A stretch of DNA of 51,083 nucleotides from an uncultured Bacilli bacterium (GTDB taxonomy: Bacteria; Bacillota_I; Bacilli_A; RF39; UBA660), in the NCBI GenBank assembly GCA_947624175.1, contig CANQJD010000003.1:1-51083 (forward strand). Reading direction: 5' to 3'. This document shows positions 1 through 51,083 of this stretch, one piece after another (the stretch's first letter is position 1; every line of letters begins with the position of its first letter). The position numbers and the translations under genes are program-made. The notes below the pieces were generated by a model, which was given only the letters and a program-made list of their open reading frames with translations, was not told the origin of the DNA and did no database searches.

Positions 1-1
1 C

Positions 2-75
2 TGGAGCGAATGATGGGAATCGAACCCACGTGGTCAGCTTGGAAGGCTGAAGTTCTACCATTAAACTACATTCGC
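2..75 (-). tRNA. tRNA-Gly (anticodon TCC)
   Basis: On the minus strand the acceptor arm GCGAATG (69-75) pairs with CATTCGC (6-12), and the CCA end is encoded at 2-4. The anticodon stem encloses the loop CTTCCAA, giving anticodon TCC, which reads GGA/GGN glycine codons. The T arm carries GGTTCGATTCC. At 74 nt including CCA it is a normal length. Confidence 0.95.
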
Positions 76-201
76 ATCAAAAGTAGACATTTATTATTAT
101 ACTCAATAATCTAATAATGTCAACCTATTTTTTAACTTTTTATGAAAAAAGTTGCTAATAACTCTAAAATAAAATAAACTATACTTATGAAGGTGGTATA
201 A

Positions 202-693
202 ATGAAAGTTTTTCATACACTTGAACCAATTTATGATAAATCTTCGAAAGTATTAATTTTAGGAAGTATGCCTTCTGTTAAATCCAGAGAAGTAGGTTTT
301 TACTATGGACATCCAAGAAATAGATTCTGGTCTACTCTTTCTAAAGTTTATAATGAAGAAATTAAAGATACTAAAGAAGATAAAATAAGTTTTTTACTAA
401 AACGTAACATAGCCCTTTTTGATGTTTTAAAAAGTTGTGAAATTACTTCATCAAGTGATGCAACTATTAAAAACCCAGTTCCGAATGACTTAAGTGATAT
501 CTTAAAAAACTCTAATATTAAAGCAATATTTACAACCGGAAGTAAAGCCTATACGTTATATCAAAAATATATATATCCTAAAACTAAGATTAAAGCTATT
601 CCTTTACCAAGTACATCTCCTGCTAATTCTAGAAAAGATATTGAAGAAATACTTATAAATGCTTACTCTCAAATTAAAGATTATACCGATTAA
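202..693 (+). CDS. DNA-deoxyinosine (hypoxanthine-DNA) glycosylase, UDG superfamily family 6
   Basis: This is a cytosolic base-excision repair enzyme predicted to remove deaminated bases (hypoxanthine, possibly uracil) from DNA. The 163-residue protein has the family's first motif GSMPS at residues 21-25, the following YYGHPRNRFW segment (about 34-43), and the C-terminal motif PSTSPAN near 137-143, which stands where other uracil-DNA glycosylases have their second active-site loop. Its length fits the family. The start follows AAGGTGG at good spacing. It is a single-gene unit that converges on the acetyltransferase gene and shares a hairpin terminator with it. The family call rests on motif recognition; substrate preference is inferred. 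Confidence 0.85.
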   Translation: MKVFHTLEPIYDKSSKVLILGSMPSVKSREVGFYYGHPRNRFWSTLSKVYNEEIKDTKEDKISFLLKRNIALFDVLKSCEITSSSDATIKNPVPNDLSDILKNSNIKAIFTTGSKAYTLYQKYIYPKTKIKAIPLPSTSPANSRKDIEEILINAYSQIKDYTD

Positions 694-717
694 TAACTAT
701 CACTTTTTGATAGTTAT
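693..717. terminator. Bidirectional terminator between convergent genes
   Basis: ATAACTATC (693-701) pairs perfectly with GATAGTTAT (709-717) across a 7-nt loop, with T or A runs on both sides. It can end the glycosylase transcript from the left and the acetyltransferase transcript from the right. Confidence 0.8.
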
Positions 718-1190
718 TTTATATTTTTACATACATCATATAATCGAATATGATAACCATTCTTTTCATAGAAATTAAGAGCATTTGTATTATAACCAAA
801 AACTTCAATTAAAATATTTTGACACCCTACCCTTTTTAAATAATTTTCCATAGATTCTAAAAGAACTTTACCATAACCGTTATCTCTATACTTCTTATTT
901 ACAATTAATTCCGTTATTCTTCCCCTAATAGGTGCTTTAAAATCATATTCATTTATACTATTCATGATAATTCCAACCACAAGTCCAACTATCTTATCCT
1001 CTACTTTTAATAAAAACATTTTACCATTTTCATTATTTATTTCTTCAATAGTTTTTTCAAAATATAAATCTCTATAACTACTTGTTAATATATTAAATTT
1101 TTCTTTATCAAGAGATACAATATATTCCTGTAATTCAGTGAATAAATCTTTAACTTCCTCTTGATATTTATCTTCATACTCTATTATCAT
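714..1190 (-). CDS. GNAT family N-acetyltransferase
   Basis: The 158-residue protein is predicted to transfer an acetyl group from acetyl-CoA to an unknown amine. It shows the GNAT core: strand TELIVNKKYR followed by the acetyl-CoA pyrophosphate-binding loop R-x-x-G-x-G (R102 to G107, in YRDNGYGK), then the typical late segment with NxxALNFYEKNGY near residues 135-145. It has no signal peptide or membrane segment, so it should be cytosolic. It lies downstream of the DUF362 gene on the same strand with a possible weak terminator between them. The substrate cannot be told from sequence; protein, aminoglycoside and small-molecule acetylation all remain possible. Confidence 0.85.
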   Translation of the reverse strand: MIIEYEDKYQEEVKDLFTELQEYIVSLDKEKFNILTSSYRDLYFEKTIEEINNENGKMFLLKVEDKIVGLVVGIIMNSINEYDFKAPIRGRITELIVNKKYRDNGYGKVLLESMENYLKRVGCQNILIEVFGYNTNALNFYEKNGYHIRLYDVCKNIK

Positions 1191-1201
1191 AATTCCCTTT
1201 C

Positions 1202-1229
1202 AAAAAAAGATTACCGAGGTAACCTAATC
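1202..1229 (-). terminator. Possible weak terminator after the DUF362 gene
   Basis: On the minus strand, GATTA and TAATC flank an imperfect hairpin that overlaps the DUF362 stop codon and is followed by seven Ts. The stem is short and interrupted, so readthrough into the acetyltransferase gene is likely. Confidence 0.4.
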
Positions 1230-2102
1230 TACATTAATAAGTTCGTATTCTTTAGTACCAATTCCAAGACTCTCGGCTGCATCAATTGTATGAGTTCCTT
1301 GCCTTGAATTAATTCTTTCTAGTAAATGGTCACGTCCAGGATCAGTAGACTTTTTAACTAAATCAATACAAGCTTGATCAATTGCAACGGGGTCAGTTGA
1401 TGCTAGAATTCCAATATCTTTCATACAAGGATCTTCAGCAACACTACAACAATCACAATCAACTGACATATTACACATAACATTAATATATAAAATATTA
1501 TCTTTAAAATAATTAGTAACTGAAGAGGCGGCATCAGCCATTGCTTCTAAAAAACTAATTTGGTCGGTTCTAAACATATCTTCATAACTACCATCTTCAT
1601 CTCCAGCACAATGGATATATCTTTTACCATGACTTGAAGCAACTCCAATTGATAATTGTTTTAATGCTCCACCATAACCACCCATTGGATGACCCTTAAA
1701 ATGTGATAAAACAAGCATTGAATCATAGTTAGCTAAATGTTTCCCAACATAATTCTTTTTAATAACTTTACCATTTGGAATATCTAAAATCATATTCCCT
1801 TCACTATCCATAATATCAACTGTAAAGTATTTACTCCAACCATGTTTTTCCATTAACTTCGTATGTTTTTCAGTTGTATCTCTTTCTCCATCATAAGCTG
1901 TATTACATTCAACAACTGTTCCTTTCAAATACTCAACCATTGGCTTCACAAATTCTGGTCTTAAGTAATTTTGATTTCCTTCTTCTCCAGAATGAAGTTT
2001 AATAGCAACTTTACCTTTTAATTCATGATTTAATTTCTGAAACATCTTTACAACAGCATCAGGTGTAATTTCTTTTGTAAAATAAACTTTCGCTTTTTCC
2101 AT
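1224..2102 (-). CDS. DUF362 domain protein (putative Fe-S centre protein)
   Basis: This is a DUF362-family protein of about 292 residues. The family contains uncharacterised proteins often linked to iron-sulfur clusters. Counted from the upstream ATG at 2108, it has a cysteine cluster at C212, C218, C220, C221 and C228 (CNMSVDCDCC), a glycine-rich stretch HPMGGYGGALK (140-150), and the family-typical late phrase LASTDPVAIDQACIDLV. I chose the ATG at 2102 because AGGAGG lies seven bases before it; the ATG at 2108 touches the ribosome site. No signal peptide or membrane helix is seen. The reaction is unknown. The cysteines could bind an Fe-S cluster, but that is inference. Confidence 0.8.
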   Translation of the reverse strand: MEKAKVYFTKEITPDAVVKMFQKLNHELKGKVAIKLHSGEEGNQNYLRPEFVKPMVEYLKGTVVECNTAYDGERDTTEKHTKLMEKHGWSKYFTVDIMDSEGNMILDIPNGKVIKKNYVGKHLANYDSMLVLSHFKGHPMGGYGGALKQLSIGVASSHGKRYIHCAGDEDGSYEDMFRTDQISFLEAMADAASSVTNYFKDNILYINVMCNMSVDCDCCSVAEDPCMKDIGILASTDPVAIDQACIDLVKKSTDPGRDHLLERINSRQGTHTIDAAESLGIGTKEYELINVD

Positions 2103-2148
2103 AATCATTCCTCCTGTAATTATTATATCATGTATTTTTACTTTTTAT

Positions 2149-3789
2149 CTATTTTTTATTACTTTTTTCAAGACTATAAACATCTGGTACTCGATATTCC
2201 ATATCATTTGTATAAATATCTATCTTTTTATAAACTCCATCTTTTATCATTGGTAAATCTATTTTAAATATATTTTCATATTTCATTCCATCAATACCAG
2301 TTAATAATTGTTCTTTTGTATAAATTTTCTCGGATACTTTAAACTCAGTTGGAAAATTCAAAACCATTCTTGAATCACCATATATATTAAAGTTTCTATT
2401 TGGCATTTTTAAACTAACAGCATCAGGATAAGCTATAATATTATTCTTCGTTTCCTCGCTTGCTCCTAAATTATCTGCTATTTTTAAAGATGCTGAGGTT
2501 TTATCAAGATAATAAAGACAACTTAAATTTTCTAAATTATTATTAGTATATTTAGCATTATAATATTGCATTAGTTCATTATCTAATTCATATATTACTT
2601 GATTCATAGTACTTCCCCATTTTTCTTGAAAATCAGCATCATAATGATTTCGCCATAAATTATTAAAAGTATCAAAATTACTTATAACATGACAAGCCAT
2701 ATTATAATCAGGAATAATCTCCATTAAAGCACTTGTTAAGATATTAGGACGAGGGTTAACATAATATTTTCTAATATTATCAGGACCAATTATTTGAATT
2801 AAAGGCATACCATATCTTGTTAACCAATTATAACTATTATCATAATTACTATTATCACCATAGTATTCATTATTCATATTAGCAGTTGTAAACTCATAAA
2901 GAGCATGACCCAATGTAATATTGGGATTATTACTAAAAATATGTATAAATTCATGACTTAAACTAGACTTTTCAGCACTTTCAAAATCTATGGCATTATA
3001 AACTTTCATAGTTAAAAGAGTATCTTGCCATTCAGCAGTTCGATTATTATTTCCTAGATTAGAAGCATATTCAATTTTAAAATTTCTTAATTTATATAAA
3101 ACATCTTCATTTAAATATGGTGCTAAACTTTCTAAAAACCTTGAACTCTTTAAAAATAAATTTTTTTCATTAGATGTTAAATTAGAATTAGATAGAACTG
3201 CCTTAGCAATGTCTTCAACTCCAATTTCTCCTTGATTAGAAATAGTAACATCTTGATAAACTATTCTGCTATTTGGAGTTGGAAGAGTTCCATTTGCTAC
3301 TAATCTTAAAGGTTCTTCTTTAAGTAAATGATTTAAAGAAAGTTCTATACCAGCAAGACTTATTAATACTAGAGTTGAAACCCCACCTATTTTTATAACT
3401 CTTTTAATTTTCTTAACTTGTTTTTCATGATAACTTTCTTTTCTATAAATAGCAACATATTCTTCTTGATTATTAAAAATATAATTTAAGTTAAATAAAT
3501 CATCAGGATCAGGAATATTTAAATCATCACCTTCATAAAAAAGATGAAAGTCTCTGCCATTATCATAGAAATGTCTAAACTTTTTTTGATTATATTTGAT
3601 ATAACCTAAATCTGCTATATCATGAGAAGTCATGGTTAAAGTTAAAGCCTTATCTAAAACTATCCTTTCCTCTTCCGTTAAATCATAATTTAATTCATCA
3701 TTTATAATACTAGCATAGATAAATTCTCCGTCATTAGAAAATACAACTAATTCTTTTCCCTTATAATTAAATCTTAATAATTCTTCCAC
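2149..3789 (-). CDS. Membrane-anchored protein with HExxH metalloprotease-like motif
   Basis: I do not recognise this family. In the frame beginning at the GTG at 3798, residues 1-130 look cytosolic and charged, residues about 134-154 form one transmembrane helix, and the remaining ~395 residues should be extracytoplasmic. In that outer part SHEFIHIF contains H282-E283-x-x-H286, a zinc protease signature, and E302 (HALYEF) is placed where gluzincins carry their third zinc ligand. A membrane-bound zinc peptidase is therefore plausible. The GTG at 3789 is the preferred start because AGGTG lies six bases upstream; the GTG at 3798 overlaps that ribosome site. It diverges from the transglutaminase-like gene at 3895. 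Confidence 0.6.
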   Translation of the reverse strand: MEELLRFNYKGKELVVFSNDGEFIYASIINDELNYDLTEEERIVLDKALTLTMTSHDIADLGYIKYNQKKFRHFYDNGRDFHLFYEGDDLNIPDPDDLFNLNYIFNNQEEYVAIYRKESYHEKQVKKIKRVIKIGGVSTLVLISLAGIELSLNHLLKEEPLRLVANGTLPTPNSRIVYQDVTISNQGEIGVEDIAKAVLSNSNLTSNEKNLFLKSSRFLESLAPYLNEDVLYKLRNFKIEYASNLGNNNRTAEWQDTLLTMKVYNAIDFESAEKSSLSHEFIHIFSNNPNITLGHALYEFTTANMNNEYYGDNSNYDNSYNWLTRYGMPLIQIIGPDNIRKYYVNPRPNILTSALMEIIPDYNMACHVISNFDTFNNLWRNHYDADFQEKWGSTMNQVIYELDNELMQYYNAKYTNNNLENLSCLYYLDKTSASLKIADNLGASEETKNNIIAYPDAVSLKMPNRNFNIYGDSRMVLNFPTEFKVSEKIYTKEQLLTGIDGMKYENIFKIDLPMIKDGVYKKIDIYTNDMEYRVPDVYSLEKSNKK

Positions 3790-3843
3790 GATTATCACCT
3801 ATTTTTATATTATCAAAAATAGGAATAATCTTCAAGATAAAAT

Positions 3844-3871
3844 TTGACTTTTTTACTATTTGTAGTATAAT
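3844..3871 (+). promoter_or_regulatory. Sigma-A type promoter for the transglutaminase-like gene
   Basis: TTGACT (3844-3849) and TATAAT (3866-3871) are separated by 16 bases. The ribosome site AAAGGTG and ATG of the 3895 gene follow directly. Confidence 0.75.
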
Positions 3872-3894
3872 AATCGAAGTTTTAAAGGTGAACT

Positions 3895-4773
3895 ATGAAT
3901 ACAGAATTATTAAATGCTTTATTTTTAAATATACCAAATAATTTAACTAAACTAGAACAAGCAATTTTTCTCTATATTAAATTATGTAAACTTTTAACTT
4001 ATGATGAGTTTTTTTATACTATGAATGAAGATGCTATTAAATATCATGAAAATATTAGTAATTTAAAAAATATTACTTTAGAGAATAATAAAGTTGTTTG
4101 TTATGAATTTAATATGCTTTATGCTGAAATATTAGATAAATTAGGTATTAAATATCAAATTCAAGATTATTCTAAAGATAAATCAAGAAAAGGTCATGCT
4201 AATTTAGTCTTTAAATATGATAATTTTATTGTAATAGCTGACTCTGTTACTTCTATTTTAATGGGTGATTTAACTAATGCTAAACTAGGATATCCTTTGG
4301 TTGGTTTAACTTGTAAAAATAATCCAAAAGAATTTGAAAAACTAATCTTAAAAGTTTATAAAAATCAAGTTATGGAAACTAAAAATACTTTAATTAATGA
4401 TAATAGTTTATTTTCAAGATTTAAAATCATAATTACTAAAGTTTTAGAAAAAAAACTAGCCTTAATTGATGCTTATTCTTATCTATTAATTCTCAGAAAT
4501 ACTTTATTTAATTATGATGAAAAATTATCTAACTTTAGAGTTTCTTTAGTTAGAAATAATAAAACATTAAAACCATTAATGATTTTAACGTTAAATAAAT
4601 ATGATTTTGAAAATGAAGAAGATGAAACTCGTTATTTTTATTTTGATAATCATAGTTTAATAGAAACTAGTGTTGAAGAAATTAGAAGCAACTTTTTAAA
4701 TGATACTTTTTCTTATTTTGAAAATGATTTAGCCAGAATTCCTAATATAGATATTAAAGTATTAAAAAGGTAA
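3895..4773 (+). CDS. Transglutaminase-like/papain-fold protein
   Basis: The 292-residue protein has the order of a Cys-His-Asp catalytic triad seen in transglutaminase-like enzymes: C69 in VVCYEFNMLYAEIL, H101 in KGHANLVF, and D116 in VIADSVTS. The cysteine starts a helix followed by LDKLGIKY, which is typical of the fold, where a cysteine-initiated helix precedes two strands carrying His and Asp. It has no signal peptide, so it should act in the cytosol as a protease, peptide cyclase or transferase; the substrate is unknown. The C-terminal ~150 residues are not recognised. It has its own promoter at 3844-3871 and converges on the 4778 gene. Confidence 0.6.
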   Translation: MNTELLNALFLNIPNNLTKLEQAIFLYIKLCKLLTYDEFFYTMNEDAIKYHENISNLKNITLENNKVVCYEFNMLYAEILDKLGIKYQIQDYSKDKSRKGHANLVFKYDNFIVIADSVTSILMGDLTNAKLGYPLVGLTCKNNPKEFEKLILKVYKNQVMETKNTLINDNSLFSRFKIIITKVLEKKLALIDAYSYLLILRNTLFNYDEKLSNFRVSLVRNNKTLKPLMILTLNKYDFENEEDETRYFYFDNHSLIETSVEEIRSNFLNDTFSYFENDLARIPNIDIKVLKR

Positions 4774-4777
4774 TAAT

Positions 4778-5164
4778 TTATCTTTTTAATTTTTTAACTT
4801 TGGAACTATTATTTATATTTTCTTTATCTATTAAATCTTCTTGTCTATAACTTTTTAATATTTCCATAATAAGTTCATTTTCTTTGTTACTATCTAATTC
4901 TAAATCTTTAATAGCTTTTATCTTTTCTTTTAATTCTAAATATCTATTTGGCCATCTATTAGTTTTGATAACTCTAAATAAATCAACATCACTTTCGGTA
5001 ATAACAACATCCCCATGTAAAATATCATCTATTTTCTTTGAAGTTTCTTTATCTTCTATATTATTACTTTTAATTGTTTGAAGATTATTATAAGTTCTAT
5101 TTCTTTGATAATACTCTTTCTCCTTTTCATTCATTTCAATAAGCCAATGTTTTTTTAACTCCAT
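4778..5164 (-). CDS. Hypothetical charged helical protein
   Basis: This 128-residue protein is rich in Lys, Glu and Asn with no membrane segment, and I do not recognise it. It ends in KVKKLKR. A broken relative with the same ending lies at 5463-5656, so it belongs to a small local family. The start is uncertain: the ATG at 5164 overlaps the upstream gene by 29 bases and has no clear ribosome site, while an ATG at 5134 would leave almost no gap but also lacks one. It is probably translated from the same message as the 105-residue membrane protein upstream. Confidence 0.55.
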   Translation of the reverse strand: MELKKHWLIEMNEKEKEYYQRNRTYNNLQTIKSNNIEDKETSKKIDDILHGDVVITESDVDLFRVIKTNRWPNRYLELKEKIKAIKDLELDSNKENELIMEILKSYRQEDLIDKENINNSSKVKKLKR

Positions 5165-5453
5165 TAGTAATTAGTTTTAATCTTTTATCTTTATTAAATA
5201 ATATACTTTTATTAATAGCAACAATTAAATTTAGAAATGGTACATAAGTAAAAATTAGCATTTTAGGTAAAGTTGAAAATGATTGAAATAATAAATCATC
5301 AAGAAATTTAGGAGCATCATTTGCTTCTTTAAATCCTTTATCAGCTGCTTCCATATAATATTTCTTTTCAATATTTTTATAAATTTCTAAAGCACCAACT
5401 GTTGTTATAGTACCTGATAAAATTAAAAACATGAATATATCGATTGCTAACAT
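5136..5453 (-). CDS. Small membrane protein, unknown
   Basis: The 105-residue protein has a hydrophobic N-terminal helix (about residues 3-22) and a second one (about 62-82, LIFTYVPFLNLIVAI) separated by a charged linker. An AGGAG site lies seven bases before the ATG. It sits between a broken copy and an intact copy of the KVKKLKR-ending protein, which suggests an old repeated two-gene unit. No function can be assigned. Confidence 0.6.
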   Translation of the reverse strand: MLAIDIFMFLILSGTITTVGALEIYKNIEKKYYMEAADKGFKEANDAPKFLDDLLFQSFSTLPKMLIFTYVPFLNLIVAINKSILFNKDKRLKLITNGVKKTLAY

Positions 5454-5462
5454 ACTAATCTC

Positions 5463-5656
5463 CTATCTTTTTAATTTTTTTACCTTAAAATCACTAGGTA
5501 TTATTTCATTTTCTTTTAATAAATCAACTATTTTTTGATTTTTTTCATTCTCATCTATATCTTCTTTGGCAATACTTAAATAGTATCTTTTAATTTATAA
5601 ATCTGTTCTAATTCTTCATTTTGAGGATTATTTAATGTTTCTTTATCATCTTCACC
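5463..5656 (-). pseudogene. Broken paralogue of the 4778-5164 gene
   Basis: On the minus strand two short open stretches in different frames join to a recognisable relative of the 128-residue protein. The upstream frame reads GEDDKETLNNPQNEELEQ and stops after about 23 codons. The downstream frame continues to an identical C-terminal KVKKLKR and a stop at 5463. The DLELDSNKEN region of the intact protein aligns with EDIDENEKNQ here. At least one frameshift and loss of the N-terminal part make it nonfunctional. Its stop codon overlaps the ribosome site of the 105-residue gene. Confidence 0.65.
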
Positions 5657-5716
5657 TTTTCAGTTTTAATCCTAAAAACCACTATTCTTATCATAAATAT
5701 TACCAGTGATATATAT

Positions 5717-7147
5717 CTATAAATTATCCATTGCAATTCCAAGCCTATCATCTATAATCGAATATATTTTTTCACTTAAATCTGTTCCAAGATTATTAAG
5801 AATCAAGGAATTAAATATTTCATAACTACATTCTTCATGATTCTTATATAATTTAAATATATATTTTGTTATTAAATCCGCAAAACAATATGATGTAATA
5901 ATACATGTATCAGTGCCTTTAATATCTTCTACTGCACTTGGTACATATCCTGGTGTGACAACAATGGTATATTTAGCATTGTATAATACTCTATGTTGTT
6001 TCAATCTGCCATCATTAATACTTGATAATTTTTTATGTGTCGATTTACCATCTGCACAAAAAATAATATCATCTTTTAAATAATGACATAACGAATCTGG
6101 TTGCCCTGGACCTCCAATAGTTTCAGCTTCAACATCTTCAAACAAATTGAAACTTTTTGTAATATACTCCTCAAATTTAGACCATTTGTCAGGATTGATT
6201 GATGTCTCAATAAGCAATTTAGGAATCTGTAGATACTCTGTATACATATCTTCTTTCTCTTCTATTTCTTGTAATAGTATTTCTGGAACACTATTATAAA
6301 TGTTTCTTATCCAGTCACTTCTAAGTCCACATGGCTTTTTAGTTTCTTCATATAATGATACTTCAGATAAATATTTATTAATAAATTCTAATAAATTGGA
6401 GGCTATTTTTAATGTCCTTGTGGTAATTACTGTAGGATTCTTTCTAACCTTAGAATGCAGTGTAAAACGGTCATTGACCTTTTCTTGTATCGTTATATTC
6501 ATATCGGACAAAATATTAAATAAATAATTGCAACTAACGTAGTTTTTTATAAACTGAGTCACATCTACTACAAGTACTTCAATATTTTTTTCTATACTGT
6601 TATTTCTAAATTCAAGAATTTTATCAACTATATTATCATACTCATTTTTATTTCTAACCGATTTAATATAATAAAGAATTTCTGATATTTCTATGTTTGT
6701 TAATTTATAATTCAATCTACTATCAGTTAACAATTTAAATATAAGCCTTAATGGATATATATCAAAATTCTTCATTTTTTTATAAGGATTATCAAATTGA
6801 ATATTGAAAAGCATTCCAATAAATACTTTATTTCTTTTTACTTCATCGTGCTCATATTTCAATAATAATTCCCCATATGAGCTAACATGTATTTTTTTAT
6901 TTGCAGTTTCATAAATAGCACCATAAAAACGTGGTTCATCAATTTTATGATTAGCAGAAGAAAAATCATAAAAGTCTTTTTTTATATATGGATTATATGT
7001 ACCCATTTTTGAATGTTGTTCCATAAGTAATTGTTGAACATTTTCTTTTCTGCTAATTCCATTAAGTTTACCAAATAAATTTAATGTTATAAAAAATTGA
7101 TTTATATCACATGAATTCTGTGGAAATAACCATACATCTCTATTCAT
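5717..7147 (-). CDS. Type II restriction endonuclease, PD-(D/E)xK fold, AlwI-like
   Basis: This endonuclease belongs to the restriction-modification island. Counted from the ATG at 7159, the C-terminal half has a PD-(D/E)xK nuclease core: E330 in FEEYITKSF, P354-D355 in GGPGQPDSL, and D370-G-K372 in CADGKST. The N-terminal part, with RFYGAIYE and SSYGELLL near residues 77-100, recalls AlwI/MlyI-type enzymes, which recognise asymmetric sites and cut at a distance. It overlaps the last codons of the first methyltransferase, so the three genes are one operon. I prefer the ATG at 7147 (codon 5) because GGTG lies six bases before it. Restriction enzyme in context is fairly secure; the AlwI family is a guess. 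Confidence 0.75.
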   Translation of the reverse strand: MNRDVWLFPQNSCDINQFFITLNLFGKLNGISRKENVQQLLMEQHSKMGTYNPYIKKDFYDFSSANHKIDEPRFYGAIYETANKKIHVSSYGELLLKYEHDEVKRNKVFIGMLFNIQFDNPYKKMKNFDIYPLRLIFKLLTDSRLNYKLTNIEISEILYYIKSVRNKNEYDNIVDKILEFRNNSIEKNIEVLVVDVTQFIKNYVSCNYLFNILSDMNITIQEKVNDRFTLHSKVRKNPTVITTRTLKIASNLLEFINKYLSEVSLYEETKKPCGLRSDWIRNIYNSVPEILLQEIEEKEDMYTEYLQIPKLLIETSINPDKWSKFEEYITKSFNLFEDVEAETIGGPGQPDSLCHYLKDDIIFCADGKSTHKKLSSINDGRLKQHRVLYNAKYTIVVTPGYVPSAVEDIKGTDTCIITSYCFADLITKYIFKLYKNHEECSYEIFNSLILNNLGTDLSEKIYSIIDDRLGIAMDNL

Positions 7148-8243
7148 TATTATCACCATCCAAATTACTTACTATTTTAAAGATTAATAATGGTGGAATA
7201 CCCTCACCAATAACTTTTCTTATAAAATTTTCATTTGCCCATTCAGGTATACACCAATCATCAGGAATTGTAAACAATTTCATGATTTCATAAATGGTTA
7301 AAACTCTTGCATCACTATATGTTCCATCCTCGTTTAATCTACCTGGATGAACATTACATTGGGAAGATATAACACCATTTGCCATAGTTATTGTTGGTGC
7401 TGGTTTATCCCATTCCATCCTTTTATAAGTAGTATTGTATCCTTTAACACGAGTGCCATCTATTTTTTTAGGAAAATAAACTTCATTTTCGAATGCCGAA
7501 TGCCCAGTTGGGGTATGTTGCATTATTTCAACATGTCTTAACGAATGCTCTCTTGGAATATGCCATTTATGTATTTTTTTACACTTTTCAATTTTTTTAT
7601 CATTACCAATGAAGTAATTGCTATTGCCATTAATAATAGCTTCAACACTTGGAAGATCTCCAATTGCATCTCTAACAGTTACAATCTTTTTTTCTTTTTT
7701 TGGAAATTCCCATTTATTCTTTTTATTTAACAAAATTACAGCTCTTTTTCTGTTTTGAGGAACCCCATAATCTCGGGCATTAATTATTTTGTTATCATTG
7801 ATATTATAAATATTTTCAAATTCCTTTTGAATTATTTTCTCAACTGTATTGTTATTCCCATTATAATTAATTTTTAATTTAAGTAATTGAGGAACATTTT
7901 CAATTAATACATAATCTGGATTCAAATCTTTTATAGCATTTAAAACAGGTATTATTAAATTATTTCTGCTATCAGAATAATCTCTTTTACCTGCAACACT
8001 CATACCTTGACATGGTGGTGTTGCCATTAAGAATTTACAATTTTTTTCTTTCGCTTTTTTTATTATTTCTTCATAATGTTTATTAATATCTCCTGCTATC
8101 ATTTCACATTCGGGATATACATTTTTGTAAAACTCGACTCTATCTTTTTCAAGCTCGTTAGCAACAACAATATTTATTCCGCATTTTTTTAATAGCAACT
8201 CTCCAATTCCAACATTAGAAAAAAGTGATAAACCATTTATCAT
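7140..8243 (-). CDS. DNA (cytosine-5-)-methyltransferase, first of two
   Basis: This enzyme methylates C5 of cytosine with S-adenosylmethionine to protect host DNA from the neighbouring endonuclease. Its 367 residues show motif I in a variant form (LSLFSNVGIGE), motif IV with the catalytic cysteine (TPPCQGMS), motif VI ENV, motif VIII PQNRKR, a target-recognition region of about 100 residues, and late motifs including IGEGIPPLL, where most relatives have GN-xx-P. The N-terminal and motif X variants are unusual but the catalytic loop is intact. The ATG follows GAGGAAAAACT and overlaps the TGA of the second methyltransferase in an ATGA junction, implying coupled translation. Confidence 0.9.
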   Translation of the reverse strand: MINGLSLFSNVGIGELLLKKCGINIVVANELEKDRVEFYKNVYPECEMIAGDINKHYEEIIKKAKEKNCKFLMATPPCQGMSVAGKRDYSDSRNNLIIPVLNAIKDLNPDYVLIENVPQLLKLKINYNGNNNTVEKIIQKEFENIYNINDNKIINARDYGVPQNRKRAVILLNKKNKWEFPKKEKKIVTVRDAIGDLPSVEAIINGNSNYFIGNDKKIEKCKKIHKWHIPREHSLRHVEIMQHTPTGHSAFENEVYFPKKIDGTRVKGYNTTYKRMEWDKPAPTITMANGVISSQCNVHPGRLNEDGTYSDARVLTIYEIMKLFTIPDDWCIPEWANENFIRKVIGEGIPPLLIFKIVSNLDGDNNE

Positions 8244-9322
8244 AGTTTTTCCTCCTCATATATATTTTGGAAAACATTCATTAGGACATTTACTACTATA
8301 GAATTGCCACAAATTTTCATTATTTGACCATCAGATAATTTACCATTTTTCATATTATAATAATCTGAATCTTCATATCCCATTAGTCTGCAACATTCTA
8401 ATGCATTTAGTTTTCTTTCAAATAGTTGCCCATTTTCATTTTTTATTAATTTTAATCCTGTCCTACCTGCTCTCTGTGTTGAACATACTTTACCAATCAT
8501 TACACCATTTATTTTCCAATCTCGGTCATCTAAAAAAGCATATTGTCCAACTTTAACAGAACCTTTAATCTCAGATTTTGGGATAAATTTTTTCCATCCT
8601 TTTTCATTAAAGTCTATTATATCATTGATATCTTTTTTTATTGTTAATTCATTATCTTTAATTAAATCGGTACTACATTTTCCATATTTAGATACTACAA
8701 TGACACGAGGTCTTCTTTGAGGTATTCCATAATCTTTTGCATCAAATATTTTCCAATAGTTTGTATAGCCTTGTTTTTCTAAATATTCGAGCCAATCATT
8801 AAAATTTTTTCTATTCTTACCAGTTGTTAAATTCTTAACATTTTCTAGTAACAAATATTTTGGTTTTTTACCTTCTATAATTTTTTTACATTCCCACAAC
8901 AATGAACTTCTTGTTCCACTTCCAATGTCTAATCCTTTTTGAGTTCCCACTGAAGATATATCTTGGCATGGAAAAGAATAAGTGAATAAATCATGATCTG
9001 GAATATCTTTCACATCTAATTTAGTGATATCTCCTAAATTATTACAAACATCTACTGCTCTAAACAACACATCTAAAGATTCCGAACTCATTTTCTTTAT
9101 TTTAGATTTACTTCCTATTCCTCTATTAATTATAAATTTCTGTTTTTTCTTATCATCATATTTTTTTCTACTGTTCTTAGTACTAGCATGAACATAATAA
9201 TAAGCAATGACTGCAGCTTCGTCAATATCGCATGTTGCTACTATTTTATAATCTTGTTTTAAATTTCTTAGTGCCATGCATTGAGCACCAACACCGGAAA
9301 AAGCTTCAAATACTTTTAACAT
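8240..9322 (-). CDS. DNA (cytosine-5-)-methyltransferase, second of two
   Basis: A canonical C5 methyltransferase with all main motifs: FEAFSGVGAQ (I), SFPCQDIS with the catalytic Cys (IV), ENVKN (VI), PQRRPRV (VIII), ALECCRLMGY (IX) and CGNSIVVNV (X). It is much closer to consensus than its neighbour, so the two are not recent duplicates. A pair of methyltransferases with one endonuclease is the usual solution for an asymmetric recognition site, each modifying one strand. The frame opens at a TTG (9352), but I chose the ATG at 9322, eleven codons in, because AAGAGAGA stands just before it and motif I begins right after it. This is the first gene of the island's operon. Confidence 0.9.
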   Translation of the reverse strand: MLKVFEAFSGVGAQCMALRNLKQDYKIVATCDIDEAAVIAYYYVHASTKNSRKKYDDKKKQKFIINRGIGSKSKIKKMSSESLDVLFRAVDVCNNLGDITKLDVKDIPDHDLFTYSFPCQDISSVGTQKGLDIGSGTRSSLLWECKKIIEGKKPKYLLLENVKNLTTGKNRKNFNDWLEYLEKQGYTNYWKIFDAKDYGIPQRRPRVIVVSKYGKCSTDLIKDNELTIKKDINDIIDFNEKGWKKFIPKSEIKGSVKVGQYAFLDDRDWKINGVMIGKVCSTQRAGRTGLKLIKNENGQLFERKLNALECCRLMGYEDSDYYNMKNGKLSDGQIMKICGNSIVVNVLMNVFQNIYEEEKL

Positions 9323-9413
9323 ATCATCATCTCTCTTATTATATTTATACAATATAATTGTACCATTAAATTTATTTTTTTTCTACTAAATAAAACAAAT
9401 TAATAATAATTAT

Positions 9414-10058
9414 TTAATAACTAATTAAAGTTATTCTTCTTCCATTACATCTAATAAATCCATCTTCTTTTAAGTTTTTAAGTTCTCGCATCATGGCACT
9501 TCTATCAACGGATAAATAATCAGCAAGGTCTGTATAAGTAAATGGTAAAGTAAAGGTTCTTTTAGGACTAGAATTAGCTAAAAGTTCAAAATAAGAAAGT
9601 AATTTATCTCTAATAGTTCTTTTCGATAATACTTCTAATCTTTCATTAAGGTCTACGATCTTTTGAGATAAAAGTTTTAAAACATTATTAGTTAAAGTAC
9701 TATGATAACTACAACCTTTTTTACATCTTTTAATAATATGTTCATATTCAATAAATAAAACTTCGCAGTCGCTAGTTGCAATTACGGAAATATCACTTCC
9801 AAGTCTTGAAAATACTTCTCCAAAAACTGAATTTTCTTCTAGTTTTTCAATAATTGACCGATTACCATTATAATCATATCTTACCATGTTGGCTGTTCCA
9901 CTTAAAATAATACCAACCATTTTTACATTAATTATGTTAGTTACAATCGTTCTATCTTTTTTGAATGTCATTTTCCTAGCTTCAAAACACTTTAACATCT
10001 TACTAACTTCTTCATCAGTTATCCCTTCAAAAATTGATTTAACTTCCATGCTAATCAT
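9414..10058 (-). CDS. Crp/Fnr family transcriptional regulator
   Basis: The 214-residue protein has an N-terminal cyclic-nucleotide-type beta-barrel (VGIILSGTANMVRYDYNG, FGEVFSRL), a long dimer helix, and a C-terminal winged helix-turn-helix (FTYTDLADYLSVDRSAMMRELKNL) like Crp/Fnr. There are a few cysteines (C24, the CKKGC pair in the middle, C203) but not the classical N-terminal Fnr Fe-S cluster arrangement, so the signal is unknown. It is transcribed divergently from nrdD across 110 bases holding a perfect palindrome, which it probably binds. The start is either the ATG at 10058 or that at 10049; AAGGAAGG precedes both. Confidence 0.88.
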   Translation of the reverse strand: MISMEVKSIFEGITDEEVSKMLKCFEARKMTFKKDRTIVTNIINVKMVGIILSGTANMVRYDYNGNRSIIEKLEENSVFGEVFSRLGSDISVIATSDCEVLFIEYEHIIKRCKKGCSYHSTLTNNVLKLLSQKIVDLNERLEVLSKRTIRDKLLSYFELLANSSPKRTFTLPFTYTDLADYLSVDRSAMMRELKNLKEDGFIRCNGRRITLISY

Positions 10059-10090
10059 TCCTTCCTTGCAATTTAATTATATTGTATTTT

Positions 10091-10106
10091 TGTTGCAAAT
10101 GCAACA
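10091..10106. promoter_or_regulatory. Palindromic operator, probably for the Crp/Fnr regulator
   Basis: TGTTGCA-AA-TGCAACA is a perfect 7+2+7 inverted repeat. Its centre (10098.5) lies about 42 bases before the transcription start predicted from the TATAAT at 10129-10134, the position of class II activator sites. A shorter TTGCAA palindrome sits at 10066-10071 next to the regulator's own start. Confidence 0.65.
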
Positions 10107-10128
10107 TGATTTTTTAATTTTTCTTTGT

Positions 10129-10134
10129 TATAAT
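10129..10134 (+). promoter_or_regulatory. -10 element of the nrdD promoter
   Basis: TATAAT lies 35 bases before the nrdD start. No good -35 box is found at the right distance; the operator palindrome occupies that zone, which fits an activator-dependent promoter. Confidence 0.6.
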
Positions 10135-10168
10135 TTTTATATAAGAATTAGGAAAGGTTCGGGGTAAA

Positions 10169-12304
10169 ATGATGAAAATCGTTAAAAGAAATGGTAAAAT
10201 CGTTGATTATGATGCCGAGAAAATTCGAATAGCAATCAAAAAAGCCAACAATGACGTTTCAGATGAAGATAAAGCAAGTGATACTGAAATAAATAAGATA
10301 ATTAAATATATTGAAAACTCGAATAAAAATAAAAAGAGATTATTAGTTGAAGATATTCAAGATATTATTGAAAAAAAATTAGTTGAATTAAATAAATATG
10401 AATTATCAAAAGCCTATATGTTATATCGTTATGAAAGAGAATTGATAAGAAAGGCTAACACAACTGACGAGTCAATTTTAACCTTAATTAAGAATAGCAA
10501 TAAAGAAGTTATGGAAGAAAATTCCAATAAAAATGCCACGACTGCTTCTACACAAAGAGATTTAATTGCTGGTGAAGTATCTAAAGATTTAACAAAACGC
10601 ATTCTTTTACCCGAAAAGATAAGTCAAGCCCATGAAGATGGAGTTTTGCATTTCCATGATGCGGATTATTTTGTCCAACCAATCTTCAATTGTTGTTTAA
10701 TTAACATCGAAGATATGTTAGATAATGGAACGGTTATGAATGGAAAGTTAATTGAAACACCTAAAAGTTTTCAAGTTGCTTGTACGGTTTTAACTCAAAT
10801 AATTGCTGCGGTTGCCTCAGGTCAATATGGAGGACAATCCGTTAATATTAGTCATTTAAGTAAATATTTAAAGAAAAGTGAAGATAAATTTAAACGGAAT
10901 TTCACAAAAAAATATAAAGATAGATTTTCTAAAGAAGAAATAACCGAACTTGTTAAAGATAGACTTCAAGAAGAATTATCAGCTGGAGTTCAAACTATTC
11001 AATATCAAATTAATACCCTAATGACCACGAATGGTCAAGCCCCTTTTGTAACCATATTTATGTATTTAGACAAGAATGATCCTTATTTAAAATATACAGC
11101 CATGATTATTGAAGAGATTATAAAACAAAGATATCAAGGTATTAAAAATGAACAAGGAGTCTATATAACTCCCGCTTTTCCTAAACTTATCTATGTTTTA
11201 GATGAAAATAATGCTCTTAAAGGTGGTAAGTATGATTATATAACTCGTCTTGCCGTTAAATGTTCTAGTAAACGACTTTACCCTGATTATATAAGTGCTA
11301 AAAAGATGCGAGAAAATTATGAAGGAAATGTCTTTAGTCCTATGGGATGTAGGAGTTTCTTATCCCCATATAAAGATGAGGATGGAGAATATAAGTTTGA
11401 AGGACGATTTAATCAAGGAGTAGTGAGTATTAACTTACCTCAAATTGCTATTTTAGCTGATAAAGATGAGAAAAAATTCTTTGAACTTTTAGATGAAAGA
11501 CTTGATTTATGTTATGATGCTTTGATGTGTAGACATCATGCTTTACTTGGTACTTTATCAAATATCTCCCCTATTCATTGGCAGTATGGAGCAATTGCAA
11601 GACTTGATAAAAATGAAGTTATTGATAAATATTTAAAAAATGGTTATTCAACAATTTCTTTAGGTTATATTGGTATCTATGAAATGACCAAGTTAATGAA
11701 AGGTGTATCCCACACTGACCCCGTTGGTAAAGCGTTCGCGATTAAAGTTATGAAAACAATGCGAGCAAGATGTGATAAATGGAAAAAAGAAACAGGAATT
11801 GGCTTTGGTTTATATGGAACACCAGCTGAATCGTTATGTTATAGGTTTGCCCGGATTGATAAAGAAAAATTTGGTAGTATTAAAGATATAACTGATAAAG
11901 GTTATTATACAAATTCTTATCATGTTGATGTCAGAGAAGAAATTGATGCTTTTTCTAAACTTAAATTTGAAAGTGAATTTCAAACGATTTCATCAGGTGG
12001 AGCCATTTCTTATGTTGAAATACCAAATATGGAAAATAATCTAGAGGCTTTAGAAGAATTAGTTAAGTTTATCTATGATAATATTCAATATGCTGAATTT
12101 AATACGAAAAGTGATTATTGCCATGTCTGTGGGTTTGATGGAGAAATCATAATCAATGATGATTTAGAATGGGAATGTCCTAATTGCCACAACAAAGATA
12201 AAAATAAAATGAATGTTACAAGACGAACTTGTGGTTATTTAGGAGAGAACTTTTGGAATGTTGGTAAAACCAAAGAAATAAAAGACAGGGTTTTACATTT
12301 GTAG
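10169..12304 (+). CDS. nrdD: Anaerobic ribonucleoside-triphosphate reductase (class III)
   Basis: NrdD reduces ribonucleoside triphosphates to deoxy forms in anaerobes using a glycyl radical. Of its 711 residues, the first ~90 form an ATP-cone (MKIVKRNGKIVDYDAEKI), the allosteric site. The barrel follows (QYGGQSVNISHL, NGQAPFVTIFMYL). The C-terminal zinc site uses C651, C654, C670 and C673, and the glycyl radical loop is RRTCGYLG with G689 as the likely radical residue. Two adjacent ATGs (10169, 10172) follow a purine-rich AGGAAAGG. The gene starts the operon with nrdG and dut and probably answers to the divergent Crp/Fnr regulator. Confidence 0.97.
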   Translation: MMKIVKRNGKIVDYDAEKIRIAIKKANNDVSDEDKASDTEINKIIKYIENSNKNKKRLLVEDIQDIIEKKLVELNKYELSKAYMLYRYERELIRKANTTDESILTLIKNSNKEVMEENSNKNATTASTQRDLIAGEVSKDLTKRILLPEKISQAHEDGVLHFHDADYFVQPIFNCCLINIEDMLDNGTVMNGKLIETPKSFQVACTVLTQIIAAVASGQYGGQSVNISHLSKYLKKSEDKFKRNFTKKYKDRFSKEEITELVKDRLQEELSAGVQTIQYQINTLMTTNGQAPFVTIFMYLDKNDPYLKYTAMIIEEIIKQRYQGIKNEQGVYITPAFPKLIYVLDENNALKGGKYDYITRLAVKCSSKRLYPDYISAKKMRENYEGNVFSPMGCRSFLSPYKDEDGEYKFEGRFNQGVVSINLPQIAILADKDEKKFFELLDERLDLCYDALMCRHHALLGTLSNISPIHWQYGAIARLDKNEVIDKYLKNGYSTISLGYIGIYEMTKLMKGVSHTDPVGKAFAIKVMKTMRARCDKWKKETGIGFGLYGTPAESLCYRFARIDKEKFGSIKDITDKGYYTNSYHVDVREEIDAFSKLKFESEFQTISSGGAISYVEIPNMENNLEALEELVKFIYDNIQYAEFNTKSDYCHVCGFDGEIIINDDLEWECPNCHNKDKNKMNVTRRTCGYLGENFWNVGKTKEIKDRVLHL

Positions 12305-12310
12305 GTTGAT

Positions 12311-12847
12311 ATGAAATATGCAAAGATAAAAAAATGTGATGTTAGTAATGGTCCAGGTGTTCGAGTTTCTCTATTTGTCTCTGGTTGTAATCGTCATTGT
12401 CAAGGATGTTTCAATGAAGAAGCCTGGGACTTTGAATATGGAGACGAGTTTACAAATAAAGAAATTGATGAAATTATTAACCTCCTAGAACCAAGTTATA
12501 TAAGTGGTTTATCAATTCTTGGTGGTGAACCTTTAGAACTAATTAATCAAGAAGGACTTATTCCTTTATTAAAAAAAGTTCGAGAAGTCTATAAAGATAA
12601 AAAAAATATTTGGCTTTATACGGGATATACCTATGAAGATATCTTAAAAATGCCTAACCAAAAAATCAAAGAAATCTTAAAATCAATAGATGTTTTAGTT
12701 GATGGAGAATTTAAAGAAGATTTAAAAGACCCTCTACTCTACTTTCGAGGTTCTAGTAATCAAAGAATAATCGACATCAAACAGACTCTAAAAAATAAAA
12801 AAGTTATCTTACATGAAAAAAATAGAAGGAGAGATAGAAAATGTTAG
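12311..12847 (+). CDS. nrdG: Anaerobic ribonucleotide reductase activating protein (radical SAM)
   Basis: NrdG cleaves S-adenosylmethionine with a 4Fe-4S cluster to install the glycyl radical on NrdD. The 178-residue protein has the cluster motif C26-x3-C30-x2-C33 (GCNRHCQGC), the SAM-binding GGEPL loop, and the family's WLYTGYTYED stretch. It starts six bases after the nrdD stop with AGGTTGAT as ribosome site, and its end overlaps dut by seven bases, so the three are co-translated. The basic C-terminal tail KNRRRDRKC is slightly longer than usual and overlaps the dut ribosome site. Confidence 0.96.
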   Translation: MKYAKIKKCDVSNGPGVRVSLFVSGCNRHCQGCFNEEAWDFEYGDEFTNKEIDEIINLLEPSYISGLSILGGEPLELINQEGLIPLLKKVREVYKDKKNIWLYTGYTYEDILKMPNQKIKEILKSIDVLVDGEFKEDLKDPLLYFRGSSNQRIIDIKQTLKNKKVILHEKNRRRDRKC

Positions 12848-13281
12848 AAGATAAGTTACAAATTAAAAAATTAGATGAAAGGGCTACCATTCCAACTTAT
12901 GGAACGATTGACTCAGCAGCAGCTGATTTATATGCAGTTTTAGATAGTGAAGCAACTATTGAGCCTGGTGAAATGTTAATGATTGGAACGGGACTAGCGA
13001 TGGCTATTCCTAAAGGTTATGTGGGACTTGTATATGCTAGAAGTTCTTTGGGAAGTAAAAAAGGCCTTGCTCCTGCTAATAAAGTTGGAGTAATTGATGC
13101 TGACTATCGAGGAGAAGTAAAGGTGCCTTTATTTAATCACTCTAAAATTCCTCAAACAGTAAGTCCAAATGAAAGAATTGCTCAAATAATTTTTACCCCT
13201 TATTTAAAAGCTAATTTCCGTGAAGTAGATGAGCTTGATACAACTGAACGAGGCGAAGGAGGATTTGGTTCAACCAACTAA
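12841..13281 (+). CDS. dut: dUTP diphosphatase
   Basis: This trimeric enzyme hydrolyses dUTP to dUMP and pyrophosphate, keeping uracil out of DNA and feeding dTMP synthesis. The 146 residues carry the five family motifs, among them SAAADLYA, YARSSLGSKKGL, the catalytic-Asp region NKVGVIDADYRGE, and the P-loop-like tail RGEGGFGSTN. Its place behind nrdDG puts nucleotide supply and dUTP control in one transcript. The stop codon lies inside the operon terminator. It overlaps nrdG by seven bases after AAGGAGAGATAGA. Confidence 0.95.
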   Translation: MLEDKLQIKKLDERATIPTYGTIDSAAADLYAVLDSEATIEPGEMLMIGTGLAMAIPKGYVGLVYARSSLGSKKGLAPANKVGVIDADYRGEVKVPLFNHSKIPQTVSPNERIAQIIFTPYLKANFREVDELDTTERGEGGFGSTN

Positions 13282-13291
13282 ATCTTTTTTT
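13262..13291 (+). terminator. Terminator of the nrdD-nrdG-dut operon
   Basis: GATTTGGTT (13262-13270) pairs with AACTAAATC (13276-13284), with one G-U pair and a CAACC loop, followed by seven Ts. The dut stop codon is inside the right arm. Confidence 0.75.
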
Positions 13292-13292
13292 C

Positions 13293-13321
13293 TTGCTTTT
13301 TTCGAAGTTTTGTAGTATAAT
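13293..13321 (+). promoter_or_regulatory. Promoter of the three-paralogue operon
   Basis: TTGCTT (13293-13298) and TATAAT (13316-13321) are 17 bases apart, immediately behind the dut terminator. GGGGAG precedes the ATG at 13346. Confidence 0.8.
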
Positions 13322-13345
13322 ATACCGAGGAAAAGGGGAGATACT

Positions 13346-14383
13346 ATGCAAAACAAAGAAATTTTACGTAAAAAACGTCAAGAATTAGTCTATTTAGAAT
13401 ATATAAAATTGATTAATTCAAAAGAAAATATTTTAGTTGGAATTGAGGTAATTTTAGAAAAAGTTAAAATGTCTCTTTCCAAATTTATTCAAACATTAAT
13501 GGATTATATTAAAGAAAATACAGATGATGATGATTATTCTTTAATCTTTGATACTTTACTAGAAATAGATAATCCAGAAGAATATTTAAAACAAAATCAT
13601 ATTCCAGGAGATTTCTTAAGAGATAACTTAAATAATTACTTATTATATAAAAGACCTGATATCTTATTTACTAATAAAAAATTACTTCATACATTAGAAA
13701 GATTAGTTAAATATAATGAAAAACTATGGCAAAATACTTTAACTAAAGAAAAGTTTAAAGAAGAAAGTTTACCTAAAATTAAAAGTTTTGTAAACGAATT
13801 CTTAAGTTTACCTTATTCAATTGAAAGATTTGCATCTGCAAAGAAAATAAGTAAACATTTTTTTAATGTTAATGAAGGTTTTTATGTTAGACAACTAGCT
13901 ATTCATGACCAAGTATTATATAAAAAACTTACTGAAAATATAATCTTAAGAGAACAAACTAAATTTGAAAATATTTCAAATGATATTACTAAAATTTTAG
14001 ATTTAATTAATACTAAAAACGAAAATTTTGATTCTCTAGATTTTTATCAAGCAACTCTTTATAGTCCAATTGAAGTTATGGAAGTTGCTGATAAAATATT
14101 AGATTCTGATAATTTAAAGAAATTCCAAATCTATATTGGTAAATATAAACATCATAGTCATACTAATAAATATACAAATTGTAATATTAAAAACGAATTA
14201 TTAAAAAATAAATTTTCAATTAGTTTAGATGATAACTTAATTGAAACAACTTTAGAAGATAGAACTTCGATTATTAATTATTTAGATGAAAATTTTATTC
14301 CTATTAACTCTATTACATTTTTAGATGCTTGTAAAAGATTTTATAAACATGAATTAATAGAAAATAAAGAGAAGGTGAAATAA
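13346..14383 (+). CDS. Unknown protein, tandem paralogue 1 of 3
   Basis: The 345-residue protein is mostly helical, without signal peptide, membrane segment or recognised domain. It shares a plan with the next two genes: an N-terminal region with a short acidic segment then FDTLLEI, an L-x-x-x-(G/N)I-(P/T)-x-(D/E) segment followed by a phrase ending in RPD (here NNYLLYKRPD), a central segment with (Y)S-(I/L)-ERF then a short helix-turn-like stretch, and a C-terminal segment FYQATLYSPIEVMEVADKIL. The central piece could be a helix-turn-helix, but this is only a visual impression. It begins an operon with its own promoter, and its stop overlaps the start of copy 2 (TAATG). Confidence 0.75.
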   Translation: MQNKEILRKKRQELVYLEYIKLINSKENILVGIEVILEKVKMSLSKFIQTLMDYIKENTDDDDYSLIFDTLLEIDNPEEYLKQNHIPGDFLRDNLNNYLLYKRPDILFTNKKLLHTLERLVKYNEKLWQNTLTKEKFKEESLPKIKSFVNEFLSLPYSIERFASAKKISKHFFNVNEGFYVRQLAIHDQVLYKKLTENIILREQTKFENISNDITKILDLINTKNENFDSLDFYQATLYSPIEVMEVADKILDSDNLKKFQIYIGKYKHHSHTNKYTNCNIKNELLKNKFSISLDDNLIETTLEDRTSIINYLDENFIPINSITFLDACKRFYKHELIENKEKVK

Positions 14384-15384
14384 TGGTAACTAATAGTATG
14401 GGATTAGAAATATATCAAAAGTATTTAAAACTTTTAACTTCTAACGAAAATCTTCTTATTGGAATTGAAACAATAGCAGATGACTATGAAGTTGAATCAG
14501 ATAAAATAATTAAATTATTACAACAATATATTGACAATTATGTTAAAAAACCAGATTATGCTATTTTATTTGATAATTTAAGATGTGTTGAAGATAAAAA
14601 TACTTATTTAGAAGATTTAGGTATTACACCTGATTATTTAAAAGAACATCTAGAAGAATACTTACGTTTCTATAAACCTGAAATTAGTCTTAAAAATAAT
14701 AAACGTTCAAGAGTATTTGATAATATTATTAAAAGTTATGAAGCTTATTTAAGAGGTCCCAAATTAGGTTCAACTCTCGAAGAAGTAAAACCTATAACGG
14801 AAGAATTTATTAAATCAGAATATGGTCTTGAAAGATTTTGTATTAAATATCATCTAGACCCTAATTACTTTAGTTTTAGTAAAGGAAGTTATATTACAGC
14901 CTTAAAAAAAGACCCTATTCTATATAAAAGATTTATAGAAAATTTAGAATTGAAAGAAAAGATTAAATATGAGCATATAGAAGATGATATAAGTGTTATA
15001 TTAAATTGTATTCATAACTTGGGTGATGAATTTTCAGCCATTGATCTATTTCAATTAACAAAATTTGGTCCTCATGAATTATTATCTTTTGCTGATGAAT
15101 ATCTTCCTCCTCTAGAATTAAAATTATTTAGAAAACATATAGGTATAGCATATAGAAATTTTGCAACTCATGGTAATATTATGAATAATCTTCGAAGTGA
15201 TGCCTTAATTAAAACTAGATACATGTTAACAATTGATAATGAACAATTTGAAACAACTGAAGAATTTAGGAGTGAAGTTGTAGAATTTTTAAGAGAAAAA
15301 GATATTCCAATTAATACTGAAATATTCCATATTGCTTGTGTTAGACATTATAAAAATAATTTAATTAAGAATTATGTAAGGTGA
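14383..15384 (+). CDS. Unknown protein, tandem paralogue 2 of 3
   Basis: This 333-residue relative of the preceding gene repeats the same order of conserved pieces: NLLIGIETIADDY, IDNYVKKPDYAILFDNL, LEEYLRFYKPE, YGLERFCIKYHLDPNYFSF, LFQLTKFGPHELLSFADEYL, and a closing segment with (E)TTEEFRSE. It starts on the last base of copy 1 after GAGAAGGTG and ends with TGA five bases before copy 3, so all three are translated from one message. Divergence among copies is large, so the triplication is old. No function can be assigned. Confidence 0.75.
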   Translation: MVTNSMGLEIYQKYLKLLTSNENLLIGIETIADDYEVESDKIIKLLQQYIDNYVKKPDYAILFDNLRCVEDKNTYLEDLGITPDYLKEHLEEYLRFYKPEISLKNNKRSRVFDNIIKSYEAYLRGPKLGSTLEEVKPITEEFIKSEYGLERFCIKYHLDPNYFSFSKGSYITALKKDPILYKRFIENLELKEKIKYEHIEDDISVILNCIHNLGDEFSAIDLFQLTKFGPHELLSFADEYLPPLELKLFRKHIGIAYRNFATHGNIMNNLRSDALIKTRYMLTIDNEQFETTEEFRSEVVEFLREKDIPINTEIFHIACVRHYKNNLIKNYVR

Positions 15385-15388
15385 TAAA

Positions 15389-16408
15389 ATGAAAAATTCA
15401 ATAGATGAAATAATTGCTTATAATGAATATATGAATTATTTAGCAAATAACTACAATGATCCATATGGTATTGATAAAATAATTGATAAATTAGGTACTG
15501 ATTACAGAAGATTCTTTGATAATTTAATTAGTTATATTGATAAAAATATTAAAAAACCTAAATATGTATTAATTTTTGAAAGAATCTTAGAAGCTATAAT
15601 CTATGATACTAATCTTGATGTTAATAAATATCTTTATAATAATGGTATTACTCCTGAAGAATTACAAACTAATTTAAATAAGTTTCTTAATTACTTTAGA
15701 CCTGATATGAAATATACAAATGAAAATTTACCTCGATTACATGCTATTTTACAAAAATATACAGAATATTCTAGAAAGATTAAAGAGACTAATGCTTTAA
15801 TAGAGACTAAAGATGCTATATCAAAAAGAATTATTTTAGAATTTATTAATTCTCCATATAGTTTAGAAAGATTTATTTTACCTAAAAGATTAACATCAGC
15901 TGATTTTAATAAAATATTAGATTTTACAAGACAACATGATAAAGTTAATTATCAATTATTTCAAGATAGTATGAATAGGAAAGAAGAAATAAAAAATGCA
16001 ACTATTGAAAGTGATATCTTAACTATTTTAACTTTAATTAAAGAATTAAAAGATGATTTTACAAGTGTTGATTTATTTAAAGCTACTTTATATGGTCCAA
16101 GAGAATTAGTTAAAGCAGCGGATACATATTTAACTGGAGAAGACTTAAAATTATTTAGGTCTCAAGTTAATAAATATCGTATATATACTTTTACAACAAC
16201 TATTCTAACTGATAGTGCTACTGAAGGTTTAATCAAGACTAAACTTAATTTAACAATTAATAATGAATTAGTAGAAACAACGGAAGAAGAAAGACAATCA
16301 ATAGTTGATGATTTAAATAGTCACTCTATTCCTATTACTTCTAAAACTTTCTTTGATGCTTATAACAAATATTATCAAGATAAGAAAGTTAAAACTTATA
16401 AAGCATAG
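15389..16408 (+). CDS. Unknown protein, tandem paralogue 3 of 3
   Basis: The 339-residue third copy conserves IDKNIKKPKYVLIFERIL, LNYFRPDM, YSLERFILPKRLTSADF, LFKATLYGPRELVKAADTYL and ETTEEERQS. AAGGTG overlapping the stop of copy 2 is its ribosome site. Its last codons (YKA then stop) and the terminator behind them are repeated about 265 bases downstream, suggesting that a segment, perhaps a fourth copy, once stood there and was lost. Function unknown; there is no hint from flanking genes. Confidence 0.75.
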   Translation: MKNSIDEIIAYNEYMNYLANNYNDPYGIDKIIDKLGTDYRRFFDNLISYIDKNIKKPKYVLIFERILEAIIYDTNLDVNKYLYNNGITPEELQTNLNKFLNYFRPDMKYTNENLPRLHAILQKYTEYSRKIKETNALIETKDAISKRIILEFINSPYSLERFILPKRLTSADFNKILDFTRQHDKVNYQLFQDSMNRKEEIKNATIESDILTILTLIKELKDDFTSVDLFKATLYGPRELVKAADTYLTGEDLKLFRSQVNKYRIYTFTTTILTDSATEGLIKTKLNLTINNELVETTEEERQSIVDDLNSHSIPITSKTFFDAYNKYYQDKKVKTYKA

Positions 16409-16428
16409 AATTTCTATGTTTTTTTTCA
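16404..16428 (+). terminator. Terminator after paralogue 3 (first copy)
   Basis: CATAGAA and TTCTATG form a tight hairpin followed by eight Ts. A 30-base identical copy of this stretch stands at 16661-16690. Confidence 0.7.
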
Positions 16429-16733
16429 TATAATTAAGCGATTTTAAAACAATGACAGAGTTTTTAAGTGCAATAGTTTTATATTTAAAGTGCAAAAATT
16501 GCACTTTAGATATTTACATAGTATTATACTATTTTATAATGCTTATCTTTCATAATTTTATTTCTATTTTTATAGGTCACCAAGTATAAAAACACTCAAA
16601 CAACTATAAATAATGGATAAGACATTTTTTTATTAATAAAGTATCAAAATTGGGAATGTATTATAAAGCATAGAATTTCTATGTTTTTTTCATTATCTAA
16701 TATTTTTTTCATATAATTAGGTGAGGTGAAATT
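16409..16733 (+). other. 325-base intergenic region flanked by a repeated terminator
   Basis: There is no convincing gene. It holds a perfect 10-base-pair hairpin (TAAAGTGCAA at 16486-16495, loop AAA, TTGCACTTTA at 16499-16508) and a second copy of the upstream gene end plus terminator at 16661-16690. The phrase TTTTTTCATATAATTA also occurs twice, at 16421 and 16705, so the region looks like an insertion or a collapsed repeat. Confidence 0.6.
16661..16690 (+). repeat. Second copy of the gene-end/terminator repeat
   Basis: Thirty bases are identical to 16396-16425, including the sequence of the last codons of paralogue 3 and its CATAGAA/TTCTATG hairpin with T run. Confidence 0.85.
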
Positions 16734-17363
16734 TTGAATACTTATATTGTTAAAGAAAATGATAATTTATATGATATAGCTAAACAGTTTAATACTTCCG
16801 TTTCTGTATTAAAAGCCTTGAATAATTTAGAATCAAATATTTTACAAATTGGTCAAGAATTAAAACTTCCAACAAGTATTGTCGAGGAAACTCCTCCAAG
16901 TGATTACTTAATTTATACTGTAAAACCTGGTGATAATTTATATAATATTGCTAAAACTTATGGTATAACTTTAGAAGAATTAATTAACTTTAATGAACAA
17001 GGTACTACTCTTTTAAAGATTGGAGAACAACTTTTAATTCCAGTTAAAGCAAATGATACTAATAATCTAACTTATGTTGTAAAACCAGGAGATACTTTAT
17101 ATAATATAGCAAAACGTTATAATACAACTGTTGATACTTTAAAAGATTTAAATAATTTAGATAGTAATTTATTAAAAATAGGAGAAACTTTAATTATTCC
17201 TGAAACTAGTAATTATCAAACTTATGTTGTAAAAGATAATGATACTCTTGAAAGTATTGCTGATTATTTTAATGTTACAACAGAAGACATTGAAAGAGTT
17301 AATAATATGTTAACTGATGATGTTTTAATAGGTCAAATTCTTTTAATTCCAAAATCTAAATAG
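16734..17363 (+). CDS. Four-LysM-domain protein
   Basis: The 209-residue protein consists almost wholly of four LysM modules, at about residues 3-46, 59-102, 107-151 and 158-204, each beginning with Y-x-V-K and ending with G-x-x-L-x-I/L-P. LysM modules bind N-acetylglucosamine in peptidoglycan or chitin. There is no catalytic domain and, oddly, no signal peptide or membrane anchor: the first LysM starts at residue 3. The start is TTG, well supported by GAGGTG six bases upstream, with no in-frame ATG that would keep the first module. It could leave the cell by a nonclassical route or act inside, for example on spore or coat structures. Confidence 0.9.
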   Translation: MNTYIVKENDNLYDIAKQFNTSVSVLKALNNLESNILQIGQELKLPTSIVEETPPSDYLIYTVKPGDNLYNIAKTYGITLEELINFNEQGTTLLKIGEQLLIPVKANDTNNLTYVVKPGDTLYNIAKRYNTTVDTLKDLNNLDSNLLKIGETLIIPETSNYQTYVVKDNDTLESIADYFNVTTEDIERVNNMLTDDVLIGQILLIPKSK

Positions 17364-17384
17364 AACTATCGCAAGATAGTTTTA
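17364..17384 (+). terminator. Terminator of the LysM gene
   Basis: AACTATC (17364-17370), a GCAA tetraloop and GATAGTT (17375-17381) form a perfect hairpin with a short T tail. Confidence 0.75.
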
Positions 17385-17390
17385 ATTATG

Positions 17391-17414
17391 AAAAAAAGAA
17401 GACTAATCTTCTTT
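17391..17414 (-). terminator. Terminator of the HtrA gene
   Basis: On the minus strand AAAGAAGA and TCTTCTTT (17395-17402 and 17407-17414 on the plus strand) enclose TTAG and run into a T7 tract. The HtrA stop codon is inside the loop. Confidence 0.8.
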
Positions 17415-18533
17415 ATATTCCGTTAATTTGACTTTCGTTGTTTTTTCTTTACCATCTCTTAAATAAGTAATAGTAATAGTATCTCCAACTTTATATTTAT
17501 ATAATTCATATCTTAAATAAGCAACGCTATCAGTACTTTCACCATTTAATTTAGTAATAACATCACCCTTCTTTAAATCAGATTTACTTGCTCCAGAATC
17601 TTTAGTAACTTCAACAACTACAACTCCTGATGTAATATCTTGGTCTAACATAATACCATTTCGATATAGACTATAAGTATCAGTTACATTAACCATACTA
17701 ATTCCAAGCATTGGTCTTACAATGGCTTGTCCTTTTTCTAAACTATCAATATGACTCATAGCATATTCAATTGGAATAGCAAAGCCCATATTTTCAACTT
17801 CCGTTTCGACAAGTTTTAAAGAAATTATTCCAATTACTTCCCCCTCTGCATTAAGAAGTGGACCACCACTATTACCAGGGTTAACTGCTGCATTCGTTTG
17901 TAATACTTTCATAACCCAGTCATTACTACTTGCAATTGTAACCGTAACTGACCTATCTTTTCCTGATAAAATACCATCTGTTACAGTTCCTCGATATTCA
18001 TATCCTAAAGGTGAACCAATCGTGAACACAGTATCTCCTAATTTAGACTTTTCACTAGTTCCAATTGCAACTTTATCTATCATATCACTTTTAGCAATCT
18101 GAACAACTGCTAAATCTAAATACTCATCACTTCCTAAAACTTTGCCATTAATTTCTTTATCATCACTTCTAATCAATGTTACTTTACTTGCCCCATCAAT
18201 TACATGATGATTAGTCATTACATAAGCATATTTATCATCACTCTTATAAACAAAGCCACTTCCCGTTGATTGAACAGTCGTATCATTCTTATAATTACGA
18301 ATCATCATCACGGCATCATAAGCTTTTTCAACACTTGCTGATAATGAACCATCATTTACAATAACAGTTCCACTACAAGCTCTACAAGTACTACCAGAAC
18401 TACTAGTACCAGTAGAAACCCCTAACTTTTCAAATACTCCTGTATTTATAGCAATTACATACATAAGTAATCCACCTAAAATAAAGGCTACAAACAAATA
18501 AATTACTAAATTAATATTTTTCTTTTCTTTCAC
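17403..18533 (-). CDS. HtrA/DegP-like S1C serine protease with PDZ domain
   Basis: This is a membrane-anchored quality-control protease acting outside the cytoplasmic membrane. Counted from the GTG at 18542, residues 11-33 form one transmembrane helix, then comes a Ser/Gly-rich linker with C53 and C56 (TCRAC). The trypsin-like domain has H113 (TNHHV), D143 (LDLAVV) and S225 (GNSGGP). One PDZ domain follows (about 275-375, with SGVVVVEVTKDSGA and LKKGDVITKLNG). Length and order match Bacillus HtrA. I chose the GTG at 18533 because GAGGTG lies six bases upstream. It starts right behind the Abi gene, whose TGA stop overlaps this ribosome site. Confidence 0.92.
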   Translation of the reverse strand: MKEKKNINLVIYLFVAFILGGLLMYVIAINTGVFEKLGVSTGTSSSGSTCRACSGTVIVNDGSLSASVEKAYDAVMMIRNYKNDTTVQSTGSGFVYKSDDKYAYVMTNHHVIDGASKVTLIRSDDKEINGKVLGSDEYLDLAVVQIAKSDMIDKVAIGTSEKSKLGDTVFTIGSPLGYEYRGTVTDGILSGKDRSVTVTIASSNDWVMKVLQTNAAVNPGNSGGPLLNAEGEVIGIISLKLVETEVENMGFAIPIEYAMSHIDSLEKGQAIVRPMLGISMVNVTDTYSLYRNGIMLDQDITSGVVVVEVTKDSGASKSDLKKGDVITKLNGESTDSVAYLRYELYKYKVGDTITITYLRDGKEKTTKVKLTEYKED

Positions 18534-18543
18534 AATAATCACC

Positions 18544-19473
18544 TCAATCTAAATTCCTTAAATCATAATAATTCTTTGGAAATCCCATTCTATCTAATAC
18601 TTTATCAACACTAATTGTATGCAAGTTTAAACTTAAATTTTCTACATTATGTCTTATTTCTTCCATTAAATTAGCAAATTCTTCTTTTGATAACATCTGT
18701 TTCATAATAATAATTAAAGCAAATGAATCTTCTTTACCATAGATATATTCATCATCCATAATTGGAATATTTAATAATTTATGATACTTATTATCATCTA
18801 TTCTTCTTTGAGTTTTATTCTCAAAAACAATATCTTCATGAGCACATAAATTACGATAATTAGAAAGAATTGTTAAATAATTAGTTAATACATCAACATC
18901 AAGTTTATATATATCAGCAATTCCCATTTGGTCTTCTTTCTTTAATATCGAATATAACTCTCCAACTATTCCAAATGATAATACTTTAACTAATACCCAC
19001 AGTGGAATATATCCATAGTTATTAACATAATGCATTGTAGCCGAATGCTGGGTAGCATTAACATTAATCTGTCTTTTCATTTTTCTTAATATATCATTAA
19101 CTTGTTTTGTTTTTTCTTTATTAGTAGTAAAGTTTTTAGGAGTTAAATAATCTTTTTCTCGATAACCATATTTTAATGATAATTGATAACTAATAATTGA
19201 TTTAATATTATTTTCAATTACTAATATATTTTTAAATAATATATTTCTAAATGTTCTATCAAATAAAAATAAACTATATAATTCTTCAAAAGTAGTTCCT
19301 TCAATATATCTTTTATCAACACTACTTCTCATGAACAAATGTCTATATCCATTTAAAAAGAAATAGTTTTCACGCATTAATACTTCTTCAGTATATTCAG
19401 GATTATTAATAACTAAACCCTTACTTTTTAATATATCTATTTGTTCAACTAATGTCTTAAACTCCTTTTTCAT
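18544..19473 (-). CDS. Abi family (Abi_2/AbiD-AbiF type) abortive infection protein
   Basis: The 309-residue protein has the Abi_2 layout: an N-terminal YFFLNGYRHLF region, the central FLFDRTFRNILF-(x)n-IENNIKS segment, and R207-N-L-C-A-H212 in SNYRNLCAHED, the R-x4-H motif of HEPN-type RNases. Family members stop phage growth by killing or arresting the infected cell, probably through RNA cleavage. Its stop overlaps the HtrA ribosome site, so both may be read from one message. It lies next to the DGR-like cassette but is separated from it by a terminator at 19562-19582. No partner antitoxin is evident. Confidence 0.85.
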   Translation of the reverse strand: MKKEFKTLVEQIDILKSKGLVINNPEYTEEVLMRENYFFLNGYRHLFMRSSVDKRYIEGTTFEELYSLFLFDRTFRNILFKNILVIENNIKSIISYQLSLKYGYREKDYLTPKNFTTNKEKTKQVNDILRKMKRQINVNATQHSATMHYVNNYGYIPLWVLVKVLSFGIVGELYSILKKEDQMGIADIYKLDVDVLTNYLTILSNYRNLCAHEDIVFENKTQRRIDDNKYHKLLNIPIMDDEYIYGKEDSFALIIIMKQMLSKEEFANLMEEIRHNVENLSLNLHTISVDKVLDRMGFPKNYYDLRNLD

Positions 19474-19561
19474 TCTTTATCTCTCCTACCTTTATAAGTA
19501 TATCATACTTTTCCTAAAAAAATATGTTTTTTTTATGAAATTTTCGTATTTTTTTCAAGTA

Positions 19562-19582
19562 AAAAGAAAAAGACTAATTAAT
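19562..19582 (-). terminator. Terminator after the Avd-like gene
   Basis: On the minus strand GACTA-TTAAT-TAGTC is followed by TTTTTCTTTTT. It closes the MSL-Avd pair directly after the Avd-like stop, leaving no room for a downstream reverse transcriptase gene in that operon. Confidence 0.65.
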
Positions 19583-19883
19583 AGTCATAATGTAATCTAT
19601 TACATAATTTAATAGATTGTCTTTCACTTATTATCCTTTTCTTAAAACTTTGTTCTATATAAAAGTCAATTAAATTAACTTTCATAAGAGTTTTAATTTG
19701 AATATCTTTTCTTTTATCTATATTAGTATAATTAGCAATATAAACTAGTTCTAATAATTCATAACTATCATTAACTAATCTATTCCTAAGTTCAAAATAT
19801 TTTCTTGGATAATTAATTAAATAATCATCAAGTATCATAATAAATTCTTTAATATATTTAGCAATAGTAAACTTATCATTCAT
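19578..19883 (-). CDS. Avd-like four-helix protein (DGR accessory variability determinant)
   Basis: The 101-residue, wholly helical basic protein resembles Avd, the pentameric partner of diversity-generating retroelement (DGR) reverse transcriptases. The strongest likeness is NYPRKYFELRNRLVNDSYE then LLELVYIAN (about residues 24-52), which matches the Avd pattern of a Pro-Arg-Lys turn, a long amphipathic helix and an (I/V)xAN end. It starts inside the last codons of the MSL-like gene (shared ATGAATGA), so the two are coupled. Avd normally sits beside a reverse transcriptase, but none is seen here. Related four-helix 23S rRNA intervening-sequence proteins are the main alternative. Confidence 0.65.
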   Translation of the reverse strand: MNDKFTIAKYIKEFIMILDDYLINYPRKYFELRNRLVNDSYELLELVYIANYTNIDKRKDIQIKTLMKVNLIDFYIEQSFKKRIISERQSIKLCNRLHYDY

Positions 19884-20235
19884 TTACAATACTAGATATA
19901 GTTTCTAGTATTCTATCTAATTTTTCAGGACTTATTTTTTTAACCTTTTCAACTAAATCTTTATAATTAGTATCTTTTTCATATTTTTCTTTTCCTAATC
20001 TTACAAATTTTAAATATTTATTTAAGTTCTTAAAGTTATTATTGTTATCTTCTCCTATAACTTCATAACTAATCTTATTTTCTTCTAATTTGTTTATTAC
20101 TTTATTAAGGGCTGATTTAGGAAACCCTACTTTATTATTTATAATTTGATAGTTAAGAAGATAATAAAGAATATAAGAATCATCGTCATAAGTACTATAA
20201 AAAGTACCGCTTCTTCTTATCTTAATAACATTCAT
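19876..20235 (-). CDS. MutS-domain-I-like small protein (DGR MSL-type accessory)
   Basis: The 119-residue protein opens with a stretch resembling the N-terminal mismatch-recognition domain of MutS: RRSGTFYSTYDDDSY near residues 7-21 (compare GDFYExxxxDA), then VGFPKSALNKVINKLEENK and a strand YEVIGE. The rest is a lysine-rich helix. Small MutS-like (MSL) genes are known companions of some diversity-generating retroelements. The gene is directly downstream of the variable surface protein gene and translationally coupled to the Avd-like gene. The upstream ribosome site is weak. It is far too short to be a repair MutS. Confidence comes mainly from the combination with its neighbours. Confidence 0.55.
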   Translation of the reverse strand: MNVIKIRRSGTFYSTYDDDSYILYYLLNYQIINNKVGFPKSALNKVINKLEENKISYEVIGEDNNNNFKNLNKYLKFVRLGKEKYEKDTNYKDLVEKVKKISPEKLDRILETISSIVNE

Positions 20236-20333
20236 ATAACTATAAAACTATACCTTTCTTTATTATTTATATAGTTAAACTTTTAATCAAAACCTATTTC
20301 TACTAATGCTTAATTCCCTTGATATATAAGCCT

Positions 20334-20363
20334 GTTTCCGGACGTCCTTGCCGTCCAGGAAAC
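20334..20363 (-). other. GC-rich hairpin directly after the variable-protein gene
   Basis: GTTTCCGGACG (20334-20344) pairs with CGTCC-a-GGAAAC (20352-20363), an 11-base-pair stem with one bulged A and a TCCTTGC loop. On the coding (minus) strand it starts one base after the stop codon and has no T tract, so it is not an intrinsic terminator. Hairpin/cruciform elements downstream of the variable repeat are required for efficient DGR retrohoming in the Bordetella phage system. Confidence 0.6.
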
Positions 20364-20364
20364 T

Positions 20365-22011
20365 CTATGCCATTTCCGGGTAATATGGAGTTGTCTCAGT
20401 TCCTTCTCCTTGTGTTATTTTTATCTCGGATATTAGATTAACAGACGGACGAACGCCGAGGTTGCCGCCCACGTTGCTACGGTGCACACTACCAGTCGTA
20501 TTCAAGTTAGCAACATAAATAGAACTGGTAGAGGAGGGAGACAACAAACATCCTCCATTACTTGGCATACTATTCATCCAACTTGATGATTTTATTGTAC
20601 TAAAATCTTTTAATTGGGTTTCCCAATTACTACTTTCCGTACTAAATCCATAATCACTTGGATACATTAAGGCTACTTTTCCTTCCCATATTGCTTTATT
20701 TCCTGCCCATACTCGACAATTTGGTGTTTCTGAAAAAGTTAAATCACTTCCTGTATTAGTTGATGGTCCATTCCCATCAGCACACTCACTTACTGCTCTT
20801 TCATTTGCATAGGCTTCCTTTGGTGTATCAAGTACCATACTAGATGAAGTTAATGATGTTACTGTTCCCAAATAATATTTTGTTTCTTCTATCATACTTA
20901 AAGTATCACCTTTTAAGTAACTTAAATATCCTTTATTTGCTTCTCCTTCGGTTTCATCTTCTTTTGTATTTAACCAATATTGTAATCCCGCAGTTGCCCA
21001 ATCATTATTATCTGTTCCACTTACTTTATTATTCCAATAAGCAGTAGTATCCATACTTTTTATATTATAAGTTGTGCCTTCTACTTCATATGTTTCAGGA
21101 AATATTCCACTTAATCTCTCATTTCTTACGATTTTTAAGTGTTCTTTACCACTTTCATCTTTGAATACTCCGATTATTCTCCATTTTTCACAATTAGAAC
21201 TTGCTGTTTCATATGTTGTTCCTTCACTACAATTAAAATAGATATAATTCTTTATTCCATCATTTCCAGAGTATCGATATTCTCTTACTTCGTCATCTTT
21301 AGAAGTTGTTGGAGTATTATCAGCCTTTACTCCAATTACTCCTCCTGGTTGACCTATTGTATCTTTTACTACATCAGTTCCTATTTCACTTTTTATACTT
21401 TTTTCATTGAAATCTCCAGTTACATTTACCTTGATACTTGCAAAAACATCATTCCATTCATCCATATCATAGTTTGCATCACTTGTATTTCCTATTATTG
21501 TTTTACTTGATATCCACATATATAATCTATAGGTTCTTGTTATTTTAGAGTTAGTTCCTGCTGGTATAGTGTTTACATATATTCCTTTTCCGGCTGCTAA
21601 TCCTGTATAACTTCCTTTTTCTATTAATACTTCTTCTTGGTTTTCATCTTTAACTTCTACTAATTTAAATGCTAATAAGTTATCTTCTATTCTCGTCCCT
21701 CTCGTCTCATGTGGTTCTCCATGTTGGATGTCTATTTCATACCAAATTGGTTTACTATAGGTATTTTTTCCTTCGATTGTAAACTCAAAATAATCATTTG
21801 CTCCTGGTCCTTCACTTGGCATAGCATTTTCAATTGTTAAAGCAGGGGTTTCTTTAAACTTCATGTAGATATCTCCCGTTACTAATATTTGATTATCAGT
21901 TGTTCTTGAATAATTCCATATTGCAAATGTTACTCCTAATACGGCAACTAATATGATTGCACTTATACTGGCTATTATTATACCTTTCTTTTTACTGCTT
22001 TGATTGTTCAT
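20365..22011 (-). CDS. SipW-type surface protein with C-type-lectin-like variable C terminus (putative DGR target)
   Basis: The 548-residue protein starts with KKK and a hydrophobic segment (about 10-31) followed by FAIWNYSRTTDNQILVTGDIYM, the signature of SipW-dependent, TasA/camelysin-like exported proteins. Residues ~40-210 are a beta-rich domain of that kind. Residues ~235-548 have the layout of C-terminal domains common on low-GC Gram-positive surface proteins (YWNNK, YWLNTK, VALMYPSDYGF, SWMNS, CLLSPSS, GVRPSVNL, ITQGEGTE). Residues ~485-526 are encoded by a GC-rich stretch expected of a DGR variable repeat. A CTCCTTC (GAAGGAG) ribosome site precedes the ATG. The protein is probably a displayed ligand-binding protein whose tip is diversified. 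Confidence 0.75.
   Translation of the reverse strand: MNNQSSKKKGIIIASISAIILVAVLGVTFAIWNYSRTTDNQILVTGDIYMKFKETPALTIENAMPSEGPGANDYFEFTIEGKNTYSKPIWYEIDIQHGEPHETRGTRIEDNLLAFKLVEVKDENQEEVLIEKGSYTGLAAGKGIYVNTIPAGTNSKITRTYRLYMWISSKTIIGNTSDANYDMDEWNDVFASIKVNVTGDFNEKSIKSEIGTDVVKDTIGQPGGVIGVKADNTPTTSKDDEVREYRYSGNDGIKNYIYFNCSEGTTYETASSNCEKWRIIGVFKDESGKEHLKIVRNERLSGIFPETYEVEGTTYNIKSMDTTAYWNNKVSGTDNNDWATAGLQYWLNTKEDETEGEANKGYLSYLKGDTLSMIEETKYYLGTVTSLTSSSMVLDTPKEAYANERAVSECADGNGPSTNTGSDLTFSETPNCRVWAGNKAIWEGKVALMYPSDYGFSTESSNWETQLKDFSTIKSSSWMNSMPSNGGCLLSPSSTSSIYVANLNTTGSVHRSNVGGNLGVRPSVNLISEIKITQGEGTETTPYYPEMA
20437..20560 (-). other. Putative DGR variable repeat (VR)
   Basis: This segment codes residues ~485-526 (LLSPSS to GVRPSVNL) of the surface protein. 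By hand count 53 of the 100 bases at 20441-20540 are G or C, far above the rest of the gene. Codons such as CAC, CGT, AGC, AAC, GGC and CTC near its end have free first and second bases with a pyrimidine third base, as adenine-directed mutagenesis of AAY codons would leave. No template repeat is found in the window. Boundaries are approximate. Confidence 0.55.
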
Positions 22012-22112
22012 TTTATTATCTCCTTCCTCTAGGGTTTTGCCCCTTTACTTTGATATTTTTATTATAAAATATTTTTAGGATTTTAGCAAGTTTTTTTTTA
22101 AATCCTCATGTG

Positions 22113-22167
22113 AAAAAAGACATATTTAAAATACGTATTATAAATACTGCATTTTATATGTCTTTTT
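22113..22167 (-). terminator. Long imperfect palindrome, terminator in either direction
   Basis: AAAAAGACATAT (22114-22125) pairs perfectly with ATATGTCTTTTT (22156-22167). Inside, AAAAT/ATTTT and GTATT/AATAC extend the stem. With T runs at both ends it can terminate the small transcript starting near 22315. Confidence 0.75.
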
Positions 22168-22192
22168 ACATCTTTTATTATAATTTAAATAA

Positions 22193-22288
22193 TTAAAGGT
22201 AGTAACCCCCCCCCATAGTTGACAAATCGTTAACTTTTGTGGCAAATTTATCATTTGTATAATTTAAATTCAATTCATAATTTGTCAT
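22193..22288 (-). CDS. Possible 31-residue peptide gene with a nine-G tract
   Basis: This short ORF begins MTNYELNLNYTNDKFATK and ends STMGGGYYL. It has its own promoter about 34 bases upstream, a GGAAGTG ribosome-site-like sequence seven bases before the ATG, and a strong terminator after it. A run of nine Gs (22206-22214) encodes the Gly-Gly-Gly. One base more or fewer would replace the last three residues, so the tract could act as a slippage switch. CCCCATA at the start codon can pair with TATGGGG at the tract, and ATTTGTCA with TGACAAAT next to it, which may hide the start in RNA. Alternatively the locus is a noncoding structured RNA. I do not recognise the peptide. Confidence 0.4.
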   Translation of the reverse strand: MTNYELNLNYTNDKFATKVNDLSTMGGGYYL

Positions 22289-22321
22289 ATGGGGTCACTT
22301 CCTTTATCTTATTACTATTTA

Positions 22322-22350
22322 ATAGTATCATATCTAATGGAAATAATCAA
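22322..22350 (-). promoter_or_regulatory. Promoter for the 22.2 kb small transcript
   Basis: On the minus strand TTGATT (22345-22350), 17 bases, then TACTAT (22322-22327) with an extended -10 TGA directly before it. It starts one base before the stop of the DUF308 gene. Confidence 0.65.
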
Positions 22351-22995
22351 CTATTTCTTTTTAGATTTTTTATCTTTTTTCTTTTCTTTCGTTTCAATTA
22401 ATTTAGCTTCTTCAACTACATCAGCATCTTGAACATGAGATTCTTTTTTAACTTCCGTTTCAAATACTATTCTTTCTTTTCGACTAAAAACATATCCAAA
22501 TATTTCTACAATAGAATAAACCATTAATACTAAACCATAGGCTTTAAAGGCTAAATTAGTTCTTAAGATAGTATATAACCCACCTGCTATTAATAATAAG
22601 GAAAGTATTAATAGAACAAAGAAATTAGTATCTTTCTTTTCTAACATTAAAGCATTAGCAAGTCTAGTTATACCACATATTAATATCCAACCACCAATTA
22701 TAAATCTAATTAAAGTTTCAATTACTCCACCTAAAAAGATAAAGATTAAACCTACAACAATCATTAGAATACCTATAACCATACCTATAGATGATGTTGT
22801 ATTATCCTTTTTTACTTCAATATAGTTTTTAATACAACTAAATACTCCAAGTAAAGCTATTAAACCACCTATTACATAAGTTACTACTAAAACTACTGCT
22901 TCAGGATTAGAATAAATAATAGCTCCTAATATAAATAACACAACTGAACTAATTAATAGCATAACATTCGTATATGCACTTACTTTTATTTTCAT
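22351..22995 (-). CDS. HdeD/DUF308 family membrane protein
   Basis: The 214-residue protein has six hydrophobic helices in pairs (residues ~10-30, 35-55, 69-88, 90-110, 122-143, 146-168), the three-repeat pattern of the DUF308/HdeD family, with typical glycine-rich segments such as YVIGGLIALLGVFSCI and IGGWILICGI. The last 40 residues are a charged, lysine-rich cytosolic tail (KEKKKDKKSKKK). HdeD is linked to acid resistance in enterobacteria, but the role in Gram-positives is unknown. It is a single gene on this strand. Confidence 0.8.
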   Translation of the reverse strand: MKIKVSAYTNVMLLISSVVLFILGAIIYSNPEAVVLVVTYVIGGLIALLGVFSCIKNYIEVKKDNTTSSIGMVIGILMIVVGLIFIFLGGVIETLIRFIIGGWILICGITRLANALMLEKKDTNFFVLLILSLLLIAGGLYTILRTNLAFKAYGLVLMVYSIVEIFGYVFSRKERIVFETEVKKESHVQDADVVEEAKLIETKEKKKDKKSKKK

Positions 22996-23046
22996 ATCTA
23001 CCTCACTTTAATATAAGTATACAACAAAAAAATAAAAAAGGGAATA

Positions 23047-23083
23047 AAAAAACAAAGATTAATGAAATTTTAACATCTTTGTT
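23047..23083 (-). terminator. Terminator of the 23.8 kb gene
   Basis: On the minus strand AACAAAGAT and ATCTTTGTT (plus 23051-23059 and 23075-23083) form a 9-base-pair stem followed by a T run. The stop codon of the 23059-23826 gene lies at the stem edge. Confidence 0.7.
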
Positions 23084-23826
23084 TTAACTTTATTTGTACT
23101 ACTACTTAAAAACATAAAATCATCATCTGGAATAATTGGTTCATCAAACCAATTATCAGGATTTAAATCCGAATTATTATCAGGATTATCTGGGTCAAAA
23201 TAACTTGGAATATCTGAATTTTCTTCATTATCATCATTAAAGATATTCTCTTCTTCACTATCAAGATAAGTTAAAGAATTATCAGTTATACTACTACTTG
23301 CTACTATATCAAAAAGACTACCTACTTTAATATATGGATATTCATCCATAATATTTTCAAGTATACTAACATAATCACTTTTTACAAAAGAATCAGTTTC
23401 TATATCATATTTATAAGCATAAAAACCAGCAGTTGCTGTAAGTGGTTCTCCATTTTGGTCATATGCAACTACATTTTCCCAACCATTAGTTGCTCTTTCA
23501 TATTGGATTAAATCTAAATTATCACTAATGGGAACTAAACCTTCAGCCATTAATCTTTTTTGAAAATCTTTATCATCATAATCATCAAAATTTAATTTAA
23601 ATTGATTAGTTTTATAAAAACCATTTATTTTTTCTTCTTCACTATTAAGATATACACTATATCTCCTATTATTTACATATAAATGACTATGTTTACCTGG
23701 AATATGACAACTATCTTTATCAAAATGTTTATAAGTAGCAATTCCAACGATTGAACCTACTAAAACTAATGAAACACCACGTATTATTGTTTTCTTAATA
23801 TTTTTCTTATTTCTTTTCTTATACAT
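23059..23826 (-). CDS. Membrane-anchored protein of unknown function
   Basis: The product is about 255 residues from the chosen ATG at 23826: a basic cytosolic start (MYKKRNKKNIKKT), one transmembrane helix (about 16-32, GVSLVLVGSIVGIATYK), then an outer domain with HIPGKHSHLYVNNRRYSVYL and a strongly acidic, Asp/Asn-rich region near the C terminus (SDIPSYFDPDNPDNNSDLNP). The frame stays open to an ATG at 23880, but GGGGGAT stands before the ATG at 23826 and nothing stands before the other. I do not recognise a family. A cell-surface role is likely from the topology. Confidence 0.55.
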   Translation of the reverse strand: MYKKRNKKNIKKTIIRGVSLVLVGSIVGIATYKHFDKDSCHIPGKHSHLYVNNRRYSVYLNSEEEKINGFYKTNQFKLNFDDYDDKDFQKRLMAEGLVPISDNLDLIQYERATNGWENVVAYDQNGEPLTATAGFYAYKYDIETDSFVKSDYVSILENIMDEYPYIKVGSLFDIVASSSITDNSLTYLDSEEENIFNDDNEENSDIPSYFDPDNPDNNSDLNPDNWFDEPIIPDDDFMFLSSSTNKVKTKMLKFH

Positions 23827-23955
23827 ACCTATCCCCCAACAAGCATATATTCTAGCATAAAAGGCTAGAAAATACAACATTTTTTTTACTTTAACTTGTG
23901 TAATTTTTTAGAAAATGTTAAAATTAATTTATAATTTATTTAAAGGAGTGAAAAA

Positions 23956-24258
23956 ATGAATTACGATTATATTAAAACGTTAAAAGATGATGATACTATT
24001 TTAGTTAAAACTACTTTACTATTATATATGTATTCTTATTATGAAACTAATGAATTATTAGATGAAAATTTAAAGATAATGTTTGATAAAATGATTTCCT
24101 TAATTAAAACAAGTGGAAGTAAACCTGATATCGTACAACCTCCATATTTTAAAATGAGTATTCGTGATGTTAAAAAGATTTTTTCTAAAGCACCTAATGA
24201 TATTTATACTAATTTATCTTTTAAAGAAGATGAAAGTCCTAAAAGTAAAAGTAAATAA
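23956..24258 (+). CDS. Small hypothetical protein
   Basis: The 100-residue protein has no signal peptide; two helices near the N terminus (TILVKTTLLLYMYSYY) are hydrophobic but interrupted by polar residues, and the tail is Lys/Ser rich (SPKSKSK). AAAGGAGTG provides a strong ribosome site. It stands alone in front of fhs, whose promoter begins behind it. No family recognised. Confidence 0.6.
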   Translation: MNYDYIKTLKDDDTILVKTTLLLYMYSYYETNELLDENLKIMFDKMISLIKTSGSKPDIVQPPYFKMSIRDVKKIFSKAPNDIYTNLSFKEDESPKSKSK

Positions 24259-24290
24259 TTGACAAGTATATTTAAAAACAATAAATGTTT

Positions 24291-24299
24291 TGTTATAAT
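24291..24299 (+). promoter_or_regulatory. Extended -10 promoter for fhs
   Basis: TG-T-TATAAT at 24291-24299 is an extended -10 element 17 bases before the fhs ATG. The -35 region (TTTAAA at 24271-24276) is weak. Confidence 0.55.
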
Positions 24300-24315
24300 T
24301 AGTTTAGGTGGTAAA

Positions 24316-25899
24316 ATGAGTGATTATGAAATAAGTAAACAGGCTAAGTTAAAGCCTATTAAAGAAATTGCTAAAAAAATTGGATTAAAGGAAGATTTAA
24401 TTAGTCCTTATGGTAAATATATGGCTAAAATTCCAATTATTGATAAGAAACCTTATGGTAAATTAATTTTAGTAACTTCAACTAATCCTACTCCTTATGG
24501 AGAAGGTAAAACAACCTTAGCAGTTGGTTTGAATGATTCTTTAAATAAAAATGGTTATAAAGCAATTGTTGCTTTAAGAGAACCTTCCTTAGGTCCTGTA
24601 TTTGGAACTAAAGGAGGAGCAGCTGGTGGTGGAAAAAGTCAAGTTGCTCCGATGAATGATATTAATTTACATTTTACAGGTGATTTTCATGCTATAACTT
24701 CGGCTAATAATTTAATATCTGCAATAATTGATAATCATATTTATCAAGGTAATAAGTTAGAAATCGAAGATGTTTATTTTGAAAGATGTTTAGATGTTAA
24801 TGATAGAGCTTTAAGAAATATTGATTTAGGAACCAGAAGGGAACATTTTACAATTACAGCTGCTTCTCAAATCATGGCTATCTTCACACTTGCTAAAGAT
24901 ATAGATGATTTAAGAATAAAACTTGATAACATTTTAGTTGGTAAAAGTAAAACGGGTAAAGATATTTATTTAAAAGATTTACATGGAACTGGTGCGGTTT
25001 TAGCCCTTCTTAAAGATGCTTTTAAGCCAAATCTTGTTCAAACATTAGAAAATAATCCGGCGATTATTCATGGTGGACCTTTTGCTAATATAGCTCATGG
25101 TTGTAATTCCGTGGTTGCAACCAAGACCGCTTTAAGTTTAGCTGATTATGTAATAACTGAAGCCGGATTTGGAAGTGATATGGGAGCTGTTAAATTTTTA
25201 GATATAAAGTGTGCTCTTAATAACTTATATCCTGATTTAATAATTATCAATGCAACGATTAGAAGTTTAAAATATCATGGAAATGGTAATTTAGATAAAG
25301 GTTTAGAAAACTTAAAATTCCATATTTTAAATATGCAAAAATTTAATGATAATGTTTTAGTTATTTTAAATAAGTTTGAAAATGATACTAAAGACGAAAT
25401 TAAAACTTTAGAAAATTATTGTAGTTCTTTAAATGTTAAAGTTTTAATTAGTAATATGTATAAAAATGGTAGTAAACAAACTAAAGAAATTGCTAATACA
25501 GTAGTAGAATATGCTAATAAGAAAAATACAAAACATTATGAAATTTATAAAGAAACTGATGATATCTTAATGAAAGTTTCAAAATTTGCACATGATATCT
25601 ATGGAGCAAGTGAAGTTATTTATAAAGATAATTTAGATAAAGAATTAAAGAGTCTTGATAAAAAATATCAACATTATAAAATTTGTATATCTAAAACACC
25701 GGCTTCAATTACTGATAATAAAGATGTACTTGGATATCCAAAAGATTTCACTATGACTGTTACAGGTTATAAAATCAATAATGGAGCTGGCTTCATAACT
25801 ATTCTTATGGGTGGAGTTGTTAGAATGCCAGGTTTATCAGATAAGGCTAATTATTTAAATATAGATGTTAAAGATGATGAGATACTCGGAATATTCTAG
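24316..25899 (+). CDS. fhs: Formate-tetrahydrofolate ligase
   Basis: This enzyme joins formate to tetrahydrofolate using ATP, giving 10-formyl-THF for purines and formyl-Met-tRNA. The 527-residue protein has the nucleotide loop TNPTPYGEGKTT, the family phrase REPSLGPVFGTKGGAAGGGK, NDINLHFTGDFHAI, and the late ITDNKDVLGYPKDFT and GAGFITILMGGVVRMPGL. It is about 30 residues shorter than typical homologues. The true start is the ATG at 24316 after AGGTGGTAAA; the open frame to 24259 lies over the promoter. A formate-dependent C1 route fits an anaerobe. Confidence 0.96.
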   Translation: MSDYEISKQAKLKPIKEIAKKIGLKEDLISPYGKYMAKIPIIDKKPYGKLILVTSTNPTPYGEGKTTLAVGLNDSLNKNGYKAIVALREPSLGPVFGTKGGAAGGGKSQVAPMNDINLHFTGDFHAITSANNLISAIIDNHIYQGNKLEIEDVYFERCLDVNDRALRNIDLGTRREHFTITAASQIMAIFTLAKDIDDLRIKLDNILVGKSKTGKDIYLKDLHGTGAVLALLKDAFKPNLVQTLENNPAIIHGGPFANIAHGCNSVVATKTALSLADYVITEAGFGSDMGAVKFLDIKCALNNLYPDLIIINATIRSLKYHGNGNLDKGLENLKFHILNMQKFNDNVLVILNKFENDTKDEIKTLENYCSSLNVKVLISNMYKNGSKQTKEIANTVVEYANKKNTKHYEIYKETDDILMKVSKFAHDIYGASEVIYKDNLDKELKSLDKKYQHYKICISKTPASITDNKDVLGYPKDFTMTVTGYKINNGAGFITILMGGVVRMPGLSDKANYLNIDVKDDEILGIF

Positions 25900-25920
25900 A
25901 AATCACGAAAGTGATTTTTT
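25900..25920 (+). terminator. Terminator of fhs
   Basis: AAATCAC, GAAA tetraloop, GTGATTT and a T run (25900-25920) directly after the stop codon. Confidence 0.85.
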
Positions 25921-25992
25921 TCTTCTAAAATTGTTTATTTAATAACTATCTTATAGTATAATAATTAAGATATTTTAATTGGAATTATATAG

Positions 25993-26018
25993 ACTAGTTA
26001 CACACTGTGTAACCAGTA
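25993..26018. repeat. Palindrome beside the uvrB remnant
   Basis: GTTACACA-C-TGTGTAAC (25997-26013) is a perfect 8-base-pair inverted repeat. ACT and AGT add three more pairs outside one mismatch. No T tract follows, so it is more likely a protein or recombinase site, or a relic, than a terminator. Confidence 0.5.
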
Positions 26019-26061
26019 AGGTTAAATCTAATATTTAAAACTAAATAGAGATAAGAAATCC

Positions 26062-26241
26062 ACGTTTGAATTAGTATATTATAAAACCAAGTGGAGACCA
26101 ACTTAATGCTATAAATGAAGTTAATAAACAAACTTTAGTTCTTGCTCCTAATAAGACTTTAGCTGGACAATTATATTCTGAATCAAAAGAATTATTTTCT
26201 AATAATCGCATTGAATATTTTATTAGTTATTATAATATTCA
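26062..26241 (+). pseudogene. uvrB remnant (5' part, internally deleted)
   Basis: The stretch is a decayed copy of the first ~94 codons of the uvrB gene at 27988. ACG stands in place of ATG, followed by TTTGAATTAGTAT, then the codons for KPSGDQ and AINE. The copy then jumps to the codons for [17 protein letters not shown] and RIEYF and fades out after SYY. The jump removes about 30 codons including the ATP-binding Walker A loop, between two GAA copies, in frame. It cannot be functional. Together with the intact gene it flanks the AbiE pair. Confidence 0.85.
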
Positions 26242-26251
26242 CTTAAAATTC

Positions 26252-26319
26252 ATGTTATTTGTTTTTTTTAACATAAATGCCAAAAAAATGTTCTTTTTTT
26301 TAGGAAAATATGATATAAT
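26252..26319 (+). promoter_or_regulatory. AbiE promoter with possible operator
   Basis: An extended -10 TG-A-TATAAT lies at 26311-26319. Upstream, ATGTTA (26252-26257) and TAACAT (26269-26274) form an inverted repeat. AbiEi antitoxins repress their own operon by binding inverted repeats, so this is the likely site. Confidence 0.5.
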
Positions 26320-26342
26320 TCCTTATGAAAGGAACATTAAAT

Positions 26343-26933
26343 ATGAATTATGAAGAAAAGGTCTTAAATATTTTAAATGAGAAAAAAATTATAACTACAA
26401 ATGAACTAACTAAATTAAATATACCAAATGTTGTTTTAACAAGACTCATTGAAAAGAAAAAAATTGAAAGAGCTAAAAGAGGTATATATGTTTTACCAAA
26501 TTCATTTGGGGATGAATATTATACTTTATTGTATGGAATAAATGATGCAACCTACTCTTATTTTACTGCATTATATTTTTATAATTTATGTGAAAGAGTT
26601 CCACTCAAGTATGATGTTACAGTTAAGAGAAATTATGGTGGTTCTTTAATAAAAAATGAAAATGTTAATTTACATTATGTAGATGAAAGTATACTTGATT
26701 TAGGTAGAACTAAAGTAAAAAGTCCTCAAGGACAAGAAATAGTATGCTATGATATTGAAAGATGTTTATGTGACCTAATAAAAGATAAAGATAATCTTTA
26801 CTTTGAATATGTCAAATATGCGTTTGTAAAATATTATAGAGAGGAAAAACATGATACTTTTAAATTATACAAATATGCTAAGTTGATGAAAATAGAAAAA
26901 CAAGTACATGAATTTATGGAGGCATTATTATGA
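26343..26933 (+). CDS. AbiEi-type antitoxin (type IV toxin-antitoxin)
   Basis: The ~196-residue protein starts with a winged helix-turn-helix ([19 protein letters not shown], then [18 protein letters not shown]), followed by the AbiEi-type C-terminal domain ([42 protein letters not shown]). AbiEi counteracts the AbiEii nucleotidyltransferase without binding it and represses the operon. I chose the ATG at 26343 because AAAGGA precedes it and the predicted transcript starts near 26326, which excludes the ATG at 26325. It overlaps the toxin gene by four bases (ATGA). Confidence 0.88.
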
Positions 26934-27766
26934 ATAGTGAAAGTTTAAAAGCAAAAATTAACAACCGAGCCAAAAAAAACAAAGTTATGCCACAAGATTT
27001 AATGCAAATGTATTTTTTTGAAAGATTACTATATAGAATTTCCATCAGTAAATATAAACATAATTTTATTTTAAAAGGTGGTCTATTACTTTCTGCCTTA
27101 TTTGGTGATGAAAGAAGAACAACTCAAGATATGGATACAATGATAAAAGGTATCGAAATAGAAAATGATATATTAAATCCTATTTTAGAAGAAATTATTA
27201 ATATAAATGGTGATGATGGAATAGAATTTAAAATATTAAAATCAAGTAATATTAGGAATCAGGACAAATATGGTGGAATTAGAATATCATTATTAGGCAT
27301 AAAAGAAGAATTACAAGTAAACCTAAAAATTGATATTACGACTAAAGATCCTATCATACCAAGAGAAATTAATTTTAAATATAAAAGTATGTTTGATAAT
27401 TCATATATTAATATTATGGTGTTTCCGAAAGAAAGTATCATAGCTGAAAAGTTTCAAACTTTAATAGAAGATACAGAAAGTGATACAAGAGCTAAAGATT
27501 TTTATGATTTGTATATGTTAATGAAAGAAGATATAGATAAAGAAAATTTAAGAAAGGCTATCATAAATACTTTTAAAAGACGAGAAAAAAGTTATATCTT
27601 AAAAGAAATTGAAGAAAGGTATGATATGATTTCTAAAAGTGATATTTTAAAATCATATTGGAATAGCTTTAAAAAAAGTCATATTTATGCTTCTAATATT
27701 AGTTATGATGAAATTGTTGATAAAATAGAAGAAATTGTTAATGTAATTATTGGGGTAACTGTTTAA
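26930..27766 (+). CDS. AbiEii-type nucleotidyltransferase toxin
   Basis: The 278-residue protein has the nucleotidyltransferase core of AbiEii toxins: K49-G-G51 in FILKGGLLLSALF, R63-x-T-x-x-D67-x-D69 in RRTTQDMDTM, and the later AEKFQTL and RAKDFYDLYML segments. AbiEii enzymes block growth, probably by modifying tRNA or another nucleic acid, and give phage resistance by abortive infection. It is translationally coupled to its antitoxin. The pair sits between a uvrB remnant and intact uvrB, which suggests acquisition by a recombination that duplicated the uvrB 5' end. Confidence 0.9.
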   Translation: MNSESLKAKINNRAKKNKVMPQDLMQMYFFERLLYRISISKYKHNFILKGGLLLSALFGDERRTTQDMDTMIKGIEIENDILNPILEEIININGDDGIEFKILKSSNIRNQDKYGGIRISLLGIKEELQVNLKIDITTKDPIIPREINFKYKSMFDNSYINIMVFPKESIIAEKFQTLIEDTESDTRAKDFYDLYMLMKEDIDKENLRKAIINTFKRREKSYILKEIEERYDMISKSDILKSYWNSFKKSHIYASNISYDEIVDKIEEIVNVIIGVTV

Positions 27767-27777
27767 CAATAAAGTAT

Positions 27778-27806
27778 GGAAACATACAGTGTTTCCTTGT
27801 TTTGTT
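27778..27806 (+). terminator. Terminator of the AbiE operon
   Basis: GGAAACA (27778-27784), TACAG, TGTTTCC (27790-27796), then a T-rich tail. Confidence 0.65.
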
Positions 27807-27892
27807 TATAAAATCGTGTTAAAATATCTTATTGAAATTTACTTTATATCGTCTAATGTTATTTAGTGCTATTTGGTAAATTTATGACCGAC

Positions 27893-27951
27893 ATTCGTGT
27901 CCTATAAAAAAGTTAGATTTTTATATAAAAAAATTTGATTTGGACACGAAT
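27893..27951. repeat. Nested inverted repeat upstream of uvrB
   Basis: ATTCGTGTCC (27893-27902) and GGACACGAAT (27942-27951) are perfect 10-base arms. Between them TATAAAAA and TTTTTATA form a second hairpin. The right arm ends 36 bases before the uvrB start. Confidence 0.65.
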
Positions 27952-27987
27952 TTCATGTTTGATAGTAATCATATTAAGGAGGTAATT

Positions 27988-29940
27988 ATGTTCGAATTAG
28001 TATCTAATTATAAACCAAGTGGAGACCAACCTAATGCTATAAATGAATTAGTTAAGGGAATAAATGAAGGTAAGAAGCATCAAGTATTACTTGGAGCAAC
28101 CGGAACTGGTAAAACATTTACAATTGCCAATGTTATAAAAGAAGTTAACAAACAAACTTTAGTTCTTGCTCATAACAAAACTTTAGCCGGACAATTATAT
28201 TCTGAATTAAAAGAGTTGTTTCCTAATAACCGAGTTGAATATTTTGTTTCTTATTATGATTATTATCAACCAGAAGCCTATGTTCCATCAAGTGATACTT
28301 ATATTGAAAAAGATGCTCAAATAAATGATGAAATAGATGAATTAAGACATTCAGCCACCAGTGCTCTTTTATCTCGTGATGATGTAATCGTGGTTGCCAG
28401 TGTTTCTTGTATCTATGGAATTGGAGAAGTTGAAGAATATCGGAATAAAACCTTAACTTTAAAAGTAAATGATACAGTAGATAGAAATCAAATTATGTTA
28501 AAGTTAGTTGATATGTTATATGAAAGAAATGAATTTGATTTTAAAAGAGGAACTTTTAGAGTAAGAGGTGATATTTTAGAAATTATTCCATCTAATGAAC
28601 ATGCCCATGGCTTAAGAATCGAATTTTTTGGAGAAGAAATTGATCGAATAAGTGAAATAGACGTTTTAACAGGAGGAGTAATTAGTAATAAAAAAAGTGT
28701 TACTATCTTCCCAGCTAGTCACTTTGTAACGAATGAAGATACTCTAAAACTTGCTATTAAAAATATCAAGGCTGAGTTAGAAGAAAGAATTAAGTATTTT
28801 AATGATAATAATAAACCCCTTGAGGCTGAAAGAATAAGAGAAAGAACTAACTATGATATGGAAATGTTAGAAGAAACAGGCTTTTGTCATGGAATTGAAA
28901 ACTATTCAAGACATTTGGCTTTAAAACCAGCCGGGGCTACCCCTACTTGTCTTCTTGATTTCTTTAATAAAGATTTTTTACTTGTAATTGATGAATCCCA
29001 TGTTACGATTCCTCAAGTAAGAGGTATGTATAATGGAGATAGAGCAAGAAAACTTAATTTAGTTGACTATGGATTTCGTCTTCCAAGTGCCCTAGATAAT
29101 AGACCCCTTAAATTTCCTGAATTTGAATCAAAACTTAATCAAGTAATCTATGTTTCAGCAACGCCTGGGGACTATGAACTAGCCCTTACTAATCAAAAAT
29201 ATATTGAACAAATTATTAGACCAACTGGTCTTTTAGACCCAACCATTGAAGTAAGAAAAACCAAAGGTCAAATTGAAGATTTAGTTGGAGAAATAAACGA
29301 AAGAATCGAAAAAAATGAAAGAGTTTTAGTTACTACTTTAACGATTCGAATGGCTGAAGAGTTAACCAATTATTTAAAACAAATTGATATTAAGGTTGCT
29401 TACTTACATTCTGAAATTAAGACTTTAGAAAGAATGAAAATCATTAGAGATTTAAGACTTGGTACCTATGATGTATTAGTTGGTATTAATCTTTTAAGAG
29501 AAGGACTTGATATTCCAGAAGTAAGTTTAATTGCTATCCTTGATGCTGATAAAGAAGGATTCTTAAGAAGTGAAAGAAGTCTAATTCAAACGATTGGAAG
29601 ATGTGCAAGAAATGCAAATGGTCATGTTATTTTATATGGTGATAAAGTAACTGAAAGTATGCAGTATGCGATTGACGAAACGAAAAGAAGACGGGATATT
29701 CAAACTAAATATAATCTAGAACATGGAATTACCCCTAAAACAATTATTAAAGAAATCAGGGATTTAATTTCTAATGTTGATACCAAAGAAGATAAGAAAG
29801 AAACTAAGAAGATGACTAAGAAAGAAAAGATAGATATGATGTCAAGAATTGAAGAAGAAATGAAGGAAGCTGCTAAAAATCTTGACTTTGAAAGAGCTAT
29901 GGAACTTCGGGATATCTTATTTGAAATGAAAGTGGAATAA
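27988..29940 (+). CDS. uvrB: Excinuclease ABC subunit B
   Basis: UvrB is the damage-verifying helicase-like subunit of nucleotide excision repair. The 650-residue protein has Walker A GATGTGKT (36-43), the beta-hairpin region [18 protein letters not shown] in motif II, the late helicase motifs including QTIGRCARN, and the C-terminal UVR motif ([23 protein letters not shown]) that contacts UvrC. AAGGAGG lies just before the ATG at 27988. The open frame reaches 27940 but only through the inverted repeat. uvrA is not behind it; a radical SAM gene follows after one base. Confidence 0.97.
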
Positions 29941-29941
29941 T

Positions 29942-30775
29942 ATGAAATTCTCAAAAATATATGTTGAAATCACGAATATTTGTAATTTAAATTGTTCTTT
30001 TTGTAGTAAAGATAATCGAATTAAAGAAGAAATGTCTTTAGAAAACTTTGAACTTATCTTAAAGAAAATAAAAAATTATACAAAGTCTATTTATTTACAT
30101 GTTAAAGGTGAGCCTTTACTTTATTCAAAACTTGATGAGTTATTAACTTTATGTGATAACTATAATATGAAAGTTAAAATAACAACTAATGGTACTTTAT
30201 TAAAAGAGAAACTTGAAATTCTAAATAATCATTCTTCTTTAAAACAATTAAATATTTCTTTGCATTCTGAAAATAATAATCCAAATTACTTTCAAGAAGT
30301 GTTTGAAACTTCCGATAAAATTAAAAATATTTCCATCGTTTATCGTATTTGGTTACTTGATAACTTAAATTTAGATATTTTATCCACCAAAATTGTGGAA
30401 AAAATTATTAAGTATTATAAATTAGATAAAAGTTTTATGGAAGAAGTTAAGAAAAATAAAAATATTAAAATAAAAAATAACTTATATCTCGATAAAGATA
30501 ATTACTTTAATTGGCCTAAAGAAAAGAAGGAAAGTAATCTTACAAAAGGAACTTGTCTTGGAACTAGAAGTCATATAGCCATTTTAGTAAACGGGGATGT
30601 TGTTCCTTGTTGTCTTGATTCAGGTGGTATTTTAAAACTTGGAAATATTTTTAAAGAAGATTTAGATACTATTTTAAATAAAGAGTTATTTCAAAAAATA
30701 AATAAGGGTTTTAAAGATCAACAAGTAGTTGCTAAACTTTGTCAAACTTGTGATTTTAGAAAGAAATTTGAATAA
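29942..30775 (+). CDS. Radical SAM/SPASM domain protein
   Basis: The 277-residue protein has the radical SAM cluster motif C14-x3-C18-x2-C21 (CNLNCSFC), the SAM-binding GEPLL segment, TTNGT, and a C-terminal SPASM-like part with GDVVPCCLDSGG, LGNIF and CQTCDF that binds a further Fe-S cluster. Such enzymes mature peptides, proteins or rRNA. No peptide substrate is obvious nearby. It starts one base after the uvrB stop, so the two are co-transcribed, although a functional link is not expected. It is shorter than most SPASM enzymes (about 350-400 residues). Confidence 0.85.
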   Translation: MKFSKIYVEITNICNLNCSFCSKDNRIKEEMSLENFELILKKIKNYTKSIYLHVKGEPLLYSKLDELLTLCDNYNMKVKITTNGTLLKEKLEILNNHSSLKQLNISLHSENNNPNYFQEVFETSDKIKNISIVYRIWLLDNLNLDILSTKIVEKIIKYYKLDKSFMEEVKKNKNIKIKNNLYLDKDNYFNWPKEKKESNLTKGTCLGTRSHIAILVNGDVVPCCLDSGGILKLGNIFKEDLDTILNKELFQKINKGFKDQQVVAKLCQTCDFRKKFE

Positions 30776-30804
30776 TTGCATAAGTATTAAAAATATGATA
30801 TACT
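30776..30804 (+). promoter_or_regulatory. Promoter of the TM2 gene
   Basis: TTGCAT (30776-30781), 17 bases, TATACT (30799-30804) with extended -10 TGA. AAAGGAGTG and ATG follow. Confidence 0.8.
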
Positions 30805-30827
30805 TATACCATTAAAGGAGTGATATA

Positions 30828-31169
30828 ATGGCTAAATTTTGTATTAATTGTGGTAAAGAATTAAAAGAAGGAGCAGATATTTGCTTAAACTGTGGTAAAA
30901 TTGTTCCTACTGAAGAAGAACCTAAAAAAGTTAATCCTAATGCTAAAAGTAAAATAGCAGCTGGTATATTAGGTATTTGTTTAGGTTGCTTTGGAGTTCA
31001 TAATTTCTATTTAGGTTATACCGGAAAAGCCATTGCTCAATTGTCGATAACTTTAGTTTCCTTTTTTTTACTTTTCCCAATATCTGCTATTTGGGGCTTT
31101 ATAGAAGGAATCTTAATTTTATGTGGTAGCATTGATAAAGATGCAAATGGAGAAAAATTAATTGATTAA
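30828..31169 (+). CDS. Zinc-ribbon and TM2 domain membrane protein
   Basis: The 113-residue protein has a zinc ribbon at the N terminus (C5-x2-C8, C19-x2-C22) and a TM2 domain (residues ~43-105): SKIAAGILGICLG, then GVHNFYLGYTGKAIAQL and a second helix pair ending in WGFIEGILIL. The cytosolic ribbon and two membrane helices are a common arrangement in Bacillota; the role is unknown. It has its own promoter and a very strong terminator shared with the convergent ABC operon. Confidence 0.9.
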   Translation: MAKFCINCGKELKEGADICLNCGKIVPTEEEPKKVNPNAKSKIAAGILGICLGCFGVHNFYLGYTGKAIAQLSITLVSFFLLFPISAIWGFIEGILILCGSIDKDANGEKLID

Positions 31170-31207
31170 AAAAATATTCATATCAACATCAATATGAATA
31201 TTTTTTT
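31168..31207. terminator. Bidirectional terminator between TM2 and ABC genes
   Basis: A 16-base perfect inverted repeat: A7-TATTCATAT (31168-31183), 8-base loop, ATATGAATA-T7 (31192-31207). Confidence 0.9.
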
Positions 31208-32412
31208 CTTAATAAATGAACAATTAGAAAAACTATTAAAGATAGAATAAGATAAGGTATAATAGATTCTAAAAACATTAGAAAAGTAAATTTAATATAT
31301 TTAAAGTAACTAACATAAATTATTAAAAAATAACTAATTCTATATATTAAGATAAAACTTAATATCATAAGAAGTTTAAAAATATTTCTTTCTTTATTAT
31401 TAACTCTTAAAGCAATAAATTCTAAAGAATTATGACATTCATATATATAAAGATTATAAGTTATATAAGAAGTTAAAGTAATATTAAATAAAAAGATAAG
31501 AAATTCTAAAAAACCATAATCATGAATGTTTTTTAAACTAACTAAATTAATAATAATATTAGGATTAAACATATCTTTTGAAATACCTAACCCCATCATA
31601 TATAGATAAACTAATAAAAAGATTAGTTCAACTAGTAACCACTTCCATAAATGGCTTTTGAAATTATTAAGTAATATTAGAAATTGATATTTTAAACTAA
31701 CAAAGTTTTTCTTAATTATTAATAAGTTAGTTATTAAAACTAATAAAGATAAAAGAATAATTTGAATAATACTACCTAATAATTCTAAATTAAAATTAGT
31801 CCAAGTTGCCCTTGTTAAATAACTACTATAAAGAAATGAAATATGACTAAATCTAGTTGGAGTAATAAAAAATAAGAGAATAAAGATTAAAGATATAAAA
31901 AAGGCTAGATTTTTATTCATAATGTTAAATAGATTAAAGAATAACTTAGTAATTAAATAAAGAATTATAACTTCTCTAATTAGAAAAAAGATATTATATA
32001 AAGCTAAATCTATATTATAGATTTCATGATAATAAGTATCTATTTTAAAACCAATTTTAAATAATAGAAAGAATGTATTAAAGATAAGATTGATTGTAAA
32101 AATTAAGCCTAGAAATATTAATATTCTTTTTAAAGTAGATTTATAAAACTCTTTATAGTTTTTATATCTTAATATATAAATACTATCTTTTAAAGAAGTA
32201 TTTATCATTACAACACTTATTAAAATAATACCTATAAAAAAGAAGTTATAACTAGTTAAAAAATCATAAAATAATTTATGAAAATTAGGATTAATGGGAG
32301 TACCTGCTAAAGTTGGAAGACTACTTGCTAGTAATATGATTAAGATAATAAGTAAATGTTTACTTTTAAAAACAGCTAAACTTTCATTTAGAAGATTATT
32401 TAATTTATTCAT
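31189..32412 (-). CDS. Multi-spanning membrane protein of the ABC operon
   Basis: The 407-residue protein has about ten hydrophobic helices and almost no soluble domain, in keeping with an ABC-2-type permease or accessory membrane subunit. Its start overlaps the end of the ATPase gene (shared ATGAATAA), which is strong evidence that both work together. Substrate unknown; antimicrobial-peptide export or resistance transporters often have this make-up (one ATPase, two membrane subunits), but nothing here proves it. Confidence 0.75.
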   Translation of the reverse strand: MNKLNNLLNESLAVFKSKHLLIILIILLASSLPTLAGTPINPNFHKLFYDFLTSYNFFFIGIILISVVMINTSLKDSIYILRYKNYKEFYKSTLKRILIFLGLIFTINLIFNTFFLLFKIGFKIDTYYHEIYNIDLALYNIFFLIREVIILYLITKLFFNLFNIMNKNLAFFISLIFILLFFITPTRFSHISFLYSSYLTRATWTNFNLELLGSIIQIILLSLLVLITNLLIIKKNFVSLKYQFLILLNNFKSHLWKWLLVELIFLLVYLYMMGLGISKDMFNPNIIINLVSLKNIHDYGFLEFLIFLFNITLTSYITYNLYIYECHNSLEFIALRVNNKERNIFKLLMILSFILIYRISYFLIIYVSYFKYIKFTFLMFLESIIPYLILSLIVFLIVHLLRKKYSY

Positions 32413-33034
32413 GAACTAAACCTGCATCAAAGTAATAAATTTTATCACTTAATTCTTCTAAATCATCTTTAATATGACTAGATAGAATAATCGTTTTTCC
32501 AGAATTAGCAAGTTCTCTTAAATAAGATTTTATTTTTAAAACAGTATCATTTTCAATGCCATTAAAGGGTTCATCAAGAATAATTACTTGACTATCTTCC
32601 ATAACGGCTTGAGCAATTCCTAATTTTTGTTTCATACCAAGAGAGTATTTACTAAATTTCTTATCTTTTTCAGTTATTAAATTAACTTTTTCTAAAGTAT
32701 CTAAAATTTCTTTATCACCAATTTCTTTTTTAATATTAGCAAGTAGTTGTAGGTTTTCATAACCAGTTAAGTTAGGAAAAAAGGCTGGTTTTTCAATTAA
32801 AGCTGCAATATGTTTAGGAACTTCCAAGTTAGGGTTTATCTTTACTCCATCATAAAGTATTACTCCACTGGTTGGAACATATAAACCACATAGCATTTTT
32901 AAAAGAACACTTTTGCCACTTCCATTCCGACCGGCTAAACCATAAATTTTACCACTTTCAAAGGTCATATTAACATCACTTAAAATAACATTATCTTTAA
33001 AACTTTTAGATACATTTTTAACTTCTATTCGCAT
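32405..33034 (-). CDS. ABC transporter ATP-binding protein
   Basis: The 209-residue ATPase has Walker A GRNGSGKS (35-42), the signature YSLGMKQK (the LSGGQ position), Walker B VIILDEPF, and the switch His in ILSSHIKDD. It energises transport by the membrane proteins encoded on both sides. The signature LGMKQ is typical of ABC-2 exporters of the drug/bacteriocin type. CTCCTCC before the ATG is an AGGAGG site. A duplicate of its first ~14 codons stands at 34135-34177. Confidence 0.93.
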   Translation of the reverse strand: MRIEVKNVSKSFKDNVILSDVNMTFESGKIYGLAGRNGSGKSVLLKMLCGLYVPTSGVILYDGVKINPNLEVPKHIAALIEKPAFFPNLTGYENLQLLANIKKEIGDKEILDTLEKVNLITEKDKKFSKYSLGMKQKLGIAQAVMEDSQVIILDEPFNGIENDTVLKIKSYLRELANSGKTIILSSHIKDDLEELSDKIYYFDAGLVHE

Positions 33035-33043
33035 ATTCTCCTC

Positions 33044-33970
33044 CTAATTATTTTTTTCACAAGAAATTATTAATTTTTCTTTATTACGATAACATAAATA
33101 AACAATGAAACTTGTTATAAGTACTAATGAGATAACATAAATAAAGTAAACTAAGACTCCTGGCTCTAAATTCATTCTAAATACTTCTAATATTTTAAAT
33201 AGTTGATTATTATACATACTTTTGCCAGTTGCATCATATAACTTTTGCCAAATTATGCCACCCGGGACAATTTCTAAAAATAATTCTATAGCAATAACTA
33301 AAAGAAACGATTCTATCACAGCTAAATAGTAATTATGTTGATATCTTACAACTATTAAACCTAAATTTAAATAAGTTACGGAATATAAGAAAACACTTAT
33401 AAGATTGGTAATAATTAATAGTATAGGTGATGCATAAACAAAACTTTCAAACATATAACTATTTTTAGCAACTTCATAATTAAAATCCGAACCAATTAAA
33501 CAAACTATAAAAATTAAAAGCATGATTAAGGGCCAAAACCAAACTGATTTAAAAACACTTTTAAATATTCTTTTTAGGAAATCTTTATAGTTTTCTCTTT
33601 TTAACATTAAAAGGGCTGTTCGATTTTTTAAAATACTACTAATTTCTTTTAAAGTGATAATAAATAACACAAGTCCAAATATTTCACATACATATAGTAA
33701 ATCCCCATAGGCTATAATATCTAATTTATAATAAAAATCATCTGCATTATAATCAAAAGTTCCATTTTTAACTTCCATACAAACATCATATAATTCTGAT
33801 GATGCATATTTATTTGTATTGTCAAATACACTTGCACACGTATTATTTAAAAGTCTTTTTTCATTTTTAATTCCATTATTAACATCTATTGCTATTTTTG
33901 CAACTAAAAGTAAACCAAAGAGTAAACATAATATTGTTAACCAATTTTTCTTAATAAATTTCATAAGCAT
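33044..33970 (-). CDS. ABC operon membrane protein, copy A
   Basis: The ~308-residue protein has an N-terminal helix (10-28), an outer loop of about 60 residues, and five further helices. It is near-identical over long stretches to the gene at 34187-35092; the outer loop (ELYDVCMEVKNGTFDYNADDF) and the INNQLF-like region vary most. AAGGTAG suits the third-codon ATG (33964) better than the first. It probably forms the permease with the ATPase behind it, ten bases away. The duplicate pair share promoter, start and C terminus. Confidence 0.75.
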   Translation of the reverse strand: MLMKFIKKNWLTILCLLFGLLLVAKIAIDVNNGIKNEKRLLNNTCASVFDNTNKYASSELYDVCMEVKNGTFDYNADDFYYKLDIIAYGDLLYVCEIFGLVLFIITLKEISSILKNRTALLMLKRENYKDFLKRIFKSVFKSVWFWPLIMLLIFIVCLIGSDFNYEVAKNSYMFESFVYASPILLIITNLISVFLYSVTYLNLGLIVVRYQHNYYLAVIESFLLVIAIELFLEIVPGGIIWQKLYDATGKSMYNNQLFKILEVFRMNLEPGVLVYFIYVISLVLITSFIVYLCYRNKEKLIISCEKNN

Positions 33971-33985
33971 CTACCTTATAAATTA

Positions 33986-34014
33986 AGTATAGCATATGTC
34001 ATATATATAAACAA
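33986..34014 (-). promoter_or_regulatory. Promoter of membrane protein copy A
   Basis: On the minus strand TTGTTT (34009-34014), 17 bases, TATACT (33986-33991). The same promoter stands before copy B at 35109-35137. Confidence 0.75.
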
Positions 34015-34134
34015 TATGATTTTTTAAAAAATTAATAAAACTCACTAATAAAAATTCGTTTCATTAGAAAAATGACTCTTTTTCAATTAGTTTGATGCAC
34101 ATATATTTTTTTAATTTGTAACATTACCTACAAA

Positions 34135-34177
34135 TATCTTTAAAACTTTTTGATACATTTTTAACTTCTATTCGCAT
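34135..34177 (-). pseudogene. Remnant of the ABC ATPase gene start
   Basis: The sequence 34135-34204 matches 32992-33061 with one difference. It contains the AGGAGG site, the ATG and about 14 codons (MRIEVKNVSKSFKD) of the ATPase, then loses similarity. It marks the end point of the tandem duplication. Confidence 0.85.
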
Positions 34178-34186
34178 ATTCTCCTC

Positions 34187-35092
34187 CTAATTATTTTTTT
34201 CACATGCAATTATTAATTTTTCTTTATTACGATAACATAAATAAACAATAAAACCAGTTATAAGTACTAAAGATATAACATAAATAAAGTAAACTAAAAC
34301 TCCTGAATCTAAATTTATTCTAAATACTTCTAAAATTTTAAATAATTGACTATTATACATATCTTTACCAGTTGCTTTGTATAATTGTTGCCAAATTATA
34401 AAACCAGGTACAACTTCTAAAAATATTTCAATAGCAATAACTAAAAGAAACGATTCTATTACAGCTAAATAGTAATTGTGTTGATGTCTTACAACTATTA
34501 AACCTAAATTTAAATAAGTTATAGAATATAGAAAAACACTTATAATATTTAAAATAATAAAGAGTACAGGTGATGCATAAAGAGAATTTGTATTTGGCTT
34601 ATAATTAAAATCTGAACCAATTAAACAAACTATAAAAATTAAAAGCATAATTAAAGGCCAAAACCAAGCTGGTTTAAAAACACTTTTAAATATTCTTTTT
34701 AGAAAATCTTTATAGTTTTCTCTTTTTAACATTAAAAGGGCTGTTCGATTTTTAAAAATACTACTAATTTCTTTTAAAGAGATAATAAATAATACAAGTC
34801 CAAATATATAACATGCGACTAGTAAACTTGAGTATGCTATATCTAATTTATAATGAAAATTATCTGAATAATAATCATACGTTCCATTCTTAAATTTCAA
34901 ACAATCATTATATAATTCTGATGATGAAGAAATATTAGAATTATTAAATGCATACGAACAAGCAGTATTTAAACTTTTATCTTCATTTTGAATTCCATTA
35001 TTAATATCTATTGCTACTCTTAGAACTAAAAATAAACCAAAGAATAAAAATATTATTGTTAACCAATTTTTCTTAATAAATTTCATAAGCAT
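34187..35092 (-). CDS. ABC operon membrane protein, copy B
   Basis: This 301-residue paralogue of copy A has the same six-helix plan and an identical stretch around RTALLMLKRENYKDFLKRIFKSVF. Its extracytoplasmic loop differs (SELYNDCLKFKNGTYDYYSDNF) and it lacks a short piece around copy A residues 165-175. Each copy keeps its promoter and start. Only copy A is followed by an intact ATPase, so copy B must share it or be a redundant or immunity-type variant. Confidence 0.75.
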   Translation of the reverse strand: MLMKFIKKNWLTIIFLFFGLFLVLRVAIDINNGIQNEDKSLNTACSYAFNNSNISSSSELYNDCLKFKNGTYDYYSDNFHYKLDIAYSSLLVACYIFGLVLFIISLKEISSIFKNRTALLMLKRENYKDFLKRIFKSVFKPAWFWPLIMLLIFIVCLIGSDFNYKPNTNSLYASPVLFIILNIISVFLYSITYLNLGLIVVRHQHNYYLAVIESFLLVIAIEIFLEVVPGFIIWQQLYKATGKDMYNSQLFKILEVFRINLDSGVLVYFIYVISLVLITGFIVYLCYRNKEKLIIACEKNN

Positions 35093-35108
35093 CTACCTTT
35101 ATAAATTA

Positions 35109-35137
35109 AGTATAACATATGTCATATATATAAACAA
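35109..35137 (-). promoter_or_regulatory. Promoter of membrane protein copy B
   Basis: On the minus strand TTGTTT (35132-35137), 17 bases, TATACT (35109-35114), matching the promoter of copy A. Confidence 0.75.
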
Positions 35138-35144
35138 TATGATT

Positions 35145-35188
35145 TTAAAAAAATTCAATGAATTAAATCAAATAATTTCATTGAATTT
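35145..35188 (-). terminator. Terminator of the 35.6 kb gene
   Basis: On the minus strand AAATTCAATGAA and TTCATTGAATTT (plus 35177-35188 and 35151-35162) form a 12-base-pair stem followed by a T run. Confidence 0.8.
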
Positions 35189-35195
35189 AGTATTT

Positions 35196-35585
35196 TTAAT
35201 TAACTTTCATATAACTTTTTTCAATAATTTTTTGAAGTTTTTGTTCACTTATAGGATACATAGAGGCAACATAAGAATTTTTATTTTCTCTTAATTTTAA
35301 TTTTACAACAACGCAAACATTTTCGTATAATTTTTTAAAATACATTAAACTTTTTCTATCTTTTTCATAATAAACAAAATCTGGTTCCAATATTATATTA
35401 TCAATATTTTCAATAGAGAAATCATAACTTTCTTTACTTTTAAAATCGTTTTTATGTTTTTCTATATGTGCATACAAATCTAATGAACGAACTATAGGCT
35501 TCTTTGCATATTCATATAAATTATATTTTTCTATTATATCTTCATTTATATATCCAACTTTTTTCTCAAATCTTTTGCTTGCCAT
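35196..35585 (-). CDS. Small protein resembling PBECR-type nucleases
   Basis: The 129-residue protein has no signal peptide. The pattern NIDNIILEPDFVYYEKDRKSLMYF, a strand VCVVVKLKLRENK and the ending VASMYPISEQKLQKI recalls small phage-related RNase domains (PBECR/barnase-EndoU-ColicinE5 group). These often act as toxins or in conjugative elements. Catalytic residues cannot be named with confidence. I chose the ATG at 35585 after GAGGTGGTTT; the frame is open to 35612 but that part runs through a terminator hairpin. A structured RNA stands directly upstream. Confidence 0.5.
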   Translation of the reverse strand: MASKRFEKKVGYINEDIIEKYNLYEYAKKPIVRSLDLYAHIEKHKNDFKSKESYDFSIENIDNIILEPDFVYYEKDRKSLMYFKKLYENVCVVVKLKLRENKNSYVASMYPISEQKLQKIIEKSYMKVN

Positions 35586-35595
35586 AAACCACCTC

Positions 35596-35627
35596 AAAAA
35601 AATAACCCACACTATATTGTGTGGGTA
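35596..35627 (-). terminator. Terminator between the structured RNA and the 35.6 kb gene
   Basis: On the minus strand ACCCACAC and GTGTGGGT enclose ATATAG-type bases and are followed by TTATTTTTTT. It ends the structured RNA or attenuates the downstream gene. Confidence 0.8.
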
Positions 35628-35629
35628 TC

Positions 35630-35739
35630 ATGAATGAAGTAGTCTCCCAGTCCTACATGTATACTTTCACCATAAGGTTACTCGGACTTATTAAAATAAG
35701 CGTTAGTGCAAGAAGAAAATTTACACCCTATTCATTCAT
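35630..35739 (-). ncRNA. Structured RNA, unassigned (attenuator or stand-alone)
   Basis: A 110-base unit on the minus strand is closed by a perfect 9-base-pair helix (ATGAATGAA at its start, TTCATTCAT at its end). Inside, CTTATT/AATAAG, GTGTAA/TTGCAC (one mismatch), AGTCC/GGACT and GTAG/CTAC can pair. It is richer in GC than the flanks, has no ORF, and is followed within three bases by a perfect terminator. Length, closing helix and a CTGGGAGA phrase near the 3' end faintly recall 5S rRNA, but the conserved 5S core is absent. It may be an attenuator or riboswitch for the gene at 35585. Confidence 0.5.
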
Positions 35740-35934
35740 AAAATATAGTTAACCTATTGTATATACTATATTACTCAAAAGAGTATGAAAATACAAATTA
35801 AGTTTTTCACTCAATTAAGTAATATTATACTAACACATTATTACATTATTTGTCAATACTTTTTGTATTATTTTAATATTATTTAAGTATAACTATATCA
35901 CTATTAATATATGCAACAATCTATTAGATAATTT
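35740..35934 (-). promoter_or_regulatory. Upstream region of the structured RNA
   Basis: About 195 bases without a gene. On the minus strand TTGACA (35851-35856) and TATAAT (35824-35829) are 21 bases apart, too far for a standard pair. A second possible pair is TTGTAT-N17-TAATAT nearer the RNA. Confidence 0.35.
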
Positions 35935-35958
35935 AAAAAGAAACTAATATCTAGTTTC
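35935..35958 (-). terminator. Terminator of the ZIP transporter gene
   Basis: On the minus strand GAAACTA and TAGTTTC (plus 35952-35958 and 35940-35946) form a hairpin ending in T5. The stop codon borders it. Confidence 0.8.
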
Positions 35959-36749
35959 TAACCTAATAAAACATCTAAAACCATCATTATTGTAAAGCCA
36001 ACAAGGCAGCACATGGCCATTACATCTTTACTTTCATTAGTTTGACTTTCAGGTATTAATTCTTCCGTTACAACATAAATCATAGCTCCAGCTGCAAATG
36101 CTAAAAGGAATGGTAAGATTACTCGAATTTTTAATACTAATAAGGCTCCGATAACTCCTGCAATTGGTTCAACTATTCCACTTAATTGACCAATAAAGAA
36201 AGACATTTTTCTAGATACTCCTTCCCTTCTTAAGGGAACACTAACAGCTGTTCCTTCGGGAAAATTTTGAATACCAATGCCGAGTGCCAAAGTCCAAGCC
36301 GACATTAAAGTTGCACCATCTAAACCATATAAAGTTGAACCAAAGGCAACCCCTACTGCTAGTCCCTCTGGAATATTATGAAGAGTGATAGAAGTTATTA
36401 ACATTAAAACACGTTTATTAGTTGAATGATTACCTCTTTTTTCTATACTTTTCATGACTTTATCGCCAATAAAAAGTAATAATCCTCCGGCTAAAAAACC
36501 TATTGAAACAACTAGCATTGTATTCATATGTAAATTCTCAGCCATTGTAATCGAAGGTGAAAGCAAAGACCAAAATGAAGCGGCTACCATTACTCCGGCT
36601 GCAATTCCTAACATACCATCTAATAAATTCTTATGAACTTTTTTGAACATAAAAACTAAAGCCGCCCCAAGAGCTGTAACTCCCCAAGTAAAAATGGTTG
36701 CTATTAAAGCTTGAATAATTGGATTTAATGTAAAAATAAAATTAGACAT
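35958..36749 (-). CDS. ZIP family metal transporter
   Basis: The 263-residue protein has eight hydrophobic helices and the ZIP metal-binding helices: H124-NIPEG-LAVG and N162-FPEG (QNFPEGTAVS), plus a late helix with YVVTEELIPES. ZIP proteins of the GufA/ZupT type import zinc and other divalent metals into the cytosol. Its length and motifs are standard. A small inverted repeat (AATACCT/AGGTATT, about 36755-36775) covers its GAGGT ribosome site and could be a metal-regulator site or an RNA hairpin. It stands downstream of the phospholipase-like gene on the same strand. Confidence 0.93.
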   Translation of the reverse strand: MSNFIFTLNPIIQALIATIFTWGVTALGAALVFMFKKVHKNLLDGMLGIAAGVMVAASFWSLLSPSITMAENLHMNTMLVVSIGFLAGGLLLFIGDKVMKSIEKRGNHSTNKRVLMLITSITLHNIPEGLAVGVAFGSTLYGLDGATLMSAWTLALGIGIQNFPEGTAVSVPLRREGVSRKMSFFIGQLSGIVEPIAGVIGALLVLKIRVILPFLLAFAAGAMIYVVTEELIPESQTNESKDVMAMCCLVGFTIMMVLDVLLG

Positions 36750-36800
36750 CTCTAAATACCTCTATTAATAAGGTATTAAAAACATCTAACTTTGTATAGG

Positions 36801-37733
36801 CTAATTTAATGGTATTCCATCACCATATGATTTATTTTCAAATAATTTTTCTAAATCAACCTTTTTATCTTCAAAAATATATTCATAAGTTTTTTCTATT
36901 ATATTAGAAGCCTTATCTATAACTTCATCATATAACTCTAAAAAAGATTTCTTACTTTTAGAATTTGCATTTTTTAAATTAAACCATTCTGCATGTTCTA
37001 AATTTAAGTAAAAGTTATCATTATCAAGTGGAAAATTATAAGATAAGTATCTTACATCTCGAAATAAGCGAGAAGCAAAAATATTAGCAAAATTATAAAA
37101 TTTTCTTTTTAAACCTGTTGGGTCATATCTTAAAAAATGAAAGAAATTTTTCATATCAGAAATTGCTTTATAAAAGTATTCTCCAATATTATCTTCTTGA
37201 AATACTTCTTTAAATGCTTTATTTAATAAGTTTACAATATCTTCATTTCTTTCTACTTTAAATAATTCCTCATATATTTTATATTTTTTATAATCGATAT
37301 TTTCACGATTTTTTATAAAGTAATTATCTAAATATGTTTCAATTTGAAAATGAGCATCTCTCATCGTAAAATGTTTTTTAGTAATTGTTTTAGCCTTATA
37401 ATTAATATAAGGATGAATAGTTGAATCTGCAGCATAATGAGTAAGCAAGCCCATTAAATACATGAATTGTGAGATATTTTTAGTCTCCTTAATTTGATTA
37501 GTTAAATTAATCAAAAATTCATTAGTTTTAGAGTGATGAGCTGTTGCTCCTAACTTAGTTACAGTATTATAAGGCTTTATAGATAAAATTTTATAGAAAT
37601 ATAAAATATCAAAACCTGATGAAAACATTAATAATTCATTATAATTTTCATTAGTTATCTTCCTAGTTATTTTTTTATCTAACTTTTTATAAACATCTTT
37701 AGCAATATATGCATGTGTTACAGTTGATGGCAT
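36801..37733 (-). CDS. Zinc-dependent phospholipase C family protein
   Basis: The 310-residue protein matches the Zn_dep_PLPC fold of clostridial alpha-toxin-like enzymes in its ligand pattern: H7 in THAYIA, D42 (SSGFDIL), H66/H67 (ATAHHSK), H99-x3-D103-x3-H107 (THYAADSTIHPYI), H128-x3-E132 (HFQIETYLD). The family hydrolyses phospholipids or related esters. Unlike secreted toxins it has no signal peptide and no C2 domain, so it is probably a cytosolic family member of unknown substrate. AGGAGGT precedes the ATG. It follows the S41 protease operon with a 12-base gap. Confidence 0.85.
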   Translation of the reverse strand: MPSTVTHAYIAKDVYKKLDKKITRKITNENYNELLMFSSGFDILYFYKILSIKPYNTVTKLGATAHHSKTNEFLINLTNQIKETKNISQFMYLMGLLTHYAADSTIHPYINYKAKTITKKHFTMRDAHFQIETYLDNYFIKNRENIDYKKYKIYEELFKVERNEDIVNLLNKAFKEVFQEDNIGEYFYKAISDMKNFFHFLRYDPTGLKRKFYNFANIFASRLFRDVRYLSYNFPLDNDNFYLNLEHAEWFNLKNANSKSKKSFLELYDEVIDKASNIIEKTYEYIFEDKKVDLEKLFENKSYGDGIPLN

Positions 37734-37745
37734 ATTACCTCCTGT

Positions 37746-39332
37746 TTATTTTATTTCAGTTACAACTCGAATGTTATTACTTTCATAATATTTAACATTA
37801 TATTTTTGATTTACTCTTATAAATGGTAATAATTCTTTATTAACTTTAATACTAACTGAATATCTATTGTCATTCGTATCAATTAAATAATAATAAGTTA
37901 TTCCATCTATAACAGCTGTATTAATCTCTTTAATTGTAATATCAAGACTTGCTAAATCTTTATTACTTCCCGAATTATCACTTAAATAAATTCTTGCAGC
38001 TTCTTCTATTCCTAGGGAAGCATCACTTGTTACTACTTTTTGATAATCTGAAACATCTACAAAAGCATACATTTTAACAAGTCCAGCATTATCTTTTAAA
38101 GATAAAAGATATGTTGGTTTATTATTAAGATTAATTAAAAGTGGGAAAGTAGAACGATATTTTTTATCTTGAACAACTCCTTCAGCACTAGCCATAGCTG
38201 AATATTCTTCAGCTCCAGGAACACTATAGAAATGAGTTTCTTTAGTCCTCATATTGGTTAAAATAAATCCTAAATTTGATTCATCTGATGAAACAGAAGT
38301 TACACCTGTATAAAGATAAACATCATCATTCATCGTTAAATAGTTATATCCATCGGTTGTATTAACTACTCCTTTTTGACCAAAGATAGAATTAAAGAAA
38401 CCATTTTTATATTCTCCCCAATTATCAAACTGTTCAATTATTAAATTAGCATCATAGACATGGTCTATCCAAGTTGGAACATCTCCAACTTTATACCATT
38501 TACTATCACCTGTAATTGGGTCTAAAACGATAACGCCTGAAACTTCTTTCTTTAAACCTACTCCCTTATAGGCTAAAGTTTCAACTATCCAATAAGGATT
38601 ACCTTCATTATCAATTTCAAAATTCTTTTCTCCAAGAATTTTCGTTGGATAACTTAATCTTAACTTTCGATTTAAGTTTTCAAAAAACATAGCTGATGGC
38701 ATATATTTCATACCTTTATCTAATCTAACTAATTTAGATTCACCATTAACGGAATTAACTGTAATATATCCTTTAACACCTTCCTTACGATTCGTGAAAT
38801 ATTTTATTATATCAGCATATTCAAGAGGTGTTACCCTGACAATTTCATTATTATAATTAATTTGAGTATATAAGTCTGAAACATAGAATTGGCTAACTAA
38901 ATCAGTCATAGCTCCCATGGTTCTATCTCCTAACTTCCTACTACTTTCTTTATCAAGAAGGGGAATAGCATTAAAGTCAACGGCTGGAACATCAGTTGCA
39001 AAATCTTTGGTTTCATCAACTTTAATCCGATTAGCATAAGAACTAGCATTGAAAAGAGGTGAACAGAAAATATTAATTAAAATAATTAAAACAATAATCG
39101 CAGGAATTACTAAAGTTAATTTTCCATAACTTAAAATTGATATTCCCCTACTCTTTCTAAATATTGTAGTTCCTACACTATTAAAAGCACTTATTGTAAT
39201 ATAAATAGCTAAAATTATAATTACAAAGACCCAAAAAGTTATATCTGAAAGATTTATAGGTGGTAACATAAAGTAATATAAAACTAAAGCAATTAATAAA
39301 GTTATTAAAATACTAATTAAATTTCTTTTCAT
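37746..39332 (-). CDS. Conserved membrane protein with large extracytoplasmic domain
   Basis: The 528-residue protein has three N-terminal helices (about 5-25, 32-54, 70-92) and then ~430 residues predicted outside. The outer part contains repeated beta-rich phrases (GYITVNSVNGESKLVRL, VSGVIVLDPITGDSKWYKVGDVP, NEGNPYWIVETL) and a C-terminal domain with DITIKEINTAVIDGITYYYL. I do not recognise a named family. Its ATG shares one base with the stop of the S41 protease gene, so the two are translated together and may act at the cell surface together. Confidence 0.65.
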   Translation of the reverse strand: MKRNLISILITLLIALVLYYFMLPPINLSDITFWVFVIIILAIYITISAFNSVGTTIFRKSRGISILSYGKLTLVIPAIIVLIILINIFCSPLFNASSYANRIKVDETKDFATDVPAVDFNAIPLLDKESSRKLGDRTMGAMTDLVSQFYVSDLYTQINYNNEIVRVTPLEYADIIKYFTNRKEGVKGYITVNSVNGESKLVRLDKGMKYMPSAMFFENLNRKLRLSYPTKILGEKNFEIDNEGNPYWIVETLAYKGVGLKKEVSGVIVLDPITGDSKWYKVGDVPTWIDHVYDANLIIEQFDNWGEYKNGFFNSIFGQKGVVNTTDGYNYLTMNDDVYLYTGVTSVSSDESNLGFILTNMRTKETHFYSVPGAEEYSAMASAEGVVQDKKYRSTFPLLINLNNKPTYLLSLKDNAGLVKMYAFVDVSDYQKVVTSDASLGIEEAARIYLSDNSGSNKDLASLDITIKEINTAVIDGITYYYLIDTNDNRYSVSIKVNKELLPFIRVNQKYNVKYYESNNIRVVTEIK

Positions 39333-40567
39333 TATTTTTCTCCTTCCGCAAGTACATCAAGTGCTTTTTGTAATTGACTATCATATTTATTTTCAGTATC
39401 ACTAGCCTTAAATTCTACTTCATAATCTGGTTTAATTCCTTCTCCATCAATCGAATTTCCTTTTGGAGTTAACCATTCTTGGAAAGTATATTTAATACTA
39501 GCCCCACTTGATAATTCTTGTGTTTTTTGAACTTTTCCTTTACCATAAGTAGTAGTTCCAACTACAATTGCACCATAACTTTCTTTTAAAGCTGCCGTTG
39601 TAACTTCACTAGCAGAAGCAGATCCTCCATTAACTAAAATAGCAACTGGATATTCACGTTTGGTTTCAGTTTTATCAAGAATTTTCTCAATTTTTTCCTT
39701 GGTTTTTAATTCGTAAATAACATCACCTTTTTTAGTAAACATTGAAATTATTTCATTAGCAGCTGTTAAATAACCCCCACTATTACTTCTAACATCAATT
39801 ATTAAAGAATCAATTTTCTCTTTTTCTAGCTCTTTTAAGGCTGTTTCAAACTGTTTAGATGTATTAGCAGCAAAAATATCCATAACTAAATAGCCTATCT
39901 TTTTATCATTATATTCAATTAATTCTTTTGTAACAGATTGAATATCAATATTTTCTCTTTTTACTTTAAAGGACATTTCTTTTTCATCTCTTAAAACCGT
40001 AATTTTAACAGTTGTACCTTCTTTTCCCTTAACAATATTTGAAATATCAGTTAAAGACATATCTTTGATATCTTTATCATCAACCTTTTTTAATAAGTCT
40101 TTATCTCTAATCCCGGCTTTATAGGCTGGTCCATCTTGATTAACATTTTGAAATTCTATTTTGCCGTCACCATAATCAGCTATTTCAGTTCCAATTCCAA
40201 CATATTCCCCCATAACTTTTTCAAGGAAGGCTGTACTTGCTTCTTCATCCATATAAACAGAATAAGGGTCTCCTAAAAAATTAACCATTCCATTTATTCC
40301 AGCTTCAAGTAATCCTTCTTCTGAAACATCTTTATAATAATCATTTAATATCTCTGTATAAGTTTCAACAAATTCATTTAATTCCTTTTTAATTCCAACA
40401 TTTAATGCACCTTTCCGATACATTAGAATTCCACCAACAAACATTCCAAAAATCGAGGTAATTATCATTAAACAAACAACTTCCATTAAATTAAATTTAT
40501 TTTTTTTATCAACAAAATTTGTATATTTTTTTAATGTTGATTTAATATTTTTTAACTTATTTTTCAT
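39332..40567 (-). CDS. S41 family C-terminal processing protease (CtpA/CtpB-like)
   Basis: The 411-residue membrane-anchored serine protease has one transmembrane helix (about 29-50), a helical linker (EFVETYTEILNDYYKD), a PDZ domain (~118-200, YVGIGTEI and DGPAYKAGIRDKDLL), and the peptidase core with the Ser-Lys dyad S318 (NGGSASASE) and K343 (TYGKGKVQ), 25 residues apart as in Tsp. Such enzymes cut signalling or envelope proteins from their C termini. AAGGAG lies before the ATG. It leads a short operon with the 528-residue membrane protein. Confidence 0.95.
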   Translation of the reverse strand: MKNKLKNIKSTLKKYTNFVDKKNKFNLMEVVCLMIITSIFGMFVGGILMYRKGALNVGIKKELNEFVETYTEILNDYYKDVSEEGLLEAGINGMVNFLGDPYSVYMDEEASTAFLEKVMGEYVGIGTEIADYGDGKIEFQNVNQDGPAYKAGIRDKDLLKKVDDKDIKDMSLTDISNIVKGKEGTTVKITVLRDEKEMSFKVKRENIDIQSVTKELIEYNDKKIGYLVMDIFAANTSKQFETALKELEKEKIDSLIIDVRSNSGGYLTAANEIISMFTKKGDVIYELKTKEKIEKILDKTETKREYPVAILVNGGSASASEVTTAALKESYGAIVVGTTTYGKGKVQKTQELSSGASIKYTFQEWLTPKGNSIDGEGIKPDYEVEFKASDTENKYDSQLQKALDVLAEGEK

Positions 40568-40634
40568 TAAATTTCTCCTTAATAAATTATATTACTATCA
40601 TATCACATTTTGCCTATTAATAAAATGAATTTTT

Positions 40635-40670
40635 TGTGAAAAAAAGAACTATTTTTCATTAACTAGTTCT
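40635..40670 (-). terminator. Terminator of the 42.1 kb gene
   Basis: On the minus strand AGAACTA and TAGTTCT (plus 40664-40670 and 40645-40651) followed by T6. The TAG of the right arm is the gene's stop codon. Confidence 0.75.
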
Positions 40671-42097
40671 AACTTTTCATTATATTCTAATATTTTTCCA
40701 TAGTAATCTTTATTATTACCTTTAAATAATCCATGTTTTGAATTACTATAACCACTTACTATATAAGGTTTAGTACCATTTATTTCATCAGCTGTTCCTG
40801 GGATTGCAAAATCAATATCGGTTAAAATATCATTTTTATCACCACTATAGGCTTTGGTATCTAAAACTTTTCCATCATAGTCAAAAGTAACAATTATTCC
40901 TTCACTCATATTTTCTTTATAATCTAAATCTTTAATCTTAATATCTTTCGAATTAGTATAACCAACAGCTATAATCTTGTCATCAAGTAACATTAAGGAA
41001 TTAAATCTATCATCACTGCTACCACCTATTGAATAAGTATCTACCAAATCACCTTTCATATCAAAGATAATTATACCAGCATCATATTGATAAATTAAAT
41101 TTCCTTCTTCATCTTTTTCATTACTTGTATTAACTCCACTTGCTATATAAATTTTATCATCACGGACTTCTAAATCATACATTCCATAAGTATCAGTAAA
41201 CTCATAATTATTTTTCCATTCCATATCTCCATTTAGTTTATATTTAATTAAAAGTCCATAATTAAGAGCATCTTTGCCACAAACAATATACCCATCATCT
41301 ACTGGTACTATCTCTTCAAAAATTCCTGATTTATTACCACCGAAGTTATTATGCCATATTTCATTTCCATCAAAATCATACTTAACAATAATACCACCAC
41401 CAGTTGGATGATTACCTATTTGCATATTTTCATAGATACTTTGACCAACCGCAATAATTCCATCCTCGACGATAATAACACTCTTAAACTCTGTATCTCC
41501 TAATACTTGGTAATTCTTACTCCAAATCATATTACCATCTAAATCATATTTAACAATCAAGCCATCTCTTGTATTAATACTTAACTGACTCTTATCATAA
41601 ACATAACTTCCAACTGCAACTATAAAATCCTTATTGGCTTTTGCATCATAATAAACAGAATCATAATCTGTCTTGAATGTCTTTTCAAAAACAATATTCA
41701 TTTCATTATCATATTTAACTAATTTAGCTTGTTCAGCATAAACTCTATTTATTTTACCCTCTTGAATACCATCTTCATATTCATAAGTAAAAGGAGTATT
41801 ATAATTACTATGTTTAAAGTTACTAGAACCTGCTGCTAAGTAATATTCATTATCGATATTTTCAATACTATTTAAAGTATCTATATAAGTTAATTCATTT
41901 TCTTTTTTAGTATTCATAAGTAACATAGCAATAACTTCAAATACAATGATTACAGCACATATTATCATTACTACTTTAGCAATTCTTTTTAACTTTGTAT
42001 AATCTTTTATTTCTTTCTTTTCTTTTTTTAATTTATTTTTTTCTTCAATTCTTTTTTCTTTATAACTTTTATTTTTCTTATTATCTGTCTTTTTCAT
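40649..42097 (-). CDS. Membrane-anchored beta-propeller-like repeat protein
   Basis: The 482-residue protein has a very lysine-rich cytosolic start, one transmembrane helix (about 41-62), and an outer part made of at least six repeats with the phrase K-Y-D-x-(D/E)G-(N/D)-x-(I/M)-W-x-x-(N/K) (VKYDLDGNMIWSKNY, VKYDFDGNEIWHNNFGG, IKYKLNGDMEWKNNY) alternating with (G)D/EYIVxG or KxxAVG strands. This is the look of a beta-propeller. No catalytic motif is seen; binding or scaffolding at the surface is likely. GGTGGTAAA precedes the ATG. Confidence 0.65.
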   Translation of the reverse strand: MKKTDNKKNKSYKEKRIEEKNKLKKEKKEIKDYTKLKRIAKVVMIICAVIIVFEVIAMLLMNTKKENELTYIDTLNSIENIDNEYYLAAGSSNFKHSNYNTPFTYEYEDGIQEGKINRVYAEQAKLVKYDNEMNIVFEKTFKTDYDSVYYDAKANKDFIVAVGSYVYDKSQLSINTRDGLIVKYDLDGNMIWSKNYQVLGDTEFKSVIIVEDGIIAVGQSIYENMQIGNHPTGGGIIVKYDFDGNEIWHNNFGGNKSGIFEEIVPVDDGYIVCGKDALNYGLLIKYKLNGDMEWKNNYEFTDTYGMYDLEVRDDKIYIASGVNTSNEKDEEGNLIYQYDAGIIIFDMKGDLVDTYSIGGSSDDRFNSLMLLDDKIIAVGYTNSKDIKIKDLDYKENMSEGIIVTFDYDGKVLDTKAYSGDKNDILTDIDFAIPGTADEINGTKPYIVSGYSNSKHGLFKGNNKDYYGKILEYNEKLELVNEK

Positions 42098-42145
42098 TTT
42101 ACCACCATATTAATGATAACACTTTTTTTAATTTAATACAATAAG

Positions 42146-42165
42146 AAAAAGTCCAAATGGACTTT
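42146..42165 (-). terminator. Terminator of the rplM-rpsI operon
   Basis: On the minus strand AAAGTCC-ATTT-GGACTTT followed by a T run, directly after rpsI. Confidence 0.85.
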
Positions 42166-42171
42166 AACTTT

Positions 42172-42585
42172 CTAACGTTTACTAAATTGTGGTGCACGTC
42201 TAGCTTTCTTAAGACCATATTTCTTACGTTCTTTAACTCTTGCATCACGAGTAATCATTCCGTTTACTTTTAATGGTCTTCTTAAACTATTTTCACTATC
42301 AGGACTAGTTGTTGAATCATATTCAAGTAAGGCTTTCGTAATTCCTAAACGAATAGCTCCTGATTGACCTCTAAATCCACCACCAAATACTTTTGCTTCA
42401 ATATCGAATAACCCTTTAGTATTTGTTAATACAAGTGGTTGTTCTAAATCCATAACAAGGGTTTCAAATGGAAAATATTCACGAACATCTCTACCATTTA
42501 CAGTAATTTTACCTTTACCACTTGTTAATGTAACTTTAGCAACACTTCCTTTTCTTTTTCCGGTTGCTTGATAAACTTTTGCCAT
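42172..42585 (-). CDS. rpsI: 30S ribosomal protein S9
   Basis: The 137-residue protein shows S9 hallmarks: [16 protein letters not shown] at the N terminus, [29 protein letters not shown], and the basic tail [25 protein letters not shown] whose last residues reach the ribosomal P site. It is a few residues longer than E. coli S9. It lies 14 bases behind rplM, as in most bacteria, with a GGAGG ribosome site. Confidence 0.98.
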
Positions 42586-42599
42586 CTCTATAATCCTCC

Positions 42600-43031
42600 C
42601 TATTTAACCTCAATTTGAACTGGTTTTTGTGCTGCATGTGGATGAGTTTCATCAGCATATACAAATAACTTCTTACCCATAGCTCTTCCTAAACGATTAT
42701 GAGGAAGCATTCCTTTAATTGCTCTTTCAAGCATTTCTTCTGGGTAATTTTCTCTCATTTCTTTAGCTGTTCTTTCTCTTAATCCACCTGGATACATAGA
42801 GTGATTATAATACATCTTATCATTTAACTTATTACCAGTTAAATTAACTTTCTTGGCATTCACAATAATAACATAATCACCACAATCAACATGAGGTGTA
42901 TAAGTTACTTTATGTTTACCTCTTAAAATATGAGCAGCCTTAGTTGCTACTCGACCTAAAGATTCTCCTTCAGCATCAATTAAATACCATGTCCGAACGA
43001 TATCTTCTTTCTTTTGCATATAACTTTTCAT
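42600..43031 (-). CDS. rplM: 50S ribosomal protein L13
   Basis: The 143-residue protein has the L13 signature: [25 protein letters not shown], the [14 protein letters not shown] segment, and [18 protein letters not shown]. It is an early-assembly protein of the large subunit. It is first in the rplM-rpsI operon, with AGGAG before the ATG and a structured leader upstream that is probably the autoregulatory L13 leader of Firmicutes. Confidence 0.98.
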
Positions 43032-43094
43032 TTTTATCTCCTATCTTTCTGTTTCATGTTCCCACTATGAAACAATCCGGGAATCAATGTACCG
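43032..43094 (-). promoter_or_regulatory. rplM (L13) mRNA leader
   Basis: The 5' untranslated region holds a hairpin, GTTTCAT (plus 43051-43057) with ATGAAAC (43067-43073) around a GTGGGAA-containing loop, preceded by TCGGTAC and followed by AAAG before the ribosome site. This resembles the L13 leader of Firmicutes, where L13 binds its own mRNA. The match is from memory. Confidence 0.6.
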
Positions 43095-43100
43095 ACATAG

Positions 43101-43129
43101 ATTATATCTAATTTATCCTTAAAAGTCAA
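43101..43129 (-). promoter_or_regulatory. Promoter of rplM-rpsI
   Basis: On the minus strand TTGACT (43124-43129), 17 bases, TATAAT (43101-43106). Confidence 0.85.
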
Positions 43130-43190
43130 CGATTTTTTAACAAATTCTCCTAATTATATGTAAAAATATAGCAAAATTTACCTATATTTT

Positions 43191-43562
43191 CTATTTTCTT
43201 AAAGTTTTTACTTGACTATCTTTAACTTCTTTCGTTAATTCAGCCAGTTTTTCAATATCAGGAATTATTTCACTTGTTACAATATTAGGTTGAAAGTTAA
43301 CTTGATTAATTACATAAGCTCTTGATAAACTCTCAAATGGAATTCTTGAATCAGTATATAACATACAATTACTTTCTAAAAAATCTCTATCTAAATAATT
43401 ATCTCCTCTATATACTTCTTTATCAGTATAAAACTCAACTAACTTTCCATCAACATAATGTACAACAATTGGTAATCTTTGTTTAATTCTATCCGTTTCA
43501 ATTCCTGATATATTTTCAGCTAATGCTAAATATAAACCACTTTCATACTTTCCTTTTTCCAT
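43191..43562 (-). CDS. Hypothetical protein
   Basis: The product is about 123 residues from the ATG at 43562, which has GGAGG eight bases before it; the frame is open to a TTG at 43577 that overlaps this ribosome site. It is soluble and probably cytosolic. IVVHYVDGKLVEFYTDKEVYRGD and ESNCMLYTDSRIPFESLSRAYVI are distinctive but I do not recognise a family. It stands alone between the helicase gene and the L13 promoter. Confidence 0.65.
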   Translation of the reverse strand: MEKGKYESGLYLALAENISGIETDRIKQRLPIVVHYVDGKLVEFYTDKEVYRGDNYLDRDFLESNCMLYTDSRIPFESLSRAYVINQVNFQPNIVTSEIIPDIEKLAELTKEVKDSQVKTLRK

Positions 43563-43631
43563 CTTGTAATCCTCCAATACGATTTACTATCATAAACCAT
43601 GATTTTTAGATTGTCAATAATTTTTATAAAA

Positions 43632-45149
43632 TTATATATCTAAAACTTCACATCTATATTTTATTTCTTTTATAAACATAGATTCCTGATTTTTATTAGT
43701 CATTAGAAAAACATAATTTAAAGTTCTAGTTAAAGCAACATAAAACAATCTTCTCTCTTCAGCATATAAATATTTATCTTTATTTTTAAAACATAAATTA
43801 ATTAAAGGATCATCTTCCATTTTATTAGGAAATCCTAATAATTCATCACTTAAATTTAAGACTATAACCGCTTCACTTTCTAATCCTTTAGAACTATGAA
43901 CCGTTAAAAATCTTAACTTCATATCTTTATAAACTAACTCTTTATCTTTTAAAACCACATTTATATCATGATTACATCTTCCCAAAATTAAACATTCTCT
44001 TATTCCTAAACTATAAATATATTCAAGTAAATTAAAGAATTTATATTGATAATTACTTCTTGTAAAATAAATTATTTTAATTGGAAACTTAATACTTTTA
44101 CTAGATATTAACTTTTTAGATAATTGATAAGGATTTTTATGGATAAAATAATTGGCTATCTTAATTAGTTCTCTTGAATTTCGATAAGTATTTTTTAAAT
44201 AAAATATTTTACTATCTTTAAAATATTTTTTAAATTTAATAAATAATTCTAAAGTCGAACCTGAAAAAGCATAAATAGATTGAAAATCATCACCAACGGC
44301 AAAGATATTACTATCTAATTCTTTTTGAATAGTTTTTATTAAATTATATCTAATTAAAGATATATCTTGATATTCATCAATAATAATATATTTATAATAT
44401 CTTTTCATACCTTTCTTTTTCACAACTTCACTTGCTAAACTAATCATCATATCAAAGTCTATTTTACATGAACTATTAATCTCTTCTAAATAAAAACGAT
44501 AAATTTCAAACATAATAATTAAGAAATCTTTATTTTTTTCTTTTAAAGATTTTGATAATAACCATTTATTTCTTTTTAAATAGTTATGAAAATCAGTTAT
44601 AGTTTGATTATTACATTTAATTTTATTAATAAACTTGATAATTAAATTTTTATATGATGAAAATAACTTATTATATTTTGTTTTAATTATTTTAATATCT
44701 AAGTCTTTATCTTTAATATAATATTTAAAATAATTAATTATATATTTTAAGTACTTATTATCTTCTAAGAAACCTTCAAAATATTCTGAAACAGTATATT
44801 CTAAGTAATCCGAAGATGCTATTTGATAAAAAACATGATTATCTTTTAAGATATTTAAGGCTAGTTTATGAAAAGTAAATACATCTATATCATAGTTAAG
44901 TCTTTCTTTTAAATTATTAACTGCTTCATTAGTGAAAGATAAACAAAGTATCTCTTTTGGATTAACTTTTTTAACTTCTACTAAATATTTTATTTTAGCA
45001 ACTATGGTTAAAGTTTTACCACTTCCAGCCCCAGCTACAACTAAATTATTTTTAGCACTAGATACTATCGCTTTTCTTTGGTCTAAATCTAACTTATAAC
45101 CATTTATATCTAAAAATATGTTATTATTTAATTCATCACTTGTTTGCAT
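43632..45149 (-). CDS. UvrD/Rep-like superfamily 1 DNA helicase
   Basis: The 505-residue protein has SF1A helicase motifs: Q-motif LDLDQRKAI (~20-28), Walker A AGAGSGKT (39-46), motif Ia LSFTNEAV, motif II IIIDEYQD, motif III GDDFQSIYAFSG, motif IV-like NTYRNSRELI, LTVHSSKGLE (V) and VALTRTLNYV (VI). It moves along single-stranded DNA in the 3'-5' direction by family analogy. It is ~200 residues shorter than UvrD/PcrA, mainly through reduced 1B/2B domains, so it is a compact relative rather than the main PcrA. Confidence 0.9.
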   Translation of the reverse strand: MQTSDELNNNIFLDINGYKLDLDQRKAIVSSAKNNLVVAGAGSGKTLTIVAKIKYLVEVKKVNPKEILCLSFTNEAVNNLKERLNYDIDVFTFHKLALNILKDNHVFYQIASSDYLEYTVSEYFEGFLEDNKYLKYIINYFKYYIKDKDLDIKIIKTKYNKLFSSYKNLIIKFINKIKCNNQTITDFHNYLKRNKWLLSKSLKEKNKDFLIIMFEIYRFYLEEINSSCKIDFDMMISLASEVVKKKGMKRYYKYIIIDEYQDISLIRYNLIKTIQKELDSNIFAVGDDFQSIYAFSGSTLELFIKFKKYFKDSKIFYLKNTYRNSRELIKIANYFIHKNPYQLSKKLISSKSIKFPIKIIYFTRSNYQYKFFNLLEYIYSLGIRECLILGRCNHDINVVLKDKELVYKDMKLRFLTVHSSKGLESEAVIVLNLSDELLGFPNKMEDDPLINLCFKNKDKYLYAEERRLFYVALTRTLNYVFLMTNKNQESMFIKEIKYRCEVLDI

Positions 45150-45247
45150 TTTTATCCCTCAATATAATATAACCGAAAAAAATGCAAAAAGAAAAATAAT
45201 TTACTAATTACTTAATTTATGTTAATATTAAAATAAGGAAGGCGAAT

Positions 45248-45940
45248 ATGAAATATTTAATTATTATATTATCAATTTTACCAATTGTTTTAATAGGTAT
45301 ATTTTATTATAAAAGAGATACTGTAAAAGAACCAACTAAACTACTTAGAAAATTATTTTTAAGTGGGATTGCCTCTGGTTTATTAGTTGGTTTTAATTCT
45401 TTAATAATAATTACTTTATTTCCAAGTTTTAAAGATACTGCTAGTTTAAGTGTTTTGAATTTATTTATATATACTTTTTTGGCTGTTGCACTCATTGAAG
45501 AACTTTTTAAATGGATAATGGTTTATTTTATTTCTTATAAATCTCCTCACTATGACCAATTTTATGATATTATTTTATATGCTGTTTTCGTTGGTTTAGG
45601 TTTTGCTTGTTTTGAGAATTTACTTTATACTATACCTAATAATGATCTTTTTGTGACTTTATTTAGAGGAATAACCGCGATTCCTGCTCATGCAAGTTAT
45701 CAAACTATAATGGGTTATTACTTAACTTTAAGTAAATATTACCCTCAAAAAAAGAAATTATATATCAGATTAAGTATAATTGTTCCAGTCATTTTACATG
45801 GTTTATATGATTTCTTCTTATATTTAAATAATTTTATCTTTGTTATTATCTTCTTAATCTTTATAGTCTTACTATTTGTCTTTACAATTTTAAAAACAAA
45901 TCAAGTATTAAATATTGATATTAAAAACTTAAAAAAATAG
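45248..45940 (+). CDS. PrsW-like intramembrane metalloprotease
   Basis: The 230-residue protein has about eight membrane helices and PrsW motifs: EELFKW (helix 3, E-E-x-x-K/W), the FENLLY segment, P-A-H-A-S-Y-Q-T-x-M-G-Y-Y, and HGLYDF near the end, which together supply putative metal ligands. PrsW in Bacillus cuts anti-sigma factor RsiW; whether this one acts on an anti-sigma factor is unknown, as none is nearby. AAGGAAGGCG precedes the ATG. It converges on asnS and shares a terminator with it. Confidence 0.85.
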   Translation: MKYLIIILSILPIVLIGIFYYKRDTVKEPTKLLRKLFLSGIASGLLVGFNSLIIITLFPSFKDTASLSVLNLFIYTFLAVALIEELFKWIMVYFISYKSPHYDQFYDIILYAVFVGLGFACFENLLYTIPNNDLFVTLFRGITAIPAHASYQTIMGYYLTLSKYYPQKKKLYIRLSIIVPVILHGLYDFFLYLNNFIFVIIFLIFIVLLFVFTILKTNQVLNIDIKNLKK

Positions 45941-45955
45941 CCGTTTGGCTATTTT
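45934..45955. terminator. Bidirectional terminator between prsW-like gene and asnS
   Basis: AAAATAGCC, GTTT loop, GGCTATTTT (45934-45955), with A and T runs on either side. The stop codons of both genes touch it. Confidence 0.85.
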
Positions 45956-47333
45956 AAAAATCGCAATTTCCTGGAGTTCTTGGATAAGGAATAACATCTC
46001 TTATATTTTCAACCCCAGTTAAATAAATTAATAATCGTTCAAATCCCATTCCAAATCCTGAATGATAACATCCTCCAAACTTTCTTAAGTTTAAATACCA
46101 TTCCATACCTTCTTCAGGAACTCCCATCTCTTTCATTCTTTTAACTAACTTATCATAATCGGCTTCTCTTTCAGAACCTCCGATAAGTTCACCAGCTCCA
46201 GGTACTTCCAAATCAACGGCTGCAACCGTTTCATTATCAGAGTTTAACTTCATATAAAAGGCTTTAATATCTTTAGGCCAATCCGTTATAAAGACTGGTC
46301 CATTAAAATATTCGGTTATATATTTTTCATGTTCTTTAGCAATATCTCCACCATATTCTGGTTCAAATTCCCATTTAACTTTGGCTTCTTTTAGAATTGT
46401 TATTACATCATGATGAGAAATTCTTGTAAATTTACTATTAACAAGTTTTTGTAATTTATCAATTAATCCTTTTTCAACAAATTTATCAAAGAATTCCATC
46501 TCATCTTTAGCATGTTCTAAGACATAACTAACGATAAATTTTAGCATATCTTCTTCAATATCCATAACTCCTGATAAATCACAGAAAGCAATTTCAGGTT
46601 CAATCATCCAAAATTCACTTGCATGGGTTTTGGTATTAGAGTTTTCAGCCCTAAAAGTTGGTCCAAAAGTATAAACTTTTTTATAAGCCATTGCATAGGT
46701 TTCGGCTTCAAGTTGTCCAGATACGGTTAAAGCTGCACTTTTACCAAAGAAATCTTTCGAATAATCAACACTGCCACTTTTAGCCACTCTATCTAAATCA
46801 AGAGTTGTAACTTGAAACATTTGACCTGCTCCTTCACAGTCACTAGCTGTAATTAAAGGAGCATGAAAATAAACATAGCCTCTATCCTGAAAGTAAGTAT
46901 GAATAGCATGAGCTGCAATACTTCTTACTCTAAAAACTGCATTGAATAAGTTAGTTCTAGGTCTTAAATAGGCTTGTTCTCTTAAAAATTCTCTTGTATG
47001 TCTTTTTGGCTGAATTGGATAATCATCAGGACAATCTCCCATCAAAGTTAAATCAGAAACTTTTACTTCAAATTCTTGACCTGCTCCTAGGGACTTAATA
47101 ACAGTTCCAACTACTTCAATACTAGAACCTACTTTAATTTTGGTAATCTCATTAAATTTACTTAAAGAATTATCATAAACAAGTTGCACATTTTTAAAAC
47201 AAGTTCCATCTGAAAAATCAATAAAACCAAATTCTTTTTGCTTCCGATGATTTCTAACCCATCCTTGTAATTTTACTTCCTTATCAAGATACTTATCTAA
47301 ATCCTTATAAATATCCACAACATCAATTAACAT
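45954..47333 (-). CDS. asnS: Asparagine-tRNA ligase
   Basis: This class II synthetase charges tRNA-Asn. The 459-residue protein has an OB-fold anticodon domain (KEVKLQGWVRNHRKQKEFGFIDF), motif 2 (FRAENSNTKTHASEFWMIEPE), and motif 3 (GFGMGFERLL), and ends in the family's RTPGNCDF. The ATG at 47333 follows AGAAGGAGG; the frame is open to 47381 but that part lies in the T-box leader. Expression should follow uncharged tRNA-Asn through the T-box upstream. Confidence 0.97.
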   Translation of the reverse strand: MLIDVVDIYKDLDKYLDKEVKLQGWVRNHRKQKEFGFIDFSDGTCFKNVQLVYDNSLSKFNEITKIKVGSSIEVVGTVIKSLGAGQEFEVKVSDLTLMGDCPDDYPIQPKRHTREFLREQAYLRPRTNLFNAVFRVRSIAAHAIHTYFQDRGYVYFHAPLITASDCEGAGQMFQVTTLDLDRVAKSGSVDYSKDFFGKSAALTVSGQLEAETYAMAYKKVYTFGPTFRAENSNTKTHASEFWMIEPEIAFCDLSGVMDIEEDMLKFIVSYVLEHAKDEMEFFDKFVEKGLIDKLQKLVNSKFTRISHHDVITILKEAKVKWEFEPEYGGDIAKEHEKYITEYFNGPVFITDWPKDIKAFYMKLNSDNETVAAVDLEVPGAGELIGGSEREADYDKLVKRMKEMGVPEEGMEWYLNLRKFGGCYHSGFGMGFERLLIYLTGVENIRDVIPYPRTPGNCDF

Positions 47334-47351
47334 AATTTTCCTCCTTCTATA

Positions 47352-47575
47352 AATAAAAAGCATTAATATAAAGAGGCGCATTCACGGTACCACTCTTTTT
47401 ATCAATGCTTGATATCTCTCTTTGATAACGGTCTTCTAACCGATATTTCCTACTAATTTCAAAAATATACTCCGTGGTGTTATTCTTACAAGATAACTCC
47501 TAATTTCCACCAACCATTAGGTCTCTTTAAGTTATTGATTTGTAATACTTCTCCACATCAACACTTTAAATATAT
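47352..47575 (-). promoter_or_regulatory. T-box leader (Asn) of asnS
   Basis: The leader contains the conserved T-box core TGGTACCGTG (complement at 47383-47392) in an antiterminator, and a terminator hairpin with AAGCATT/AATGCTT and a T run (47352-47410). In stem I a candidate specifier codon AAC (47479-47481, in AATAACACC) matches asparagine, in agreement with the gene it controls. Confidence 0.92.
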
Positions 47576-47580
47576 TAATT

Positions 47581-47608
47581 ATTATACAACTTATTTTTTC
47601 TAAGTCAA
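47581..47608 (-). promoter_or_regulatory. Promoter of the asnS T-box transcript
   Basis: On the minus strand TTGACT (47603-47608), 16 bases, TATAAT (47581-47586). The -35 box lies in the last codons of the upstream gene. Confidence 0.8.
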
Positions 47609-48565
47609 TAATTTTCTCCATAATTTATTAGAAACTTTTTGATAAACTTTATTTTTTCCATTCTCTACTTTAGTATCCATATTAATTAAATTCTTATATT
47701 CAGTATCTAAATCTTTTTCTTTATCGAAAGGAATATTCCCGTCAAAATAGTCATAATAAACTCTTAATATTAATTCATTATCTAAATAATTATTACACAT
47801 AATTTTAAAAATCATCTTCTTTAAGATTTCTAATATATTCAAACTATCTCCTAAAACATTTATAAATTCAATTAGCCCAATTTCCATACATATTCTTTTT
47901 AAAGGAAAATAGCCTTTACTATCTAATTTTTTAAATTCTATAAATTTATTTCTAAGTCGTATTTTTATATTATCATCTAAATTATTATCTTTAAGAAAAT
48001 AATATAACATTTCTAAATCTTTATAATTTTCTATTTCTAAATGACTAATAAAGTACGATAAAAGATTCTTTTCTACTAAAATATCTACAAATTCTTTAAT
48101 ATCTTTATTTTTAAATTCTTTAATTAATATTTGAAACTTAAATCTCTCATATATATCTTTATGCATTTCAAAGATTTGTTCTAATGTTTTATTAACTATA
48201 TCTATTGAAATATTAGAAGCTACTATTAAATTAGCAAGTTTATAGTTATCTTCATCCGTTCCTTCTTTAATTATTAAATCTAAATATTTAGTAATTGGAA
48301 AATTAACATTATCTATTTCATAGATTGCCAGAATTAATTCTATTTTATGAGGATAATTTTCAATTAATTTGTTATATTTATCTTGATATTTAGAATATAA
48401 AATAGGATACATATAAGCTAAATATTTTATACTATTAGAACTAAATAACAAATCAACTATCTCTTCTTCCTTAAATTTATTATTAATAAATATATTACCT
48501 AAATCTCTTCCTGATATTTCTCCATTTAAAAGCATTTTTTTAAATAATTCAAATTCATTTATCAT
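47600..48565 (-). CDS. Hypothetical helical protein
   Basis: The 321-residue protein is almost wholly helical, acidic-basic mixed, with no signal peptide or membrane helix. The alternation of short helices (NPHKIELILAIYEI-like, YKDLEMLYYFLKDNNL) could be a helical-repeat scaffold. I do not recognise a family. AGGAGG-like GGGAGGT precedes the ATG. Its 3' end contains the asnS promoter's -35 box. Confidence 0.65.
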   Translation of the reverse strand: MINEFELFKKMLLNGEISGRDLGNIFINNKFKEEEIVDLLFSSNSIKYLAYMYPILYSKYQDKYNKLIENYPHKIELILAIYEIDNVNFPITKYLDLIIKEGTDEDNYKLANLIVASNISIDIVNKTLEQIFEMHKDIYERFKFQILIKEFKNKDIKEFVDILVEKNLLSYFISHLEIENYKDLEMLYYFLKDNNLDDNIKIRLRNKFIEFKKLDSKGYFPLKRICMEIGLIEFINVLGDSLNILEILKKMIFKIMCNNYLDNELILRVYYDYFDGNIPFDKEKDLDTEYKNLINMDTKVENGKNKVYQKVSNKLWRKLLT

Positions 48566-48619
48566 ATAAACCTCCCAAAATGCTTTTATTATATAAGTTA
48601 TTATCTAATTAGTCAAATA

Positions 48620-51083
48620 TTAATTATCTTTCCATGGAAAATCTCGAGTTATTGCAAGAACTGGTCTTGTAATTGTAGATGGGCTTAAATATGTACTACC
48701 TCCAGTTGTAAAACCGGCATCTCCTTCTCCTGAATAGAAAATACCAACACCTATACCATCTGGGACATTTCCACCTCTTACTACAAAACTTCTCGATAAA
48801 TGATGAACGTCATTAAACCAAGCATTATCAGAACCATTGTCTATTTTCTTCTTTATTTCTTTTATTGCATCTCCTAATTTAGAACGAGAAATACTATCTT
48901 TGGTATCCCTTTCAGTATTATAAGAATATTTATCATAATACTTATCTAATGGTATATTTTCTGAAGTCCAATTTCTTGCATAATCAACATTAAATTCTCC
49001 TTCTTTAGTTACTGCATTTCCCATTACAATCTGATGCCCTCCACCTGACATATCATATATTCCATATATTGTTCCAGTAGTTGATGCTCCAGCTCCAAGA
49101 TATCCTTGACCATCAGTTCCAAGTGTTAAATTATTATATGGAACTCCCGTTATTCCAGCAGTTATATTTGGTAATGTTCCAGAATATCCAGTTTTAAATG
49201 TTCCATTATCATTATAATTATTTTTATATACTTCTTTATAAGCATCTTTATATAAACTATTTCCATATTTTCCATACTTTGACATTGTTAAATAGGCAAC
49301 AGCTCCCCATTCCATATTCTTTTCCATATGAATATCATAATTATTTGAATCATTAGTTATTTCTCCTGTTAAACTAACAGAATTAGCATTTGTACTCTGA
49401 TTAAAACCATGTATATTATTATCTAATTCCATTCTTCTTATATTAACAAACATATTTGATATATCTTGATATCTCAAACTAGTAACACTTGGTTTTACTA
49501 ATATATTCATATTAGTATTATTACAACTTGCACTTTGATTACTCAAACAATTACTATCATCTGTTGACATTGCAAATTTAGCAAACCAAAATCCTACTAA
49601 TTCATCTTCACCAAATGTAAAGGCCGGATGTGTATAAGTACTTACTCCATTTTTTATACCATTATTTGTTTCATCTGTACATACTTCACTTGAGGCTGAA
49701 TCATCAGCCGTTAATATTACATCATGACAACTAACAGTTCCAGTACTATTTATTCCATGTTCAAACTGAACATTTATCATCTGTTCATTTACTGTCTCAT
49801 TATTACCATTAAATATTGTATATTTATATCTTGGTATCCAGACCCACATACTTGATATATCATCCATTTTAACTTCTGTTCCTGCATTTGCTTCTAAATA
49901 TTTTTGTCTTGTATCTAGTTCATTAAATTCTGTTTTAGCAACTAATAAATTATCTTTTGGGTAATCTGTTATTTCACCACTAAAGTATTTTGATACTTCA
50001 TCACTAGTTAAAGCATCATCATATATAAAAGCATCACTTATTGTAGATTTTGATGGATTACCTATGTTTACTATTTCTTCTAAATCACTTGATGGATTTG
50101 GATTTCCTCCTAATATTATAGATGGAATGGATGATTTTATATTTCCAACTACTTTTTGTGATTTTGCTACTTCAACACCATCTATATATAATCTAATATA
50201 TTCATTATCATATGTTCCAACCAAAGTATACCATTCATTATAATTATACATTGACTGACTAACAGCACCAACATAACCATTTTCTTCTATATATTCACAA
50301 AAGTAAAAACTTTTATCTTTATTATATGCAAATCCACCTCCAGCACTTTCCCAATTGCCAAAAAATTCCTGAGTTTTATCTTCTTCAATAATCTTAACTC
50401 TAATAACTAAAGAAATAGCATTTCCAAATTTATAGTTTTCATATCCTAAATCATAATAATCATCTACTCCATCAAAGGTCATACTTCCATCATCATTTAA
50501 AGTTCCATTTGACTCTTTAACCGTTACTGCATTGGCCCACATATAATCATTATAATCATACCATTTATGACTTTGATCTCTATTTGTTATATCTGCTTTT
50601 CTCCATACTCCTTCTGTTTCACTTATCTTATCATAATAAACTGGTATCATGTTAGGAAGCATCTCTGGTGGATTTGCTCCACTTATATCAAGTGTATCTG
50701 CTTGTAATCCTTCTAAGCTTAATACTTTACTATATGTTAATCCATTTGGATTTGCATCATAATTTATCCATATTACTAGTTCAAAACTTATCTCTTCACT
50801 TGGAGCTATTATCCCTTCATCAAATACTCCATCTGCACTTAAACTCTTAACTTCTCCCGTTTCTTCTCCTGTACTTCTAGTTCTTTTTACCCGATATCTT
50901 ATATCTAAATTACTCATTGTACTAGCAACTGTACTGTCGATTAAACTTACTCGATATTTGGCTGTAACTCCTCCTTGATTTTCAATTGTAAAAGTGTTTG
51001 GACTATTCTTTAATCCCTCTTCATCACTCTTTGGTACTTCATTATTTAAAGTTATAGCTTTCATATCTTCTTTTATGACAAGC
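48620..51083 (-). CDS. Large surface protein with LamG and formylglycine-enzyme/C-lectin-like domains, 5' partial
   Basis: The reading frame runs off the window's right edge without a stop (codons for LVIKED precede the in-window ATG at 51064), so the N terminus, probably a SipW-type signal, is missing. Visible are a TasA-like beta region (FTIENQGGVTAKYRVSLID), a LamG/concanavalin-like module (~150-365: MTFDGVDDYYDLGYENY, WYTLVGTYDN, IRLYIDGVEVA), a region MWVWIPRYKYTIF, and a C-terminal domain with MEWGAVAYLTMSKYG, YDMSGGGHQIVMG, SFVVRGG and ITRPVLAI that resembles the formylglycine-generating enzyme/C-type lectin fold. It is probably an adhesin. Unlike the 20.4 kb gene its last segment is not GC-rich. 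Confidence 0.75.
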   Translation of the reverse strand, partial: LVIKEDMKAITLNNEVPKSDEEGLKNSPNTFTIENQGGVTAKYRVSLIDSTVASTMSNLDIRYRVKRTRSTGEETGEVKSLSADGVFDEGIIAPSEEISFELVIWINYDANPNGLTYSKVLSLEGLQADTLDISGANPPEMLPNMIPVYYDKISETEGVWRKADITNRDQSHKWYDYNDYMWANAVTVKESNGTLNDDGSMTFDGVDDYYDLGYENYKFGNAISLVIRVKIIEEDKTQEFFGNWESAGGGFAYNKDKSFYFCEYIEENGYVGAVSQSMYNYNEWYTLVGTYDNEYIRLYIDGVEVAKSQKVVGNIKSSIPSIILGGNPNPSSDLEEIVNIGNPSKSTISDAFIYDDALTSDEVSKYFSGEITDYPKDNLLVAKTEFNELDTRQKYLEANAGTEVKMDDISSMWVWIPRYKYTIFNGNNETVNEQMINVQFEHGINSTGTVSCHDVILTADDSASSEVCTDETNNGIKNGVSTYTHPAFTFGEDELVGFWFAKFAMSTDDSNCLSNQSASCNNTNMNILVKPSVTSLRYQDISNMFVNIRRMELDNNIHGFNQSTNANSVSLTGEITNDSNNYDIHMEKNMEWGAVAYLTMSKYGKYGNSLYKDAYKEVYKNNYNDNGTFKTGYSGTLPNITAGITGVPYNNLTLGTDGQGYLGAGASTTGTIYGIYDMSGGGHQIVMGNAVTKEGEFNVDYARNWTSENIPLDKYYDKYSYNTERDTKDSISRSKLGDAIKEIKKKIDNGSDNAWFNDVHHLSRSFVVRGGNVPDGIGVGIFYSGEGDAGFTTGGSTYLSPSTITRPVLAITRDFPWKDN

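What the first reader, a model, noticed from the sequence alone, without database searches (positions are those of the whole stretch)
19578..22011. DGR-like target and accessory cassette without a reverse transcriptase
Seen: a SipW-type surface protein gene with a GC-rich lectin-like 3' segment, a GC-rich hairpin, then two coupled small genes resembling MutS-like (MSL) and Avd proteins, closed by a terminator. Known: diversity-generating retroelements pair a variable repeat in a C-type-lectin-fold target with Avd/MSL/HRDC accessories, a template repeat and a reverse transcriptase. Here the last two are absent from the whole window. Inference: either a remote locus supplies them in trans, or the cassette is an orphan kept for another reason. 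A split DGR with accessory genes parked at the target rather than beside the RT would be unusual.
Basis: partly seen in the sequence, partly recalled or inferred. Interest (0 to 1): 0.9.

Follow-up and report, generated by a model that had tools for sequence, protein, structure and literature searches.

The report
Broken protein-diversifying cassette missing its engine
A gut bacterium (class Bacilli) carries a damaged copy of a protein-diversifying retroelement whose reverse transcriptase and template were cut out by one small deletion, while an intact copy with its own template sits elsewhere in the same genome; it is a clear fossil of a known kind of system, not a new one.

Summary
On the minus strand, window 19578-22011 encodes a diversity-generating retroelement (DGR) target with a variable repeat (VR, core 20446-20547), a target-site-type hairpin, an MSL gene and an Avd gene, with no RT or template (TR) on the contig. 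The same 1.48-Mb draft genome has a complete DGR on contig C1 (TR-VR mismatches 22/33 at A, 0/69 elsewhere). A same-genus genome (G013) has a complete cassette, with RT and TR, whose MSL and Avd are 97% and 95% identical to the window's. The window cassette is therefore an internal deletion product: after Avd codon ~97 it jumps, through the 9-bp repeat ATAGATTAC, to the last bases of the gene that follows the TR in complete cassettes. The deletion removed the conserved Avd C-terminus, RT and TR. No TR in the assembly matches the window VR at non-adenine sites, so recent diversification in trans is not supported; the VR looks frozen. Its differences from the closest paralogue's VR (C28) still carry the adenine signature (23/30 vs 11/72, p=5e-9). 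Degenerate DGR loci beside an intact one are already described (Thiohalocapsa, PMC10907252).

The parts
20365..22011 (-). DGR target gene, 548 aa: N-terminal signal/transmembrane segment, C-terminal variable domain
   Evidence: 62% aa identity to the target of the complete cassette in G013; one of about 23 paralogues in the genome
20446..20547 (-).
   Evidence: Codon-for-codon alignment with TRs of C1 and G013; window and C28 VRs differ at 23/30 template-A sites and 11/72 other sites
20334..20363 (-). GC-rich hairpin just after the target stop codon, DGR target-site (cruciform) type
   Evidence: -10.9 kcal/mol, z -5; C1 has a different sequence forming the same bulged 11-bp stem at the same place
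19876..20235 (-). MSL (MutS domain I-like) accessory protein, 119 aa
   Evidence: 97% identical to MSL of complete G013 cassette; family passes Pfam MutS_I cut-off in relatives at the same position
19578..19883 (-). Avd accessory protein, truncated: 101 aa against 106-116 in the aligned relatives; lacks the conserved C-terminal INKMLYKW-type motif
   Evidence: Bordetella Avd is among the weak top fold matches
19592..19600 (-). Deletion junction: 9-bp microhomology ATAGATTAC shared by Avd codons ~95-97 and the end of the post-TR gene
   Evidence: homology to G013 stops at 19592; from 19600 on the window equals the end of the C1 cassette
19567..19600 (-). Residual 3' end of the lost post-TR gene with its stop codon and terminator hairpin (GACTATTAATTAGTC, 19572-19586)
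   Evidence: 34-nt identity with the 3' end of the C1 cassette

Best explanation
The window cassette is a degenerate DGR. It was once complete: target with VR, hairpin, MSL, Avd, RT, TR with its RNA tail, then a small post-TR gene. One deletion between two 9-bp copies of ATAGATTAC, in the Avd 3' end and in the post-TR gene's 3' end, removed the Avd C-terminus, RT and TR, leaving target, hairpin, MSL, truncated Avd and the original terminator. Shown: the parts, the intact relatives, the junction, and the adenine signature in the VR. Inferred: the target is now a fixed product of past diversification, and the accessory genes have no local partner and are probably decaying.
For: 1) G013 encodes MSL 97% and Avd 95% identical to the window's, followed by an intact RT and a TR. 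2) The window sequence leaves the G013 Avd at ATAGATTAC and continues as the last 34 nt of the C1 cassette, terminator included. 3) In the related genomes nearly every Avd hit lies next to an RT or RT remnant (exception: one at a contig edge); the window one does not. 4) The Avd C-terminus, with a tryptophan conserved in every other homologue aligned, is lost. 5) The VR differs from C28's VR mainly at template adenines, 23/30 vs 11/72, p=5e-9; at codon positions 1+2 only, 23/29 vs 6/39, p=1e-7. 6) Its non-A differences from known TRs are mostly at third codon positions, i.e. ordinary drift. 7) The only intact DGR-type RT found is on C1: closest solved structure is the Bordetella DGR RT 8ub7, GLGAMTSQ and YMDD motifs, perfect TR-VR adenine rule.
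Against: The MSL and target reading frames are intact, and Avd still has an open frame with an ordinary start. The assembly is about 95% complete, so a matching TR or second RT could be missing from it. No reads or second strain were available, so some cells may carry an intact locus. Substitutions are too few to prove relaxed selection on Avd.
Confidence: 0.85

Rival explanations
1. The window target is an active remote target: the C1 RT, MSL and Avd, with a TR encoded elsewhere (C48 TR2 or an unassembled TR), diversify it in trans.
For: An intact RT, Avd and MSL exist on C1. A second TR sits on C48 without an RT gene. The window VR keeps a strong hairpin. Trans action is inferred in Thiohalocapsa (PMC10907252).
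Against: The window VR mismatches TR1, TR2 and the G013 TR at about 17-21 of 68-72 non-A positions, whereas an active pair such as C1 has 0/69. No other matching TR was found with two searches. Even TR2's own VRs carry 6/73 non-A mismatches, so recent activity from TR2 is not seen either.
Confidence: 0.1
2. The locus was kept as a working accessory module: MSL and Avd from the window serve the C1 RT.
For: Both reading frames are open, and synonymous divergence from G013 exceeds nonsynonymous (MSL dN 0.014 / dS 0.10; Avd 0.026 / 0.11).
Against: C1 has its own full-length MSL and Avd. The window Avd lost a conserved C-terminal motif. The ratio may reflect mostly time before the deletion.
Confidence: 0.05

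Closest known systems
Degenerate DGR loci of Thiohalocapsa PB-PSB1 (PMC10907252)
   Same: Several DGR loci in one genome, some lacking RT or TR beside at least one intact locus
   Different: There, degradation is linked to transposons and several loci still vary in the population; here a microhomology deletion is seen and no matching TR is found
Treponema denticola remote and leftover DGR targets (PMC4891356)
   Same: Target genes left behind after loss of core components, matching a relative's TR type better than the resident TR
   Different: Here two accessory genes also remain, and the deletion endpoints can be named
Bordetella phage BPP-1 DGR
   Same: Adenine-directed TR-to-VR changes, Avd, DGR RT, hairpin after the VR (PMC3240598)
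   Different: Extra MSL gene; TR lies downstream of RT; a further small gene follows the TR

Membership tests
Diversity-generating retroelement (window locus) | DGR-type reverse transcriptase at the locus | tested here: not met
   None on contig C3; the only intact DGR-type RT is on C1
Diversity-generating retroelement (window locus) | Template repeat paired with the VR | tested here: not met
   No matching TR in the assembly
Diversity-generating retroelement (window locus) | VR with adenine-directed variation | tested here: met
   Window against C28 VR: 23/30 template-A vs 11/72 other sites, p=5e-9
Diversity-generating retroelement (window locus) | Hairpin/cruciform just downstream of VR | tested here: met
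Diversity-generating retroelement (C1 locus, same genome) | RT + TR + VR with adenine-only mismatches | tested here: met
   22/33 A, 0/69 non-A, p=2e-14; RT closest to 8ub7
Avd | Sequence family and four-helix bundle | tested here: met
   PHROG 3206 E=6e-8; four-helix model, pLDDT 68, Avd structures 4dwl/8ub8 among the top but weak fold matches; C-terminal motif missing
MSL (MutS domain I-like) | Similarity to MutS domain I | tested here: inconclusive
   Sub-threshold for the window protein, but homologues at the same position in related cassettes pass the Pfam cut-off; AF2 model too poor to use (pLDDT 45)
C-type-lectin-fold DGR target | CLec fold | tested here: inconclusive
   No solved homologue by sequence; weak DUF6273 match of the G013 homologue; no structure predicted

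The most novel reading that the evidence does not exclude
The genome runs a distributed DGR: one RT on C1, TRs on C1 and C48, targets and accessory genes dispersed (window, C28, C38 and others), with RT-less loci serving as trans-diversified targets through a TR missing from this draft.
Probability: 0.1. Interest if true: 0.65.

Novelty: new member of a known kind. Interest (0 to 1): 0.35.

Why it matters
It shows base by base how a DGR dies, leaving a frozen diversified surface protein, in a small-genome gut Bacilli member with about 23 related target paralogues. It also gives a ready natural contrast (intact C1, accessory-only window, template-only C48) for testing whether a DGR reverse transcriptase can serve templates and targets in trans.

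Tried and rejected
The C19 reverse transcriptase was rejected as a DGR RT: group II intron maturase type, TIGR04416 over cut-off. C1 TR1, C48 TR2 and the G013 TR were each rejected as the direct template of the window VR because of too many non-adenine mismatches. A genome-collection scan with Avd gave only three related loci and no second strain of this species; a viral-contig scan gave nothing. The AF2 model of MSL was too poor for a fold search. A first dN/dS of MSL against C1 was out of frame and was redone. Polarising the few Avd changes with several outgroups gave no clear sign of relaxed selection (window branch 4 nonsynonymous and 2 synonymous, G013 branch 2 and 3). Assembly artefact as the cause of the deletion was judged unlikely: 9 bp is too short a repeat to make an assembler collapse the stretch (reasoning, not tested).

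Full report
Observation. The cassette lies on the minus strand in the order target (22011-20365), hairpin (20363-20334), MSL (20235-19876), Avd (19883-19578), terminator. Avd is supported by PHROG 3206 and NCBIfam DivGenRetAVD and by a four-helix model whose weak best fold matches include S23-family proteins and Bordetella Avd. MSL is supported by weak MutS_I similarity and by homologues beside Avd and RT in related genomes that pass the MutS_I cut-off. There is no RT or TR on this contig.

The rest of the genome. The window is contig C3 of a 1.48-Mb, 77-contig, about 95% complete draft. Contig C1 carries a complete DGR: target, hairpin, MSL, Avd, 366-aa RT and TR. The RT has the GLGAMTSQ and YMDD motifs, and its only significant solved relative is the Bordetella DGR RT 8ub7. 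TR and VR differ at 22 of 33 adenines and 0 of 69 other sites. Contig C48 holds another degenerate cassette: target, a weakened hairpin, an RT C-terminal remnant and a TR (TR2), but no MSL or Avd. TR2 differs from the C48 VR at 19/32 A and 6/73 other sites, and from the VR of a remote target on C38 at 21/32 and 6/73.

Origin of the window locus. Homology to the window stops at 19592. There the window reads AATAGATTACATTATGACTATTAATTAGTC; G013 Avd reads AATAGATTACTTAG, and the C1 post-TR gene ends TATAGATTACATTATGACTATTAATTAGTC. The 9-bp ATAGATTAC common to both sides marks the junction. The deletion explains the missing RT and TR, the shortened Avd lacking the conserved INKMLYKW-type end, and the terminator at its odd place.

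State of the VR. The window VR aligns codon for codon with known TRs, but differs from them at 17-21 non-adenine sites, mostly third codon positions. The closest paralogue's VR (C28) shares its framework: GGCGTTCGTCCGTCTG occurs only in these two places. The two VRs differ from each other at 23/30 template-A and 11/72 other positions. Both thus appear to be diversified copies of one TR lineage no longer found in the assembly. Complete cassettes in this clade show 0-1 non-A mismatches (C1 0/69; G013 1/72), so recent retrohoming into the window VR is not supported.

A mosaic history. MSL and Avd synonymous divergence between the two species is about 0.1, while a core gene (FTHFS) shows 0.52 and the target 0.62. 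Nucleotide identity rises from about 60-80% in much of the target to 91-99% from the hairpin on. The genes flanking the two cassettes also differ. I infer that the hairpin-MSL-Avd-RT-TR module was exchanged between lineages before the deletion; this was not tested further.

Known or new. DGR loci lacking key machinery beside an intact locus are described in Thiohalocapsa, with some trans activity inferred (PMC10907252), and leftover targets in Treponema denticola (PMC4891356). The hairpin after the VR matches the known target-site requirement, where the stem's shape rather than its sequence counts (PMC3240598). This is therefore a new member of a known kind.

Noticed in passing
L119:5907-6158 (-) and L002:2668-2934 (+), with homologues in about ten other cassettes: A small conserved gene (about 83-119 aa) directly downstream of the TR in many complete cassettes of this clade; no Pfam, NCBIfam or PHROG match. 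Possible further DGR accessory gene; its 3' end is what remains in the window.
   Followed up: partly
L002 about 2550-2670; L041 about 10390-10270 (-); L119 about 6280-6150 (-): About 120 nt after the TR are strongly conserved among C1, C48 and G013, possibly the 3' part of the template RNA.
   Followed up: no
G000, many contigs (L007-L036): About 23 paralogous target-like genes in a 1.5-Mb genome, several at contig ends; some with recognisable VRs, others degenerate.
   Followed up: partly
G000:C48:8969-12005 (L041): A second degenerate DGR: target, TR and RT remnant but no MSL, Avd or full RT, the complement of what the window retains.
   Followed up: yes
window 22206-22214: A run of nine C (nine G on the coding strand) about 200 bp upstream of the target, inside a possible 31-aa ORF; the only such run of 7 or more in the window and a candidate phase-variable tract.
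   Followed up: no
window 18544-19473: An AbiD/Abi_2-type abortive infection gene directly beside the cassette.
   Followed up: no
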